Assembly: GCF_000214595.1 (NCBI RefSeq)
Contig: NZ_AFIG01000001.1
Location: 744,001-808,000 of the forward strand
Direction of reading: 5' to 3'
DNA: 64,000 nucleotides
DNA from: Methylophaga thalassica MP
Lineage (GTDB): Bacteria > Pseudomonadota > Gammaproteobacteria > Nitrosococcales > Methylophagaceae
The notes under the pieces are model-generated. The model saw only the letters and a program-made list of their open reading frames with translations, made no database searches and was not told where the DNA came from. Position 1 is the first letter of the stretch; each line of letters opens with the position of its first letter. Below are positions 1 to 64,000 of this stretch, in pieces. The translations under genes and the position numbers were made by a program.

Positions 1-627
1 TCCCTTGATAGCTTTATCGAAGAAGACCATGATAATTTCCGTAATAAAAAAGGCTCATACAAACGTGTTATGCGTGCTATTGATGCAGCCCTAGATGCAG
101 GTTTAAATCTGATTTTATCTACCGTACTTGTTAAAGGTCGGGCTAAAACCAAAGAATTTTTGGAAATGTGTCAGTACTGCACCGATAAAAACGTCGGATT
201 GTATGTTTCCTATGCGAAACCAACGGGCTCTTGTACAGACCACCCTGAATTTGTTATTGAAAAAGAAGATGCAGACGTACTTCGTCAGTTAGAAAAAGAC
301 TATAAAGTCTTTACGCATATGACGCCTTCATATGGTTCTCATAAAGGTTGTATCACTGTGAAAGGTATTATAACGGTGACATCTACCGGTGAAGTCACCC
401 CTTGCCCTTATATCGATTTTTCTATCGGCAACCTGTTTGAAACATCACTTAAAGAGGTGCTTGATCGTGGAATGCGTAATCCCTGGCTTGGTCCTCATCG
501 CCCCGACTGTTTGATTGGTGAAGATCCTAAATTTATCAAAATTCATACTGAGAAAACAGCAGGCGCCACTCACCTTCCGCTACCATGGGGTGAAGGGTTT
601 TCTGACAATGACTCTCTCACTGATTAA
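1..627 (+). CDS. Radical SAM/SPASM-domain protein, C-terminal part
   Basis: The frame is open from the first base, so the true start and the N-terminal radical SAM CxxxCxxC motif lie outside the window. What is visible is a SPASM-like C-terminal half: a Gly-Cys followed about 19 residues later by the TGEVTPCPY segment, then a Gly-Asn and a final Cys (PDCLIG). In the family these cysteines ligate an auxiliary Fe-S cluster used in peptide, protein or sugar modification. It is followed after 19 bases by an unknown gene, and the whole group leads into a glycosyltransferase and flagellins, so a role in surface or flagellin modification is an inference. The substrate cannot be told. Confidence 0.75.
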   Translation, partial: SLDSFIEEDHDNFRNKKGSYKRVMRAIDAALDAGLNLILSTVLVKGRAKTKEFLEMCQYCTDKNVGLYVSYAKPTGSCTDHPEFVIEKEDADVLRQLEKDYKVFTHMTPSYGSHKGCITVKGIITVTSTGEVTPCPYIDFSIGNLFETSLKEVLDRGMRNPWLGPHRPDCLIGEDPKFIKIHTEKTAGATHLPLPWGEGFSDNDSLTD

Positions 628-646
628 TAAATATAAAGACTAACTG

Positions 647-1465
647 ATGAGCCAAGAAGCAAAAATAAAATCACAGGAAAATGTAATGCCAGAGATAAGC
701 CCGTTGTTTGATGAATTTGGCCGCTGCTTGCCAACCAGCCTCAATGAGCCAGCCCATCAGAAGACACGCCGTTACTTTCTGATTGATAAACCGGATATAA
801 ATTATTCAGCCAGTTATGAGCGTTTAAATAAGGCTTTCTCAATTAGTGGTGTTATATCTCAAGCACAGTATGAGTCCAGAGTGAGAGCAATATTGGCTGA
901 TATTGCTGACGATGAATTGATGAAACCCATTTTGAATGGCGTTATGGTGCCATTTATTCTGCCTAAAGCTATTTATGACGATATCGGAAAGGCAATGGAG
1001 TCGACTTTCTTACCCGCCGTTCAATCGGCGTTTAACTCTGTTTTTCCTGAGTATGACTTTAAAAATCATTCCCCTAAATCGTTAGATGGACAACTATCAG
1101 TGGCGTCGGGCTCTCGACATCAACAAGTACTGGAAAAGATGGCAGATGAAGTCGTAGTGGGTGTGTACTTCCCCTGTTTATTAGAGTACTCAGTGCCAGC
1201 TGCCATAGAAAGAACGGCGACGTTACCTGAACAGTTTTCATTGGCAGGTGGTTTTGATACCTCTGCCGCCTTTGTCAGCATGCCCGATTTGCTGCTTAGA
1301 AAAGAAGGTTATCCGCCATTATTGTGGTTATCTGGATTAGCCTCTACAGAAGAAAATGTGGCTTATCACTTTGAAGCTTACGGCTATGATCTGACTTTCA
1401 ACCGTCGTGTTCATCTTGGCCAAGTAGCCGAATATTGGGCAAGTGGCTTAACTGTAATAAATTAA
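647..1465 (+). CDS. Unrecognised 272-residue protein
   Basis: I do not recognise a family. The protein is soluble-looking, with no signal peptide or membrane span. It has an N-terminal stretch rich in polar residues, a segment LFDEFGRCLPTSL near residue 20, a mid-region alternating helix-like and hydrophobic stretches, and a C-terminal part rich in aromatic residues. It starts with ATG 19 bases after the SPASM gene and is probably co-transcribed with it. A weak AAAGA upstream is the only ribosome binding site candidate. A role beside the radical SAM protein is suggested only by position. Confidence 0.7.
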   Translation: MSQEAKIKSQENVMPEISPLFDEFGRCLPTSLNEPAHQKTRRYFLIDKPDINYSASYERLNKAFSISGVISQAQYESRVRAILADIADDELMKPILNGVMVPFILPKAIYDDIGKAMESTFLPAVQSAFNSVFPEYDFKNHSPKSLDGQLSVASGSRHQQVLEKMADEVVVGVYFPCLLEYSVPAAIERTATLPEQFSLAGGFDTSAAFVSMPDLLLRKEGYPPLLWLSGLASTEENVAYHFEAYGYDLTFNRRVHLGQVAEYWASGLTVIN

Positions 1466-1513
1466 GTGGTATGAAATAATCGAATTAATTCTCTCAAAAT
1501 CTAAGAGGTATTT

Positions 1514-2155
1514 TTGAATATTATTTTTGACTTAGATGGAACATTGATTAATTCATCATCTGGGATATTAAAAGCTATAGAACTAGCTTTTAAGTCCTGT
1601 GAAGTTGATATGCAGTTACCATTAAATAATGAATTAGTCGGTCCACCTCTGACTGAATTACTCGTTATGCTCTCAGGAGCCAGTGATGAAGTATTAATTT
1701 CTGAATTGGCTGCTGCTTTTAAGAGTAGTTATGACACTGAAGGTTATAAAGAGACCAGTATCTTTGATGGGGTAGAGGATATGTTGAAAAGCCTCAAGCA
1801 GCAGGGCTTTAATCTATTCATTGCCACAAACAAGCGTATGCTTCCAACACAAAAAATTTTGGAATTCTTTAATTGGTCTGATCTATTTGATGGAGTTTAT
1901 GCCTTAGATGTATGTAAGGAAGCCTCTAATAAATCAGATTTAATTTCCTATGTGTTGAAACAACATGAGTTAGATGTACATCATTCCGTTTATATTGGCG
2001 ATACTGTTCCGGATAAAACTGCTGCGCTGGCTAACGGGCTTAAGTTTGTTATGGTGTCTTGGGGATATGAATTTCAGATCGAGGATGGTGAGGAGTATGT
2101 TACTTCATCTTCTGAGCTTCTGAGATATTTGAACCGAATTAATTCTTTAAATTGA
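1514..2155 (+). CDS. HAD-superfamily phosphatase, phosphoglycolate phosphatase-like
   Basis: The N-terminus shows the HAD motif I FDLDGT, with the nucleophile and acid/base Asp two residues apart. A Thr-Asn segment (ATNKR) matches motif II, a Lys lies in the motif III region, and GDTVPDK is motif IV, the Mg-binding acidic pair. A helical cap lies between residues 15 and 85. At 213 residues it has the size of Gph/PpaX-type phosphatases. The start is TTG at 1514, preceded by AAGAGG with good spacing; no ATG lies near the DxDGT motif. Between a SPASM protein and a glycosyltransferase it could dephosphorylate a sugar phosphate, but the substrate is unknown. Confidence 0.8.
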   Translation: MNIIFDLDGTLINSSSGILKAIELAFKSCEVDMQLPLNNELVGPPLTELLVMLSGASDEVLISELAAAFKSSYDTEGYKETSIFDGVEDMLKSLKQQGFNLFIATNKRMLPTQKILEFFNWSDLFDGVYALDVCKEASNKSDLISYVLKQHELDVHHSVYIGDTVPDKTAALANGLKFVMVSWGYEFQIEDGEEYVTSSSELLRYLNRINSLN

Positions 2156-2194
2156 TTCTAATTTTATTTCAACTTTACCTTGTGGGTAGGTGTA

Positions 2195-5100
2195 ATGGCA
2201 CTCAATTTGTTTGAGAATATCAATGTTCCTTATGTTATTTACACTGGAGATTATGAGCAGAAATATGCTGGTGTCAGAGCTCTCCATCATTTGTGTCATG
2301 CGCTGAATCAATTAGGTCAAGAAGCCTACGTCATTGGTTGCACAGTAACTAATAATAAATTACAAACGCCTATACTGAACCATCAGGATTTTATTCGAAT
2401 GATGGAACGGGATATAAGCCCCATCGTTGTTTATCCCGAAGTTGTTCATGGTAACCCACTTGAATCAACATCAGTTGTTCGCTGGATTCTTAATACTCCG
2501 GGACATCTTGGGGGCGATAAATATTTTGCTCCCAGTGAACTTCTGTTTTGTTATTCACAAGACTTCGTGCCAGTAGAAATGTCTGCTCTGAATTTACGGG
2601 TTCCTGTTATAGACCAATCTATTTTCAATAACATAAATAATCCTAATGATGAGAAAAGAGAAGGGACATGCTTCTATGCCAATAAATATCTTCTGGCTGG
2701 TTACGAACTGACAGAGGATGTTAAAAACTCAGTAAGTCTTTGTCAGGATGTAAAGCTCACACGAACAGAAATAGCAGCTATTTTACGTAAGTCAGAGCTA
2801 ATGTACTGTTATGAACCTACTGCATTAATAACTGAAGCAAAGTTATGTGGTTGTCCCGTTGTTATGATTAATACCCCATATCTAAGGCCTGAAATAGAAG
2901 TTGATATTAAAGGAGATGGTATTTCATTAGGTACAGCACCGAATGACATTCAAGAGGCAAAAAGAACGGTACACAAAGAATCTGAAATTTATGAGCGGGT
3001 TATAAAGGATAGCTGGTCGGATATTAGAAGATTTATTGATGTGACACAGCAACAGTTCATCAATAGCAAATCTAATTCTTCGGAACGTTTTTATGCACGG
3101 TTACAAAGTTTACTTGATGGCCAAGCTAAAAAAGAGACAAAAAATATTTCACTATACTCGCCAAGATTTCACCGAAATACCTGGCTGTCACTAAACACAC
3201 TCAGTGAAACCTCTGTCACGGGTATGGCTGAGAGAATGGTTAGTTCCTGGATGCAGCAGCCTAGTTTTCATTTACTGCTCATTGTTAATCCTACTGAATT
3301 ACAAGCACTCTCTAACACGATTGAGTCTCTTGAACAGCAGCTTTATCAGGCCTGGGGTTTGACCATCCTAAGTAATATTCCTGCTCCCGATGCTTTTTCC
3401 GATGTGCCTGAGAATATTGAGTGGGTTCAGATCACCGGTGCAAGTCTCAATGAAGATATTGAACATGCTGTTTCAGCCGCTCAGCTTGATTGGATTATGC
3501 AGTTAATTCCCGGTGATAAATTAGCGCCACATGCTTTATTGAGCTTTGCTGATACAATTAACTTAGAGACTAATGCACACTTTATTTACAGCGATGAAGT
3601 AGTCGATGAGTCTAAAGCTGATATCTGGTTCAAACCTGAGTTCAATCTTGATTATTTAAGGGCCTATTCATACTTAGGGCGTTCATTTATTGTTAGTAGG
3701 GAAGCCTTTGAACAGGTCGGTGGTTATTCAAACTTGGCTTATGTGCACACCACGGATATGGCATTTAAGGTGTATGAGCAGAATCAGCAATCAGCGTTTT
3801 CTCACATTCCCGATGTATTGCTCACATCAGTTCCATTAGACGTTAATAAAGAGCTATTGGCCGAAAATGAATGGTTGACTCGCCATGCACATCTAAACAG
3901 GCTTGGTGTTTCTGCAACGATATCGAACCCTAAAAATAAACCGCGATTCCAGACGGTCTACAGCACGAAAAACCAGCCGAAAGTTTCTATCATCATTGCT
4001 CATCATAATCACGTTTCCTTCCTTGCCCGTTGTTTGGAAGAGTTAGAGCTCAACACGACCTATATCAACTATGAAGTGGTTGTTGTAGATGTCATGAGTG
4101 ATATCGAAGATCTTGAGGATGTTTATGCTGAGATGTCGGAAGCGTGGGGCGAGCGTTTTGTAGCAACACGTTTCGATCAGAAAAACTACTCAGCAGCCAT
4201 TAATCATGGTGTGAATATAGCGAGTGGTGATTTTGTTGTTGTGATGTCATGTTTTGCTATGGCTGTGAATGGCAATTGGTTGAACGAAATGATGCCATTA
4301 ATGACAAGAGAGGATGTGGGCATTGTTGGTGCTCGTGTTCTTGATCATGAAAACAAGATTATTCATGCAGGTGGCGTGTTCGGTATCACTGACGATGTGA
4401 CAGGTCTATTTCAAGGTCTGGATATTACTGAACCGGGCTATATGGAACGAGCGCATTGTATTCAGCAATATTCCTCGGTGTCATCAGCTTGTTTCGGTAT
4501 TGAAAAACAGGCATTTATTGAAGCTGGTGGCCTGTGTGAAAACGTATTTTCAGATACGCGTTACTCGGTAATGGATTTATGCCTCACAATTCAGCAGCAG
4601 GGTAAAAAAGTTATCTGGTCACCTTATGTCACTCTGTTTCAGGATAAAAAGTTGGCTGAACAGTCAAATGGGGTGGCTGATTACCATCCACTTAGAGAAG
4701 AGGTATTGGTCGAGAAGTGGTCTCATTTATTCACTCATGATCCTTTCTACAATGACAACCTGAGTTTACGTTCCCATTTTTTTGCACCTGAGGTAGATAT
4801 TCAACGGCAGTGGGACCCACGATTTCATGACAAAACACGTGTAGTTGTATTTTCTATCAATGGTTCAGGATCGGGTATCTACCGAATGATTGCGCCAATG
4901 CAGGCTTTGGCAGAACGAGGTGATGTTGAATTAACATGGATGCCATTTCATGAGTTCAAAGAACAGCCCTTATTACCGACATTAAACGAGCTAATGCGGC
5001 TAGAGCCAGATGTGCTTTATGTGCAACAAATGTTGAGTGACGTGACCTACGAATTTCTAAAACAAGTCAAAGCGCACACGCAAATCAAAATTGTTTTTTC

Positions 5101-5851
5101 CTTAGACGACTTGGTCACCAACTTGCCAAAAATGAGTGATAGAAAAAAACTGGTTTTCCGGGATATGCGTTCAAGGCTCAGAAAAACACTTGCCTTATGT
5201 GATCACACCATTGTCTCGACTCAACCATTAGCGGATTTATGTCGTCAATATACGGACAATGTCACAGTTATTCCTAATCGGCTTGAGAAACAGCGCTGGT
5301 TAAACCTAGCGTCATCAGAGAAAAAGACTCATAAACAGCCCCGAGTAGGTTGGGCTGGCGCGCATCAACATGCTGGCGATTTGGCTTTAATGTCTAATGT
5401 GGTTCAATCATTGGCAGATAGAGTTGATTGGGTTTTTATGGGGATGTGCCCACTTGAACTTAGACCTTATGTGAAAGAGTTCCACCAATTCGTATCCTTT
5501 AATCAATACCCCCAGGCTTTAGCTGATCTTGATTTGGATCTGGCTCTAGCTCCTTTAGAGGAACACCCTTTTAATGAAGCGAAAAGTAATTTACGGCTGC
5601 TTGAGTATGGTGTTATGGGCTGGCCAGTCATTGCCAGTGATATCTATCCATATCAGCAAGATGGCGCGCCAGTGACATTGATTCCAAATGATGAGGCGGT
5701 ATGGATAGAAACCATTCTTGCCGCTTTAGCTGAACCGGAGAAAATTGCCGCTCAAGGACGGCATCTTCAAAACTGGGTATGTCAAAAATTTATCCTTGAA
5801 GATCACTTGGATGAGTGGTTGAATGTATTTAAGTTAAGTAAAAACAATTAG
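2195..5851 (+). CDS. Giant multidomain glycosyltransferase (GT-B, two GT2-like, GT-B)
   Basis: At 1218 residues this resembles composite glycosyltransferases of surface-glycan or flagellin-glycosylation islands. Residues 1-310 look GT-B-like, with a YEPTALITEAKLCGCPVV donor-site segment. Residues about 350-590 and 594-860 are two GT2-like folds (PKVSIIIAHHNH opens the second). Residues about 880-1215 form a second GT-B with the family's ExxSNLRLLEYG region. In both GT2 units the acidic metal-binding motif and the later catalytic Asp are replaced (see findings), so the GT-B parts probably carry the activity. The ATG at 2195 is chosen over the in-frame TTG at 2180 because TAGG lies upstream of it. 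The first flagellin gene starts 116 bases downstream, so flagellin is a plausible acceptor. Confidence 0.8.
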   Translation: MALNLFENINVPYVIYTGDYEQKYAGVRALHHLCHALNQLGQEAYVIGCTVTNNKLQTPILNHQDFIRMMERDISPIVVYPEVVHGNPLESTSVVRWILNTPGHLGGDKYFAPSELLFCYSQDFVPVEMSALNLRVPVIDQSIFNNINNPNDEKREGTCFYANKYLLAGYELTEDVKNSVSLCQDVKLTRTEIAAILRKSELMYCYEPTALITEAKLCGCPVVMINTPYLRPEIEVDIKGDGISLGTAPNDIQEAKRTVHKESEIYERVIKDSWSDIRRFIDVTQQQFINSKSNSSERFYARLQSLLDGQAKKETKNISLYSPRFHRNTWLSLNTLSETSVTGMAERMVSSWMQQPSFHLLLIVNPTELQALSNTIESLEQQLYQAWGLTILSNIPAPDAFSDVPENIEWVQITGASLNEDIEHAVSAAQLDWIMQLIPGDKLAPHALLSFADTINLETNAHFIYSDEVVDESKADIWFKPEFNLDYLRAYSYLGRSFIVSREAFEQVGGYSNLAYVHTTDMAFKVYEQNQQSAFSHIPDVLLTSVPLDVNKELLAENEWLTRHAHLNRLGVSATISNPKNKPRFQTVYSTKNQPKVSIIIAHHNHVSFLARCLEELELNTTYINYEVVVVDVMSDIEDLEDVYAEMSEAWGERFVATRFDQKNYSAAINHGVNIASGDFVVVMSCFAMAVNGNWLNEMMPLMTREDVGIVGARVLDHENKIIHAGGVFGITDDVTGLFQGLDITEPGYMERAHCIQQYSSVSSACFGIEKQAFIEAGGLCENVFSDTRYSVMDLCLTIQQQGKKVIWSPYVTLFQDKKLAEQSNGVADYHPLREEVLVEKWSHLFTHDPFYNDNLSLRSHFFAPEVDIQRQWDPRFHDKTRVVVFSINGSGSGIYRMIAPMQALAERGDVELTWMPFHEFKEQPLLPTLNELMRLEPDVLYVQQMLSDVTYEFLKQVKAHTQIKIVFSLDDLVTNLPKMSDRKKLVFRDMRSRLRKTLALCDHTIVSTQPLADLCRQYTDNVTVIPNRLEKQRWLNLASSEKKTHKQPRVGWAGAHQHAGDLALMSNVVQSLADRVDWVFMGMCPLELRPYVKEFHQFVSFNQYPQALADLDLDLALAPLEEHPFNEAKSNLRLLEYGVMGWPVIASDIYPYQQDGAPVTLIPNDEAVWIETILAALAEPEKIAAQGRHLQNWVCQKFILEDHLDEWLNVFKLSKNN

Positions 5852-5883
5852 TTAAAGGTTTTTGTGTTGTCTGATTAAAAAAC

Positions 5884-5899
5884 TGGTACGCAAACTGCT
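5884..5899 (+). promoter_or_regulatory. Sigma-54 promoter of flagellin 1
   Basis: TGGTACGCAAACTGCT fits the sigma-54 -24/-12 consensus TGGCACG-N4-TTGCW at 14 of 16 positions counting N, with the invariant GG and GC exactly ten bases apart. Transcription would start near 5910, leaving a leader of about 58 bases before the flagellin ATG. Confidence 0.75.
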
Positions 5900-5967
5900 T
5901 TACTCCCATCGAGTCTGATAACCCCTTGTGGTCACAGGCAAATAATATTTGAAATGGGAGAATTCAA

Positions 5968-6762
5968 ATGCCATTAATCGTAAATACTAACCTTGCGTCG
6001 CTTAATGCGCAGCGGAACTTAACCAAATCGCAAGGTGATCTTAATACCGCTTTACAACGTCTTTCTTCTGGTCTTCGTGTCAATAGTGCCAAAGATGATG
6101 CCGCAGGCCTATATACAGCTGAACAAATGACTGCTGATATTCGCGGTGCGAATCAAGCAGCGAGAAATGCCGCTGACGGCATCTCATTTGCCCAGGTCGC
6201 GGAAGGAGCTCTAGCTGAGATTACTAATAACCTGCAGCGTATTCGTGAAATAGCGGTACAGTCTGCTAACGGTACGGTGACTGATAGAAATGGTTTGCAA
6301 GCAGAGGTGACGCAGTTAGAAAGTGAAAATGCTCGTATCATCTCTAGCACACAATTCAATGGAACTCTCGTTCTATCTGGTGTCTCATTGACATTTCAGG
6401 TTGGTGCTGATGCTGCCGATACAGTGACTGTAGCCGCTACTGCAGCAACTACTACGACTGCAGATGTCTCTACTTCAACCGGGGCTTCTACCGCACTTGG
6501 TACATTAGACACCGATATTGATAATCTTAGTCAATTACGCGCAACATTCGGGTCAATTCAAAACCGCTTTGAAGCCGTTATATCTAACTTACAAAGTCTA
6601 GCTGAAAATACAAGTGCTGCTCGCAGCCGAATAATGGATGCCGACTTTGCTGAAGAAACGGCGAAATTAACAAGAGCTCAAATTTTACAACAAGCGGGTA
6701 CATCTATCCTTGCTCAGGCAAATACACTGCCACAGAACGCTTTATCGCTGCTTCAGGGTTAA
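5968..6762 (+). CDS. fliC: Flagellin 1
   Basis: Flagellin, the filament subunit exported by the flagellar type III apparatus. The N-terminal D0/D1 motif ([13 protein letters not shown], then [19 protein letters not shown]) and the C-terminal D1/D0 motif ([20 protein letters not shown], ending QNALSLLQG) are both complete. At 264 residues it is short for the family: the variable middle is reduced to a Thr/Ala/Ser-rich stretch at residues about 145-185, so the outer D2/D3 domains are essentially absent. The Ser/Thr-rich surface would suit O-glycosylation. ATG at 5968 follows GGGAG with good spacing. It has its own sigma-54 promoter and a strong terminator after it, so it is probably monocistronic. 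Confidence 0.97.
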
Positions 6763-6787
6763 GCTGAAAAAAGTAAAATGTGAACTG

Positions 6788-6821
6788 GGTCAGACTTTTG
6801 CAAAGTCTGACCTATTTTTTT
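6788..6821 (+). terminator. Intrinsic terminator after flagellin 1
   Basis: A perfect 11-bp stem (GGTCAGACTTT / AAAGTCTGACC) with a 3-base loop is followed by TATTTTTTT. It ends 26-59 bases after the flagellin 1 stop and separates the two flagellin genes transcriptionally. Confidence 0.95.
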
Positions 6822-6832
6822 GTAAATTGTCT

Positions 6833-6860
6833 TAAAGAAAATCTCACTCCCTGCCGCTAA
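6833..6860 (+). promoter_or_regulatory. Sigma-28-like promoter of flagellin 2
   Basis: TAAAG at 6833 and GCCGCTAA at 6853 resemble the FliA consensus TAAA-N15-GCCGATAA, with one mismatch in the -10 element. The spacer is 16 bases, one more than usual. It sits just after the flagellin 1 terminator and about 92 bases before the flagellin 2 ATG. No sigma-54 match was found here. Confidence 0.6.
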
Positions 6861-6951
6861 TGTTTTCGGAGGCGGTAAAAACTAGAAAATTCATAGTTTG
6901 TCCGCCATGTATAAAGCGAGCATAGCTCGACCCTATGAGGGAGTAAATCTC

Positions 6952-7743
6952 ATGGCATTAGTAGTCAACACAAATATTGCATCATTAAATGCACAACGTA
7001 ATTTAAGTAAATCTCAAAGCACTCTGAATACATCTTTGCAACGTTTGTCTTCAGGCTTACGTATCAACAGTGCGAAAGATGATGCCGCTGGTCTTTACAC
7101 AGCCCAACAAATGACCGCGGATATTCGTGGTGCAAATCAAGCAGCAAGAAATGCGGCAGATGGTATTTCTTTAGCTCAGGTGGCAGAAGGTGCTTTAGCT
7201 GAAATCAGTAACAACTTACAACGTATTCGTGAAATCGCTGTGCAGTCTGCTAACGGTACTGTAACAGATCGTACCGGTTTATCTGCTGAGGTGACTCAGT
7301 TAGAAGCAGAAAATACTCGTATTGTTTCAAGTACAAAATTTAACGGTACAGCAGTTTTAAGTGGCTTAAGCATTTCAATTCAAGTCGGTCAAGATAGTGG
7401 TGATGTTGTATCTGTTACTGCGTCTGCATTGAGCAACACTACAGCGGATGTTTCGACTTCTACTGCAGCATCAACAGCACTCGGTACATTAGATAGTGAC
7501 ATCAATACCGTAAGTACATTGCGTGCAACATTCGGTTCGATTCAAAACAGGTTTGAAGCTGTAATTTCAAACTTACAAAGCTTCTCAGAAAATACTTCTG
7601 CTGCTCGCAGCCGTATTGTTGACGCCGACTTTGCTGCTGAAACTGCCGCTTTAACCAAAGCGCAAATCCTGCAGCAGGCTGGTGTGTCAATCGTATCGCA
7701 AGCTAACGTTATTCCTCAGTCAGCATTATCACTGTTGGGATAA
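6952..7743 (+). CDS. Flagellin 2
   Basis: A second flagellin, nearly identical in its N-terminal 140 and C-terminal 80 residues to the one upstream and differing mostly in the Ser/Thr/Ala/Val-rich middle (about residues 140-185). It is 263 residues long and also lacks outer domains. The start is the ATG at 6952, which aligns with flagellin 1 and has GAGGGAG eight bases upstream; an 18-codon in-frame extension to 6898 has no flagellin character. It appears to be read from a sigma-28-like promoter, unlike flagellin 1. The pair probably arose by tandem duplication. Confidence 0.96.
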   Translation: MALVVNTNIASLNAQRNLSKSQSTLNTSLQRLSSGLRINSAKDDAAGLYTAQQMTADIRGANQAARNAADGISLAQVAEGALAEISNNLQRIREIAVQSANGTVTDRTGLSAEVTQLEAENTRIVSSTKFNGTAVLSGLSISIQVGQDSGDVVSVTASALSNTTADVSTSTAASTALGTLDSDINTVSTLRATFGSIQNRFEAVISNLQSFSENTSAARSRIVDADFAAETAALTKAQILQQAGVSIVSQANVIPQSALSLLG

Positions 7744-7766
7744 TAACAAAAAGATGAAACGCATGG

Positions 7767-7793
7767 GCCTGGTGGGTAAACTACTCTCCAGGC
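7767..7793 (+). other. Hairpin between flagellin 2 and flaG
   Basis: GCCTGG pairs with CCAGGC, and inner bases extend the stem to about 11 bp with one mismatch and one G-U pair. Only TTTATG follows, so it is a poor intrinsic terminator. It could lower read-through into flaG or stabilise the flagellin mRNA 3' end. Confidence 0.45.
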
Positions 7794-7833
7794 TTTATGC
7801 CGTTTACAAAGTATTTAGATTAGGAGGAAGACA

Positions 7834-8232
7834 ATGGCTAATAATGATCTGTTAGTGCAATCTGCCCTTCAATCAGTGCAAAACAATGTTACTAGTCAGT
7901 CTAAACCGGTTACGCAATCTGTTCAGACTGAGACTGTTACTGAATCATCTGTTCAATCTCAAGCTTTCCAGAACCAAGCTGAGAAGCAGAATAGCCAGCA
8001 GCAACAACGTACAGACGATTTGCGTGATAAGGTGGCTCAACTCAACGATTATATGCAGAACATGAACCGAAACCTGCAGTTTAGTGTCGATGACAGTAGT
8101 GGGGATACGGTGATTAAAGTGATTGACTCAGAAACCGAAGAAGTGGTCAGACAGATCCCTTCAGAAGAGATTCTTGAGGCGAGACATGCTGCGGAAAAGT
8201 ATCGCGGTATATTGTTAGAAACAAAGGCTTGA
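7834..8232 (+). CDS. flaG: FlaG-family flagellar protein
   Basis: A 132-residue protein with a Gln/Ser/Thr-rich, low-complexity N-terminal half and the conserved FlaG C-terminal region: LQFSVDDSSGDTVIKVID, then EEVVRQIPSEEIL. FlaG family members affect filament length in Pseudomonas and Vibrio. AGGAGGAAG gives a very strong ribosome binding site before ATG 7834. It lies between the flagellins and fliD, the usual FlaG position. Confidence 0.92.
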   Translation: MANNDLLVQSALQSVQNNVTSQSKPVTQSVQTETVTESSVQSQAFQNQAEKQNSQQQQRTDDLRDKVAQLNDYMQNMNRNLQFSVDDSSGDTVIKVIDSETEEVVRQIPSEEILEARHAAEKYRGILLETKA

Positions 8233-8233
8233 T

Positions 8234-8249
8234 TGGCTCAAAACTTGCT
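8234..8249 (+). promoter_or_regulatory. Sigma-54 promoter of fliD
   Basis: TGGCTCAAAACTTGCT matches TGGCACG-N4-TTGCW at 14 of 16 positions counting N, with GG and GC ten bases apart. It starts immediately after the flaG stop. The predicted start near 8260 leaves a leader of about 25 bases that contains the GCGGAG ribosome binding site of fliD. Confidence 0.7.
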
Positions 8250-8284
8250 GCAATTTTGTAATCAAGTTTAAGCGGAGAATTGAC

Positions 8285-9643
8285 ATGGCGACAGTATCAT
8301 CATTAGGTGTTGGAACAGGGCTCGATCTTGAGAGTATTGTCAGTGGCTTAATGGATATTGAACGTCAACCGCTCGATAGGCTCAAAAGTAAGCAAAATAT
8401 CATTAATGCACAAATCAGTGCTTATGGTTCTTTCAAGAGCAAACTTGATACCTTCCAGACAGCAATGGCATCACTGGGAAGCGCATCAAGCTTTAAGGTC
8501 TTTCAAGCTAACTCGCAAGATGAAGACTTATTTACTGCCACTGCAACCAGTTCAGCAGCCTCAGGTTCTTATAATATCGATGTGACCCAGATAGCGACAC
8601 GAGATAAACTGGCTTCATCCGCATTTACTGATTACAACAGCACTGTGGGTGAAGGTACGCTAACGATTAGTGTCGGAGCTGAGAGCTTTGATGTTGCAAT
8701 AGATTCCAGCAATAGTTCTCTTGCTGGTATTCGTACTGCTATTAATAATGCTTCTGATAACACTGGTGTGACTGCATCAATCATTACAGACGATAGTGGT
8801 GCCAGACTTGTGCTCACTTCTAATGAGACCGGTACAGAGAATGCTATCAGTGTTTCTGTGAGTGGTGACAGTGATGGTAATGATGCTGACACATCCGGAT
8901 TATCATCTTTTGTTTATAGCGCTGGTGGCACACAAAACCTTTCGTCAATTTCAACTGCACAAGATGCGATCGTTAAGATTGACGGCTTCACCACCACCAG
9001 TAGTTCAAACTCCATCACAAATGCTATTGATGGTGTTACCTTGAACGTGAAAGATGTAGGTAGTTCGACCTTAGATATTACCCGTAATGATGAAGCCATC
9101 CTGAAGTCAGTTAATGAATTTGCGTCGGCTTACAATGCTTTGATGACAGAAATAAAGTCTCAGCGAAACGGTCAACTGGAAGCGGACAGCACTCTGTTAA
9201 CCATTGAGAAGCAAGTTCGAGACGTATTTAACTCTGGCGCCAGTATTACAGGGTCGAGTTTTAGCTATTTAATTGAAGCCGGAATTTCGATTAATAAAGA
9301 AGGTGTGATGAGTGTAGATGAGTCAAAAGTGAAAGAGGTACTGAGCTCTGACTTTAACTCATTTGCTAATTTGTTCTCAGCTGAAGGCGAAGGGGTTGCT
9401 AATCGTTTAGAGTCTTTAGCTGACACATGGTTGCAAACAGATGGTCTGATTGACTCAAAAGAAGAAGGGCTCAATTCGCGTTTAAAAAGAATGGACTCGC
9501 AACAAGAGCAAATGGAATCACGTCTTGAAATGACGGAAACACGCTTACGAGCTCAATATGCAGCCATGGACACATTAGTGAGTAGTTTACAATCGCAAGG
9601 TAATTATTTGATTTCACAGCTATCCGCCTTGAATTCAAAATAA
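8285..9643 (+). CDS. fliD: Flagellar filament cap protein FliD (HAP2)
   Basis: FliD caps the growing filament and directs flagellin polymerisation. The 452-residue protein opens with the family signature SSLGVGTGLDLESIVSGLMDIERQPL and ends in a heptad-rich coiled coil (about residues 390-452: RLKRMDSQQEQMESRLEMTE). The middle is Ser/Thr/Asp-rich as expected for the exposed domains. It is followed at 34 bases by its export partners fliS and fliT. Its own sigma-54 promoter lies just upstream. Confidence 0.97.
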   Translation: MATVSSLGVGTGLDLESIVSGLMDIERQPLDRLKSKQNIINAQISAYGSFKSKLDTFQTAMASLGSASSFKVFQANSQDEDLFTATATSSAASGSYNIDVTQIATRDKLASSAFTDYNSTVGEGTLTISVGAESFDVAIDSSNSSLAGIRTAINNASDNTGVTASIITDDSGARLVLTSNETGTENAISVSVSGDSDGNDADTSGLSSFVYSAGGTQNLSSISTAQDAIVKIDGFTTTSSSNSITNAIDGVTLNVKDVGSSTLDITRNDEAILKSVNEFASAYNALMTEIKSQRNGQLEADSTLLTIEKQVRDVFNSGASITGSSFSYLIEAGISINKEGVMSVDESKVKEVLSSDFNSFANLFSAEGEGVANRLESLADTWLQTDGLIDSKEEGLNSRLKRMDSQQEQMESRLEMTETRLRAQYAAMDTLVSSLQSQGNYLISQLSALNSK

Positions 9644-9677
9644 AGTAGTATGATCCCTAGGTATTAAGGATTGGAGT

Positions 9678-10076
9678 ATGCAGGTAATGGTGAATAAAAA
9701 AGCGATGGAAGGGTATGGTCGTGGTGCCATAGAGTCTGAAGTAAATTACGCTTCACCCTATCGAATTATTCAGATGCTGATGGAAGGAGCACTAGCTCGC
9801 GTCGCGACTGCAAAAGGCTGTATTGCCCGCAATGAAATTGCTGAAAAAGGACATCAGATTTCATGGTGTATTCGGATTGTTGAAGGATTGAAAACCAGCT
9901 TGGATGCTGAAAAGGGTGGGGAGATTGCTGTCAATTTAGACTCTTTGTACGACTATATTACAAGGCGTTTACTTGAAGCCAATGTGAGTAATGACGTAGC
10001 TATTTTGGATGAAGTCACCAAGTTACTTGAAGAGATCAAAGCAGGCTGGGATGGTATCCCACCTGAATTTCATTAG
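9678..10076 (+). CDS. fliS: Flagellin export chaperone FliS
   Basis: FliS binds the flagellin C-terminus in the cytosol and keeps it monomeric for export. The 132-residue, all-helical protein has the family pattern: a short N-terminus, then YASPYRIIQMLMEGALARVATAKG, with the later LYDYITRRLLEAN helix. The ATG at 9678 has TTGGAG just upstream; a second in-frame ATG lies three codons later. It ends two bases before fliT and is almost certainly translationally coupled with it. Confidence 0.95.
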   Translation: MQVMVNKKAMEGYGRGAIESEVNYASPYRIIQMLMEGALARVATAKGCIARNEIAEKGHQISWCIRIVEGLKTSLDAEKGGEIAVNLDSLYDYITRRLLEANVSNDVAILDEVTKLLEEIKAGWDGIPPEFH

Positions 10077-10078
10077 TC

Positions 10079-10381
10079 ATGGCTGAGATAACACAAGTCA
10101 AACAGCTCTTAACATTGACTGAGGCGATGAGCTCAGCAGTAGAAGCTGAAAAATGGTCTGAGTTGTCTACACTGACCCAGCAACGTGCAGAATTATTAGA
10201 GCAAATCTTTCCTTTTGATAATTCAGATGAACAGCCAGAAGCAGAGGCTTTGATCGAAAAAATCATCTTATTAAATCAAAATATTGAAAAACGTTGTCGT
10301 GATGCAAGGCAATCAATTCAAGCAGAATTAGGTCAGTTTAATAAAAATAAAAAAGTGGCGGCAGCCTATCAATCAAGTTAG
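10079..10381 (+). CDS. fliT: FliT-like flagellar chaperone
   Basis: A 100-residue helical protein with pattern LLTLTEAMSSAVEAEKWSELSTLTQQRAELL. It has the size, position after fliS and charged-helix character of FliT, the FliD export chaperone. Sequence conservation in this family is low, so the call rests as much on context (fliD-fliS-fliT order) as on motif. Confidence 0.8.
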   Translation: MAEITQVKQLLTLTEAMSSAVEAEKWSELSTLTQQRAELLEQIFPFDNSDEQPEAEALIEKIILLNQNIEKRCRDARQSIQAELGQFNKNKKVAAAYQSS

Positions 10382-10417
10382 CAACAGAATTCGTATTTAT
10401 TTTATACCGTCATAATT

Positions 10418-10446
10418 TTGACAATACCTGCTAGAAAATGCTTAAC
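10418..10446 (+). promoter_or_regulatory. Possible sigma-70 promoter of fleQ
   Basis: A perfect TTGACA at 10418 is followed after 17 bases by the weak -10 CTTAAC; an alternative extended -10, TGCTTAACT, overlaps it. In Pseudomonas the top regulator FleQ is sigma-70 dependent, which fits the absence of a sigma-54 site here. Confidence 0.4.
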
Positions 10447-10502
10447 TCCAATTACCTATGGCTTATGGCCTGTTCAGAATCAAGCGATATGATGGAGTGC
10501 GT

Positions 10503-11984
10503 ATGAGTGCAAATAATGTATTGGTCGTAGAAAGTGATAATGACCGATGCGAGATGTTGAGCACACTCATTGAGTTTATAAACTGCCAACCGATAGTAAT
10601 ACGTGAACCTGATCTTTGGTTTGAGCATGTGGATGCTTTAGATGATGTGGTTATGGCTATCGTCGGAGACTGTGGTGGTCACAATCAAACCAAACAGTTG
10701 CTTAGGGAACTTGTCAATCATGAAGCGCGTGTGCCCGTATTCACTCTCGAGTCTATTGCAGGCGAATCAATAAGCTTTCCTGGCACCATTGGCGCGATTC
10801 GTTATCCGCTAAAATATCCACAGTTGAGTAATGCCCTGCAACAGGCCACCATTTATCGTGGTATGACAACGGAAGTCTCTGCCGATACTAATTTATTCAG
10901 ATCACTTGTTGGCAATAGTCGTTTAATAAAAAATGTTCAGCGGATGATTGACCAAGTATCTGATTCTGAAGCGAATGTACTCATTCTGGGCGAATCTGGT
11001 ACAGGAAAAGAAGTCGTTGCCCGTAACCTACATCACTTTTCATCTAGAAGAGATAAACCATTTGTGCCAGTAAATTGTGGTGCGATTCCTGGAGAATTAT
11101 TAGAGAGTGAGTTATTCGGTCATGAGAAAGGCGCCTTTACCGGGGCAATAACATCAAGAAAAGGGCGCTTTGAAATGGCTGAGGGCGGCACCTTATTTCT
11201 GGATGAAATAGGTGATATGCCATTACCTATGCAGGTAAAGCTGCTTCGTGTGTTACAAGAGCGAACCTATGAAAAAGTGGGAAGCAATAAAACACAAACA
11301 GCCAACGTGCGTGTGATCGCTGCAACACATCGTAATCTTGAAGAGCATATTGCTGATGGGCGTTTCCGTGAAGATTTATTTTATCGTCTCAATGTTTTCC
11401 CGATTGAAATGCCGGCATTACGCGATAGGCCCGAGGATATACCTTTACTTATCAATGAATTGATTAAACGTATTGAGCATGAGAACAGAGGTACAATCCA
11501 TCTTACTCCTGCTGCCATTACCTCCTTGTGTCGCTATCCCTGGCCTGGCAATGTACGTGAATTAGCCAATGTCGTTGAACGTTTAGTTATTCTCTATCCT
11601 TATGGGACGGTGGATTTTGATGATCTACCTGATAAATACCGGTTGGAAGGGGATGACCTCCCAGAAGAAATCACAGCGATCATCACCGCTAGTCCGAAAC
11701 AAGATATACCAAGAAATATGCCTGAGGTCAGTATTGAGGATAAACAGCCGTCTAAGCTATCTTCTCAAACAGATAGCCTGCATAGCCTCTCAGATGACAT
11801 GGTGCTGCCAGAGGATGGGATTGACCTGAAAGAGCACCTGGCAAACCTCGAGTATTTATTGATTAAACAAGCGATAGATGATGCTGAAGGTGTGGTTGCC
11901 CACGCGGCTAATAAATTAAAAATGCGAAGAACTACCTTGGTAGAAAAAATGCGTAAATACGGTATCCAGAGAGATACGGAATAG
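10503..11984 (+). CDS. fleQ: Flagellar master regulator FleQ (sigma-54 activator)
   Basis: A 493-residue enhancer-binding protein. Residues 1-125 are a FleQ-type N-terminal domain of receiver fold. The AAA+ domain follows, with Walker A GESGTGKE, the sigma-54 contact loop [14 protein letters not shown] and the arginine-finger region [16 protein letters not shown]. The C-terminus is a Fis-type helix-turn-helix ([19 protein letters not shown]). Its close resemblance to FleQ throughout, including the [20 protein letters not shown] stretch, makes the assignment firm. ATG 10503 is preferred over 10458 because TGGAG lies five bases upstream. FleQ would drive the sigma-54 promoters mapped in this cluster; in Pseudomonas it also responds to c-di-GMP. 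Confidence 0.95.
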
Positions 11985-12054
11985 TGTTATTGCTGAATGT
12001 CGGACTTTTGACGTTTATTTGTTTAACTTATTGATAATTAATTAGATTTAATTT

Positions 12055-12070
12055 GGGCATGGTAATTGCT
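12055..12070 (+). promoter_or_regulatory. Sigma-54 promoter of fleSR
   Basis: GGGCATGGTAATTGCT matches TGGCACG-N4-TTGCW with two mismatches, GG and GC exactly ten bases apart. Predicted transcription starts near 12081, which leaves room for the ribosome binding site GTAGGAGC and the ATG at 12114. This supports the later start of fleS. Confidence 0.75.
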
Positions 12071-12113
12071 CAAGCTCTAATACGATGCAATAGTGCATGT
12101 AGGAGCAAGAAAC

Positions 12114-13301
12114 ATGAATCTGAAATTATCGGTGGGTGATGATTTACAAAAATCGCATTACCAAAAACAACCCTTTTCAAGAGACATTGATCTCAGCACT
12201 ATTTCTAATGTCAGCCATATATCGGCTGAACAGACTAAAAAAGTCTCATCTCAGGCTGACCAATTAGCAAATCGCCATAGTCGTTTACTCGCGGTTCTTC
12301 CTGCTGGTGTCGTTGTATTGGATGGCTCTGGCTTTATTCAGGAAGCGAACGAAGCGGCTGTATCCTTACTAGGCGAACCGCTCTCAGGTGAACGCTGGGT
12401 CAATGTGATTGAACGCACTTTTGATCCCAAGCCCAGCGATGGTCACGATGTTTCACTGAAAGATGGCCGTTTAGTTCATATCTCAACCAACCCGCTGGGT
12501 CATGAACCGGGACAAATCATTTTATTGCAGGATGTGACTGATACTCGAACTTTACAAAGCAAAGTGTCACATTTACAGCGACTATCCACCATTGGCGAAG
12601 TCACTGCAAGACTTGCTCATCAAATCAGAACGCCATTATCTTCTGCGATGCTTTATCTGTCTCCATTACTCAAAGAAGGGGCTGACGAACAAGTAAAACA
12701 GCGGTTTGCATCACGGGTGAAAGAGAGCCTCTCTCATATGGAGCAATTGATTCGTGATCTCTTATCTTTTTCACGTGGAAATATGGCTGCCCCCTCACCA
12801 GTAGCTCTGCAAGAGTTATTGAGCCAACTTGAGCAGCAGTTCTCCGCTCAAAATGATGTGGAAAGCAGTGATGTCAGACTGACCATTTCGAATCATGTTA
12901 ATGATGGCTATATCTATGGCAGCCAATCTGCATTAATTAGTGCAATTACTAATCTTCTTAACAATGCACGTCAGGCATGTGAGCCGCATGGACATATTGA
13001 AGTAAAAGCAGATTACGCCATCAACGAAGACGATGAGCAATGTATCAGCATTAGCGTTAATGATAATGGTGAGGGCATGTCTGCTTCAGTGCTGAACCAG
13101 GTACTGACTCCCTTTTATACCACTCGTTCGAATGGCACAGGCCTCGGTTTGGCTGTCGTTCAGTCAATAGTGAAGGCCCATAGAGGTCACTTAACAATTG
13201 AAAGCGAGCCTAAAAAAGGCAGTTCGGTGACCATGTTTTTCCCTCTTTATACATCATCAAGTTCATCATCAGATGAAGTCACGCAGGAGGTTGCGTTATG
13301 A
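12114..13301 (+). CDS. fleS: Flagellar sensor histidine kinase FleS
   Basis: Cytoplasmic two-component kinase of 395 residues with no membrane spans. A PAS domain (about residues 50-150) is followed by the dimerisation/H-box with RLAHQIRTPLS, then an ATPase domain with N-box NLLNNARQA, G1 DNGEGM and G2 GTGLGLAVVQSIV. Start chosen at ATG 12114 (GTAGGAGC upstream) rather than the in-frame GTG at 12093. It overlaps fleR by four bases (ATGA), so the kinase and regulator are translationally coupled. In the Pseudomonas scheme FleS phosphorylates FleR to turn on basal body and hook genes. Confidence 0.93.
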   Translation: MNLKLSVGDDLQKSHYQKQPFSRDIDLSTISNVSHISAEQTKKVSSQADQLANRHSRLLAVLPAGVVVLDGSGFIQEANEAAVSLLGEPLSGERWVNVIERTFDPKPSDGHDVSLKDGRLVHISTNPLGHEPGQIILLQDVTDTRTLQSKVSHLQRLSTIGEVTARLAHQIRTPLSSAMLYLSPLLKEGADEQVKQRFASRVKESLSHMEQLIRDLLSFSRGNMAAPSPVALQELLSQLEQQFSAQNDVESSDVRLTISNHVNDGYIYGSQSALISAITNLLNNARQACEPHGHIEVKADYAINEDDEQCISISVNDNGEGMSASVLNQVLTPFYTTRSNGTGLGLAVVQSIVKAHRGHLTIESEPKKGSSVTMFFPLYTSSSSSSDEVTQEVAL

Positions 13302-14683
13302 ATCCATCTAATATTTTAGTGGTTGAGGACGATGCGAATCTTCGTAGAGCATTATGTGACACACTTGAGTTAGCAGGATACCGTGTGACCGGAATGGAGC
13401 ATGGGCAATCAGCATTAGATAAAATCGCCAGTGAACCTGTCGGTTTATTGTTAAGCGACTTGCAAATGTCACCTATGGATGGGCATACCTTATTAAAGCG
13501 GGCAAAAGCCATGATGCCGGATTTACCCGTGGTCATGATGACAGCTTATGGCACCGTACAAAGTGCAGTAGATGCTATGCATCAAGGCGCTTCTGACTAT
13601 CTATTAAAGCCATTCGAAGCAGATGAGTTATTGCAGCGGGTGCAACGCTATATTAGTGATCTTGGAACAGAAGAAGATGATATGGTGGCTCACGCTCAGG
13701 CATCTAAAGAGCTGCAAGCTATCGCCAAACGGGTGGCGGACAGTGATGCTACGGTCTTAATTAACGGGGAAAGTGGCACAGGTAAAGAAGTACTAGCCCG
13801 TTATCTTCATATACATTCAGCAAGAGCTTCTGCCCCCTTTGTTGCCATCAACTGCGCCGCTATCCCTGAAAATATGCTGGAAGCCACCTTGTTTGGTTAT
13901 GAAAAAGGGGCCTTTACCGGTGCCAGTCAAGCCTATGCTGGTAAATTTGAGCAAGCAAACCATGGCACGATTTTGTTAGATGAAATTTCAGAAATGGATT
14001 TATCTCTGCAAGCGAAGTTATTGCGTGTATTACAGGAACGTGAAGTTGAACGGATTGGTGGTAGAAAAGTTATCCCACTTGATGTCCGGGTACTCGCCAC
14101 TACCAACAGAACATTACGCGATGAGGTAAAAGCGGGTCGTTTTCGAGAAGACTTATTTTATCGTCTTAATGTGTTCCCACTTGAAATTTCACCACTTAGA
14201 AAACGTATAGATGACATTTTGCCACTATCTAATCGATTACTGGCTCGCCATGCCAGTCACAGTCGACGCGTAGCGCCCTTGTTGGACGAGGCAGCACAAT
14301 CCCGATTGTTGTCTCACTCATGGCCAGGCAATGTCCGTGAATTGGATAATGTGCTTCAGCGTGCCTTAATACTGCAATCAGGCCAGTCAATTACGGCGAA
14401 AGATATTATCTTCGAGGCAGTCTCTGGTCAGGAGTTGGATCATACTACGGTGGAATCAGACGTTTTGCCTGTTCAGGGAGATAATAAGCCCGTGCTAGAA
14501 GGTTATGATCTTCGTTCACAGGAGCAGCGTCATATTCTCGACATGCTGGAAAAATATCAAGGTAGCCGAAGACTTACAGCTAAAGAGCTGGGAATCAGTG
14601 AACGGACTTTACGCTATAAGATTGCCAAATTCCGTGAGCAGGGGGTGGAAATCCCGGAAAAACTTGGCAAGAAGTCTGCATAG
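13298..14683 (+). CDS. fleR: Flagellar response regulator FleR
   Basis: A 461-residue NtrC-type regulator. The receiver domain has the acidic pair (VVEDDAN), the phosphoacceptor Asp in LLLSDLQMSPMDG and the KPFE lysine. The AAA+ domain has [14 protein letters not shown] and [16 protein letters not shown]. The C-terminus is a Fis-type helix-turn-helix (LTAKELGISERTLRYKIAKF). It is partnered with FleS by gene overlap. A sigma-54 promoter for fliE lies inside its last codons, so FleR may activate the operon that directly follows it. Confidence 0.94.
   Translation: MNPSNILVVEDDANLRRALCDTLELAGYRVTGMEHGQSALDKIASEPVGLLLSDLQMSPMDGHTLLKRAKAMMPDLPVVMMTAYGTVQSAVDAMHQGASDYLLKPFEADELLQRVQRYISDLGTEEDDMVAHAQASKELQAIAKRVADSDATVLINGESGTGKEVLARYLHIHSARASAPFVAINCAAIPENMLEATLFGYEKGAFTGASQAYAGKFEQANHGTILLDEISEMDLSLQAKLLRVLQEREVERIGGRKVIPLDVRVLATTNRTLRDEVKAGRFREDLFYRLNVFPLEISPLRKRIDDILPLSNRLLARHASHSRRVAPLLDEAAQSRLLSHSWPGNVRELDNVLQRALILQSGQSITAKDIIFEAVSGQELDHTTVESDVLPVQGDNKPVLEGYDLRSQEQRHILDMLEKYQGSRRLTAKELGISERTLRYKIAKFREQGVEIPEKLGKKSA
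14665..14680 (+). promoter_or_regulatory. Sigma-54 promoter of fliE operon, inside fleR 3' end
   Basis: TGGCAAGAAGTCTGCA matches TGGCACG-N4-TTGCW at all but two positions, with GG and GC ten bases apart. It lies in the last codons of fleR. The start would fall near 14691, some 35 bases before the fliE ATG. Confidence 0.7.
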
Positions 14684-14725
14684 AGCAACTAACAGCGTCA
14701 TTTTTTAAGCGGAGTTCAGAGAATC

Positions 14726-15061
14726 ATGATCAAAGCTATCGATCCGAATCAATTACTTACCCAAATGCGAGCTTTGCAAGCCCAGGCATCACCTGCAACT
14801 CAACCACTTTCTGCCGATAATGCTGAAAGCAATGGTCGGGTTGATTTTGGCAATGTGATGAAACAAGCGATAGGTGAAGTCAATAATTTACAAAAAACAT
14901 CAGGCGACTTAAAAACGTCGTTTGAACTTGGCGATCCGAATGTCAACCTGGCTGACGTCATGATTGCATCAGAAAAAGCCAGTGTGGCTTTTGAAGCTAC
15001 CTTACAAGTCAGAAACAAGCTGATTGAGGCTTATCAAGAAGTTATGCGTATGTCGATTTAG
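14726..15061 (+). CDS. fliE: Flagellar hook-basal body protein FliE
   Basis: FliE joins the MS ring to the proximal rod. The 111-residue protein has the family C-terminal pattern: a helical stretch DVMIASEKASVAFEATLQVRNKLIEAYQEVMRMSI. The N-terminal 35 residues are Ala/Gln/Pro-rich and disordered-looking. GCGGAG precedes ATG 14726. It is the first gene of fliEFGHIJ. Confidence 0.95.
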   Translation: MIKAIDPNQLLTQMRALQAQASPATQPLSADNAESNGRVDFGNVMKQAIGEVNNLQKTSGDLKTSFELGDPNVNLADVMIASEKASVAFEATLQVRNKLIEAYQEVMRMSI

Positions 15062-15091
15062 TCGGCGAACATTTCTGAGTAGAGACAATAT

Positions 15092-16780
15092 ATGGAAAAC
15101 GCACCTGCTACTACCGGCCCTCAAGCTAATATGCCGGCAGCCCGACCAACGACGGCTTTGGGCGCCATGCAAGCTAATATTTCACGACAACCTGTAGTTA
15201 AGCAGGTTCTATTTTTATTAGCTATTGCTGCCAGTATTGCTGTCGGTGGTTATGTGCTGATGTGGTCACAAACGCCGTCTTATCAAGTGCTGTTTGGCAA
15301 TATGGCGCCGGCGGAGTCTTCTGAAGTTGTCGATGTTTTGCAGCAAATGAATGTGGATTACAAATTAGATCCAACCACCGGGGCGGTGTTAGTACCGGCG
15401 GCTGACCTGCAGACGTTGCGTATGAAGTTGGCTGCAGAAGGGTTGCCCAGAAGTGCGGCATTAGGCATGGAAATGCTTAATCAGGATCAGGGTTTTGGTA
15501 CCAGCCAGTTTATTGAGCGGGCTCGTTATCAACGTGCCATGGAAGAAGAGTTATCCCGCTCTATCGCTGAACTGAATAATGTCAGAAGTGCGCGTGTGCA
15601 TTTAGCGATTCCCAAACAGTCTGTTTTTGTGCGTGATCGTAAAGATCCCACCGCCTCCGTTGTAGTACATCTATATGCAGGCAGAACACTGGATCAATCT
15701 CAGGTCGCTGCCATCACACATATGGTCGCATCCAGTGTGCCAGATATGAAAAATGCCGATGTGACGATTGTTGACCAGCGCGGTAATTTGTTAACGCAAC
15801 CAGAACGGGCTGCCGGTGTTGCGATGAGTGATACTCAGCTTGAATATACCCGTAAAGTTGAGCAGATCTATATTGACCGTATCGAGAATATTCTGTCTCC
15901 CATTGTCGGGATGAGCGGTGTTCGTGCTCAAGTCGTTGCAGATATTGACTTTACAATGTCTGAACAAACGCATGAAAGTTATAATCCAGATATGACAGCC
16001 GTCAGAAGTGAACAGCTTCAGGAAGAAGAACGTGTTGGCAATGGTGGCCCGTTTGGTGTGCCAGGAGCGCTCAGTAATCAACCACCTGGTGGTGGTGTTG
16101 CACCGGAACAAACGGCCCCAGATAATGCGGCAAATGGTGAAGAGGCAACAACGACAACCACAACACCTGGTTCAAGCAGAAAAAGTACAACACGTAATTT
16201 TGAACTAGACAGAACGATCAGCCATACCCGCATGGCGCCGGGCAATGTTAGAAAGTTAAGCGTGGCTGTACTCGTTGATGAAAAACGCAGCGTTGATGCG
16301 GAAGGCAATGTGACCTCTCAGCCGCTGTCAGAGTCAGAAATGACACGCATTAACGCGCTGGTGATGGATGCCATTGGGTTTAGTAAAGCACGTGGCGACA
16401 GTTTAAATGTAGTGAATGCCCCATTCATGGCTCCTGAAGCGGTTGAAGCCTTGCCAGAAAAACCTATCTGGGAAGAACCTTGGGTTTGGAATTTAGCAAA
16501 ACAAGTCGGTGGTGCACTGGTGGTTCTGTTCCTTATCTTTGGTGTGATCCGTCCTGCATTCAGAGATATGACCAAAGTGCCTGTCTCTGAAAATGATGAC
16601 GAAAACTTATCGCCGGAAGAAGTTTTAGCCAGAAGTAGCAAGAGTGGTGAAGAGATTGCTAAACTGACCACTGGTTCGGAGAAGATGGAAGAACAACTAT
16701 CTAATGTCCGAAGTTTAGTGCAACAAGACCCTGCGCTCGTAGCGCAAGTAGTCAAAAACTGGACGGCGGGTGATGCCTAA
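15092..16780 (+). CDS. fliF: Flagellar MS-ring protein FliF
   Basis: FliF builds the MS ring in the inner membrane. The 562-residue protein has a first membrane span at about residues 35-55 (LFLLAIAASIAVGGYVLMW), a YscJ-like ring-building region (SYQVLFGNMAPAESSEVVDV onward), a Thr/Pro-rich loop near residues 330-370, and a second span at about residues 470-490. A cytoplasmic tail rich in acidic residues ends the protein, as expected for FliG binding. Its stop codon overlaps the fliG start by one base. Confidence 0.97.
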   Translation: MENAPATTGPQANMPAARPTTALGAMQANISRQPVVKQVLFLLAIAASIAVGGYVLMWSQTPSYQVLFGNMAPAESSEVVDVLQQMNVDYKLDPTTGAVLVPAADLQTLRMKLAAEGLPRSAALGMEMLNQDQGFGTSQFIERARYQRAMEEELSRSIAELNNVRSARVHLAIPKQSVFVRDRKDPTASVVVHLYAGRTLDQSQVAAITHMVASSVPDMKNADVTIVDQRGNLLTQPERAAGVAMSDTQLEYTRKVEQIYIDRIENILSPIVGMSGVRAQVVADIDFTMSEQTHESYNPDMTAVRSEQLQEEERVGNGGPFGVPGALSNQPPGGGVAPEQTAPDNAANGEEATTTTTTPGSSRKSTTRNFELDRTISHTRMAPGNVRKLSVAVLVDEKRSVDAEGNVTSQPLSESEMTRINALVMDAIGFSKARGDSLNVVNAPFMAPEAVEALPEKPIWEEPWVWNLAKQVGGALVVLFLIFGVIRPAFRDMTKVPVSENDDENLSPEEVLARSSKSGEEIAKLTTGSEKMEEQLSNVRSLVQQDPALVAQVVKNWTAGDA

Positions 16781-17790
16781 TGGCAGAAGAAGTCAGAAAA
16801 CTAACAGGCACGGAAAAAGCAGCTGTTTTTCTTCGCTCTATAGGTGAAGAGGAAGCGGCAGCAATACTCAAGCATATGGGGCCGAAAGAGGTACAGAAAG
16901 TCGGTCAGGCCATGGCGACGTTACAAAACGTGACGCGCGAAGAAGTCCAATCAGTCTTAAACAGTTTTGTGACCACTGTCGAACAAGAAACTGGCCTTGG
17001 TATTGGTTCTCATGATTATGTTCGTAAAATGCTGGTGGGTGCATTAGGTGAAGACCGTGCTGGCAGTTTATTAGATCGTATTTTATCTGGCAGTAACACC
17101 AATGGTCTGGAACAGCTCAAATGGATGGATGCCAGAGGGATTTATGAAATCATTCGTCTTGAGCATCCGCAGATCATTGCCATTGTATGTTCTTTTCTGG
17201 ATGCGGATCAGGCAGCGGGTGTCTTGTCTTTATTTCCTGCAAGGGATCAGGCGAATGTGATATTGCGTATTGCCACGCTTGATGGTGTTCAGCCTTCTGC
17301 GTTGACAGAGCTCAATGAGATTCTGGAAAAACAATTCAGTGGTGCAGCAGGCGCACAATCAACGATGGTGGGAGGTCTGAAAACAGCGGCAGATATCCTT
17401 AACTTTGTTGATGGTACTTCTGAAGCGGCCATCATGGAAAAAATCAAAGAGAGCGAGCCCGATCTTGGACAAAACATCGAAGATCTTATGTTTGTCTTTG
17501 AAAATCTTATCGATGTCGATGATCGTGGCATGCAAACATTGATGCGTGAAATTCAGACTGATCAATTGCAGCTGGCACTAAAAGGTGCTGATGACGCATT
17601 GAAAGAGAAATTCCTACGCAATATGTCACAACGTGCAGGTGAAATGATGCGTGATGATTTAGAAGCGATGGGGCCTGTTCGTTTAAGCGATGTAGAAGCA
17701 GCGCAAAAAGCCATTCTTGCTACAGCACGAAGCTTGTCTGATAAAGGCGAAATTATGCTAGGCGGAGGTGCAGGTGATGACTTCGTCTGA
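16780..17790 (+). CDS. fliG: Flagellar motor switch protein FliG
   Basis: FliG is the rotor protein that takes torque from MotA. The 336-residue length is normal. The N-terminal FliF-binding domain (LTGTEKAAVFLRSIGEEEAA), the middle domain with HPQIIAIVCSF (the EHPQ motif) and the C-terminal domain with charged torque helices (DDALKEKFLRNMSQRAGEMMRDDLE) are all present. It overlaps fliH by 14 bases. Confidence 0.97.
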   Translation: MAEEVRKLTGTEKAAVFLRSIGEEEAAAILKHMGPKEVQKVGQAMATLQNVTREEVQSVLNSFVTTVEQETGLGIGSHDYVRKMLVGALGEDRAGSLLDRILSGSNTNGLEQLKWMDARGIYEIIRLEHPQIIAIVCSFLDADQAAGVLSLFPARDQANVILRIATLDGVQPSALTELNEILEKQFSGAAGAQSTMVGGLKTAADILNFVDGTSEAAIMEKIKESEPDLGQNIEDLMFVFENLIDVDDRGMQTLMREIQTDQLQLALKGADDALKEKFLRNMSQRAGEMMRDDLEAMGPVRLSDVEAAQKAILATARSLSDKGEIMLGGGAGDDFV

Positions 17791-18469
17791 TGACACGCTT
17801 GTTACCAAACAAGCTGATGTCTTATCTGCGGATGAAATTGCTGATGCTATAAAACGCTGGGAAGCGCCAAGAATGGTGGCGGTCACGGATGTGGATGATA
17901 AGGATGCTCCGCAAGTGCTTGATGTGAAAGCCATTGAGGCATTACAACAACAAGCACAGGAAGAAGGCTACAAAGTTGGCTATGAAGAAGGCCACCAGGC
18001 TGGTTTTGCCGATGGTCAGCAAGCAGGACTGAAAGATATTCAGTTGCAAGTCGAAAAGCTTCAGCAGATGCTTAATACCTTACAACAGCCACTGACAGAA
18101 TTGGATGAGATTCTGGAAAAAGATTTAGTTAACCTGGCTATTACCATGACGCGGCAGCTAGTTCGTCGGGAGTTAAAGCATCAACCAGAACACGTTATTG
18201 GCGCAATGCGAGCGGCGCTTGAAGCCTTACCGATCAGTGATCGTCAACTCAAAATTTATGTTCATCCTGACGATCTGCATATCATCCAGAAAGGGTTATC
18301 TTTAGAACACGATTCAGACAAATACCAATGGATAGAAGATCCTTTACTCACTCGCGGTGGTCTGCGCTTAGAAACCCCTGATACCAGCGTCGACGCCACG
18401 GTTGAGTCCAGGCTGAACAGCATCATCAATAAAGTGCTTGGTGATGAAAGAGATGCTGACAATGAGTAA
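17777..18469 (+). CDS. fliH: Flagellar assembly protein FliH
   Basis: FliH is the stator-like regulator that holds the FliI ATPase at the export gate. The 230-residue protein carries a run of consecutive GxxxG repeats (from [17 protein letters not shown]) at about residues 65-90, a known hallmark of FliH, followed by a coiled coil and the conserved C-terminal domain. The ATG at 17777 has GGAGG eight bases upstream, so it is preferred over an in-frame GTG at 17768. It overlaps fliG at the front and fliI at the back. Confidence 0.93.
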
Positions 18470-19886
18470 TATTGAGCGTCAGTCCCGATTACAAAATAAG
18501 TTGATGCAATATCAACAACGATTGGATTCGGATGATGAGCAGAGTGTTTTAATTGAAGGACGTTTGACCAGGATGGTTGGATTAACGCTCGAAGCCGTTG
18601 GCTTTCAGGTGCCCATTGGCAGCCGCTGTGAGATTATTGGCAAAGGACAAAAGCCCATCGAAGCAGAAGTGGTCGGATTTTCAGGTGAAACGACCTTTTT
18701 GATGCCCACAGGCGATATGCGTGGATTAGTGCCTAACGCTAAAGTCAGACCTGTACGAAGTGATTCACAAGTACCTGTAGGTGAAGCCATGCTGGGCCGG
18801 GTAGTGGATGGTGCAGGTAAACCACTCGATGGTAAAGGTCCTTTAAGAGTTCATGACAAGGTGCCTTTACACGGTGAACCGGTTAATCCGTTGGCGCGAT
18901 CGCCTATTCGTCAACACCTCGATGTTGGGGTACAGAGTATTAATGCCTTGCTTAGTATTGGCCGAGGTCAACGTATGGGGCTGTTTGCAGGGAGTGGTGT
19001 TGGTAAAAGTGTGTTGTTAGGTATGATGACACGATTTACTGAGGCCGATGTTATCGTAGTTGGCTTGATTGGTGAACGTGGCCGAGAAGTAAAAGAGTTT
19101 ATTGAAGATATTCTCGGTGAACAAGGCATGGCAAGATCCGTTGTTGTCGCTTCACCCGCTGACCATTCCCCCTTAATGCGACTGCATGGTGCCATGCTGG
19201 CAACCAGCATTGCTGAATACTTCCGGGATCAAGGTAAACAGGTTTTATTATTAATGGATTCCTTGACTCGTTTTGCTCAGGCGCAGCGTGAAATTGCCTT
19301 GGCGATTGGTGAGCCACCCGCAACGAAAGGCTATCCACCATCAGTATTCTCATTATTACCACAATTGGTTGAACGCGCTGGCAATGGAGCTGTTGACGGT
19401 GGAGCTATTACGGCTATCTATACGGTATTAACGGAAGGTGACGATCAGCAGGATCCTGTGGCAGACGCGGCTCGGGCCATATTAGATGGGCATATTGTTT
19501 TATCTAGGCAGCTAGCCGAGTCTGGGCACTACCCAGCGATTGACGTAGAAGCATCAATAAGTCGTGTCATGCCTCATATTGTAAGTGAAGAACACTTAAA
19601 ACAAGCACAGCAATTCAAGCAGATTTACTCAACTTATAGACAAAACCAAGATCTTATTAGTGTAGGCGCCTATAGTAAGGGTAGTGATCCTGCCATTGAT
19701 GAATCCATTGCCATGTTTCCAGCGTTAAGGCAATTGTTGAGACAAGGCATGAATGAAGCGGTTAACTGGCAACAAAGTGATCAGCGATTGAAGCAAGTAC
19801 TTGAGTTAAGAAATCAATTACAAAACCAACAGCAGAATGTGGCACAGACACCGATGCTAATGGATGGTAATACTCGCCGTTTTTAA
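18462..19886 (+). CDS. fliI: Flagellar type III export ATPase FliI
   Basis: FliI is homologous to F1 beta subunits and powers or primes substrate entry to export. Walker A is [15 protein letters not shown] near residue 171, Walker [19 protein letters not shown], and the catalytic Glu lies in [12 protein letters not shown] 18462 yields 474 residues, closest to the family norm; earlier in-frame ATG/GTG codons at 18438-18450 inside fliH cannot be excluded. It overlaps the fliH stop by eight bases. Confidence 0.96.
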
Positions 19887-19913
19887 TATTATTGCTCAGC
19901 GTGGAGTTGATAA

Positions 19914-20360
19914 ATGAGTCGTAGTCGAAAACTTGATCCTGTTATCGAAATGGCTCGGAAAGCAACAGAGTCCGAGTTACAAAAACTTGGTCAACAAAAT
20001 GCCTTACTTCAACAGGAGCAATTCCAGTTGGCTGATCTCCTTCAATATCGGGCCGAGTATCTCTCGCGCTTTCGACAAGCAGATCCCATGGTGATGACCG
20101 CAAAAAAAGCACTCGATCTGAGAAGCTTTTTAGCTAAATTAGACCAAGCAATTCTTAGTCAGGAATCACAAGTCAAATCAGCCAATGAAAAAGTCCAGCG
20201 TCAGCAAAAAATGTGGTTGCAGGCCAGAAATAAGGAGCAGGCTATTGATGCCTTAATGGCACGGTATGAAGCCACAGAGCTCAAAAAACAATTAAAAAGA
20301 GAACAAGTTGAAACGGATGAGCATACAAACGGTGTATGGCTGAGAAACCGAAATAAATAA
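19914..20360 (+). CDS. fliJ: Flagellar export protein FliJ
   Basis: FliJ is a small coiled-coil protein that connects the FliI hexamer to FlhA and escorts chaperones. This one is 148 residues, nearly entirely charged helix (Gln/Lys/Glu/Leu-rich), with no membrane segment. It follows fliI by 27 bases with GTGGAG before ATG 19914. The call rests on size, coiled-coil nature and the fixed fliI-fliJ order. Confidence 0.9.
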   Translation: MSRSRKLDPVIEMARKATESELQKLGQQNALLQQEQFQLADLLQYRAEYLSRFRQADPMVMTAKKALDLRSFLAKLDQAILSQESQVKSANEKVQRQQKMWLQARNKEQAIDALMARYEATELKKQLKREQVETDEHTNGVWLRNRNK

Positions 20361-20397
20361 AATGAATACCTAATTTTGAATAGTTGCAAAATTAAGA

Positions 20398-20424
20398 TAA
20401 TTTTTTTTGAAAAGAGGCCGATAC
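20398..20424 (+). promoter_or_regulatory. Sigma-28-like promoter of the chemotaxis operon
   Basis: TAAT, a 15-base spacer and GCCGATAC match the FliA consensus TAAA-N15-GCCGATAA with one mismatch in each element and exact spacing. It lies in the 153-base gap between fliJ and the STAS gene. Transcription would start near 20431. The rest of this gap is AT-rich, with no other clear signal. Confidence 0.65.
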
Positions 20425-20513
20425 CAGTAAAACATGTAAAAGGCATAGTAAAGATGAATCAGCCAAGATAAAGCTGAGACGCTATAGCCGAGGGAAATAG
20501 AAGGAATAGAAAA

Positions 20514-20792
20514 ATGGCTGACTCGATTTCCGAAATAAACTGTGCTGAATCGGTCACGATCGCACAGGTTGCAGATATTTATGCGCAGCTGTTAATGGCG
20601 ATGGCTGAAGGCCAGGCTATTCAAATTAATTTAGGTCAAATTGAACGTATCGATACAGCGGTCATTCAACTTTTCTATGCGTTCTATCGTGATGCTCAAC
20701 TTCAGGGGCTGGTTGTCATTTGGTCAAATCCCAGTCAACTTTTTTGTGATGCTGTCGATAGATTGGGTATCAAAGCATTTTACGCACAATAA
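20514..20792 (+). CDS. STAS-domain protein heading the che operon
   Basis: A 92-residue single-domain protein with the STAS/anti-anti-sigma fold pattern: an internal IQINLGQIERIDTAVIQLF stretch where phosphorylatable family members have a DSSG-type loop, and a C-terminal amphipathic helix with LFCDAVDRLGI. The loop here reads IDTA, with Thr in the position often taken by Ser. A small STAS protein next to cheY and cheA is a recurrent arrangement in flagellar chemotaxis clusters of gammaproteobacteria. Its partner and role are not known to me. AGAAGGAA precedes ATG 20514. Confidence 0.8.
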   Translation: MADSISEINCAESVTIAQVADIYAQLLMAMAEGQAIQINLGQIERIDTAVIQLFYAFYRDAQLQGLVVIWSNPSQLFCDAVDRLGIKAFYAQ

Positions 20793-20830
20793 AATATAAA
20801 AACTAATATTAAAGAAGGAGCTTTTTTGTT

Positions 20831-21193
20831 ATGGCTAATATTCTCGCAGTCGATGATTCTGCCTCAATGCGGCAAATGGTCACCTTCACTTTGCAAGGTG
20901 CCGGACATAAAGTCACCGTAGCAGATGATGGTAAACAGGCCCTGGATATAGCTCAAAAACAGTCTTTTGATTTGGTCATTACTGACGTCAATATGCCGGT
21001 AATGGATGGCTTGACTTTAACCCGTCAATTACGCCAATTATCCACGTTTAAGTTTATTCCTATACTCGTACTAACAACTGAAGCCGGACCAGAAAAGAAA
21101 CAAGAGGGTCGTGCTGCTGGTGCAACAGGCTGGCTGATTAAACCGTTTAATCCTGAACAGCTGTTAGCGACGGTGAAAAAAGTCTTGGGTTAA
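20831..21193 (+). CDS. cheY: Chemotaxis response regulator CheY
   Basis: A stand-alone 120-residue receiver domain. The acidic pair is in AVDDSAS, the phosphoacceptor in LVITDVNMPVMDG, the Thr in LTTEA and the Lys in LIKPFN. Phosphorylated by CheA, it would bind the switch proteins FliM/FliN. AAGAAGGAG lies upstream of ATG 20831, and cheA follows after four bases. No cheZ phosphatase gene accompanies it. Confidence 0.93.
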   Translation: MANILAVDDSASMRQMVTFTLQGAGHKVTVADDGKQALDIAQKQSFDLVITDVNMPVMDGLTLTRQLRQLSTFKFIPILVLTTEAGPEKKQEGRAAGATGWLIKPFNPEQLLATVKKVLG

Positions 21194-21197
21194 TCAT

Positions 21198-23354
21198 ATG
21201 AGCATCGACGTCTCCCAGTTTCATAGCATATTCTTCGAAGAAAGCTTCGAAGGTCTCGATATTATGGAAAGTGGCTTGCTTAGCATGTCGCAGGGAGAAA
21301 TCGATGATGATACGGTCAATGGTATCTTTCGTGCCGCACACTCCATCAAAGGAGGGGCTGGCACCTTTGGCTTTAGCAATATTTCTGAGTTTACACATGG
21401 ATTAGAGACGCTCCTTGATCAAATTCGTAATGGCGAACGCGAAGCAACGGATGATGTGATTGAAACATTACTTTCAGCTGTAGATACACTACGTGAAATG
21501 TTAACAGCTGTTCAAGATAGTTCAGAGGTAGATACAGAAAAAGTCAAACAAGTATCAAAGGCACTTGAGCAAATTTTACTAGGTTCAACGTCTGATGATG
21601 TCGACAAGGTAATGGATGAGGTTTCTGATGCGGATGTGAGCGCATCAGAGCCATTAACTCAAACATGGCTGATTAAGTTTAAACCTCTATCTCATATGCT
21701 CCAGACGGGAAATGAACCTATTCGGATGTTCCGTGAATTAGCGGAGTTAGGGGCGTTATCTGTTGAGGTGAATGAGGAGGAGCTACCTCCGTTTACCGAT
21801 CTTGATCCTGAAATCTGTTATTTGAGTTGGCAACTGACTTTATCGGGTGACGTTGATGAAGCAGCAATAAACGAAGTTTTTGAGTGGGTGGATGGCGATT
21901 GTGAGCTGAGTATTGAGCGGCTTGAACAAAATGTGCCTGATATCGAGCCAGCTCTGTCGGCACATGAATCTGAACAGATCGATATCCATGAGCCCATGAT
22001 TCCTCCTAGTTCACTGACGGAGGGTGAAACAGCCGAACCCGAAGCTCCATCGCCAAGTGCAACTGAAGCCCAACTCAAAACATCAGCTGAGATTGATCAT
22101 CTCACACCGAAAAAAAATGAAGTTTCGCCTAAAAAGAAAGCCGTGACTCCGGATGCTTCTATTCGTGTTGGCACAGATAAAGTTGACTCACTGGTTAATC
22201 TTGTCGGTGAGTTAGTGATTACTCAGTCAATGCTGGGACAGATTGGTGAGAATTTTGATATCAACATGCTACCTCAGTTGATTGATGGTCTTGAACAGTT
22301 AGAACGTAATACCCGTGAGCTACAAGAAAGTATCATGCGAATTCGCATGTTGCCCATTAGTTTTGTTTTTAACCGTTTCCCTCGGCTGGTGCACGATATG
22401 ACCAGTAAGTTGGGAAAACAAGTCGAGTTAGTTCTGAGCGGAGAGCAAACTGAACTTGATAAAACAGTGATGGAGAAAATAGGTGATCCTTTGGTTCATC
22501 TGGTGCGTAATTCATTAGATCACGGCTTGGAGACACCCGAAAAACGTCGAGCTGCTAATAAATCTGAAACCGGCACGCTAAAACTTAATGCCTATCATCA
22601 GGGTGGCAATATTGTCATTGAAATAAGTGATGATGGGGCCGGTCTAAACGAAGACAAAATTTTAAATAAAGCGATCGAGAAAGGTTTAGTTGATCCGAAC
22701 GAAACACTCCCCCCAGAAAAAATACACGAACTCATTTTCTTACCAGGATTTTCTACAGCAGACCAAGTCAGCGACTTATCTGGTCGTGGGGTTGGAATGG
22801 ATGTGGTTAGAAAAAATATTAATAGCTTAGGTGGTGCTGTTGAGGTCAAATCGGAATCTGGTATTGGTTCTACATTTACTATTCGATTGCCATTAACCTT
22901 AGCCATTATGGATGGTCAAATTATCCAAGTTGCCGATCAACGGTACATTATTCCATTGATTTCGATTATTGAGTCAGTTGAAGTCGAAGCGGGTAGAGTC
23001 AACAGAGTAACGGGTAAAGGCGAGCTCTATAAAATACGTGATGAGTATGTGCCAATAATCAGGCTGACGAATGTTTTCAATGTAGAGGGTGGCATAGAGG
23101 ATTTGCAGGCTGGCTTACTGGTGATTGTTGACTGTGAAGATTATAAGGTGGGGTTATTTGTCGACGAGTTGTTGGCACAGCAACAAGTGGTTATCAAAAG
23201 CCTGGAGACCAATTTCCGCAAAGTTAAAGGTATCGCTGGTGCAACGATTCTAGGCGATGGTGCCGTCGCTTTGATTCTGGATATTCCAGGATTAATGGCA
23301 ATGCATAGAGAACCTTCTCAGGTCAGAAAGAACTCATCAGGAAAGGTGGCTTGA
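21198..23354 (+). CDS. cheA: Chemotaxis histidine kinase CheA
   Basis: A 718-residue soluble kinase. The P1 HPt domain has the phosphorylated His in IFRAAHSIKGGAGTFGF. A regulatory segment follows (about residues 150-245, TWLIKFKPLSHMLQTGNEP), then a Pro/Glu-rich linker and P3 dimerisation helices (SLVNLVGELVITQSMLGQI). The P4 ATPase has HLVRNSLDHG, the G1-like DDGAGL and the G2 GRGVGMDVV. P5 is a CheW-like domain. Gene order and overlap with cheY and cheW show one operon. Confidence 0.96.
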   Translation: MSIDVSQFHSIFFEESFEGLDIMESGLLSMSQGEIDDDTVNGIFRAAHSIKGGAGTFGFSNISEFTHGLETLLDQIRNGEREATDDVIETLLSAVDTLREMLTAVQDSSEVDTEKVKQVSKALEQILLGSTSDDVDKVMDEVSDADVSASEPLTQTWLIKFKPLSHMLQTGNEPIRMFRELAELGALSVEVNEEELPPFTDLDPEICYLSWQLTLSGDVDEAAINEVFEWVDGDCELSIERLEQNVPDIEPALSAHESEQIDIHEPMIPPSSLTEGETAEPEAPSPSATEAQLKTSAEIDHLTPKKNEVSPKKKAVTPDASIRVGTDKVDSLVNLVGELVITQSMLGQIGENFDINMLPQLIDGLEQLERNTRELQESIMRIRMLPISFVFNRFPRLVHDMTSKLGKQVELVLSGEQTELDKTVMEKIGDPLVHLVRNSLDHGLETPEKRRAANKSETGTLKLNAYHQGGNIVIEISDDGAGLNEDKILNKAIEKGLVDPNETLPPEKIHELIFLPGFSTADQVSDLSGRGVGMDVVRKNINSLGGAVEVKSESGIGSTFTIRLPLTLAIMDGQIIQVADQRYIIPLISIIESVEVEAGRVNRVTGKGELYKIRDEYVPIIRLTNVFNVEGGIEDLQAGLLVIVDCEDYKVGLFVDELLAQQQVVIKSLETNFRKVKGIAGATILGDGAVALILDIPGLMAMHREPSQVRKNSSGKVA

Positions 23355-23357
23355 GCG

Positions 23358-23864
23358 ATGTCTGAAATCACTACAGAAAACGAAATACTCGATATTCTTG
23401 ATGTTGTCGATAGTGTCGATGATGGTGCGCAGCAATACCTGACATTTGAACTTGCAGATGAACACTATGGCGTCGAAATTCTGCGGGTTCAGGAAATTAA
23501 AGGCTGGGATAATGTGACGCCGATTCCAAATACGCCTGCTCATGTTTGCGGAGTGTTGAATCTTCGTGGCGTGATTGTGCCAATTGTTGATCTGAGATTG
23601 TTATTCCAAATGCCTTTTAATCCATACACAAAAACAACAGTGGTTGTCGTTTTGAAAGTAGAAGGTATCACTGATCGTGTTGTCGGTATTGTGGTTGATG
23701 CGGTATCAGAGGCGCAGAACGTGGACCCTCAAATGATTTCAAACGCACCTGACTTAGGCACTGTCGTCGACACCAGTTTTATAAAAGGCATCACCAGTAA
23801 CGATGAATATATGCTGATGTTATTGGATATCGATAAATTACTCAGTGTAGAGCAGGTAGGCTGA
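23358..23864 (+). CDS. cheW: Chemotaxis coupling protein CheW
   Basis: CheW joins receptors to CheA. The 168-residue protein has the CheW fold signature: YLTFELADEHYGVEILRVQEI, then IPNTPAHVCGVLNLRGVIVPIVDLR. A 25-residue acidic N-terminal extension precedes it. It starts three bases after cheA and overlaps the parA start by one base. Confidence 0.95.
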   Translation: MSEITTENEILDILDVVDSVDDGAQQYLTFELADEHYGVEILRVQEIKGWDNVTPIPNTPAHVCGVLNLRGVIVPIVDLRLLFQMPFNPYTKTTVVVVLKVEGITDRVVGIVVDAVSEAQNVDPQMISNAPDLGTVVDTSFIKGITSNDEYMLMLLDIDKLLSVEQVG

Positions 23865-24646
23865 TGACTACTGGCCATGTTCGTGTAATTGCCATTATGA
23901 ACCAAAAAGGCGGGGTGGGGAAAACCACTACCACCGTTAATCTTGGGCACGCACTTGCTTTGCAAGGCAAACAAGTGGCGTTGATCGATATGGATCCTCA
24001 GGGACAAGTGGCGACAAGCCTGGGCCTGGATAATCAGCAACTAGGAATTGATGTTGTTTTACTTGAGGGTGAAGCGATTGATGTCGTCAAGCACCAGGCA
24101 CGAGATAAGTTGGATCTAGTACCAGCGGGACCGCGCTTGAATGAGTTTGAACATATCAACGAGGGTGGTGTTGAACGTGGTCACCGACTACGAAAAGCAA
24201 TCGAAGAGTCCTCGTTATCGGCTTATGATTTTGTCTTAATAGATTGCCCACCCTCTTCAGGGTTACTTGGTGTCAATGCCATGTTTGCTTCCAGCGAACT
24301 TATCGTTCCAGTGTCAGGGGATTACCTGTCACTACAAGGCTTATCTCGTATGATGCAAATTTTAAAACGGTCAGAGGAAATTTCAGGACATCGCATTCGA
24401 CTTTGGCTGGTTTCGACCCGTATGCAATTGCGTCGGAATTTGACTGCTGAGGTCCGCAAGCGAGTGCTTAAATATTTCCCAGGCAGGGTGTTATTTACCC
24501 CTATTCGTGAAAACGTTGCACTAGCAGAGTGTCCCAGTTTTGGTAAAACAATTTTTGATTATCGGAAAAAAAGTGCTGGTGCGGAGGATTACTTCACTCT
24601 GGCCAGCGATGTATTAAACAGGAGAGCGGCTGATGGCCAAGAGTAA
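23864..24646 (+). CDS. ParA-family ATPase embedded in the che operon
   Basis: A 260-residue Soj/ParA-like ATPase with the deviant Walker [15 protein letters not shown], switch I-like DMDPQGQ and Walker [10 protein letters not shown]. There is no adjacent ParB. In Vibrio (ParC), Rhodobacter (PpfA) and Pseudomonas, orphan ParA proteins encoded in che clusters position chemotaxis arrays; the same role is likely here. It overlaps cheW by one base and the globin-PAS receptor gene by 14 bases, so all three should be made together. Confidence 0.88.
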
Positions 24647-27401
24647 AAACGTCATGGGTAACGACCCGCTCGCCTGGTTAACGGTTGATAGTAAAACGTC
24701 GACTCAAAGTGTGCATGCTGATGAAACTGAACAGGCGGCTGAGGTTGATTCATCTACTGAGACTGAACTTCCTGAAAAAACACCTATTGAGTTAGTGGAG
24801 GAGAGTTTTACTTTCATCGCCGCTAAAGGTGAACTATTGGTTGCTGATTTTTATAGTGAACTTTTTGCATCACAACCACAGTTACAGCGCTTGTTTAGTG
24901 GTGTGTCACAACAGGGGCAACAGAAAAAATTATTAGCAGCGATAGTACTGTTGGTACAAAACCTGCGTCATCCAGCTTTACTGGACAGTTATTTGACAGA
25001 ATTAGGTAAACGCCATGTTTCATATGGCGTGAAAGAGGCGGATTACCAAGCCGTTAAAAATTGCCTGCTCACTGTGCTGGAAAAATATGCTGTATCTGCT
25101 TGGTCACAAGCTGTTGCTTCAGCCTGGAATGAAACACTGGATAGCGTTATTAAAAAAATGACGACGGACGAAGAGTCCGTGGAGGAGAGAGACATGGCTG
25201 TTAATCAAAAAGCTGATAAAGAAATCCTAAATAGAGCCAATGCGCTTGATAATGCGGTAACGGCTGTGATGATGATTGATAGAGATTTCACTATTACGTA
25301 CGCCAACCAATCAACACTAAACATGTTGGGTGAGCATGAAGAAACCCTAAAATCGGTCTATCCTGGATTCTCTGTCAAAGGTCTGGTTGGCAGCAACATT
25401 GATCTTTTTCATAAAAATCCAGCTCATCAAAGGCAGATGCTTAGTAATCCTGATAATCTGCCACATCAGGCTGACATTAAAGTGGGACCACTGGCTTTTA
25501 GACTGAATGTCACGGCAATGATGGATGAAGAAGGCAACTACATTGGTAATATGCTCGAATGGCATAACGTCACTGCAGAGAAGCTGCGAAATGCTGATAT
25601 TCATGGCCAGTTTGATGCCTTGAATAAAGTGATGGGCGTCATCAGTTTTGAATTGGACGGTACCATCATCGATGTCAATGATAATTTTCTCAAAGTAGTG
25701 GGCTATAGTCGAGAGGATGTCATAGGGAAGCATCATCGAATGTTCGTTTCGCCTGAATCTGCTCAAAGCGTCGAATATGCTGAGTTCTGGGCAAAATTAA
25801 ACCGTGGCGAATTTGATAGTGGTGAATATAAACGGGTTGCCAGAGGTGGCAAGGATATTTGGCTACAAGCTAGTTACAATCCTATTCTGGATATTAATGG
25901 CAAACCTTTTAAAGTCGTTAAATTTGCAACGGAAATTACAGAAACAAAATTGCAGCGCGCCAATTTTGAAGGTCAAATTTCTGCCATTAACAAAGCAATG
26001 GGTGTAATCAGTTTCGATATGGACGGCACCATTCGCAGCGTGAATGATAATTTCCTCAATGCTGTCGGTTATCAGCGTGAGGAGGTTGTGGGTAAACATC
26101 ACCGTATGTTTGCTACACCTGAGTTAGCGAAAAGTCCTGAGTATGCAGAGTTTTGGGCAAAACTCAATCGTGGAGAGTTTGACGCCGGGGAATATCAACG
26201 TGTAGGAAAAGATGGAAAAGATATCTGGTTACAAGCCAGCTATAACCCCATTTTTGATCTAAATGGTAAGCCTTATAAAGTGGTTAAATACGCTTCAGAT
26301 ATTACTGATCAAAAACACTTGCAGTTTGCCGTTCAACAAGCGTTATCAGCGACATCCACCGTGATGAATGCATTGGCGCAAGGTGACCTCACCAAGTTAA
26401 TGGATGGTGAGTTTGAGGGCGAGTTTGCGCTACTTCAGCAAGCGGTGAATGGTTCAATTACAAAAATTTCATCCATTGTGCAGGACATCATCGAAGCGTC
26501 GATCAGCATTTCTTCTGCAGCGAGTGAAATTTCACAAGGTAATACTGATTTAAGTCAGCGAACAGAGGAACAAGCTTCCTCACTGCAAGAAACCGCAGCG
26601 AGTATGGAAGAGCTCACCAGTACCGTCAGACAAAACTCCGATAATGCTCGTCAGGCTAACCAGCTTGCCGTGGATGCAAGGAGTAAGGCTGAAAAAGGGG
26701 GAAGCGTCATTCAAGAGGCCATTCAAGCGATGGCGGCAATCAGCACTTCCAGTAAGCGCGTTGCAGATATTATTGGTGTTATTGATGAAATCGCCTTTCA
26801 AACTAACTTGCTCGCATTAAATGCCGCTGTAGAAGCGGCTCGAGCAGGTGAACAAGGCCGTGGATTTGCCGTGGTTGCGTCAGAAGTACGTAACTTGGCA
26901 CAGCGTTCAGCCGCTGCGGCAAAAGAAATTAAAGAGTTGATTAATGACAGTGGTGAAAAAGTCAGGGAAGGTTCTGTTTTAGTCAATGAATCTGGCAAAA
27001 CCTTAGAAGAAATTGTCGAGGGAGCGAAAAAGGTTGGGGACATTATTTCTGAAATCGCCGCTGCCGGTATAGAGCAAACATCAGGTATCGAGCAAGTTAA
27101 TCAGGCAGTGACTCAGATGGATGAAATGACGCAGCAAAATGCAGCGCTAGTAGAGCAAGCGGCGGCGGCGAGTGAATCCTTAGATGAACAAGGGAAGCAT
27201 CTGGAAGAAATGATGATGTTTTTCAAAACAGATTCTGATGTGGCATCCCCCAAACAACGTGCTGTATTAGCTGATGCCGCGGCACCAAGAAAAGAAGTAA
27301 AAGCCATCAAAGCAAGGCCAGAGTCGATGGCGACAGCAAAAACAGCAAGTCGTCAGGTCATGTCAAATCATCAAGAAAGTGATGAGTGGGAAGAGTTTTA
27401 A
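24633..27401 (+). CDS. Soluble globin-PAS-PAS-PAS methyl-accepting chemoreceptor
   Basis: A 922-residue cytoplasmic receptor with no membrane spans. Residues about 50-180 form a globin resembling flavohaemoglobin/Vitreoscilla haemoglobin: Tyr74 (ADFYSELF, B10 position), Gln97 (E7 position) and His128 ([10 protein letters not shown], proximal F8). Residues about 200-324 are a first PAS; 325-446 and 447-568 are two near-identical PAS domains. Then comes the receptor signalling domain, with the hairpin tip [31 protein letters not shown]. The C-terminus is EWEEF, resembling the xWxxF tether of CheR/CheB. It overlaps parA and precedes cheR. Likely senses oxygen, NO or redox state; ligand not proven. 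Confidence 0.9.
25605..26336 (+). repeat. Tandem duplication of a 366-base PAS-encoding unit
   Basis: Two direct 122-codon units (about 25605-25970 and 25971-26336) encode PAS domains sharing [21 protein letters not shown] and [12 protein letters not shown]. Identity is high in protein and partly eroded in DNA at third positions, which suggests an old in-frame duplication rather than a recent one. Confidence 0.85.
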
Positions 27402-27434
27402 GGCCAGCGGGTCAGGTTCTGGAGCTGTATTCTC

Positions 27435-28271
27435 ATGGATAGAACTGCGCGGGAATTTGAGTTCTCGGACAGGCATTTTTCTAAAATAAGTGCTTTCGTA
27501 ACCGCGCACACCGGAATTTTATTGCCACCGGCAAAAAAAGACATGGTGTATAGCCGGTTATCGAAACATGTTCGGAAATTGTTTCAGGGAAGCTTTGACA
27601 CGTTTTGCGATGCTATCGAAAATGGTGATGATGAAATAAAAGAGCTATTAATCAATGCCATTACAACCAATCTGACAGCTTTTTTTCGGGAAAAGCATCA
27701 TTTTGATTATTTAAAACAATATGTTTTTCCAGAGCTAATGCTCAAAAATAAAACGACTAAAAGAATACGTATCTGGTCTGCAGGATGTTCGACTGGAGAA
27801 GAGCCTTACAGTTTAGCTATATGCTTACATGAGTTTTTCAATGACAAAAAAGACTGGGATGTAAAAGTTCTGGCAACCGACTTAGATGCCAATGTTCTAG
27901 AGCAAGCTGCGTCGGGTATCTATGCCATTGAACGTCTCACCCAGTTCTCAGAGAATGAAAAAAAATCTTGGTTCACCCGAGGCAAAGTGAATACTGACTT
28001 AGTGAAGGTCAAGAGTTTCTTACAGAAATATATTGTTTTTAAAAGATTAAACCTGTTACACACCTTCCCAATGCGTGGGCCATTTGATGTGATATTTTGT
28101 CGAAATGTCATTATTTATTTTGACAAAGCCACTCAAAGAGATTTATTCCATCGATTTGCTGAAAAGATACTGCCCGGTGGTTATATGTTTATAGGGCACT
28201 CAGAAACGCTATTTAACATTAGTGAACAGTTCGTTTCTGTTGGAAACACAATATACAGACGACAGTCATGA
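27435..28271 (+). CDS. cheR: Chemotaxis protein methyltransferase CheR
   Basis: CheR methylates receptor glutamates using S-adenosylmethionine. The 278-residue protein has an N-terminal helical domain, the SAM motif IRIWSAGCSTGEEPYSLAI, LATDLDANVL and the FDVIFCRNVIIYFD segment. The beta-subdomain that contacts receptor tails (about residues 175-195) is about one residue shorter than in E. coli CheR and lacks its GxG loop. It is 33 bases after the globin receptor and overlaps cheD by four bases. Confidence 0.95.
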   Translation: MDRTAREFEFSDRHFSKISAFVTAHTGILLPPAKKDMVYSRLSKHVRKLFQGSFDTFCDAIENGDDEIKELLINAITTNLTAFFREKHHFDYLKQYVFPELMLKNKTTKRIRIWSAGCSTGEEPYSLAICLHEFFNDKKDWDVKVLATDLDANVLEQAASGIYAIERLTQFSENEKKSWFTRGKVNTDLVKVKSFLQKYIVFKRLNLLHTFPMRGPFDVIFCRNVIIYFDKATQRDLFHRFAEKILPGGYMFIGHSETLFNISEQFVSVGNTIYRRQS

Positions 28272-28906
28272 TGGCTTTACTTCCTGTTCTACCAGATGCA
28301 ATAAAGGGGTTTGAAGACGTTAATCGTTACTGGGATAGCTACGCTCAAGCCTGGGTTGCAAAAATTCTACCTGGACAACTCTATGTGAGTTGTAGTGATG
28401 ATGAGGTGATTTCAACAACCTTGGGGTCTTGCGTTGCGGCTTGTATTCGTGATCGAATAAAGGGTATTGGTGGCGTAAATCACTTTATGCTGCCATGGAC
28501 AGAAAATGCGCCAAGTGAAACATGGAAAGGCATGGCAACACGTTATGGCAGTTTTGCCATGGAGTCTTTGATAAATGAGATTTTAAAGGCTGGTGGCGAA
28601 CGCTGTAACTTAGAGATGAAGGTTTGTGGTGGGGCTCGCATCATAAACGGAATATCGAATGATATTGGACGTAAAAATAGTGACTTTATTCTTAGCTTCG
28701 CTCAAACCGAGGGCATCCCTCTGATTGCTTATGATCTTGGAGACATTCATCCTCGAAAACTGATGTATTACCCCAGCACCGGACAGATGTATGTCAAACG
28801 TATTCAACAACTTCACAATGATACTGTTTACCAGCGGGAGTCTCAGTATCATGAACAATTAAAAGCCGCGCCCCAGAGTGGTGGCGTAGAGTTATTCGAC
28901 AGGTAG
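28268..28906 (+). CDS. cheD: Chemoreceptor glutamine deamidase CheD
   Basis: CheD converts receptor Gln to Glu and in some species stimulates CheC. The 212-residue protein has the catalytic Cys in STTLGSCVAACI and the His in GGVNHFMLP, followed by the conserved GGARI region. An N-terminal extension of about 45 residues precedes the core. No cheC gene is present in the window. It overlaps the cheR stop by four bases. Confidence 0.93.
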   Translation: MMALLPVLPDAIKGFEDVNRYWDSYAQAWVAKILPGQLYVSCSDDEVISTTLGSCVAACIRDRIKGIGGVNHFMLPWTENAPSETWKGMATRYGSFAMESLINEILKAGGERCNLEMKVCGGARIINGISNDIGRKNSDFILSFAQTEGIPLIAYDLGDIHPRKLMYYPSTGQMYVKRIQQLHNDTVYQRESQYHEQLKAAPQSGGVELFDR

Positions 28907-28913
28907 GGAAGGA

Positions 28914-29981
28914 ATGAAAAAGATTTCTGTTATTGTCATTGATGATTCGGCTTTAGTCAGAAAGCTACTATCAGAGATCCTCAATTCCGACCCTGAACTG
29001 GAAGTAGTTGCGACAGCTGGAGACCCTTATCAGGCTAGAGAAAAGATTAAACAGTTTAATCCAGATGTGTTAACGCTGGATGTTGAAATGCCAAAAATGG
29101 ATGGGGTGACATTTTTACGTAATCTGATGCGGTTGAGGCCAATGCCTGTAGTTATGGTGTCAACACTGACAGAAAAAGGCGCACAAATCACCCTTGAAGC
29201 TATGGCCTTGGGCGCATTTGATTTTGTAGAAAAACCCAAATTGGATTTATCTCAAACTCTGGCCACCTACTCCGATGAAATTATCAGTAAAGTGAAAGCA
29301 GCGGCGGGCGTTCAACCTGAACAATTGAACCAAAAAGCGATGCTGCAAGTAGATGAGCGTTTAACAGCCGATGCGATTATTGCTAAGAGTTCAAAAAATA
29401 TTCCTTTAAAAACCACTGAAAAAATTGTTGCAATCGGGGCTTCCACTGGCGGAACAGAAGCAATAAAAACAGTCTTGTGTGCATTGCCAGCCAATGCGCC
29501 AGGTATTGTGATTACACAACATATACCTGCGAGCTTCAGTGCGCCTTTTGCGGATCGTGTGAATAAAATGTCGGTGTTGAATGTCAGTCAGGCAGAAGAT
29601 GGTGAGCAAATACTGCCTGGACATGTATATATTGCCCCAGGAGACAAACATCTTTTAGTTGAGCGTAGTGGAGCTCGTTACTATTGTCGATTGAATGATG
29701 GTCCCGCAGTATCACGTCATAAACCCTCAGTTGATGTTCTCTTTCGTTCGGTTGCTCAAAATGTTGGAGCAAATGCGATTGGTATTATGTTGACCGGAAT
29801 GGGCGATGATGGCGCTAGGGGCATGATGGAGATGAAGGATAATGGGGCGAGTAACATTGTTCAGGATGAAAAAAGCAGTGTTGTCTGGGGTATGCCCGGC
29901 GCGGCCTACAAGCTGGGGGCGGCGGAATTGATGCTACCGCTGGATAAAATTGCTCAAGAGATCATGAAACAGGGTCGATAA
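28914..29981 (+). CDS. cheB: Chemotaxis methylesterase/response regulator CheB
   Basis: CheB removes receptor methyl groups after phosphorylation by CheA. The 355-residue protein has an N-terminal receiver (acidic VIDDSA, Asp in LTLDVEMPKMDG) and a C-terminal esterase with the catalytic Ser in IGASTGGTEAI, His in TQHIPASFS and Asp in MLTGMGDDGARGM. AGGGAAGG precedes ATG 28914. Confidence 0.96.
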   Translation: MKKISVIVIDDSALVRKLLSEILNSDPELEVVATAGDPYQAREKIKQFNPDVLTLDVEMPKMDGVTFLRNLMRLRPMPVVMVSTLTEKGAQITLEAMALGAFDFVEKPKLDLSQTLATYSDEIISKVKAAAGVQPEQLNQKAMLQVDERLTADAIIAKSSKNIPLKTTEKIVAIGASTGGTEAIKTVLCALPANAPGIVITQHIPASFSAPFADRVNKMSVLNVSQAEDGEQILPGHVYIAPGDKHLLVERSGARYYCRLNDGPAVSRHKPSVDVLFRSVAQNVGANAIGIMLTGMGDDGARGMMEMKDNGASNIVQDEKSSVVWGMPGAAYKLGAAELMLPLDKIAQEIMKQGR

Positions 29982-30017
29982 TGTTCGATACATACGCGAG
30001 AGTTAATTAAGGACGAT

Positions 30018-31193
30018 ATGATGAAAAATCCGTTTGATAAAAAACATATTATTGCTTTCCTATCGTCCATAGGGTTTGTTATAGCCGCCTTATTTTTCGT
30101 GAACTGGCTGGCGGCGTTATTGGTTCTATTTGCCTCTGTTTCAGTATTTTTTTTATTGCGTGAGAATGTGTCAGTTCAAATGCAGACAGCGGTTGCTACG
30201 ACACAGTTATCTTCGGCGGATATCGATGATTTAAAAAATGAAGTAGTCGGTGATATCACGCTTCAGATTGAAAATAAACGTGCAGAGAATGAGCAAATTT
30301 CTGCATTGTTGACAAATGCCGTGCAATCTTTGGGTGATAGTTTCCAAGGTTTGAATGAACAAGCTTCAAATGAGGATGATATGCTTCATAGCTTGGTTGA
30401 TCATAGAGATGGTCAGCAAGGTCTGTCTGAGTTTATAAAAGAAACCGAATCGGTTATGAGCTTTCTTGTGCAAACCTTGCTAAAAAACTCAGATGATAGC
30501 CGTTTGGTAATGGATAAACTGGATGAAATTAATCAGAGAGTTGACGGCGTAATTTCTTTGCTGGACGACGTAAAAGATATCGCATCTCAAACAAACTTAT
30601 TAGCCCTAAATGCGGCGATAGAAGCAGCAAGAGCAGGAGATGCCGGGCGTGGATTTGCTGTTGTTGCTGATGAAGTCAGAAAACTATCACAAAAATCTGA
30701 TGACTTTAGTGATGAAATAAATAAAATCACTATGCAGGTTAAGTCAACCATTGACGAGGCAAGTGATGTCATTTCTGAGTTAGTCTCTGCCGATACAGAT
30801 TTAGTAATGAACAGTAAAGCCAAAGTAGCAGAAATGACCACTACCATGTCAGCACTGAATGATAAAACGCAATCCGTGATATCTGGTACGAGTGAGATTA
30901 GTCATCAGATATCTGGCTTGGTAAACCAGGCGGTAACATCACTTCAGTTTGAAGATATGTGTCATCAGTTAAGCGAGCATATGGATAAGCGTTTAAATAC
31001 AGTGTCAGCACTTATCAATGTAATTAGTGAGATACCCTTGTCATCGGATAGCGATGGTGATCTAGCAGCATGTCAGCAGAAATTTCTAGAGGTCAAAAAA
31101 ACAGTAGCTGAACTCCAGAATAAAATAGATGAAACAAAACACAAATCGGTCTCACAAAAAAGTGTCGATGCCGGAGATATCGAACTCTTCTAA
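30018..31193 (+). CDS. Methyl-accepting chemoreceptor without periplasmic domain
   Basis: A 391-residue receptor. Two hydrophobic segments at about residues 10-28 and 30-48 form a membrane hairpin with essentially no periplasmic loop. A cytoplasmic region lacking a recognisable HAMP leads to a short signalling hairpin with tip [31 protein letters not shown]. The C-terminal part has [18 protein letters not shown], a segment found in some CheA-interacting receptors. With no ligand domain it may respond to membrane or energy state, or act as a signalling partner. It lies 36 bases after cheB. Confidence 0.9.
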
Positions 31194-31197
31194 ATAC

Positions 31198-31213
31198 TGG
31201 CACATTGCTTGCT
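31198..31213 (+). promoter_or_regulatory. Sigma-54 promoter of fliK
   Basis: TGGCACATTGCTTGCT matches TGGCACG-N4-TTGCW at 15 of 16 positions, the best sigma-54 site in the window. It begins five bases after the upstream receptor stop. The start would be near 31224, about 40 bases before the fliK ATG, so fliK is uncoupled from the che operon. Confidence 0.85.
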
Positions 31214-31263
31214 CTTAACTCCATGAACAGGTCGATAACGACGATAGAGTAGGGAGAGGCGTT

Positions 31264-32664
31264 ATGCCACAAAGTGTTTCTATACAAACCGATAGTGTTG
31301 TCAGCACTAAGCTAGCACATACCAAAGAAGTATCGAAGGATAACTCTTTCTCTGAAACGCTTGATAAACATATCAATACAGCAGAACAGAGGTCTACCGA
31401 GTCAAATAAGTCGCAAACAAAATCAGTTGAAAGCCGCGATAATAAGGCGACCGATAAAACGGAAAAGGATGAGTCTGTCACAACGGAAGCGGACAAAAAG
31501 ACGGAAAAAAGCGACAACGATGACGGCAAGAAATTGCCGTCTGAGGACAAGGTCAGTGATAAAGATACTGAACCTAAAAATGATGCGGAATCACCTTCTG
31601 AGGATTCTGACACAGCAGATTCGCAAACAACTTTTGTCGTTGTCCAATCGCCAGAAACAAAAGTACCCGTAACCAGCAACAATGAAGTTAATGTCGCGGC
31701 CGAAGGTGACGCTGCCGTAAAAAAATCAGTGACTGCGCCGTCTGTCACATCAACTTTAGAACCTCAAAAACAATCAACATCATCTACTGAGACTAACTCA
31801 GAAACCAATGCGCTTAATAAAAAACAAGCTGACGCCAGCCTGGTTACGGTAACGGAGACAGAAAAAGCGGTCATTAAACAAACTCAAAATTCGACAGATG
31901 AAAAAGTGCCCAATTTTGCTAAGGCACTGCAGTCGATGAATGAAGCTGACGGCAAAACCAGTGAAATTCGTGCCGACATCATGGATGCCATTAAACGACA
32001 ACGCCAAAGAGGTGATGGTGAGCAGGTTACTAATGTTAGGAATATGATGGCAGCACAAGCCGAAAACAAAGATAAAACAGATGTTGATCTGCTTGGTATT
32101 CGTGCTGATAAAACAATTCAAGAGCGGATAGTTGGAAGTACATCGGCTACTGCGACCTCTGTGAACACTAGCGCAACATCATCACAGACAGGATCCACTT
32201 CAACACCAAGCACGTCTGTGGTCAGCCTGCCCGTTCAGCCGAATATACAAAGCTCAGCATGGTCACAAGTGATGAATAGCCGTGTCATCTGGATGGCTAA
32301 AGAAGGTATTCAGCAGGCTGAGTTGAAAATGAACCCGGCTAATTTAGGTCCAGTTGAAGTAAAACTCCATGTACAAAATGATCAGGCCAGTGTAACTTTT
32401 CTCGCACAACACTCCACAACAAGAGATGCGTTGGAACAGGCTTTGCCAAAATTACGAGATAGCTTTGCAGAAAATGGTATTCAGCTGACGCATGCTGAGG
32501 TGGGGCAGCAACAGCATCAACAGCAACGAGAAGATCAGCCACAGCAAACACAGAATTCTCAGAATTTTACTCAAGCCCGTGGTCAAAGTGACGATATAAT
32601 GACTGAAGCCGAGGAAACGCTAGGTTCTGCTAGAGAAGAAAGTGGTCTTAGTTTGTACGTCTGA
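31264..32664 (+). CDS. fliK: Flagellar hook-length control protein FliK
   Basis: FliK is a secreted ruler that sets hook length and switches export specificity. The 466-residue protein has a long, disordered N-terminal part very rich in Lys, Asp, Glu, Ser and Thr (residues about 15-330), as expected for a ruler. The conserved C-terminal domain (about residues 340-415) has ELKMNPANLGPVEVKLHVQN and a following RDALEQALPKLRDSF stretch. A Gln-rich tail ends it. AGGGAGAGG precedes ATG 31264. The usual downstream fliLMNOPQR genes are not here. Confidence 0.93.
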   Translation: MPQSVSIQTDSVVSTKLAHTKEVSKDNSFSETLDKHINTAEQRSTESNKSQTKSVESRDNKATDKTEKDESVTTEADKKTEKSDNDDGKKLPSEDKVSDKDTEPKNDAESPSEDSDTADSQTTFVVVQSPETKVPVTSNNEVNVAAEGDAAVKKSVTAPSVTSTLEPQKQSTSSTETNSETNALNKKQADASLVTVTETEKAVIKQTQNSTDEKVPNFAKALQSMNEADGKTSEIRADIMDAIKRQRQRGDGEQVTNVRNMMAAQAENKDKTDVDLLGIRADKTIQERIVGSTSATATSVNTSATSSQTGSTSTPSTSVVSLPVQPNIQSSAWSQVMNSRVIWMAKEGIQQAELKMNPANLGPVEVKLHVQNDQASVTFLAQHSTTRDALEQALPKLRDSFAENGIQLTHAEVGQQQHQQQREDQPQQTQNSQNFTQARGQSDDIMTEAEETLGSAREESGLSLYV

Positions 32665-32707
32665 GGCATAAAATAATAATATTAAGTTCAATCCGGGAGA
32701 GACGGAC

Positions 32708-33901
32708 GTGTTCAAACTTGAAAATTTCTCTTTGAGAAAACGCATGTATATCATTGGTGGTCTTGGTGTGGTTGCCTTATTGGGACTACTGCTGCTTGAA
32801 GGCTATATGTATCACTCTGGTATCAAGGAAATAGAAGCACTGTACATTGCAGCAATGTATGTTGTGGTAGCAAGTATTTTAGTGGTGGCTATTGCCCACT
32901 ACATCGGTCGATTCGGTGACAAGCGCGCGATGACCTTAGTTGGTGCAATTCAGAACATCAAAAAAGGTGATTTGACTCATAAAGTAGCTATCTCTGGAAA
33001 AAGTGATTTTAGCTGGATGGCATTTGAACTGGACAGTGCCAGAAAAAATGTTGCTAACCTGGTTCACACTTTAGTTGGTGGTGTAACTCAGCTCACGTCA
33101 GCTAGTCAGAATATGCAAGCTATCAGTAAAGAAACGGTTGATGGCGTATTACGCCAACAGTCAGAAACGACACAGGTGGCGACAGCTATGAATGAAATGA
33201 CCGCTTCAGTTCAAGAAGTGGCTCGAACAGCTTCCAGTGCGGCAGAAGCTGCTCGAAATGCAGATACAGAAGCTAAAGCAGGTAAGCAGGTGGTAATGGA
33301 AACCATGCAGGCCATTGACTCCCTAGCTACCGAAGTTGAAAAAGCGGCAGAACAATTGAGCAGCCTGGAATCAGATATCGGCAATATCGGTGCAATCGTT
33401 GATGTCATTCGCGGCATTACTGAACAAACCAACTTACTTGCACTGAACGCAGCTATTGAAGCTGCCCGTGCAGGTGAACACGGTCGAGGCTTTGCGGTGG
33501 TCGCCGATGAAGTCCGCACGCTGGCTGCCAGAACACAATCATCTACTCATGAAATAGAAGAGATGGTTGAACGCCTGCAGCAAGGTGCTCAGGTTGCGGT
33601 AAAAGTCATGAACGAAGGTCGCGAGCGAGCAAAACACAGTGTTGAAAAAGCATCCAGTGCTGGTGCTGCTTTGGATTCAATCACTGCGATGATTTCCACC
33701 ATGGATGAAATGAGTGCACAAATTTCTAGTGCAGCGAATGAACAGTCTTCAGTGGCTGAAGATATCAACCGTGGTATTGTGAATATCAGTCAGGTTGCTG
33801 AGCATACCGCTGAGGGGGCGAGAGAGTCTTCTATTGCAGTAGAAACCTTGAGTAATCTGGCGACGCAGTTACAAGAAGCGGCAAGTAAATTTAAAGTATA
33901 A
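32708..33901 (+). CDS. Methyl-accepting chemoreceptor with HAMP, minimal periplasmic loop
   Basis: A 397-residue receptor. Two spans (about residues 13-31 and 45-64) flank a loop of about 13 residues, too small for a ligand domain. A HAMP region (about 65-120, with KKGDLTHKV) leads to the signalling hairpin, tip [38 protein letters not shown]. The start is GTG at 32708 with GGGAGAGA upstream; it places [12 protein letters not shown] directly before the first span. No C-terminal pentapeptide tether. It ends just before a strong bidirectional terminator. Confidence 0.92.
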
Positions 33902-33923
33902 ATGTGCTTTAAAATATAGAGAT

Positions 33924-33955
33924 AAAAAAAAGCCCGGTTTACCGGGCTTTTTTTA
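33924..33955. terminator. Bidirectional terminator between chemoreceptor gene and pyrF
   Basis: AAAAAAAGCCCGG and CCGGGCTTTTTTT pair around the loop TTTA. The A and T tracts make it functional in both directions, serving the plus-strand receptor gene and the minus-strand pyrF. Confidence 0.95.
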
Positions 33956-33956
33956 T

Positions 33957-34649
33957 TCAGAGAAGACTTTTTTCAATATCTGCCAACGCCTGCATTGGAT
34001 CACTTGCCGCGGTAATTGGTCTGCCAATCACCAGATAATGGCTTCCAGCTTCTATTGCTTGTTTTGGTGTCATAATCCGATGTTGATCTCCAACATCACT
34101 ACCTGCAGGACGAATACCCGGCGTGATTAATTGGAAAGCGTCGCCTAGATTTTCACGAAGCGCACTAGCTTCCTGAGCAGAACATACGATGCCATCTAAG
34201 CCGCTGCTTTTAGCCATTTTTGCCAAACGAATTACCGTATCAGACATATTACCGCTGAGACCTATTTGCTCAAACGTAGTTTGATCCATACTGGTAAGCA
34301 AGGTAACACCAATCAGAATTGGTTGAGTAGAAGCGCTGTCAACAGCTTCTCTGGCTGCTTCCATCATTGCTGCACCACCTAAAGTATGTACATTGAGCAT
34401 CCAGACACCCAGATCAGCAGCGGCTGCACAGGCTTTGGCAACGGTATGAGGAATATCGTGATATTTCAGATCGAGAAATACATCAAAACCGCGGGAGACT
34501 AGGTCAGTGACTACACTTGGACCAGAGCGGGTAAATAACTCTTTCCCTACTTTTACGCGTGCACGCTTTGGATCAATTTGATCGGCCATCTGCAGGGCAT
34601 CATTGGCTGTAGCATAGTCAAGGGCAACAATAATTCTCGGGTCTGACAT
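33957..34649 (-). CDS. pyrF: Orotidine 5'-phosphate decarboxylase PyrF
   Basis: PyrF decarboxylates OMP to UMP, the last step of pyrimidine synthesis. The 230-residue TIM barrel has IVALDYA at the start, the catalytic [13 protein letters not shown] (Asp-Lys-x-x-Asp network) and the phosphate-binding VIGRPIT near the end. Start chosen at 34649, where ATG follows GGAG seven bases upstream; an in-frame TTG four codons earlier overlaps that site. It is a single gene convergent with the chemoreceptor. Confidence 0.97.
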
Positions 34650-34759
34650 TGATTTCTCCAAACTGACAATGACCGGGATCCTACCTCAATTGCGTCAGTT
34701 TCGCCGTTAATATCAAGAAAATGTTATTCTGTCCGGCGTTTTTTGCTGAGATTAAATGA

Positions 34760-35866
<1,107 letters not shown>

Positions 35867-35945
35867 AACGGTTCAATGCTATCGAACACCCTGTCAGCTG
35901 TGGCATAATCGGTTTCTTTTTTCTTGTTGATTTTGAGGATTAACG

Positions 35946-36281
35946 ATGGACTTTTTTATCTCTCCAGCTGCCGCTGCTGATGCAGCAACGACAACAGCAG
36001 GTTCTCCAGGCCTGATGGATTTTGCTTTTCCCATTATTCTGTTAGTGCTGTTTTATTTCATGCTGATCAGACCTCAGCAAAAACGTGCAAAAGAACATAA
36101 AGCAATGCAATCTGCCTTATCAAAAGGCGACGAAGTGGTAACAGACGGTGGTTTGATGGGGAAAATTATTGAAATTACCGATAATGCTATCACTGTTCAA
36201 ATTGCTGAAAATGTTGAAGTAAAAGTACGTCGTGAATCAGTCAATGCTGTTTTACCCAAAGGTACATTGAAAAAACTATAA
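35946..36281 (+). CDS. yajC: Preprotein translocase subunit YajC
   Basis: A 111-residue inner-membrane protein with one span at about residues 23-42 (FAFPIILLVLFYFMLIRPQQKR) followed by a soluble beta-rich domain with GDEVVTDGGLMGKI. It associates with SecDF and YidC. GAGGAT lies just before ATG 35946. Confidence 0.97.
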   Translation: MDFFISPAAAADAATTTAGSPGLMDFAFPIILLVLFYFMLIRPQQKRAKEHKAMQSALSKGDEVVTDGGLMGKIIEITDNAITVQIAENVEVKVRRESVNAVLPKGTLKKL

Positions 36282-36329
36282 GGTCTTGCCATCTGAAGGA
36301 TGGCTTGAAGTAAAAGTCAGGAATGAATT

Positions 36330-38183
36330 ATGAACCGATATCCACTGTGGAAAAACTTACTTGTTCTTATTGTGTTATTAGTCGCAGGACTATATGCACT
36401 CCCTAATTTATACGGGGATGACCCGGCAGTGCAGATTTCTGCTGGTAGAACTGCCACGGTGGATTTGGCTTTAGCAGATAAAGCGGAAAAAGCACTTAAA
36501 ACGGCTGGCATTGAATATAAAGGTGCTCAGCTTGAAGATGACAAGCTACTTATCAGATTAACCTCTGCAGACAATCAATTAAAAGCTAAAGACGCTTTAA
36601 GCAAAGCCTTAGTAGGCGATTACATTATTGCCTTGAATCTGGCTTCTACTACACCGCATTGGTTAGCGTCTCTGGGCGCAGAACCGATGAATCTTGGCCT
36701 AGACTTGCGTGGTGGTGTTCACTTTCTAATGCAAGTGGATATGGACGCCGCTGTGAAGCAAAGCCTTGATACTTATGGCAGTGATATTCGTTTATCACTT
36801 CGCGAAGAAAAAATTCGTTATAAACAAATCAAAGTAGAAGGTCAGAAACTGATTTTGGTGTTACGCAACACCGAAGACAGAGACAAAGCTGAATCTTTGA
36901 TTCTGAAAAACTTCAATGATCTTCAGGTCACAGTATCTGATAATGAGGCTAGCCCTGAAATCATCATGAATATGTCTGAAAAGAGTATTCGTGAGACCAA
37001 ACAACTCGCCTTACAACAAAACATCACTACATTAAGAAATCGTATTAATGAGCTGGGTGTGGCAGAGCCAACGGTGCAGCAGCAGGGTGATGACCGAATC
37101 GTCGTTCAACTGCCTGGTGTGCAGGATACTGCGCAAGCGAAGAAGATCCTGGGAGCGACAGCTACCCTTGAGTTCAGACTGGTTGATACAGAGCATGATG
37201 TTAAAGATGCGGTGAATGGACGCATTCCACCGAACTCAGAACTTTATTACAGCCGTGATGGACGCCCTTATTTGCTGGATAAGCGCGTCATGCTGACGGG
37301 TGAGCATGTGATCAATGCGGCATCAACTTTAGATCCGCAATCTGGTACCCCAGCTGTTTCTGTCACCTTGGATGGTAAAGGTGCGAGAGCATTTAGTAAT
37401 GTGACCCGCGATAATATCGGTAATCCAATGGCGGTGGTTTTCATTGAGTCAAAAATGGAAACAAAAGAGATTGATGGTGAATTGGTTTCTGTCAGACGTC
37501 AGGTGCCTGAGATTATCAATGTCGCCACCATCCGCGATCAACTCAGTAAAAAATTCCAGATTACTGGTTTAGACAGCACAACAGAAGCGCGTGATTTGTC
37601 GCTGCTGTTACGGGCGGGTGCTTTAGCGGCTCCGATTGAAATTGTCGAAGAACGGACTGTTGGACCAAGCATGGGGCAACAGAATATCGAACAAGGCTTT
37701 GAGTCAGTCATTATTGGTTTTGTACTGGTGCTGGTATTTATGCTTGTCTGGTATCGCGTATTTGGTTTATTTGCCAACGTCGCTTTAGCCGCGAACCTTA
37801 TTTTCATTGTGGCATTACTCTCGTTATTACAGGCAACACTGACCTTGCCCGGTATTGCTGGTATCGTGCTGACTGTGGGTATGGCGGTTGATGCCAACGT
37901 ACTTATTTATGAACGTATTCGTGAAGAGCTACGAAATGGTAATAGCCCTCAAGCCAGTATCAGCGCCGGTTATGATAAAGCGTTCTCTACCATCGCTGAT
38001 GCGAATATCACCACCTTGATTGCAGCCATTGTGTTATTTGGCTTCGGAACGGGGGCGATTAAAGGTTTTGCTGTGACATTATCACTCGGCATTATCACTT
38101 CTATGTTTACGGCCATTATGGGAACACGTGCTTTAGTTAACTTGTTCTATGGTCGTAAAAATAAACCTAAGCTATCAATTTAG
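36330..38183 (+). CDS. secD: Protein translocase subunit SecD
   Basis: SecD uses the proton gradient to pull exported proteins through SecYEG. The 617-residue length matches the family. After an N-terminal span (residues 8-26) comes the periplasmic P1 region with LGLDLRGGVHFLMQVD, then five C-terminal spans with the channel motif GMAVDANVLIYERIREEL. It is six to twelve bases from secF. Confidence 0.98.
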   Translation: MNRYPLWKNLLVLIVLLVAGLYALPNLYGDDPAVQISAGRTATVDLALADKAEKALKTAGIEYKGAQLEDDKLLIRLTSADNQLKAKDALSKALVGDYIIALNLASTTPHWLASLGAEPMNLGLDLRGGVHFLMQVDMDAAVKQSLDTYGSDIRLSLREEKIRYKQIKVEGQKLILVLRNTEDRDKAESLILKNFNDLQVTVSDNEASPEIIMNMSEKSIRETKQLALQQNITTLRNRINELGVAEPTVQQQGDDRIVVQLPGVQDTAQAKKILGATATLEFRLVDTEHDVKDAVNGRIPPNSELYYSRDGRPYLLDKRVMLTGEHVINAASTLDPQSGTPAVSVTLDGKGARAFSNVTRDNIGNPMAVVFIESKMETKEIDGELVSVRRQVPEIINVATIRDQLSKKFQITGLDSTTEARDLSLLLRAGALAAPIEIVEERTVGPSMGQQNIEQGFESVIIGFVLVLVFMLVWYRVFGLFANVALAANLIFIVALLSLLQATLTLPGIAGIVLTVGMAVDANVLIYERIREELRNGNSPQASISAGYDKAFSTIADANITTLIAAIVLFGFGTGAIKGFAVTLSLGIITSMFTAIMGTRALVNLFYGRKNKPKLSI

Positions 38184-38194
38184 GAATCATGTTC

Positions 38195-39145
38195 ATGCAG
38201 TTTTTTAATAAACAAACGCATATCAAATTCATGTCCAAACGCTGGTTTGCCATAGCGTTTTCAAGCATATTACTTATTGTGTCTATAGGCTCATTGGTGA
38301 CGCAAGGTTTGACCTTTGGTATTGATTTTACTGGCGGCACCATGATCGAGCTGGGTTATCAGGAGCCAGCTAACTTGGATAAGATTCGTTCAAGTCTCCA
38401 AAATGGTGGTTATCCAGAAGCAGTCGTGCAGAATTTTGGTTCAATCCATGATGTTCTCGTTCGTTTACCTATCGTTGAAACCGAGAACATGGCGGAGATG
38501 AGTAATAATATCGTTTCCTTATTACAAGTTGATTCTGGTAGTCCGATCGATGTTCGTCGTGTCGAGTTCGTTGGGCCTCAAGTCGGAGATGATCTGACAG
38601 AACAGGGAGGCTTAGCGGTTTTATATGCCTTAATTGGTATTCTGATTTATGTGGCATTCCGTTTTGAATATCGCTTTGCGATTGCGTCAGTCGCTGCCTT
38701 GGTGCATGACGTCATTATCACCTTAGGTTTCTTCTCAATTACCCATGTCGAATTTGATTTGACGGTGTTGGCTGCCGTTCTGGCCATTATTGGTTATTCA
38801 TTGAATGATACGATTGTTGTTTTTGACCGGGTGCGTGAAGGGTTCCTTAAAATCCGAAAAGCGACATCGGAAGAAGTGATTGATACCTCTCTGAACGAGA
38901 CGTTGAGCAGAACCTTAATGACATCATTCACAACGTTATTAGTGGTGTTTGCTTTATTTATCCTGGGTGGTGAGGTGATTCATTCATTTGCTGAGGCATT
39001 ATTGCTGGGCATCATGATTGGTACCTACTCCTCAATCTATGTGGCGAGTTCTGCTGTACTGTTTATGGGGGTGAGTAAAGAGGATTTACTTCCGCCAGTG
39101 AAAGACAGCGATCAGGAAATTGGCGAAGACGGTAGTCAGGTCTAA
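38195..39145 (+). CDS. secF: Protein translocase subunit SecF
   Basis: SecF partners SecD. Six spans are predicted, with GIDFTGGTMIELGY after the first and the conserved GYSLNDTIVVFDRVRE in the fourth to fifth region. ATG 38195 gives 316 residues and puts AGGA nine bases upstream; ATG 38189, two codons earlier, would be only three bases from AGGA and is less likely. A strong terminator follows. Confidence 0.97.
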   Translation: MQFFNKQTHIKFMSKRWFAIAFSSILLIVSIGSLVTQGLTFGIDFTGGTMIELGYQEPANLDKIRSSLQNGGYPEAVVQNFGSIHDVLVRLPIVETENMAEMSNNIVSLLQVDSGSPIDVRRVEFVGPQVGDDLTEQGGLAVLYALIGILIYVAFRFEYRFAIASVAALVHDVIITLGFFSITHVEFDLTVLAAVLAIIGYSLNDTIVVFDRVREGFLKIRKATSEEVIDTSLNETLSRTLMTSFTTLLVVFALFILGGEVIHSFAEALLLGIMIGTYSSIYVASSAVLFMGVSKEDLLPPVKDSDQEIGEDGSQV

Positions 39146-39146
39146 C

Positions 39147-39175
39147 AAAAAAGCCCGAGAAATCGGGCTTTTTTT
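39147..39175. terminator. Bidirectional terminator after secF
   Basis: AAAAAAGCCCGA and TCGGGCTTTTTTT pair around GAAA-type loop sequence. The A tract before and T tract after allow use from either strand; a small minus-strand reading frame ends exactly at its edge. Confidence 0.93.
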
Positions 39176-39428
39176 ATGAGTGAAGATTTTGGTCGTTAAA
39201 ACGTAATTCTTTGCTAATCGTTACAGTGGATGATTTAGAACGCCGTCGTGATTGAATGGACACCACTTTTCCTGACTGTTCTGCTTCATCTCGTATGGCG
39301 GCTTGCTCTTTTGTCTCGATAGACAATATTCGTACACCACTACAGTCACAACGGAAACTCATGAAGGTGACAAACTCTTCAAGACTTTCCTGTGTTTGTT
39401 GAACCTGAAGGCGATATTGCTTATTCAT
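39174..39428 (-). CDS. Small hypothetical protein, 84 residues
   Basis: I do not recognise it. The protein is charged and soluble, with a Cys-x-Cys pair (RCDCSG) at about residues 27-29 and an Arg/Ser-rich stretch (QSRRRSKSS) near residue 62. Support for a real gene: the stop codon abuts a bidirectional terminator, and no other gene uses that side of the hairpin. Against it: only a weak AGG lies about 11 bases before the ATG. It is the only candidate gene in the 565 bases between secF and the next gene. Confidence 0.45.
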   Translation of the reverse strand: MNKQYRLQVQQTQESLEEFVTFMSFRCDCSGVRILSIETKEQAAIRDEAEQSGKVVSIQSRRRSKSSTVTISKELRFNDQNLHS

Positions 39429-39710
39429 AAAAAACTAACCTGTTGTGATAATCAAGCTATCGACCTTCATTTTGATTTCTTGAATATAAAGCTTTGCTCA
39501 TAGAATGGTTGATTTAAACCAATAATGGCTGCCATCAACAAAACAGGAAAAACTCCTAAGGTGTAACGGCCTGTTTTACTGACACAATAGTGTGGATGGT
39601 TGAACTTTCTAAATGAGAAGTGCTCTACAAGATTGAGGAATTTGCTGATTTAATCAGCTTCCTGATTCTGTATGGTGGAAAATAAGAAGCAAAATAAAGA
39701 TGGAGAGATT
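39429..39710. other. Intergenic region with an inverted repeat
   Basis: No convincing gene. It holds an 8-bp inverted repeat AAAACAGG/CCTGTTTT around 39540-39577 and a near-perfect dyad GCTGATTTAATCAGC at 39644-39658, flanked by GGAA and TTCC. The dyad lies 53 bases before the next start codon and could be an operator. No clear -35/-10 pair was found. Confidence 0.4.
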
Positions 39711-40517
39711 ATGAGTAAGTTAAAAAAGCTGGGCCTTATGGTTTTATTTATCTGGCCACAAATTATCTTTGCCAACCCAATTAATGTCACTCTTCATTAT
39801 ATTGGTCCAACAGATGGGCAGGTTTGGGCTGGGGTTCAGCAAGGACTAACAGAGGCTAATCTGCAGGGACAGTTTTTAGGACAAAATTATCAAGTCAAAA
39901 ATGTCACCGAACAAGAACTTGCTGCTCTGCCAGAATCTGAAATAACGGCGGTACTGGTGGGAACAGATGCTAAACATATTCTCGACGTTGCCAAAATGAA
40001 AAAATTAGCCCATGTACCAGTGTTTAACCTGAGCTCTGATGCTGATGGATTACGTCAGGCATGTTTGTCGAATTTATTGAATATCCCTTTGAGTAAACAA
40101 ATGAAAGCCGATGCACTTGCTCAATGGCAGGCAAAGCATCCTGATACATTGGTGACGGCTCATGCATGGCATCATGATTTTGTTAAGTTTGCTGCTTCAC
40201 AATTGAATAAACGATTCACCAGAAATCACAAAACACAAATGGATGATGATGCTTGGGCTGGTTGGGCAGCGGTGAAGATGTTGTCAGATACTGTTGCCAG
40301 AACGCAAAAAATTGATGCTGCAGGAATGTTGAACTACCTCAAGAATGACTTGTCATTTGATGGGCAGAAAGGGGATACCGCGACATTCAGAGAAACAGGG
40401 CAATTACGTCAGATTGTTTTACTGATTGACAAGGACGATAACATTGTCGCCGAAGCACCATTGAGAGGTGTAAAAGGTGGTTTAGATAGTCTTGGAATGG
40501 TTACCTGTAAAAAATAA
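39711..40517 (+). CDS. PQQ-associated ABC-type substrate-binding protein
   Basis: A 268-residue exported protein. Signal peptide: MSKLKKLGLMVLFIWPQIIFA, cleaved before NP. The body resembles the substrate-binding family that accompanies PQQ-dependent alcohol dehydrogenase systems (ITAVLVGTDAKHILDVAKMKKLAHVPVFNLSSDADGLR and the DDDAWAGWAAVKML region). The ATG at 39711 has TGGAGAG just upstream; an in-frame upstream GTG/ATG extension to 39672 would bury the signal peptide. It pairs with the next gene 19 bases on. No permease or ATPase gene is nearby. Confidence 0.8.
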   Translation: MSKLKKLGLMVLFIWPQIIFANPINVTLHYIGPTDGQVWAGVQQGLTEANLQGQFLGQNYQVKNVTEQELAALPESEITAVLVGTDAKHILDVAKMKKLAHVPVFNLSSDADGLRQACLSNLLNIPLSKQMKADALAQWQAKHPDTLVTAHAWHHDFVKFAASQLNKRFTRNHKTQMDDDAWAGWAAVKMLSDTVARTQKIDAAGMLNYLKNDLSFDGQKGDTATFRETGQLRQIVLLIDKDDNIVAEAPLRGVKGGLDSLGMVTCKK

Positions 40518-40536
40518 TTAGAGAGAAGAAGGAAAC

Positions 40537-41493
40537 ATGATGAAATTAAAAAATATATTATTAGCCACATTGATTATGGCCAGTACAACCGTTTGGGCTG
40601 AGCCATCACACCGTGTTTTTGTCACTAATGAAAAAGACAATACGGTCAGCGTCATTGATACAAAAACCAATGAAGTGATAAACACCATTAATATTGGGGA
40701 GCGGCCAAGAGGGATTGGTTTATCACCGGATCAAAAACAACTCTACGTTGCTATTAGTGAAGAAGGTGCGATAGCCGTTGTTGATTTAGATACGCTGAAA
40801 GTGGTGAAAAAGTTGGAAGCGGGAGACGATCCTGAAACATTTGATGTAGCACCGAATGGCAATATTTATATATCTAACGAGGATGATGCTCAAGCCAGTG
40901 TTATTGATCCGAAAACAGGCAAAATCATTGAAGTCATTCCTGTTGGTTTGGAACCCGAAGGTGTTGCCGTTTCACCTGATGGTAGCTTGGCACTTGTTAC
41001 TAGTGAATCCACTAATATGGTTCATGTGATTGATACGGCTAAACATAAAGTGGTAAAAAACATTTTAGTTGCTGCCCGTCCTCGTGGTCTGGCATTTAAC
41101 AGTGACGGCTCGTTGGCTTACTCAACCAGTGAAGTAGGTAATGAAGTGACGATTATTGATACAAAATCATTATCAATTATCAAACAGGCTTCTATCGACT
41201 TACCTAACTCCAAGCCTATGGATATTGCTGTTAGCCCAGATGATAAAACCATCTATGTAACAACGGGGCGTGGTAACTCCGTCGCTGTTTTAGATGCTAA
41301 AACACTGGAAATGAAAGCAAATGTACCTGTTGGTAAACGTGTATGGGGCTTGGGTATGACGCGTGATGGCTCACGTTTATACACAGCTGATGGTGTTAGT
41401 AGTACCGTTTCTGTCGTGGACACAGCTACAAATAAAACAATTAAAACGATCGAAGTGGGCAAATTCCCATGGGGTGTCGTTGTTGACGATTAA
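40537..41493 (+). CDS. PQQ-associated YVTN beta-propeller protein
   Basis: A 318-residue periplasmic protein with a signal peptide ending TTVWAEPSH, then about seven repeats of the type VFVTNEKDNTVSVIDTKTNEVI / GLSPDQKQLYV / DVAPNGNIYIS, the YVTN blade. This matches beta-propellers that co-occur with PQQ-dependent alcohol catabolism. Together with the preceding protein it suggests methanol or other alcohol oxidation, although no dehydrogenase gene is in the window. AGAAGGA precedes ATG 40537; a second ATG follows immediately. A strong terminator follows. Confidence 0.85.
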   Translation: MMKLKNILLATLIMASTTVWAEPSHRVFVTNEKDNTVSVIDTKTNEVINTINIGERPRGIGLSPDQKQLYVAISEEGAIAVVDLDTLKVVKKLEAGDDPETFDVAPNGNIYISNEDDAQASVIDPKTGKIIEVIPVGLEPEGVAVSPDGSLALVTSESTNMVHVIDTAKHKVVKNILVAARPRGLAFNSDGSLAYSTSEVGNEVTIIDTKSLSIIKQASIDLPNSKPMDIAVSPDDKTIYVTTGRGNSVAVLDAKTLEMKANVPVGKRVWGLGMTRDGSRLYTADGVSSTVSVVDTATNKTIKTIEVGKFPWGVVVDD

Positions 41494-41514
41494 TATTTTA
41501 TTGATATTTCGACT

Positions 41515-41547
41515 AAAAAACCCGGCTATTTTGCCGGGTTTTTTTAT
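41515..41547 (+). terminator. Intrinsic terminator after the beta-propeller gene
   Basis: AAAAAACCCGGC and GCCGGGTTTTTTT pair around TATTTT: a GC-rich stem with a long T tract. Confidence 0.95.
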
Positions 41548-41609
41548 ATCTCTACGAAAAAAATCATTAAATACTTTGTTCCGTTTAAGTGACACGTTAT
41601 TATGCCGTG

Positions 41610-42125
41610 ATGATTAAAGTGATTCTGCGGTTTTTCCAGGTTTGTTTATTTCAGGCAAGTCCAGCCGATATTCCGGCATCTTCAATATTACTGAACTTTA
41701 GTGTTGTCACGTATTTTATCGTCGGCGTACTGGTTAGCCATATTGATCATAGCTGGACGATTAGCTTGGTGGCAGCACTGGCTGATACTGCCATGCTGGT
41801 TATCGTTACCAAAGGCTTATTATTTATCCGCGGATTGCCTTCTCGCTTCGAGCAAACCTTAACAGCTATGGCAGGGACTGGTGCATTAATTGGCATGATT
41901 AGCTGGCCAGTCTTTGTATTATTTCGACAGGTAGAGCCTCATAGTCAGCTAACCAGTATTATCTTATTACTGGTACTTATTGTTATTTTCTGGAGTTTAT
42001 TTGTTGTTGCACATATCTTCAGGTATGCACTTGATATCCGACCCGGTTTAGCAGCAGTTATAACGACGGTTTATACCATTGCTTCGTTGATTGTGGTTGG
42101 ACTCACTATTTCAGGAGTTGCGTAA
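41610..42125 (+). CDS. Four-span membrane protein of unknown function
   Basis: A 171-residue integral membrane protein with four hydrophobic segments (about residues 25-45, 50-75, 85-108 and 115-165, the last possibly two spans). A short amphipathic start resembles no signal peptide. I do not recognise the family. No good ribosome binding site is visible; ATG 41610 is taken, with GTG at 41607 or 41589 as alternatives. Its stop overlaps the mpl start by one base, so it is probably translated ahead of mpl and may have a link to the cell envelope. Confidence 0.7.
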   Translation: MIKVILRFFQVCLFQASPADIPASSILLNFSVVTYFIVGVLVSHIDHSWTISLVAALADTAMLVIVTKGLLFIRGLPSRFEQTLTAMAGTGALIGMISWPVFVLFRQVEPHSQLTSIILLLVLIVIFWSLFVVAHIFRYALDIRPGLAAVITTVYTIASLIVVGLTISGVA

Positions 42126-43468
42126 TGCATATTCATATACTGGGGATTTGTGGCACGTTTATGGGCGGACTGGCCATTTTAGCCAGAGAGCTTGGCATGA
42201 CAGTGAGTGGTTCAGATGCCAATGTGTATCCACCGATGAGTGATCAGCTTGCTGCCGCAGGCATTGATGTCAGGGAAGGATACAAACCTGAACATTTAGA
42301 GCCTGCCCCTGACTTAGTGGTGATGGGCAATGCCATGTCACGAGGTAATCCGGCCGTAGAGTATGTGTTAAATAAAGGTCTCCCCTATGTTTCTGGTCCA
42401 CAGTGGCTGAATGAACATGTGCTGCAAGGGAAATGGGTGTTGGCTGTTTCTGGTACACATGGAAAAACAACCACCAGTAGTTTATTAGCTTGGATTCTCG
42501 AGCATGCCGATATGGCGCCTGGTTTCCTTATCGGCGGGGTGCCTGATAATTTTGGGGAAACAGCAAGACTCGGTAAAACGCCCTTTTTTGTAATTGAGGC
42601 AGATGAGTACGATACGGCGTTTTTTGATAAGCGTTCTAAATTTGTCCATTACATGCCCAGAACGTTGATTATTAATAATCTTGAATTTGACCACGCTGAT
42701 ATTTTTGATGATTTGGCCGCTATTCAAAAGCAGTTTCATCATTTAGTTCGGACTGTGCCTGAGCAAGGTTTGATTCTTTCGCCACAAGAGAAAGCAATTG
42801 AGCATGTCTTCAATATGGGCTGTTGGACGCCACGCCAAACACTGGGCGCTGATGGGGATTGGCAAGCGACATTATTGAAGAATGATGGTAGCGAGTTTGA
42901 AGTACGCCATGGTGAAGCCACTGGCCGCGTTGTATGGGATATGCTCGGTCAGCATAATGTGAGTAATGCCCTTGCGGCAATAGCGGCAGCTCATCATGTG
43001 GGTGTCACGCTTGAACATGCCTGTGAAGCTTTATCAGTGTTTGCCGGTGTTAAACGACGGCTGGAGCTGAAAGGCGAAATTAATAATATTCGAGTGTATG
43101 ATGATTTTGCTCATCACCCAACAGCCATTGCCACCACTATTGCTGGATTAAGAGCCAAAGTAGGAAACCGTCGGCTGATTGCTGTGCTTGAGCCTCGCTC
43201 GAATACCATGAAAATGGGCGTGCATCAGGAGACATTGGCTCAGTCTTTAATTCAGGCAGACAGAGTGTTATTGCTTCAGGATGCTGATTTGAAATGGTCA
43301 CTAAAACAAGTCACAGAAACACTGGGCGATCATGTCAGTGTATTTGATTCTGTCGACGCTATTGTTAAAACAATTAGCAATGAAGCACAGTCTGGTGATG
43401 AAATTTTAGTGATGAGTAATGGTGGTTTTGGTGGTATTCATCAGCGGATTTTAGAGGCGATTGCCTAA
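42125..43468 (+). CDS. mpl: Murein tripeptide ligase Mpl
   Basis: Mpl joins recycled L-Ala-gamma-D-Glu-meso-DAP to UDP-MurNAc. The 447-residue protein has an N-terminal Rossmann start (HILGICGTFMGGLA), the Mur ligase ATP site VSGTHGKTTTSSLL, a carbamylated-region EADEYDTAFFDKRSKF typical of Mpl, and DDFAHHPTAI in the C-terminal domain. It is followed two bases later by ubiX, a known gammaproteobacterial neighbour. Confidence 0.96.
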   Translation: MHIHILGICGTFMGGLAILARELGMTVSGSDANVYPPMSDQLAAAGIDVREGYKPEHLEPAPDLVVMGNAMSRGNPAVEYVLNKGLPYVSGPQWLNEHVLQGKWVLAVSGTHGKTTTSSLLAWILEHADMAPGFLIGGVPDNFGETARLGKTPFFVIEADEYDTAFFDKRSKFVHYMPRTLIINNLEFDHADIFDDLAAIQKQFHHLVRTVPEQGLILSPQEKAIEHVFNMGCWTPRQTLGADGDWQATLLKNDGSEFEVRHGEATGRVVWDMLGQHNVSNALAAIAAAHHVGVTLEHACEALSVFAGVKRRLELKGEINNIRVYDDFAHHPTAIATTIAGLRAKVGNRRLIAVLEPRSNTMKMGVHQETLAQSLIQADRVLLLQDADLKWSLKQVTETLGDHVSVFDSVDAIVKTISNEAQSGDEILVMSNGGFGGIHQRILEAIA

Positions 43469-43470
43469 TT

Positions 43471-44079
43471 ATGTTAGATCATCAGCAGATCGCATTAGCC
43501 ATTACAGGCGCTTCAGGTGCACCTTATGCAAAGCGTTTACTGGAGGTGCTGTTACAACAAGGTCTCACTGTGCATTTAATGATTTCCACTGCAGGCAGAA
43601 TCGTGCTTGCTGATGAGCTTGATTGGAAATTACCGGCGCGGGCCAGTGATGTTCAAACGAAATTAGTTCAAGAGTTTAACTGCCACCCTGAACAATTACT
43701 GGTGTATGGTGAACAGCAATGGTCATCACCATTGGCAAGCGGATCTCATCGCGTGCCAACCATGATTGTGTGTCCATGTACCATGGGGAGCTTATCGGCT
43801 ATCGCCTGCGGGCAGAGTGATAATTTGATAAACCGCGCTGCCGACGTCATGCTCAAAGAAGATCGCAAATTGATCGTAGTGCCGAGGGAAGCACCATTTT
43901 CAGTGATTCATCTGGAAAATATGCTGAAGCTTGCTAAGCTTGGCGTGTGTATTTTACCCCCCAATCCCGGCTTTTATTTTAATCCTACATCCTTGAATGA
44001 ATTGGTCGACTTTGTTGTCGCTCGGATACTGGATCAGGCGAAAATAGAACATAATCTGATGCCTCGTTGGGGAGACTGA
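43471..44079 (+). CDS. ubiX: Flavin prenyltransferase UbiX
   Basis: UbiX makes the prenylated FMN cofactor for the decarboxylase UbiD in ubiquinone synthesis. The 202-residue flavoprotein has ITGASGAPYAKRLLEVL, the VPTMIVCPCTMGSLSAIA region and KLIVVPREAPFSVIHLENML. It is in an operon with mpl. Confidence 0.97.
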   Translation: MLDHQQIALAITGASGAPYAKRLLEVLLQQGLTVHLMISTAGRIVLADELDWKLPARASDVQTKLVQEFNCHPEQLLVYGEQQWSSPLASGSHRVPTMIVCPCTMGSLSAIACGQSDNLINRAADVMLKEDRKLIVVPREAPFSVIHLENMLKLAKLGVCILPPNPGFYFNPTSLNELVDFVVARILDQAKIEHNLMPRWGD

Positions 44080-44110
44080 TGTGCTATTCGGGATTCCCTC
44101 GTAACTCACG

Positions 44111-44116
44111 TATAAT
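44111..44116 (+). promoter_or_regulatory. Possible -10 element of fhs
   Basis: A perfect TATAAT lies 33-38 bases before the fhs ATG. The matching -35 at 17 bases (TCGGGA) is poor, so activity may need an activator. Confidence 0.4.
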
Positions 44117-44148
44117 AGGGCTCAAATTTAACGCCACTCAGGAAAACC

Positions 44149-45819
44149 ATGTCAGATATTGAAATTGCCCAACAAGCTTCAATGCAGGAAGTCACTAGTC
44201 TCGCTGAGGAAAAGCTTGGTCTTGCCTCACATCATATTGACCCGTATGGACGTTTCAAAGCCAAAGTCTCTTTGGAAGTAATGGATGATATGGCATCGAA
44301 AGCGGATGGCAAGTTGATTTTAGTGACAGCCATTAGCCCGACGCCGGCAGGTGAGGGCAAAACCACTACAACCATTGGCTTGAGTGATGCGCTTAACCGA
44401 ATTGGCAAAAAATCGATTGTCTGTGTGCGCGAACCATCAATGGGACCGTGTTTTGGTATGAAAGGTGGGGCCGCCGGTGGCGGTTATGCGCAGGTCGTGC
44501 CGATGGAAGATATTAATCTTCACTTTACCGGCGATCTACATGCGATTGCCTCAGCGCATAATTTATTATCAGCAATGATTGATAACCATATTCATCATGG
44601 CAATGCACTGCAGTTAGATGCTAGACGTATTGTCTGGCAACGAGTGATGGACATGAATGATCGTGCGCTGCGGGACATCGTCGTTGGTATGGGGGGCCCT
44701 GCTAACGGTTATTTACGTGAAGAGCGTTTTGATATTGTGGTGGCCTCAGAAGTGATGGCCATTTTTTGTTTGTCCAATTCTTTACAGGAATTGAAGCAAC
44801 GTCTTGGCGAAATTTTAATCGCTTATTCGGTAGATGGGACGCCTCGTTATGCCCGTGACATTATGGCGCATGGTGCGATGGCGGCTTTATTGAAAGAAGC
44901 GATTAAGCCGAACCTGGTTCAGACTTTAGAAAATAACCCGGCTTTTGTACACGGCGGGCCTTTTGCCAATATCGCGCATGGCTGTAATTCTGTCATCTCA
45001 ACCAAGATGGCACTAAAACTGGGTGATTATGTTGTCACTGAAGCCGGCTTTGGTGCTGATTTAGGTGCAGAAAAATTCATCAATATTAAGTGCCGTAAAG
45101 CGGGAATTAAACCGGATATGGCTGTGGTTGTCGCCACAGTAAAAGCCCTGAAATATCACGGTGGTCTGGAGCTGAAAGAGCTGACTGCTGAAAATCTTAA
45201 TGCACTGAATACGGGACTGGCTAATTTAAAACGTCACCTAAGCAATCTGCAAAACGAGTTCGGCTTGCGTTGTGTTGTCGCCATCAATCATTTTGTCAAT
45301 GATAGCGATGCTGAGATTGAATTGATTAAAACAGCAGTGAAAGAGATGGGCGCAGAGGCTATTCTTGCTCGCCATTGGGCCGAAGGTGGTGCTGGTGCTG
45401 AAACATTAGCACAGCGTGTGGTTGAAATGCTGGATGCTGATGCCGAACCTTGTCAGTTGTTATACCCGGATAGCTTGCCGCTTTGGGACAAAATCAACGA
45501 AGTCGCTAAACGTTTATATGGTACAGGTCAGGTCGTAGCTGATAAAAAAGTGATGGATAAGATCGCCATGCTGAATGAGCAGCACGGAGATATTCCGGTT
45601 TGTATGGCAAAAACGCCGTATTCTTTTAGCAGTGATCCGAGCTTACGTGGCACGGCTGAGAACCATACGCTAACCATTCGTGATGTTCGTCTGTCAAACG
45701 GTGCAGGTTTTCTGGTGGTGCTTTGTGGTGATGTGATGACGATGCCTGGATTACCAAAACATCCTGCAGCAGAGCGGATTGATATTGATGAGAACGGTTC
45801 AATCGTTGGCTTATTCTAA
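44149..45819 (+). CDS. fhs: Formate-tetrahydrofolate ligase
   Basis: Fhs makes 10-formyl-tetrahydrofolate from formate, ATP and tetrahydrofolate, linking C1 oxidation to biosynthesis. The 556-residue enzyme has the P-loop [37 protein letters not shown] and the Cys/Trp-rich substrate region typical of the family. AGGAAA lies before ATG 44149. It fits a methylotrophic lifestyle, though many non-methylotrophs also have it. Confidence 0.97.
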
Positions 45820-45875
45820 TTTAGTTCTAGGTTGGGGTAAGAGAGAAGAACCCAATAAATAGTTTCTTGATTTAA

Positions 45876-45905
45876 AGTCACACGCTCCCGCTGTGGCGTG
45901 TGACT
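45876..45905. terminator. Hairpin between convergent fhs and djlA
   Basis: AGTCACACGC pairs perfectly with GCGTGTGACT around a 10-base loop. The T tracts on both sides are weak (TTTAAATC on the minus side), so it is either a modest bidirectional terminator or an mRNA 3'-end stabiliser. Confidence 0.55.
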
Positions 45906-45949
45906 ATAGAAATAATAGTAGATTAAAGGTTAAAGCTGGCTTGGGAAAA

Positions 45950-46783
45950 TCAGTTCAATCCACGAGATTTCTTGATGAGATCATAAGCCAGCTGAATTTC
46001 TTTTGCTTGCTCAGTTGCAACAGCAATCATATCTTCAGGTACACCTTGACCCATTAATTTATCAGGATGGTATTGGCTCATTAATTTGCGATAAGCGCGT
46101 TTAATTTCCTGATTGGAACTCTGTTCTGTTACGCCCAGTGCCTTATAGGCTTCCGCAAGATCATTCACTGACGAGCGATGCTGGCCAGATGAATATTGTT
46201 GTTGATAGCCGCTTGAAAAATTAGCCTGACTTAACACCATATCGAGGATTCGATTAAACTCTGCTCGGCTATAACCCAGTTGTGATGAAACCTGTTCCAG
46301 AATCTGTCTTTCTTGTGGGTCGAGTTTACCATCAGCCAAAGCCATCACTGTCAGATAGACCAGTAAGACTTGTTTTAGATTAAAGGTGTTGCCGCAGTGC
46401 TGTTTAAATTTCGTCACTGTTTCGTTGATATCAAAGTCGGGTTCAGCGCCACGTTTGAACTGACGAATAGCTTCTTGTCTGTGCTCACCAGACATGCCCA
46501 TTTTTTTGATAAAGGCTTCAACATGGTCGATTTCAATTTGACTGATACGGCCATCAGCTTTTGCTAATTTCCCCATCAATACAAAGACTGTTTCCAGGAA
46601 GACGGCTTGACGAGTTTGGTTGGTAAAAGGATTCGCGCCACCAAGTCCATAAGCCCGTACACGATCAGCAAAACCACCAAATATAAGCCCTATCAGGGCA
46701 CCAAAAATACCCAGAATCAGTAAACCAACACTCATGGTGCTTAATAATAAGAAGCCTAAAATCAGGCCTATCCACTTAAACAT
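45950..46783 (-). CDS. djlA: Membrane-anchored co-chaperone DjlA
   Basis: DjlA stimulates DnaK at the inner membrane. The 277-residue protein has an N-terminal hydrophobic region (about residues 4-36), a TerB-like helical domain (about 60-165) and a C-terminal J domain with the HPD motif in SQYHPDKLMG. It is six bases from ubiB. Confidence 0.95.
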   Translation of the reverse strand: MFKWIGLILGFLLLSTMSVGLLILGIFGALIGLIFGGFADRVRAYGLGGANPFTNQTRQAVFLETVFVLMGKLAKADGRISQIEIDHVEAFIKKMGMSGEHRQEAIRQFKRGAEPDFDINETVTKFKQHCGNTFNLKQVLLVYLTVMALADGKLDPQERQILEQVSSQLGYSRAEFNRILDMVLSQANFSSGYQQQYSSGQHRSSVNDLAEAYKALGVTEQSSNQEIKRAYRKLMSQYHPDKLMGQGVPEDMIAVATEQAKEIQLAYDLIKKSRGLN

Positions 46784-46788
46784 AACGA

Positions 46789-48459
46789 TTAACTTTTCTT
46801 TGAAATACTAAAATAAATGAGGCCAAGCCCCCATAAACCAAACACCCAGCTGAGAATTGGGAGGCCGGCAAACATCGTCGTCGCATAACCATCAAGCCCG
46901 GTAATCACTGCGGCACCAACCAGGAAAGCAGCGCCGGCTGTAACAGCGGCACTACGGTAGCTGGCTTGCTTGATTTCTTTACGTAATTGCTGAATATCGG
47001 CTGATGCTAAATTTACGTTGAATTGACCTTCCTGAGCACGTTTGCTCAAGTCATATAATAGACGTGGCATTTCAGGTAAGGTTTCAGCCCAATGTGGCGC
47101 TTCTTGTTGTAATGTTCTTAAAGCGGCTTGCCAGCCCATTTTTTCTTTCATCCATGTTTCTAAAATCGGTTTGGCTGTTTTCCAGAGATCCAGATCGGGA
47201 TAGAGGTCACGGCCCAAGCCTTCAATATTGAGTAGGGTTTTTTGTAGTAAAACCAGTTGTGGCTGGACTTCCATATTGAAACGACGCGCTGTTTGAAACA
47301 GTCTTAATAACAACTGTCCGAAAGAAATTTCTTTTAGTGGCCTTGCGAAAATAGGCTCACAAACACTGCGTATAGCGGCTTCAAACTCATCCAAGCGTGT
47401 GTCAGCTGGCACCCAACCAGATTGCACATGTAACTCTGCCACACGACGATAATCATGATTAAAAAAGGCAAGAAAGTTTTCTGCGAGATAACGCTGATCA
47501 TCTGGTGACAAGGTTCCCATAATGCCGAAATCGACAGCCACATATTTCGGTTTTTTTGGATCATGAATATCCACCATGATATTGCCGGGATGCATATCGG
47601 CATGGAAAAAACTATGTTTGAAGACTTGGGTGAAAAATATTTCAACGCCCATTTCTGCGAGCTTAGCCATATCCACCCCTTTGGCAATCAAACCTTCAGT
47701 ATCGCTAATAGGGGTGCCATAGATACGTTCTTGAACCAGAATATTGGGTTTTGTCAGTTTCCAATATATCTTCGGCACGTAGAGTAAAGTGGTGCCTTCA
47801 AAATTACGCTGTAGTTGTGATGCCGAGGATGCTTCACGCAGCATGTCGAGTTCATCAAACAGGTTCTTTTCCAGCTCAGCAACGATTTCTCTCGGACGTA
47901 GGCGTTTGCCTTCAGACCAATATCGTTCGGCGAAGGATGCCAGAGTATATAACAAGGCAATATCACGTTTAATAATAGGTTCTATGCCGGGACGTACCAG
48001 CTTTATTACAACTTGTTCACCATTTTTCAAGGTCGCGGCATGGACTTGTGCAATAGAGGCTGAGGCAAGAGGCTCTGGTTCAATATGAGCGAATAATTCA
48101 TTCAGTGATTCTGCTTCATACGCTTTATCGATGAGTTGTTTGGCTTGTTCCGCAGGAAAGGGGGCAACCTGATCCTGTAATTTGGCCAGTGAGTTGGCAA
48201 TATCCGGTGGCAGCAGATCCCGGCGAGTGGAAAGCACCTGACCAAATTTGACAAAAATAGGGCCTAAGTCTTGTAGCGCCAGTCTTAATCTTTCGCCTCT
48301 GGGAAGTGTCGATTGTTTATTGCGCCAGCGATGAGGAGATAAAAAACTGAAATATCGAAGTGGACGTAACAGATGAATCGCTTTTATCACTTCGTCCAGG
48401 CGATGTTTTGCCAGGACATGATTGATTTGAATCAGTCTGGATAACTGATTAGCCTTCAT
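46789..48459 (-). CDS. ubiB: Ubiquinone biosynthesis regulatory kinase-like UbiB
   Basis: UbiB is an ABC1/ADCK atypical kinase needed for ubiquinone synthesis. The 556-residue length is usual. It has [16 protein letters not shown] (the KxGQ motif), the Ala-rich loop [13 protein letters not shown], an [11 protein letters not shown] catalytic region and AVDFGIMG. Two C-terminal hydrophobic segments (about residues 505-525 and 530-550) anchor it. GGAG lies six bases before ATG 48459. Confidence 0.97.
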
Positions 48460-48505
48460 TAATGGCTCCTTACATGGATATAGCTGAGGTCAATGCTCAA
48501 GTGCG

Positions 48506-49096
48506 TCAATGATGTGTTTCCAGGCGGTTTATACGTGCCTCAAGCCTATCAATATCTGCCTTGATCTTATCTACATCACTCATGAAATCGTCGATTTGAA
48601 TCTTGTCTGGCAAGATGTGAGCTTCTTCTCTCAGGTATTCAGAAAGTGACATCGATAAGGAGCGTTGGGTCGCATTTAGCCATGAAAAACCTTGTTTGAT
48701 GGCATAATTTAGCGGCTGAGCAATCACGTCCCCTGTGACATTGGCAATTTGCTGTTCCCAGTCAAAGTCAAACCCGTCGAGAACGTCTTGCAACTGTTTG
48801 GCAAATTGTACATTCCCATGGATATGTATCTCATTGGAGAACAAGTGCTCTGGGTGTTTGGCCAGCTTCAGCAGACTTATCGCATTAGCGGTGATTAATA
48901 AATCCGCATTTTCTTCATCATTATGAGTCAGCTTGATTGCTGACTGATGAAATGAGACGTGTAAATATTGCTGCCAGTCCTGAATATGAATCACGATCAC
49001 ACGATTTTCAAAAGTATTAAGCCGTTCGCGCGTTTCAGGGTCCTGTTTCAATGCCTGATTAACAGCCAATTCGATTGGACGTAATAAAATGGCCAT
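48506..49096 (-). CDS. ubiJ: Ubiquinone biosynthesis accessory factor UbiJ
   Basis: UbiJ is a lipid-binding SCP2-domain protein of the Ubi metabolon. The 196-residue protein has an SCP2-like domain in residues 1-120 (LNTFENRVIVIHIQDW, EIHIHGNVQFAKQLQDVL) and a C-terminal coiled coil (DKIKADIDRLEARINRLE). Its place between ubiE and ubiB, four bases after ubiE, is diagnostic. Confidence 0.94.
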   Translation of the reverse strand: MAILLRPIELAVNQALKQDPETRERLNTFENRVIVIHIQDWQQYLHVSFHQSAIKLTHNDEENADLLITANAISLLKLAKHPEHLFSNEIHIHGNVQFAKQLQDVLDGFDFDWEQQIANVTGDVIAQPLNYAIKQGFSWLNATQRSLSMSLSEYLREEAHILPDKIQIDDFMSDVDKIKADIDRLEARINRLETHH

Positions 49097-49100
49097 GAGT

Positions 49101-49847
49101 CTAGAATTTATAACCGCGATGAAGTGAGACGATACCGGCGGTCATATTGTGATATTCACAACGTTCAAAACCGACATCCGTCATCATCTGTTTTAAGGTT
49201 TCCTGATCCGGATGCATACGGATGGATTCAGCCAGATAGCGATAGCTGTCTTCGTCCCCAGTAAAAATTTTGCCCAGCTGCGGCAGAATCTTAAATGAAT
49301 AAGCATCATAAATCGGTGCCATCCACTCAGCTGGCTTGGAAAACTCTAAGACCATCAGTTGGCCGCCTGGCTTGAGTACACGAAACATTGATGCCAGTGC
49401 TTTATCTTTATCCGTGACATTACGTAAACCAAAAGCAATGGTAATACAGTTGAAACTGTTGTCAGGAAACGGCAGGGCTTCAGCATTGGCCTGAACGTAT
49501 TCAATATTCCCAACAATGCCGTCATCCGTCAGGCGGTCACGACCAACATTAAGCATAGACGCATTGATATCAGCTAATACAACTTTGCCTGTATCACCTA
49601 CCAGTTTTGAAAACTGTCGGGTCAGATCGCCTGTACCGCCGGCAATATCCAATACGGTTGCCCCACGACGAACACCACTGTTCATGATGGTAAAGTGCTT
49701 CCAGAAGCGATGAATACCGAGCGACATTAAGTCGTTCATCAGATCATATTTACCTGCAACCGAGTGAAAAACCTCGGCGACATGTTTGGCTTTTTCGGCC
49801 GTGGGTACTTCTTTATAACCGAAATGGGTGGTGTCTTTGGCTTCCAT
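49101..49847 (-). CDS. ubiE: Ubiquinone/menaquinone C-methyltransferase UbiE
   Basis: UbiE methylates the quinone ring at C2 using S-adenosylmethionine. The 248-residue protein has [19 protein letters not shown], the SAM motif [15 protein letters not shown] and [17 protein letters not shown]. Head of the ubiE-ubiJ-ubiB-djlA run, ten bases after the DUF971 gene. Confidence 0.97.
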
Positions 49848-49858
49848 AACTTGACCTA

Positions 49859-50218
49859 TTACTGTTGGCGCTGATAACCGGCTTTCTGAAGTCGGTTAAG
49901 GTAGTCTTGCCATAAAGAATCCTGATGGATGGCAAGTTCGTACAAATAGTCCCATGTGAAAAGACCACTGTCATGTCCGTCATCAAAAAACAATTTGAGT
50001 GCATAATGACCAACAGGCTCTATTTTATCGAGACCGACGTTTTCTTTATGTGTCTGCAAAACTTCCTGTCCGGGACCATGCCCACGAACCTCTGCTGAAG
50101 GTGAGTGGACACGGAGATATTCTGCTGACAAACGATACTGCTTATCACCATAGCTCAGAGATAGACACTTGGATTGTTTGTGTAACGTAATCTCTGTTGG
50201 TAGTGGTATTTCTGCCAT
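49859..50218 (-). CDS. DUF971 (GBBH-like N-terminal domain) protein
   Basis: A 119-residue protein of the family related to the N-terminal domain of gamma-butyrobetaine hydroxylase: [20 protein letters not shown], and the C-terminal [15 protein letters not shown]. The function is unknown; the fold is linked with Fe-S or zinc binding in other proteins. The start at 50218 is chosen because family homology begins there and it lies just after hslU; the longer frame would run back into hslU. It is often found beside hslUV and ubiE. Confidence 0.85.
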
Positions 50219-50228
50219 CAAGAATGCC

Positions 50229-51548
50229 TTATAGGATATAACGTGATAAATCTTCGTCTTCAGCAACCACGGAAAGTTGCTCATTGACATAGTCTTTATC
50301 GACGGTGACAGAGAGATTTTCTTCGCTGCCAGCTTCATATGAAATCTGTTCTAACAACTTTTCTAGCATGGTATGTAAACGGCGGGCACCAATGTTTTCT
50401 GTCTTTTCATTGACTTCCCATGCCAGCTCAGCAATGCGCTCAATACCGTCGTCGGTGAAGCTCAACTCAACCCCTTCTGTTGCCAGAAGCGCAATATATT
50501 GCTCCGTCAGAGAAGCGTCAGGCTCAGTCAAAATGCGAACAAAATCGGCAGAGGAAAGCGCATCCAGTTCAACGCGAATAGGTAAGCGACCTTGCAGTTC
50601 AGGTATTAAGTCGGAGGGTTTGCTTAAGTGGAATGCACCTGATGCGATAAACAGAATATGGTCGGTTTTGATCATGCCATATTTGGTCGAAACAGTGCTT
50701 CCCTCTACCAGAGGTAAAAGGTCACGTTGCACACCAGCACGAGATACATCTGCATTGTTACTGCTTTCACCTCGACCGGTAATCTTATCGATTTCATCCA
50801 GAAAAACGATGCCATTTTGTTCAACACTGTCTAACACTTTGGCTTTCAATTCTTCTTCATTGATAAGTTTCAGTGCTTCTTCTTCAGACAGCAGTCGCAT
50901 GGCATGAGCGACAGTAATTTTGCGCATACTTTTACGTTGTGAGCCCATACTCTGAAACATTTCTTGTAACTGGCTGGTCATTTCTTCCATGCCTGGAGGC
51001 GACATGATTTCAACGCCGACGTTAGGGGCATTCAGTTCCAGTTCTATCTCACGATCGTCAAGTTTTCCCTCACGCAGCATTTTGCGGAAACGTTGCCGAG
51101 TGGTGGATTCATCTTCTGTTTCAACATCGCGGGCAGGGCGAAGCAGGGCATTCAGAATACGTTCTTCAGCGGCATCTTCTGCTTTGTTCTTTACCGATGA
51201 TATCGCCTCTTCACGCAGCATTTTCATGGCTGTTTCAGCAAGATCACGAATGATTGATTCGACATCACGGCCTACATAACCCACTTCAGTAAATTTGGTG
51301 GCTTCTACCTTAATGAATGGCGCATTAGCTAAAGCGGCGAGTCTTCGGGCGATCTCTGTTTTACCGACGCCAGTGGGACCAATCATAAGAATATTTTTAG
51401 GAGTCACTTCATGTTGAAGTGCAGCATCGAGCTGCTTACGACGCCAGCGGTTACGGAGTGCAATGGCGACGGCTTTTTTAGCTGCCTGTTGTCCAATGAT
51501 GCGTTTATCGAGTTCGTTAACAATTTGTTTCGGAGTTAATGATTGCAT
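50229..51548 (-). CDS. hslU: HslU ATPase of the HslUV protease
   Basis: HslU (ClpY) unfolds substrates for HslV. The 439-residue protein has the Walker [16 protein letters not shown], Walker [12 protein letters not shown], an I domain between, and the C-terminal tail ending LSRYIL that docks into HslV. It follows hslV by eight bases. Confidence 0.98.
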
Positions 51549-51556
51549 GATAGATA

Positions 51557-52099
51557 TCAGTTTGAGTCCAGAGTTTCGATTGTAAGGTTGTGATTGGTAT
51601 AGATGCAGATGTCAGCGGCAATATTCAAGCCTTTTTCCACAATTTCTCTGGCGCTGAGAGCCGTATTTTGTAACAAAGCGGTTGCTGCGGCCTGAGCAAA
51701 AGGGCCACCAGAGCCAATAGCAATAAGGCCATGCTCTGGTTCAATGACGTCACCATTACCAGAAATAATTAGGGAAGCTTCTCTATCTGCAACAGCAAGT
51801 AAGGCTTCAAGTCGACGCATCATTCTGTCTGTGCGCCAATCTTTGGCAAGTTCAAGCGCACTGCGCGTCAGATTGCCCTGATGCTTTTCTAATTTTGCTT
51901 CAAACCGTTCAAATAGTGTGAAAGCATCCGCTGTGCCACCGGCGAAACCAGCAATGACTTTACCGTGATATAACCGTCGGACTTTGCGCGCATTACCTTT
52001 CATTATTGTGTTGCCAAGACTGACTTGCCCATCACCACCAATGACGACCTGACCGTCACGGCGATACGAAAGGATGGTCGTACCGCGGTACTGCTCCAT
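51557..52099 (-). CDS. hslV: HslV peptidase of the HslUV protease
   Basis: HslV (ClpQ) is the threonine peptidase. The 180-residue protein has [24 protein letters not shown] at the N-terminus. The catalytic Thr sits after MEQYRG, so a six-residue propeptide must be removed; this form occurs in several gammaproteobacteria, unlike the MTTI start of E. coli. AGGAGAC is a strong ribosome binding site. Confidence 0.97.
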
Positions 52100-52247
52100 A
52101 AATGTCTCCTGTTTTGTAAAAATTAATACAGATTTATATCGGCTAATAATATACTATTACGGCTTTCATACTTCAGTTAATCACACTACAGATTTAGCCA
52201 AGCTAATCACTCAGACCTCAGCTAATCGAGAATTACTGATTTAAGTG

Positions 52248-52276
52248 TTGACATTAGTGTGAGTTTTACGGAAAAT
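52248..52276 (+). promoter_or_regulatory. Promoter of the tRNA-tuf operon
   Basis: A perfect TTGACA, a 17-base spacer and GAAAAT (4 of 6 to TATAAT) lie just upstream of tRNA-Tyr, with a start expected near 52283. The rest of the 191-base divergent gap to hslV (52100-52247) is AT-rich; I saw no clear heat-shock promoter for hslV in it. Confidence 0.6.
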
Positions 52277-52290
52277 GCCACGTCTTTAGT

Positions 52291-52375
<85 letters not shown>

Positions 52376-52399
52376 TTAAATAAACAAGATGACTGAATT

Positions 52400-52473
52400 G
52401 CGGGTGTAGTTCAATGGTAGAACTCCAGCCTTCCAAGCTGATCACGTGGGTTCGATTCCCATCACCCGCTCCA
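52400..52473 (+). tRNA. tRNA-Gly (TCC)
   Basis: Acceptor GCGGGTG pairs with CACCCGC. The anticodon loop CTTCCAA gives TCC. The T arm has GTTCGATTC and the CCA end is encoded; 74 bases. Confidence 0.97.
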
Positions 52474-52494
52474 TTTTTGATTGGAAGAATTTAG

Positions 52495-52570
52495 GCCCGC
52501 ATAGCTCAGTCGGTAGAGCGCATCCATGGTAAGGATGAGGTCATCAGTTCGATTCTGATTGCGGGCTCCA
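52495..52570 (+). tRNA. tRNA-Thr (GGT)
   Basis: Acceptor GCCCGCA pairs with TGCGGGC. The anticodon stem CATCC/GGATG encloses ATGGTAA, giving GGT. CCA is encoded; 76 bases. Confidence 0.97.
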
Positions 52571-52581
52571 CAATTTGTCTT

Positions 52582-52613
52582 AGGCAGGGGGTTCCTGCCT
52601 GTTTTGATTTTTT
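52582..52613 (+). terminator. Terminator-like hairpin between tRNA-Thr and tuf
   Basis: AGGCAGG pairs with CCTGCCT around a 5-base loop and is followed by GTTTTGATTTTTT. It may be a partial terminator or mark the 3' processing region of the tRNA part of the transcript. Confidence 0.55.
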
Positions 52614-52647
52614 GGCTCAATAAAATTTAGTGCCGGGGATACTACTC

Positions 52648-53838
52648 ATGTCTAAAGCAAAATTTGAACGTTCTAAACCCCACGTCAACGTGGGCACCAT
52701 AGGTCACGTTGACCATGGTAAAACTACGCTGACAGCGGCGATCACCAAAGTGTTGGGTGAATTAAGTGGTGGTGAATTCAAAGATTACGCGGATATTGAT
52801 AACGCACCAGAAGAAAGAGAACGTGGTATCACAATCTCAACCGCTCACGTGGAATACGAAACAGCCAACCGTCACTACGCACACGTAGACTGCCCAGGCC
52901 ATGCTGACTATGTTAAAAACATGATCACCGGTGCGGCACAAATGGACGGCGCGATTCTGGTTGTAAACGCAGCTGACGGTCCGATGCCACAAACACGTGA
53001 ACACATTTTGTTATCACGTCAGGTTGGTGTACCTTACATCATCGTTTACCTGAACAAAGCTGACATGGTTGACGACGAAGAACTGATTGAATTGGTAGAA
53101 ATGGAAGTGCGTGAGTTGTTAGACAGCTATGACTTCCCAGGTGATGACACCCCAATCATCGTTGGTTCAGCACTGAAAGCGTTAGAAGGCGACACAAGTG
53201 AAATTGGTGCACCATCAATCATTCGTTTAGCTGAAGCAATGGATACCTACTTCCCAGAACCAGAACGTGCAATTGACGGTGCGTTTTTGATGCCGATTGA
53301 AGACGTATTCTCAATCTCAGGTCGTGGTACGGTTGTTACTGGTCGTGTTGAACGCGGTATTGTTAAAGTGGGTGACGAATTAGAAATCGTTGGTATCAAA
53401 GACACCCAAAAAACCACCTGTACTGGTGTTGAAATGTTCCGCAAGCTGTTAGATCAAGGTCAAGCAGGCGACAACGTAGGTGTTCTATTACGTGGTACAA
53501 AACGTGAAGACGTCGACCGTGGTCAAGTACTGGCACACCCAGGCACAATCAAACCACACACACGTTTTGAAGCAGAAGTATATGTGCTGTCAAAAGATGA
53601 AGGTGGTCGTCACACGCCATTCTTCAATGGTTACCGTCCACAGTTCTACTTCCGTACAACTGACGTGACAGGCGCATGTGAATTACCATCAGGTGTAGAA
53701 ATGGTTATGCCTGGTGATAACGTTAAGATGGACGTAACTTTAATTGCACCGATTGCGATGGAAGAAGGGTTACGTTTTGCTATTCGTGAAGGCGGCCGCA
53801 CTGTTGGTGCCGGTGTCGTTAGTAAAATAGTCGAATAG
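52648..53838 (+). CDS. tuf: Elongation factor Tu
   Basis: EF-Tu carries aminoacyl-tRNA to the ribosome. The 396-residue protein has the G motifs [22 protein letters not shown] and NKADMVDD, and the C-terminal [16 protein letters not shown] 52648 gives the standard [20 protein letters not shown] start, with GGGGA upstream; the frame open to GTG 52630 is not used by the family. Confidence 0.99.
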
Positions 53839-53855
53839 TATAAGGATGCCACGAT

Positions 53856-53885
53856 GCTGAGTGCATAGGCACTCAGCAATTTTTG
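53856..53885 (+). terminator. Terminator after tuf
   Basis: GCTGAGTGC pairs perfectly with GCACTCAGC around ATAG and is followed by AATTTTTG. It lies before tRNA-Trp, so some read-through or a separate promoter would be needed for secE-nusG. Confidence 0.8.
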
Positions 53886-53897
53886 AGAGCATATGAT

Positions 53898-53973
53898 AGG
53901 CCAGTAGCTCAATTGGCAGAGCGACGGTCTCCAAAACCGTAGGTTGGGGGTTCGATTCCCTCCTGGCCTGCCA
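53898..53973 (+). tRNA. tRNA-Trp (CCA)
   Basis: Acceptor AGGCCAG pairs with CTGGCCT. The anticodon stem ACGGT/ACCGT encloses CTCCAAA, giving CCA. The 3' CCA is encoded; 76 bases. It sits between tuf and secE, as in E. coli. Confidence 0.97.
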
Positions 53974-54009
53974 TCATATGTTTTCCTCAAAGCGGATATA
54001 ACGAATAAA

Positions 54010-54348
54010 ATGGCAGACAATATTAAACTAATTATCGCAGTTGTCTTAATGGCGGCTGCGATTACTTTGTTTTATACATACGCAGAGTATTCAACATTGT
54101 TACGCGTGTTAGGCTTGTTAGTAGTTGCAGGTGTATCATTGTTTATCGCTTCAAAAACAACTATCGGTTCAACAGTTTTATCTTATGTTAGAGATACCAA
54201 TGTTGAAGTAAGAAAAGTTGTATGGCCTACGCGTCAAGAAACAGTCCAAACGACTTTGGTCGTTATCTTAATGGTGATGATGGTCGCATTGATGCTATGG
54301 GGCGTTGATTCGTTATTAGGTTGGGGCGTCCGCGCTCTGACACTATAA
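54010..54348 (+). CDS. secE: Preprotein translocase subunit SecE
   Basis: A 112-residue protein with three spans (about residues 8-28, 35-55 and 83-105) and the conserved cytoplasmic [17 protein letters not shown] before the last one. The ATG at 54010 is used; a longer open frame runs back into tRNA-Trp and is not plausible. nusG follows after 13 bases. Confidence 0.96.
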
Positions 54349-54361
54349 AACAGGGTTTCAA

Positions 54362-54895
54362 ATGAGTAAACGTTGGTATGTAATTCAGGCTTATTCAGGC
54401 TTTGAAGCACAAGTAAAACGATCTCTTGAAGAGCGTATTAATCGCCTTGAGCTGCAAGATAAGTTCGGTGAAATCCTCGTTCCGACTGAAGAAGTCGTTG
54501 AGATGAAAGAAGGTCAAAAGCGGAAGAGTGAACGTAAATTCTTCCCTGGTTATGTTCTCGTCAACATGGAAATGGATGACGAAACATGGCATGTGGTGAA
54601 TGATCTACCACGTGTACTTCGCTTTATTGGTGGCACAGGCGACAGGCCGGCGCCAATTAGTGAAGCAGAAGCTAATCAAATCTTACAACGCGTTCAAGAT
54701 GGTGCTGAAAGTCCAAGACCTAAAGTCTTGTTTGAACCCGGTGAAGTGGTTCGTGTTACTGATGGCCCATTCAACGACTTTACAGGCGTTGTTGAAGAAG
54801 TGAATTACGAGAAAAGTAAATTGTGTGTTGAGGTGGTTATTTTCGGACGTTCAACACCAGTGGAATTAGAATTTAGCCAGGTAGCTAAAGGCTAA
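54362..54895 (+). CDS. nusG: Transcription elongation/antitermination factor NusG
   Basis: A 177-residue protein. The NGN domain opens with [20 protein letters not shown] and has [18 protein letters not shown]. The C-terminal KOW domain has [27 protein letters not shown]. It couples RNA polymerase with the ribosome and Rho. Confidence 0.98.
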
Positions 54896-54975
54896 GTTCG
54901 ACAAAGGTCAACCCTAATTGCGTTGACTATATTTAGCGGGGAGCTGAAAAGCGTTTGTACCCATAAGGAGAAATC
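54896..54975 (+). promoter_or_regulatory. Leader of rplKA, possible L1-regulation site
   Basis: The 80-base gap holds a TATATT at 54928 with only a weak -35 partner, and GGGGAGCTGAAAAGCG, which loosely recalls the L1-binding stem seen in leaders of this operon. The assignment comes from position and partial likeness only. Confidence 0.3.
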
Positions 54976-55410
54976 ATGGCAAAGAAAATTGAAGCTTACA
55001 TCAAGCTACAAGTGCCAGCAGGCGGAGCGAATCCAAGCCCACCAGTTGGTCCAGCGTTAGGTCAGAAAGGCGTGAACATCATGGAGTTCTGTAAAGCCTT
55101 CAACGCGCAAACACAAAATCTGGAAAACGGCCTGCCAATCCCGGTCGTGATCACTGTTTATAATGATAAAAGTTTTACTTTTATCACTAAAACACCTCCT
55201 GCTTCAGTTCTGTTGAAAAAAGCAGCTGGTTTGAAAAGCGGCAGCAGCCGTCCAAATACTGACAAAGTCGGTACAGTGACTCGCGCTCAATTAGAAGAAA
55301 TTGCAAATACTAAAATGCCTGACTTGTCAGCTGCTGACTTAGACGCTGCTGTAAGAACAATTGCAGGTACTGCACGTAGCATGGGTCTGAACACGGAGGG
55401 TGTTGAGTAA
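54976..55410 (+). CDS. rplK: 50S ribosomal protein L11
   Basis: A 144-residue protein with the L11 start [32 protein letters not shown] given as its first 32 residues in shortened form: [14 protein letters not shown], then [14 protein letters not shown]. The C-terminal RNA-binding domain has [14 protein letters not shown] precedes the ATG. It overlaps rplA by one base. Confidence 0.98.
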
Positions 55411-56102
55411 TGGCTGCTTTAGGTAAAAGAACTCGCGCTATCCGCGAAAAATTAAAAAATGGCAAAGTATTCTCAATTGATGATGCTTTAACATTCGTCA
55501 AAGAAAACGCTTCAGCAAAATTTGTTGAATCAATCGATGTTTCAATTAACTTAGGTGTTGACCCACGTAAATCTGACCAGGTTGTACGTAGTTCAACAGT
55601 CTTACCTAACGGTACTGGTAAAACGGTTCGCGTTGCAGTGTTTGCACAAGGCGCGAATGCAGATGCAGCAAAAGAAGCCGGTGCTGATATCGTTGGTTTT
55701 GAAGATCTGGCTGAAGACATCAAAAAAGGCAATATGGATTTTGATGTCGTTATTGCATCACCTGATGCTATGCGTATCGTTGGTACACTTGGTCAGGTTT
55801 TAGGTCCACGTGGTCTGATGCCTAACCCTAAAGTGGGTACTGTGACACCGAATGTTGCTGAAGCAGTAAAAAATGCAAAAGCGGGTCAGGTTCGTTACCG
55901 TACTGATAAAGCTGGTATCATCCATTGCCCAATTGGTAATGCGAGCTTTGATACAGACGCATTACGTCAAAACTTACAAGCGTTGATTGATGACCTGAAT
56001 AAGCTTAAACCAAGCTCAGCAAAAGGTGTTTATATCAAACGTATCAGTGTCTCTAGCACAATGGGTGCTGGTGTCACTGTAGACAAATCTTTCTTAGGAT
56101 AG
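55410..56102 (+). CDS. rplA: 50S ribosomal protein L1
   Basis: A 230-residue protein with the L1 stalk-binding regions: [39 protein letters not shown] and [14 protein letters not shown]. It normally represses its own operon through an mRNA leader. The start overlaps the rplK stop. Confidence 0.98.
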
Positions 56103-56112
56103 ATTAAAAATT

Positions 56113-56310
56113 TGGACCGCTCAGCCTTATGGCTGAGTCGTCTAAGACCGCAGGTAAGAAATTTTAATTGGCTCATTAACTATGAGCGAGCCTGCGCAGA
56201 CGGGTTCAGCTGCAGAATCTCTGACGTTGAATACCGTAAAGGTGGGAGTGTTATCACTCTCTTTTTTAGCAACTATTCATTCATGAAAATGAATGAACCT
56301 AAGGAGGTCT
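56113..56310 (+). promoter_or_regulatory. L10 ribosomal protein leader
   Basis: The 211-base gap between rplA and rplJ resembles the L10 leader in which L10(L12)4 binds and represses. A hairpin CTCAGCC/GGCTGAG lies at 56120-56137, followed by GACCGCAGG and CGAGCCTGCGCAGACGGGT, which pair to form the conserved long stem with the CAGACGG element. A terminator-like hairpin and AAGGAGG close it. Confidence 0.7.
56244..56267 (+). terminator. Attenuator-like hairpin in the L10 leader
   Basis: GGGAGTG pairs with CACTCTC (one G-U) around TTAT, followed by six T. It lies 46 bases before the rplJ start. Confidence 0.6.
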
Positions 56311-56313
56311 TAG

Positions 56314-56841
56314 GTGGCTTTAAATCTTGAAGGTAAAAAGGCCGTCGTTGCTGAGGTCGCTGAAGTTGCTGCCAATGCTTATTCTGCAATTGCTGCAGAA
56401 TATCGTGGATTGACAGTTTCTGAAATGACCGAGCTACGTGTTGCAGCTCGTAAACAAAATGTTTACTTGCGTGTAGTTCGTAACACATTAGCTCGCCGTG
56501 CTGTAGAAGGTACTGATTTCGCCTGCATGCAGGAAGGAATGACAGGTCCTCTGATTCTTGGCTTCTCTATGGAAGATCCAGGTGCAGTAGCACGGGTCAT
56601 GGGTGATTTTGCGAAAGATAAAAAACAACTCGAAGTCAAAATGGTTTCTCTGGGTGGAAAATTATTCCCTGCCAGCGAACTTGAAAGACTGGCGAAGATG
56701 CCAACCAAAGAACAAGCTATCAGCATGTTCATGGGCACCATCAAAGCCCCTATCGAGAAATTTGTTCGTACTTTGCAAGCACCTACCAGCAAGATGGTTC
56801 GTACGTTCGCGGCTGTTCGCGATGCGAAAGACGCAGCTTAA
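56314..56841 (+). CDS. rplJ: 50S ribosomal protein L10
   Basis: A 175-residue stalk base protein. The N-terminus LNLEGKKAVVAEVAEVA and the YRGLTVSEMTELR region are typical; the C-terminal helix binds L7/L12 dimers. The start is GTG at 56314, with a perfect AAGGAGG six bases upstream. Confidence 0.97.
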   Translation: MALNLEGKKAVVAEVAEVAANAYSAIAAEYRGLTVSEMTELRVAARKQNVYLRVVRNTLARRAVEGTDFACMQEGMTGPLILGFSMEDPGAVARVMGDFAKDKKQLEVKMVSLGGKLFPASELERLAKMPTKEQAISMFMGTIKAPIEKFVRTLQAPTSKMVRTFAAVRDAKDAA

Positions 56842-56899
56842 TCCACTATTGGATTGGGCAAGTTAATAAATTCTGTAAGCTTGAAATAGGAAAATTATC

Positions 56900-57271
56900 A
56901 TGGCTGTATCTAAAGACGATATTTTGGAAGCGATTTCCAATATGACAGTTGTAGAGATCGTTGATCTGATCGAAGCAATGGAAGAAAAATTTGGTGTAAC
57001 TGCTGCTGCTCCAGTTGCGGCTGTTGCTGCTGCTCCAGCTGCTGCGGCTGCTGAAGAGCAAAGCGAATTCAACGTTGTAATGACTAGCTTCGGTGACAAC
57101 AAAGTTGCTGTAATCAAAGTTATTCGTGGCATTACAGGTCTTGGCTTGAAAGAAGCTAAAGACATGGTTGAAGGCGTACCTGCTACAGTTAAAGAAGGCG
57201 TTGAAAAAGCTGAAGCTGAAGACGTTGTTAAACAACTTACTGAAGCTGGTGCGACTGCTGAACTTAAGTAA
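56900..57271 (+). CDS. rplL: 50S ribosomal protein L7/L12
   Basis: A 123-residue acidic stalk protein: N-terminal dimerisation domain, an Ala/Val/Pro-rich hinge (about residues 36-52) and a C-terminal factor-binding domain with [20 protein letters not shown]. Confidence 0.98.
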
Positions 57272-57284
57272 GCGTCTCATATAT

Positions 57285-57308
57285 CGCAATGGTCATCTGA
57301 CCACTGCG
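57285..57308 (+). other. Hairpin between rplL and rpoB, possible RNase III site
   Basis: CGCAATGGTCA pairs with TGACCACTGCG (one A-C mismatch) around two bases. In E. coli an RNase III processing stem lies between rplL and rpoB; this is in the same position. Confidence 0.5.
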
Positions 57309-57319
57309 AAAAAGAAAAT

Positions 57320-57348
57320 GGCTGGTGACTTTGGTCACCGGCCTTTTT
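57320..57348 (+). terminator. rplL-rpoB attenuator
   Basis: GGCTGGTGAC pairs with GTCACCGGCC (one G-T) around TTTG and is followed by TTTTT. It lies 96 bases before rpoB and matches the known partial terminator that lowers rpoBC relative to ribosomal protein genes. Confidence 0.85.
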
Positions 57349-57443
57349 CCGTTGCTGGTCAGTGCATATTACTGACCATTAAGAAAACAATCTTTCCTGA
57401 AGTCCACAAGCGTGAACTCAGGACGTTCTTCGAGGTGTAATAA

Positions 57444-60400
57444 ATGGCCTATACGTTTACCGAGAAAAAACGGATTCGTAAAGATTTTGGCAAGCGTCCA
57501 AGTGTCTTGAAAGTTCCAAACCTTCTAGCTACCCAGGTGAATTCCTATCAGGATTTCCTGCAGATGGGCGTCGCTGCAGATGAGCGCGGAGCAAAAGGGT
57601 TACATGCCGCTTTTGAATCTGTGTTCCCTATCAAGAGCCATACAGGCATGGCAGAGCTACAATATGTCAGCTATCGTTTAGGCACTCCATCTTTTGACGT
57701 CAAAGAATGTCAATTGCGCGGTGTAACCTATGCCGCACCTTTGAGAGTAAAAATGCGTCTTGTCATTTATGACAAAGATGCCCCTGCAAAATCAAAAGTT
57801 GTCAAAGACATTAAAGAGCAGGAAGTCTATATGGGAGAGATCCCGTTAATGACAGAAAAAGGTAACTTTGTCATTAACGGTACAGAGCGCGTTATCGTGT
57901 CGCAACTACACCGTTCACCTGGTGTGTTCTTCGACAGCGATCGAGGTAAAACACACTCTTCCGGTAAAATCTTATTTAACGCACGCGTTATTCCCTATCG
58001 TGGTTCATGGCTCGACTTCGAGTTTGATCCTAAAGATGCTGTTTTCGTGCGTATTGACCGTCGCCGTAAATTACCCGCGACCGTTCTATTAAGAGCCCTG
58101 GGATATAACAACCAGGAAATTCTGGAGATTTTCTTCAGTACAGATAGTTTCGTCAGAAAAGGCGATAACTTCGAAATGAAACTCGAACCACAACGTTTGA
58201 GGGGCCAATCAGTGCCTTTCGAAATTGTTGATACTGATGGTGAAGTTATTGTCGAAGCTGAGCGTCAAATTACTGGACGTCATATTCGTCGTATGGAGAA
58301 GTCAGATATTTCTTCACTAACGGTTCCTTCGTCTTATCTTGTTGGTAAAGTGATTGCCAAAGATATGATTGATCCTGAAACGGGTGAATTACTTGCTTCT
58401 GCCAATGATGAAATCACTGAAGATCTGTTAGAAGCTTTGGCTCGTTTTGATATCAATGAAATCGAAACTATCTACGCAAACGACCTCGATGATGGTCCGT
58501 TTATGTCAGATACTATGCGTCTGGATGAAACTCGCTCGCCATTAGAAGCGAAAGTTGAAATCTACCGCATGATGCGTCCTGGTGAACCACCTACAGAAGA
58601 CGCTGCTGAGAATTTATTCACCAGCCTATTCTTCACACTGGATCGCTATGATCTTTCTAACGTCGGTCGCATGAAGTTCAACCGTCGCCTTGGTCGTGAA
58701 GAGATGGAAGGTGAAGGTACGCTGTCAAAAGAAGACATCCTGGATGTCTTGAAAGAGTTAATCGCTATCCGTAACGGTAATGGTGTCGTTGATGATATCG
58801 ATCACTTAGGCAACCGTCGTGTACGTAGCGTAGGTGAGATGGCCGAAAACCAATTCCGTGTTGGTCTGGTTCGTGTTGAGCGTGCTGTACGTGAACGCTT
58901 GAGTATTGCTGAGTCAGAAGGCTTAATGCCACAACAGCTGATTAATGCAAAACCTGTTGCTGCAGCAATTAAAGAGTTCTTTGGCTCAAGCCAGCTTTCA
59001 CAGTTTATGGATCAAAACAATCCATTATCTGAAGTGACTCACAAACGCCGTGTATCTGCTTTAGGCCCAGGTGGTCTGACTCGTGAACGCGCTGGCTTTG
59101 AGGTGCGTGACGTACATCCGACACATTATGGTCGTGTATGTCCAATCGAGACACCTGAGGGTCCAAACATCGGTTTGATTAACTCTCTTGCTACCTATGC
59201 ACGTACTAACGAATATGGCTTCATCGAAACGCCATACCGTAAAGTGATTGATGGTAAAGCGACCGATGAAATTGTTTACCTATCAGCTATTGACGAAGGC
59301 GAATATAAAATCGCTCAGGCAACCATTGCACTGAATGAAGATAATTCAATTGCAGAGAACATGGTTCACTGTCGTTACCGCAATGAGTCATCACTGACGC
59401 CATCTGAACAAGTACAATTGATGGACGTATCGCCTCGTCAGGTAGTATCTGTCGCTGCTTCGTTGATTCCATTCCTTGAGCATGATGACGCGAACCGTGC
59501 TTTGATGGGCTCGAACATGCAACGTCAGGCTGTTCCTACACTACGTGCAGATAAACCATTAGTTGGTACAGGTATCGAACGTGTTGTAGCACAAGACTCA
59601 GGCGTGATGGTCACAGCAAAACGTGGTGGTATCGTGGATTCAGTTGATGCCAGCCGTATCGTTATCCGTGTTAATGATGATGAAACTGAAGGTTCAGAAT
59701 CAGGCGTCGATATTTATAACCTGATTAAATATGCACGTTCTAACCAAAGTACCTGTATTAACCAACGCCCTATTGTGAAACCGGGTGATGTGGTAGGTGC
59801 TGGTGATGTTCTTGCTGATGGTCCATCTACAGATAAAGGTGAGTTAGCACTGGGACAAAATATCCTGGTCGCATTCATGCCTTGGAATGGTTATAACTTC
59901 GAGGATTCAATCCTTGTTTCTGAGCGTGTGGTTGAAGAAGATCGCTTCACAACTATTCATATTCAGGAACTGAACTGCTTAGCGCGTGATACCAAACTGG
60001 GTACGGAAGAAATCACTAGTGATATTCCGAACGTCAGTGAAAGTGCCCTGGCAAAACTGGATGAGTCTGGCATTGTCTATGTGGGTGCCGAAGTCAAACC
60101 TGGCGACATTTTGGTTGGTAAAGTCACGCCAAAAGGTGAAACGCAATTAACACCAGAAGAAAAACTGTTAAGAGCGATCTTTGGTGAAAAAGCGGCTGAT
60201 GTTAAAGATTCGTCTTTACGTGTTCCATCTGGCACATACGGTACGGTTATTGACGTTCAAGTCTTCACACGTGATGGTGTAGAAAAAGATGAACGTACAC
60301 GTGAAATTGAGAAAGCGGAACTTGAGAAAGTTTGGGCTGACTTAAAAGATCAGAACCGTATTATGGTTGAAGACGTATTTGAGCGTCTGGAACGTGCTTT

Positions 60401-61520
60401 GGTTGGCAAAGTTGCTGAAGGTGGTCCAAACTTGAAAGCGGGTACTAAACTGACTAAAGAATATTTAGACGGTTTGGAGCATGCTAAGTGGTTTGATTTA
60501 CGTATGGAGTCAGAAGACCTCAATACGCAACTTGAACATGCTAATGCTCATCTGAAACAGTACCGTCAGGAAATGGAAGATGCTTTTGAACTGAAGAAAG
60601 AGAAATTGACTTCAGGTCATGATTTAGCGCCAGGCGTTCAACGTATGGTTAAAGTCTTCTTAGCTGTTAAACGTCGTATCCAGCCAGGTGATAAAATGGC
60701 GGGTCGTCATGGTAACAAAGGTGTTATCTCTAACATCGTACCTGTTGAAGATATGCCATACACAGAAGATGGTCGTCCAGTAGACATCGTGTTGAACCCA
60801 CTGGGTGTACCTTCACGTATGAATATCGGTCAGATTCTTGAGGTGCATTTAGGCTGGGCTGCTCGTGGACTGGGCTACCGTATTGAAGAAATGTTAGAAC
60901 AGCAAAAAGGTATTGCTGAGCTGCGAGGTTTCTTGGATAAGGTCTACAACACAAGCGGGACCAAAGAAGATCTTGACTCATTAACCGACGATGAAATTAT
61001 TGAGTTAGCGAAAAACCTCAAAGGTGGTGTGCCGATGGCAACACCCGTATTTGATGGTGCTGACGAAGAAGAAATCAAAAACATGCTGGAACTGGCTGGT
61101 CTGCCACGTAGTGGTCAGGCAAGACTGATTGACGGTAGAACAGGTGATTTCTTCCACCGTCCAGTGACGATTGGTTACATGCACATGCTGAAACTGAATC
61201 ACTTGGTTGATGACAAAATGCATGCTCGTTCTACTGGCCCATACAGCTTGGTTACACAACAACCGCTGGGTGGTAAAGCACAGTTCGGTGGTCAACGTTT
61301 CGGTGAGATGGAGGTCTGGGCACTACAAGCTTATGGTGCTGCTTACACCTTGCAAGAAATGTTAACTGTGAAGTCAGATGATGTTAACGGTCGTACTAAG
61401 ATTTATAAAAACATCGTTGATGGTGATTATCGAATGGACGCAGGTATGCCTGAGTCATTCAAAGTATTAACCCGTGAGATTCGCTCACTTGGTATCGATG
61501 TCGACTTGGTCGATGAATAA
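57444..61520 (+). CDS. rpoB: RNA polymerase beta subunit
   Basis: A complete 1358-residue subunit, slightly longer than E. coli RpoB (1342). It carries the rifampicin region ([22 protein letters not shown], then [17 protein letters not shown]), [14 protein letters not shown], the sequence [21 protein letters not shown] and the C-terminal [13 protein letters not shown]. The rifampicin-binding residues look wild type. rpoC follows after 63 bases. Confidence 0.99.
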
Positions 61521-61580
61521 GACATACCGGGTTGTTACAGATAATCAAGATATTAGCCGTCTAACGGCAGCGGAGAATGA

Positions 61581-64000
<2,420 letters not shown>

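Follow-up and report, generated by a model that had tools for sequence, protein, structure and literature searches.

A flavohaemoglobin-type globin at the head of a predicted Aer2-like receptor in an ancestral-type F7 chemosensory cluster of Methylophaga thalassica

Within a 64,000-nucleotide stretch of the Methylophaga thalassica MP genome (the window), a gene at 24633..27401 on the (+) strand encodes a 922 aa protein with the order globin, PAS1, PAS2, PAS3, HAMP and MCP signalling tail. We consider it likely that this protein serves an ancestral-type F7 chemosensory array as its Aer2-like receptor and has gained a haem globin at its far end. Because a haemoglobin-like domain precedes a haem-binding PAS domain, a function in gas sensing is very probable, and the direct gas sensing put forward in the initial annotation is upheld as the best reading of what is a predicted sensor. 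The gene is an uninterrupted ORF, and the first frame of the reverse complement of 24633-27401 has stops throughout. Pfam recognized Globin (PF00042, 59.4 bits against a cut-off of 22), PAS families in as many as three stretches, MCPsignal (177.7 bits) and HAMP_2 in the one protein, confirming the proposed union of a globin, three PAS domains and a chemoreceptor tail. Frames of one and the same length, 927 aa, also stand in another genome of the species and in those of two congeners (G419, G402 and G403), and the globin is under purifying selection (dN/dS ~0.12–0.21 by two methods with one congener, L175); together these ruled out an artefact of chance or reading frame. The highest 19-residue Kyte-Doolittle mean was 1.32, and all hydrophobic segments were too short or too weak for a membrane anchor. 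A membrane-anchored receptor was therefore ruled out, and the protein is soluble as first proposed.

The globin (residues 45-186; 24765..25190, (+) strand) was assigned by Pfam, alignment and structural modelling to the F-type, that is, the flavohaemoglobin lineage. The isolated stretch scored 64.4 bits against Globin, whereas Protoglobin (18.4 bits, cut-off 25) and Bac_globin (17.3 bits, cut-off 21) fell below their cut-offs, so the domain is not HemAT-type. Its closest solved structures by sequence were Hell's Gate globin I (from Methylacidiphilum; 3s1i, E 1.4e-13, and 3ubc), thermoglobin (7dih) and flavohaemoglobins. The globin fold is present in an AlphaFold model covering residues 45-318, with block pLDDT of 75-94 in the globin part and low values in the linker only, and Foldseek matched this model to 3s1i (target TM-score 0.93). 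Fold and profile thus agree with the earlier view of a flavohaemoglobin-type rather than a HemAT-type domain. Of the pocket residues named at the outset, Tyr74 (B10) and His128 (F8) stood and Gln97 did not: alignment with 3s1i puts the E7 Gln at residue 96, as does conservation among 113 distinct globin copies (see below), in which position 97 is variable, with Gln in 55. The fold and the Tyr-Gln-His set place the domain among the F-family globins, as in Hell's Gate globin I and the globin domains of flavohaemoglobins; those proteins are single-domain or reductase-linked, whereas the window globin heads a receptor.

PAS1 (residues 193-318; 25209..25586, (+) strand) is predicted to be an Aer2-type haem PAS, matching 6ceq (E 1.9e-27), 4hi4 (3.8e-22) and 3vol (2.2e-21) and having both the proximal His (His260) and the distal Trp (Trp310) at the Aer2 haem positions. 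By the PAS1 alignment these would be the counterparts of Aer2 His234 and Trp283. His234 is described as the haem His of Aer2 (PMC13401364). Among 202 PAS1-type domains from 76 receptors, His260 was kept in 200 and Trp310 in all 202. The PAS haem His was absent from L172, L173 and L075, the last from another genus of the family and the sole such receptor in our first two sets of loci. With PAS1 of the Aer2 haem type rather than a generic PAS, the prediction is of two haem sites, one in the globin and one in PAS1. The closest solved relatives of PAS2 (residues 330-441; 25620..25955, (+) strand) are MmoS (3ewk) and Aer (8dik), and Pfam places PAS3, a close repeat of PAS2, at approximately 25980..26330 on the (+) strand. 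FAD binding by analogy with Aer was considered for both; the residues that contact FAD in Aer do not look conserved in the PAS2 alignment.

The top NCBIfam match of the receptor was Vibrio Aer2 (NF041847), at 592.7 bits over two stretches, of which 569-922 scored highest, and below the curated cut-off of 1200 bits. Pfam found one HAMP domain (HAMP_2, residues 567-612; 26331..26468, (+) strand), whereas the characterized Aer2 receptors have five in Pseudomonas aeruginosa and two in Vibrio cholerae (PMC13401364, PMC7184735); multiple HAMP domains are a trait of those two receptors, not a stated definition of Aer2-like. The signalling hairpin (approximately 26469..27242, (+) strand) aligned gaplessly with E. 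coli Tsr and Tar, as expected of 36 heptads, and class 36H holds both Aer2-like and F7 Tar-like receptors (PMC7184735). The C-terminal pentapeptide EWEEF (27384..27398, (+) strand) fits the CheR-tether motif x-[HFYW]-x2-[HFYW] given in the same source, and its W-x-x-F form recurred in 35/38 full-length receptors of the first set of loci and 39/46 of the second.

The receptor lies in a run of (+)-strand genes encoding a small STAS-like protein of the anti-sigma-factor-antagonist type (20514..20792; assigned as STAS through its homologue in L093, a Pfam STAS_2 protein), CheY (20831..21193), CheA (21198..23354; 43% identity and 513 bits to E. coli CheA), CheW (23358..23864), a ParA-type ATPase (23864..24646), the receptor, CheR (27435..28271), CheD (28268..28906), CheB (28914..29981) and a second MCP (30018..31193), which is McpA-like by its place and C-terminus (DIELF) and has a hydrophobic N-terminal stretch. 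From CheY to CheB, gaps or overlaps are at most 36 bases, and the receptor is indeed encoded together with CheA, CheW and CheR as first noted. This order is that of a stage-1/stage-2 F7 cluster and nearly matches the published stage-1 order (Ortega 2020, PMC7184735). Window CheA, CheW and CheB also resemble the E. coli F7 proteins more than do their counterparts from a separate cluster on contig C1. Gene order and protein similarity mark the operon as an F7 cluster of ancestral (Aer2/Che2-like) type. P. aeruginosa Aer2/McpB and V. cholerae Aer2 likewise sit in a cheY-A-W-receptor-R-D-B operon with an McpA-like gene, and Aer2 receptors, like the window receptor, lack a membrane segment and combine HAMP with a Tsr-like hairpin and a C-terminal CheR tether. 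The window receptor differs from those two in its N-terminal F-type globin, two extra PAS domains of another type, single HAMP, the ParA-type gene in its operon and an N-terminal DPLAWL tag.

We found that the globin receptor family recurs: the globin occurred in a frame of at least 580 aa in 43/369 sampled genomes of the class, and in some groups of Gammaproteobacteria such receptors are common. Thirty-eight of the 43 genomes, the window's included, were read at length (G355, G064, G270, G302 and G257 were left out). The globin frame of genome G119 has two stops inside. The surveys were queried with the globin domain, and F7 receptors without a globin lie outside these counts. In a first set of 41 loci including the window, 39 had a receptor that combines globin and hairpin, with CheA, CheR, CheD and CheB adjoining it in 33/39; in a second set of 64 loci, many of them cut by contig ends and 16 of them repeats of the first, the corresponding counts were 51/64 and 28/51. 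The 113 distinct globin copies were found in receptors (86), CheW (9), CheA (5), STAS proteins (2) and others (11; cut genes and the L166 kinase), the domain lying at the receptor, inside CheA, inside or behind CheW or in front of STAS, and repeated in tandem as many as six times. All 113 copies have Tyr B10 and Gln E7, and 110 have His F8; at the latter position two have Tyr (the receptors of L102 and L103) and one is cut off. Ten further hand-picked loci, which include two receptors minus the PAS haem His and one receptor without PAS, kept the Tyr-Gln-His set in 10/10. In a tree, which left out single-domain globins and the L166 globin, 111 globins stood apart from two flavohaemoglobins (100/100), with bootstrap values not settled.

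The receptor start overlaps by 14 bases the gene for the ParA-type ATPase, which has an intact deviant Walker A motif (KGGVGKTT). The lysine-containing N-terminal segment (24633..24686, (+) strand) includes GNDPLAWL at residues 9-16, and its family form, GxDPL[AS]W[LM], tracks the presence of a ParA-type gene. This rule was first seen on the 37 of 41 loci with CheA, where it is exploratory. In the second set, 48/64 loci were new, none of their globin stretches being identical to one from the first set. CheA and CheR are both present in 23 of the 48, and in these held-out clusters the tag was present in 14/14 with ParA and 0/9 without. A hand count of the 25 incomplete new loci gave 11/11 with ParA and 1/14 without, the one being L118, where ParA is not visible and the receptor is near the contig start. 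Exceptions of the opposite kind are L089 and L176, where ParA is intact but the tag is absent. Nine of the ten hand-picked loci have ParA, and five of the nine are tagged; three of the four untagged have an altered Walker A. From these sequence patterns, GxDPL[AS]W[LM] is a candidate ParA docking tag. The arrangement resembles the TlpT/PpfA cluster of Rhodobacter sphaeroides, in which a cytoplasmic receptor is tied to a ParA-type ATPase, and ParA/MinD activating proteins, like the window receptor, have short charged lysine-bearing N-termini; the motif was not found in the account of TlpT/PpfA and of ParA/MinD activators in PMC7993993.

In the mechanism that we propose for an Aer2-like receptor, the globin and PAS1 would each bind b-type haem, with O2, NO or CO as possible ligands; O2 is preferred over NO by analogy. 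Ligand would alter the globin, and the signal would pass down the in-line stack of PAS1, PAS2, PAS3 and HAMP to the hairpin tip, altering the activity of CheA on the F7 CheY and CheB, while EWEEF would recruit CheR for adaptation. Two haem sites could widen the oxygen range or allow a combined readout. The GNDPLAWL tag would probably touch the ParA-type ATPase encoded by the overlapping upstream gene, so that the array is placed or partitioned.

The choice of ligand bears on a different reading: rather than sensing O2, the globin would sense NO or act as an NO dioxygenase module, and the receptor would give warning of NO. The invariant pocket, with Tyr B10 and Gln E7, is the flavohaemoglobin pair, and the sole NCBIfam match of the isolated globin was the NO-inducible flavohaemoprotein (65.8 bits, against a cut-off of 432). 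However, the Pfam scan of the receptor found no FAD/NAD reductase domain downstream of the globin, and NO catalysis would therefore need an outside electron donor. The genome also has its own flavohaemoglobin-length globin gene, and Hell's Gate globin I, which was solved with bound O2, has identical residues at these positions; we consider the NO reading unlikely. It is far less probable that the globin is past gas sensing and lengthens the receptor as a dimerization or spacer domain. Receptor length and PAS number do vary widely among relatives, and between congeners the globin changes faster than PAS1 (78% against 92% identity), but the residues of the haem pocket hardly vary across four kinds of host protein and the globin pocket outlasts the PAS haem site in reduced receptors.

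A further question is whether the receptor is an ordinary flagellar aerotaxis receptor, in which O2 or NO at the globin steers swimming directly through the operon's CheY. The operon has a complete CheA-CheW-CheR-CheB set and sits between fliHIJ (on the fliJ side) and fliK, and fliI, fliJ or fliK was present in 12/39 and 9/51 scored loci of the first and second sets. These flanking genes speak for some flagellar link, so that a flagellar output may exist and the operon may still touch the flagellum. Against direct steering, the C1 cluster encodes CheY, CheZ, CheA, CheB, ParA and CheW, and its CheY shares 67% identity with that of E. coli, compared with 37% for the window CheY, which has Trp at the position of Tyr106 in E. 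coli CheY. The operon is thus F7/Che2-like and not the core che operon for swimming that the initial annotation supposed. Function in stage 1 and 2 F7 systems "remains unclear", with stress response suggested rather than swimming (Ortega 2020, PMC7184735). We regard the aerotaxis reading as rather unlikely, and the predicted Aer2-like receptor probably signals to something other than the ordinary CheY-CheZ motor pathway, for which a separate cluster exists.

Soluble chemoreceptors with an N-terminal globin are known from HemAT and other globin-coupled receptors, but HemAT has a Protoglobin-family sensor globin, whereas the window receptor has a flavohaemoglobin-lineage globin, with PAS and HAMP before the hairpin. 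The earlier statement that known globin-coupled receptors are generally without PAS repeats needs correction, since proteins joining PAS, globin and MCP were published in 2018 (PMC6194562). They were described as rare, with seven proteins in 8,075 complete genomes (Sharma 2018, PMC6194562). These seven, Cc_4972 of Corallococcus coralloides and six others, are soluble receptors in a che cluster and proposed O2 sensors; that account terms their globin Bac_globin (PF01152), very rare, and our comparison with the window is by its description. Its main text does not name Aer2, and its sections 7-8 do not include CheA, CheW or STAS fusions. PAS and globin receptors were thus already in print, and the new elements here are the connection to F7, the globin's spread through the pathway and the coupling to ParA.

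Taken jointly, and tentatively, at somewhat less than an even chance, the ancestral F7 array would be a dedicated multi-haem gas-sensing machine across a broad range of Gammaproteobacteria, with one globin lineage as a mobile sensory module (at the receptor tip, in up to six copies, in CheA, in or behind CheW, before STAS) and a ParA-type ATPase positioning the array through the new tag on the receptor or STAS protein. With globins in several components, one signalling complex would then sense gas at several of its levels. For ancestral F7 arrays, such as Che2/Aer2 of Pseudomonas and Vibrio, a second independent haem site, retained where the PAS site decayed, would point to gas as the primary natural signal. 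Globin-bearing kinases and coupling proteins would be a new route by which gas acts on a chemosensory array, and the candidate ParA tag would offer a short peptide handle on array positioning.

The receptor gene (24633-27401, + strand) is an uninterrupted reading frame of 922 residues, in which Pfam identified, from the N- to the C-terminus, Globin (71-176), three PAS regions, HAMP_2 (567-612) and MCPsignal (677-833); no membrane segment was found in the whole chain. Its initial annotation as a globin/PAS/chemoreceptor protein stands. Its start codon lies inside the upstream ParA-type gene, 14 bases before that gene’s end, so translation of the two genes is probably coupled. The hairpin aligned without gaps to E. 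coli Tsr and Tar, and the C-terminus is EWEEF, which fits the CheR-tether motif of Aer2-like receptors as given in PMC7184735. We found a W-x-x-F ending in 35/38 and 39/46 full-length receptors of two survey sets that share some loci; of the ten receptors that lack it, eight are from stretches in which CheA is also missing. Globin receptors with neither the pentapeptide nor a cheA in the fetched stretch are those of loci L079, L084, L120, L124, L128, L138, L140 and L167, the same genome sometimes appearing twice via two collections.

The globin spans residues 45-186 and is of the flavohaemoglobin/F lineage. It scored 64.4 bits for Globin PF00042; neither Protoglobin nor Bac_globin reached its Pfam cut-off. 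This bears out the earlier view that the domain is of flavohaemoglobin rather than HemAT type. The nearest solved structures are Hell’s Gate globin I, thermoglobin and flavohaemoglobins. The initial annotation had also expected a globin fold with His128 in the proximal position, and the predicted structure agreed: globin helices were present, low confidence was confined to the linker, and comparison with Hell’s Gate globin I (3s1i) gave a target TM-score of 0.93. The sequence alignment with 3s1i placed Tyr74, Gln96 and His128 at what we take to be helix positions B10, E7 and F8. Across 113 distinct globin copies, Tyr74 and Gln96 were each kept in 113/113 and His128 in 110/113, the exceptions being Tyr in two and a position cut off in one. 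Receptor globins with Tyr replacing the proximal His occur at L102:8817-11834 and L103:8925-11942. Gln97, proposed earlier as the E7 residue, adjoins the invariant Gln96 and is kept in only 55/113 copies. The proposed Tyr B10, Gln E7, His F8 pocket is thus present, with E7 being Gln96, not Gln97.

PAS1 is an Aer2-type haem PAS by its solved relatives, on which Foldseek ranks 1 to 3 agree, and its His260 and Trp310 correspond in position to the haem-site His and Trp of Aer2. Here we presume that Aer2 H234 falls opposite His260 and that the Aer2 Trp is the counterpart of Trp310. A review gives H234 as the haem His of Aer2 (PMC13401364). Among 202 PAS1-type domains from 76 globin receptors, His was kept in 200/202 and Trp in 202/202; ten further loci retained both in 11/14 such domains, His being lost in two (L172, L173) and one domain being cut off. 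The other two domains, PAS2 and PAS3, differ in type from PAS1, and the solved structures nearest PAS2 are MmoS and Aer. In two loci of the same genus, L172 and L173, there is no cheR, cheD or cheB within the stretches, the receptor has a degenerate hairpin and a PAS without the haem His, and the ParA Walker A is altered; the receptor of a third, L174, has no PAS. All three globins keep Tyr-Gln-His, which argues that the globin would carry the essential signal.

The window gene order is fliI, fliJ, STAS-like, cheY, cheA, cheW, parA, receptor, cheR, cheD, cheB, second MCP, fliK, third MCP; the first three names come from sequence and use as survey queries, not from Pfam. This order is like that of stage-1 F7 clusters, an ancestral type of the Aer2/Che2-like class (Ortega 2020), except that the window has one cheW and an added parA, and that the last two stage-1 genes were not found beyond its McpA-like gene. 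The latter, the second MCP, ends in DIELF. An [IV][ED]LF ending was present in 24/24 second-MCP-type proteins listed (the window’s own counted, some occurring in two collections), and resembles that of the McpA-like receptor known from F7 clusters, where Val replaces the aromatic residue of the tether motif according to PMC7184735. The third MCP (32708-33901), with a HAMP match, lies downstream of fliK, and homologues occupy the same place in L066, L172, L173 and L174.

The initial annotation had placed the receptor in the core che operon, as an aerotaxis receptor for swimming. The genome has two further CheA-like genes, one CheZ-adjacent on contig C1 and one within a 1987-aa frame on contig C3. 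Window CheA, CheW and CheB share 43, 47 and 52% identity with the E. coli F7 proteins, versus 34, 31 and 35% for the C1 cluster, whereas CheY is reversed, the window protein having 37% and the C1 protein 67% identity to E. coli CheY. The data fit an F7 cluster of ancestral type that has a CheY of its own, alongside a separate motor cluster. Because the cluster appears F7-type and the motor cluster separate, we rejected the core che operon assignment; swimming output is unproven, and the motor aerotaxis reading is not supported.

A survey of the architecture across genomes, as the initial annotation had proposed, found this globin in a frame at least 580 aa long in 43/369 genomes of the class by globin-domain search, including one (G119) whose frame holds two stops; in another (G033), a second frame of at least 580 aa is a CheA fusion. 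Within the family, 42/57 genomes had a globin copy at 76 bits or more, and scores left a gap between 76 and 51 bits, below which frames were of flavohaemoglobin length. A phylum-wide sample of 398 genomes gave no match above 65 bits except the own genome, and mostly short frames; the one match examined (genome G738, locus L181) was a globin receptor within a che cluster. Of the loci read (window counted), 39/41 contain a receptor that has both globin and hairpin, with cheA, cheR, cheD and cheB beside it in 33/39; of the two others, stops break the globin frame in L100 and L104 meets a contig end. Scanning named genomes gave 64 loci, mostly from uncultivated Gammaproteobacteria, among them Chromatiales, Thiotrichaceae, Woeseiaceae, Ectothiorhodospiraceae and others; one assembly each of Myxococcales and Planctomycetaceae likewise contained che-cluster receptors (L151, L165). 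A Myxococcales protein (L166:7028-10408) combines a protein kinase domain and leucine-rich repeats with a globin of this type at its C-terminus.

The same globin was found in other pathway proteins, in draft assemblies where single cases may be errors. Five CheA proteins carry it between the N-terminal and dimerisation parts (L067:4389-6884, also in L116; L122:1-1827, cut at its start; L130:5981-8596; L135:9200-11842; L161:6068-8488). The CheA globin of L161 groups in the tree with its own receptor’s globin (100/99), suggesting an intra-operon transfer. Two proteins have a globin inside CheW (L071:9979-10923; L083:9034-9978, also in L154) and four have one to three copies behind CheW (L131:9425-11251, L143:3-1325, L144:198-1148, L148:5024-6064). 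A globin receptor adjoins the CheW-globin genes of L071, L083 and L144; L131, L143 and L148 showed no other che gene within the fetched stretch. A globin precedes a STAS domain at L093:8624-9571 and L095:10083-11024, where the ParA-linked N-terminal tag is on the STAS fusion instead of the receptor. Tandem globins occur in receptors with six globins ahead of four haem PAS domains (L135:13159-18678), four and four (L129:1-4602) and three globins (L130:9914-11418), the latter two at contig ends of one assembly. Pfam agreed for all five fusion or tandem proteins checked, and every fusion and tandem copy retained the Tyr, Gln and His pocket residues.

The tag, GxDP[LF][AS]W[ML], lies close to the start of either the receptor or the STAS protein and co-occurs with a ParA-type gene. 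In an exploratory first set (the 37/41 loci with CheA) it was present in 19/20 clusters with ParA versus 0/17 without; the corresponding counts were 14/14 versus 0/9 in held-out loci, 11/11 versus 1/14 in incomplete held-out loci and 5/9 versus 0/1 in ten hand-picked loci. Among 53 distinct ParA sequences from all sets, it accompanied 46/48 with intact Walker A, 0/3 with altered Walker A and 2/2 truncated. All of these counts are inflated by shared ancestry. PMC7993993 reports short positively charged N-terminal extensions in ParA/MinD activating proteins and suggests TlpT of Rhodobacter as one; since such activators use these extensions, a docking and activating role for the tag is plausible by analogy. 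A literature search by subject rather than by motif, covering few subscription journals, gave no description of it.

The same search, with the same coverage, returned no described globin in CheA, CheW or STAS proteins and no tandem globins in receptors. On PAS+globin+MCP receptors it gave only Sharma 2018 (PMC6194562), which calls the combination rare; the main text of Ortega 2020 (PMC7184735) contains no word beginning ‘globin’. Sequence and model give good support to the proposal that the receptor senses gas. It adds a new form to the Aer2-like receptors and opens onto a wider family deserving experiment.
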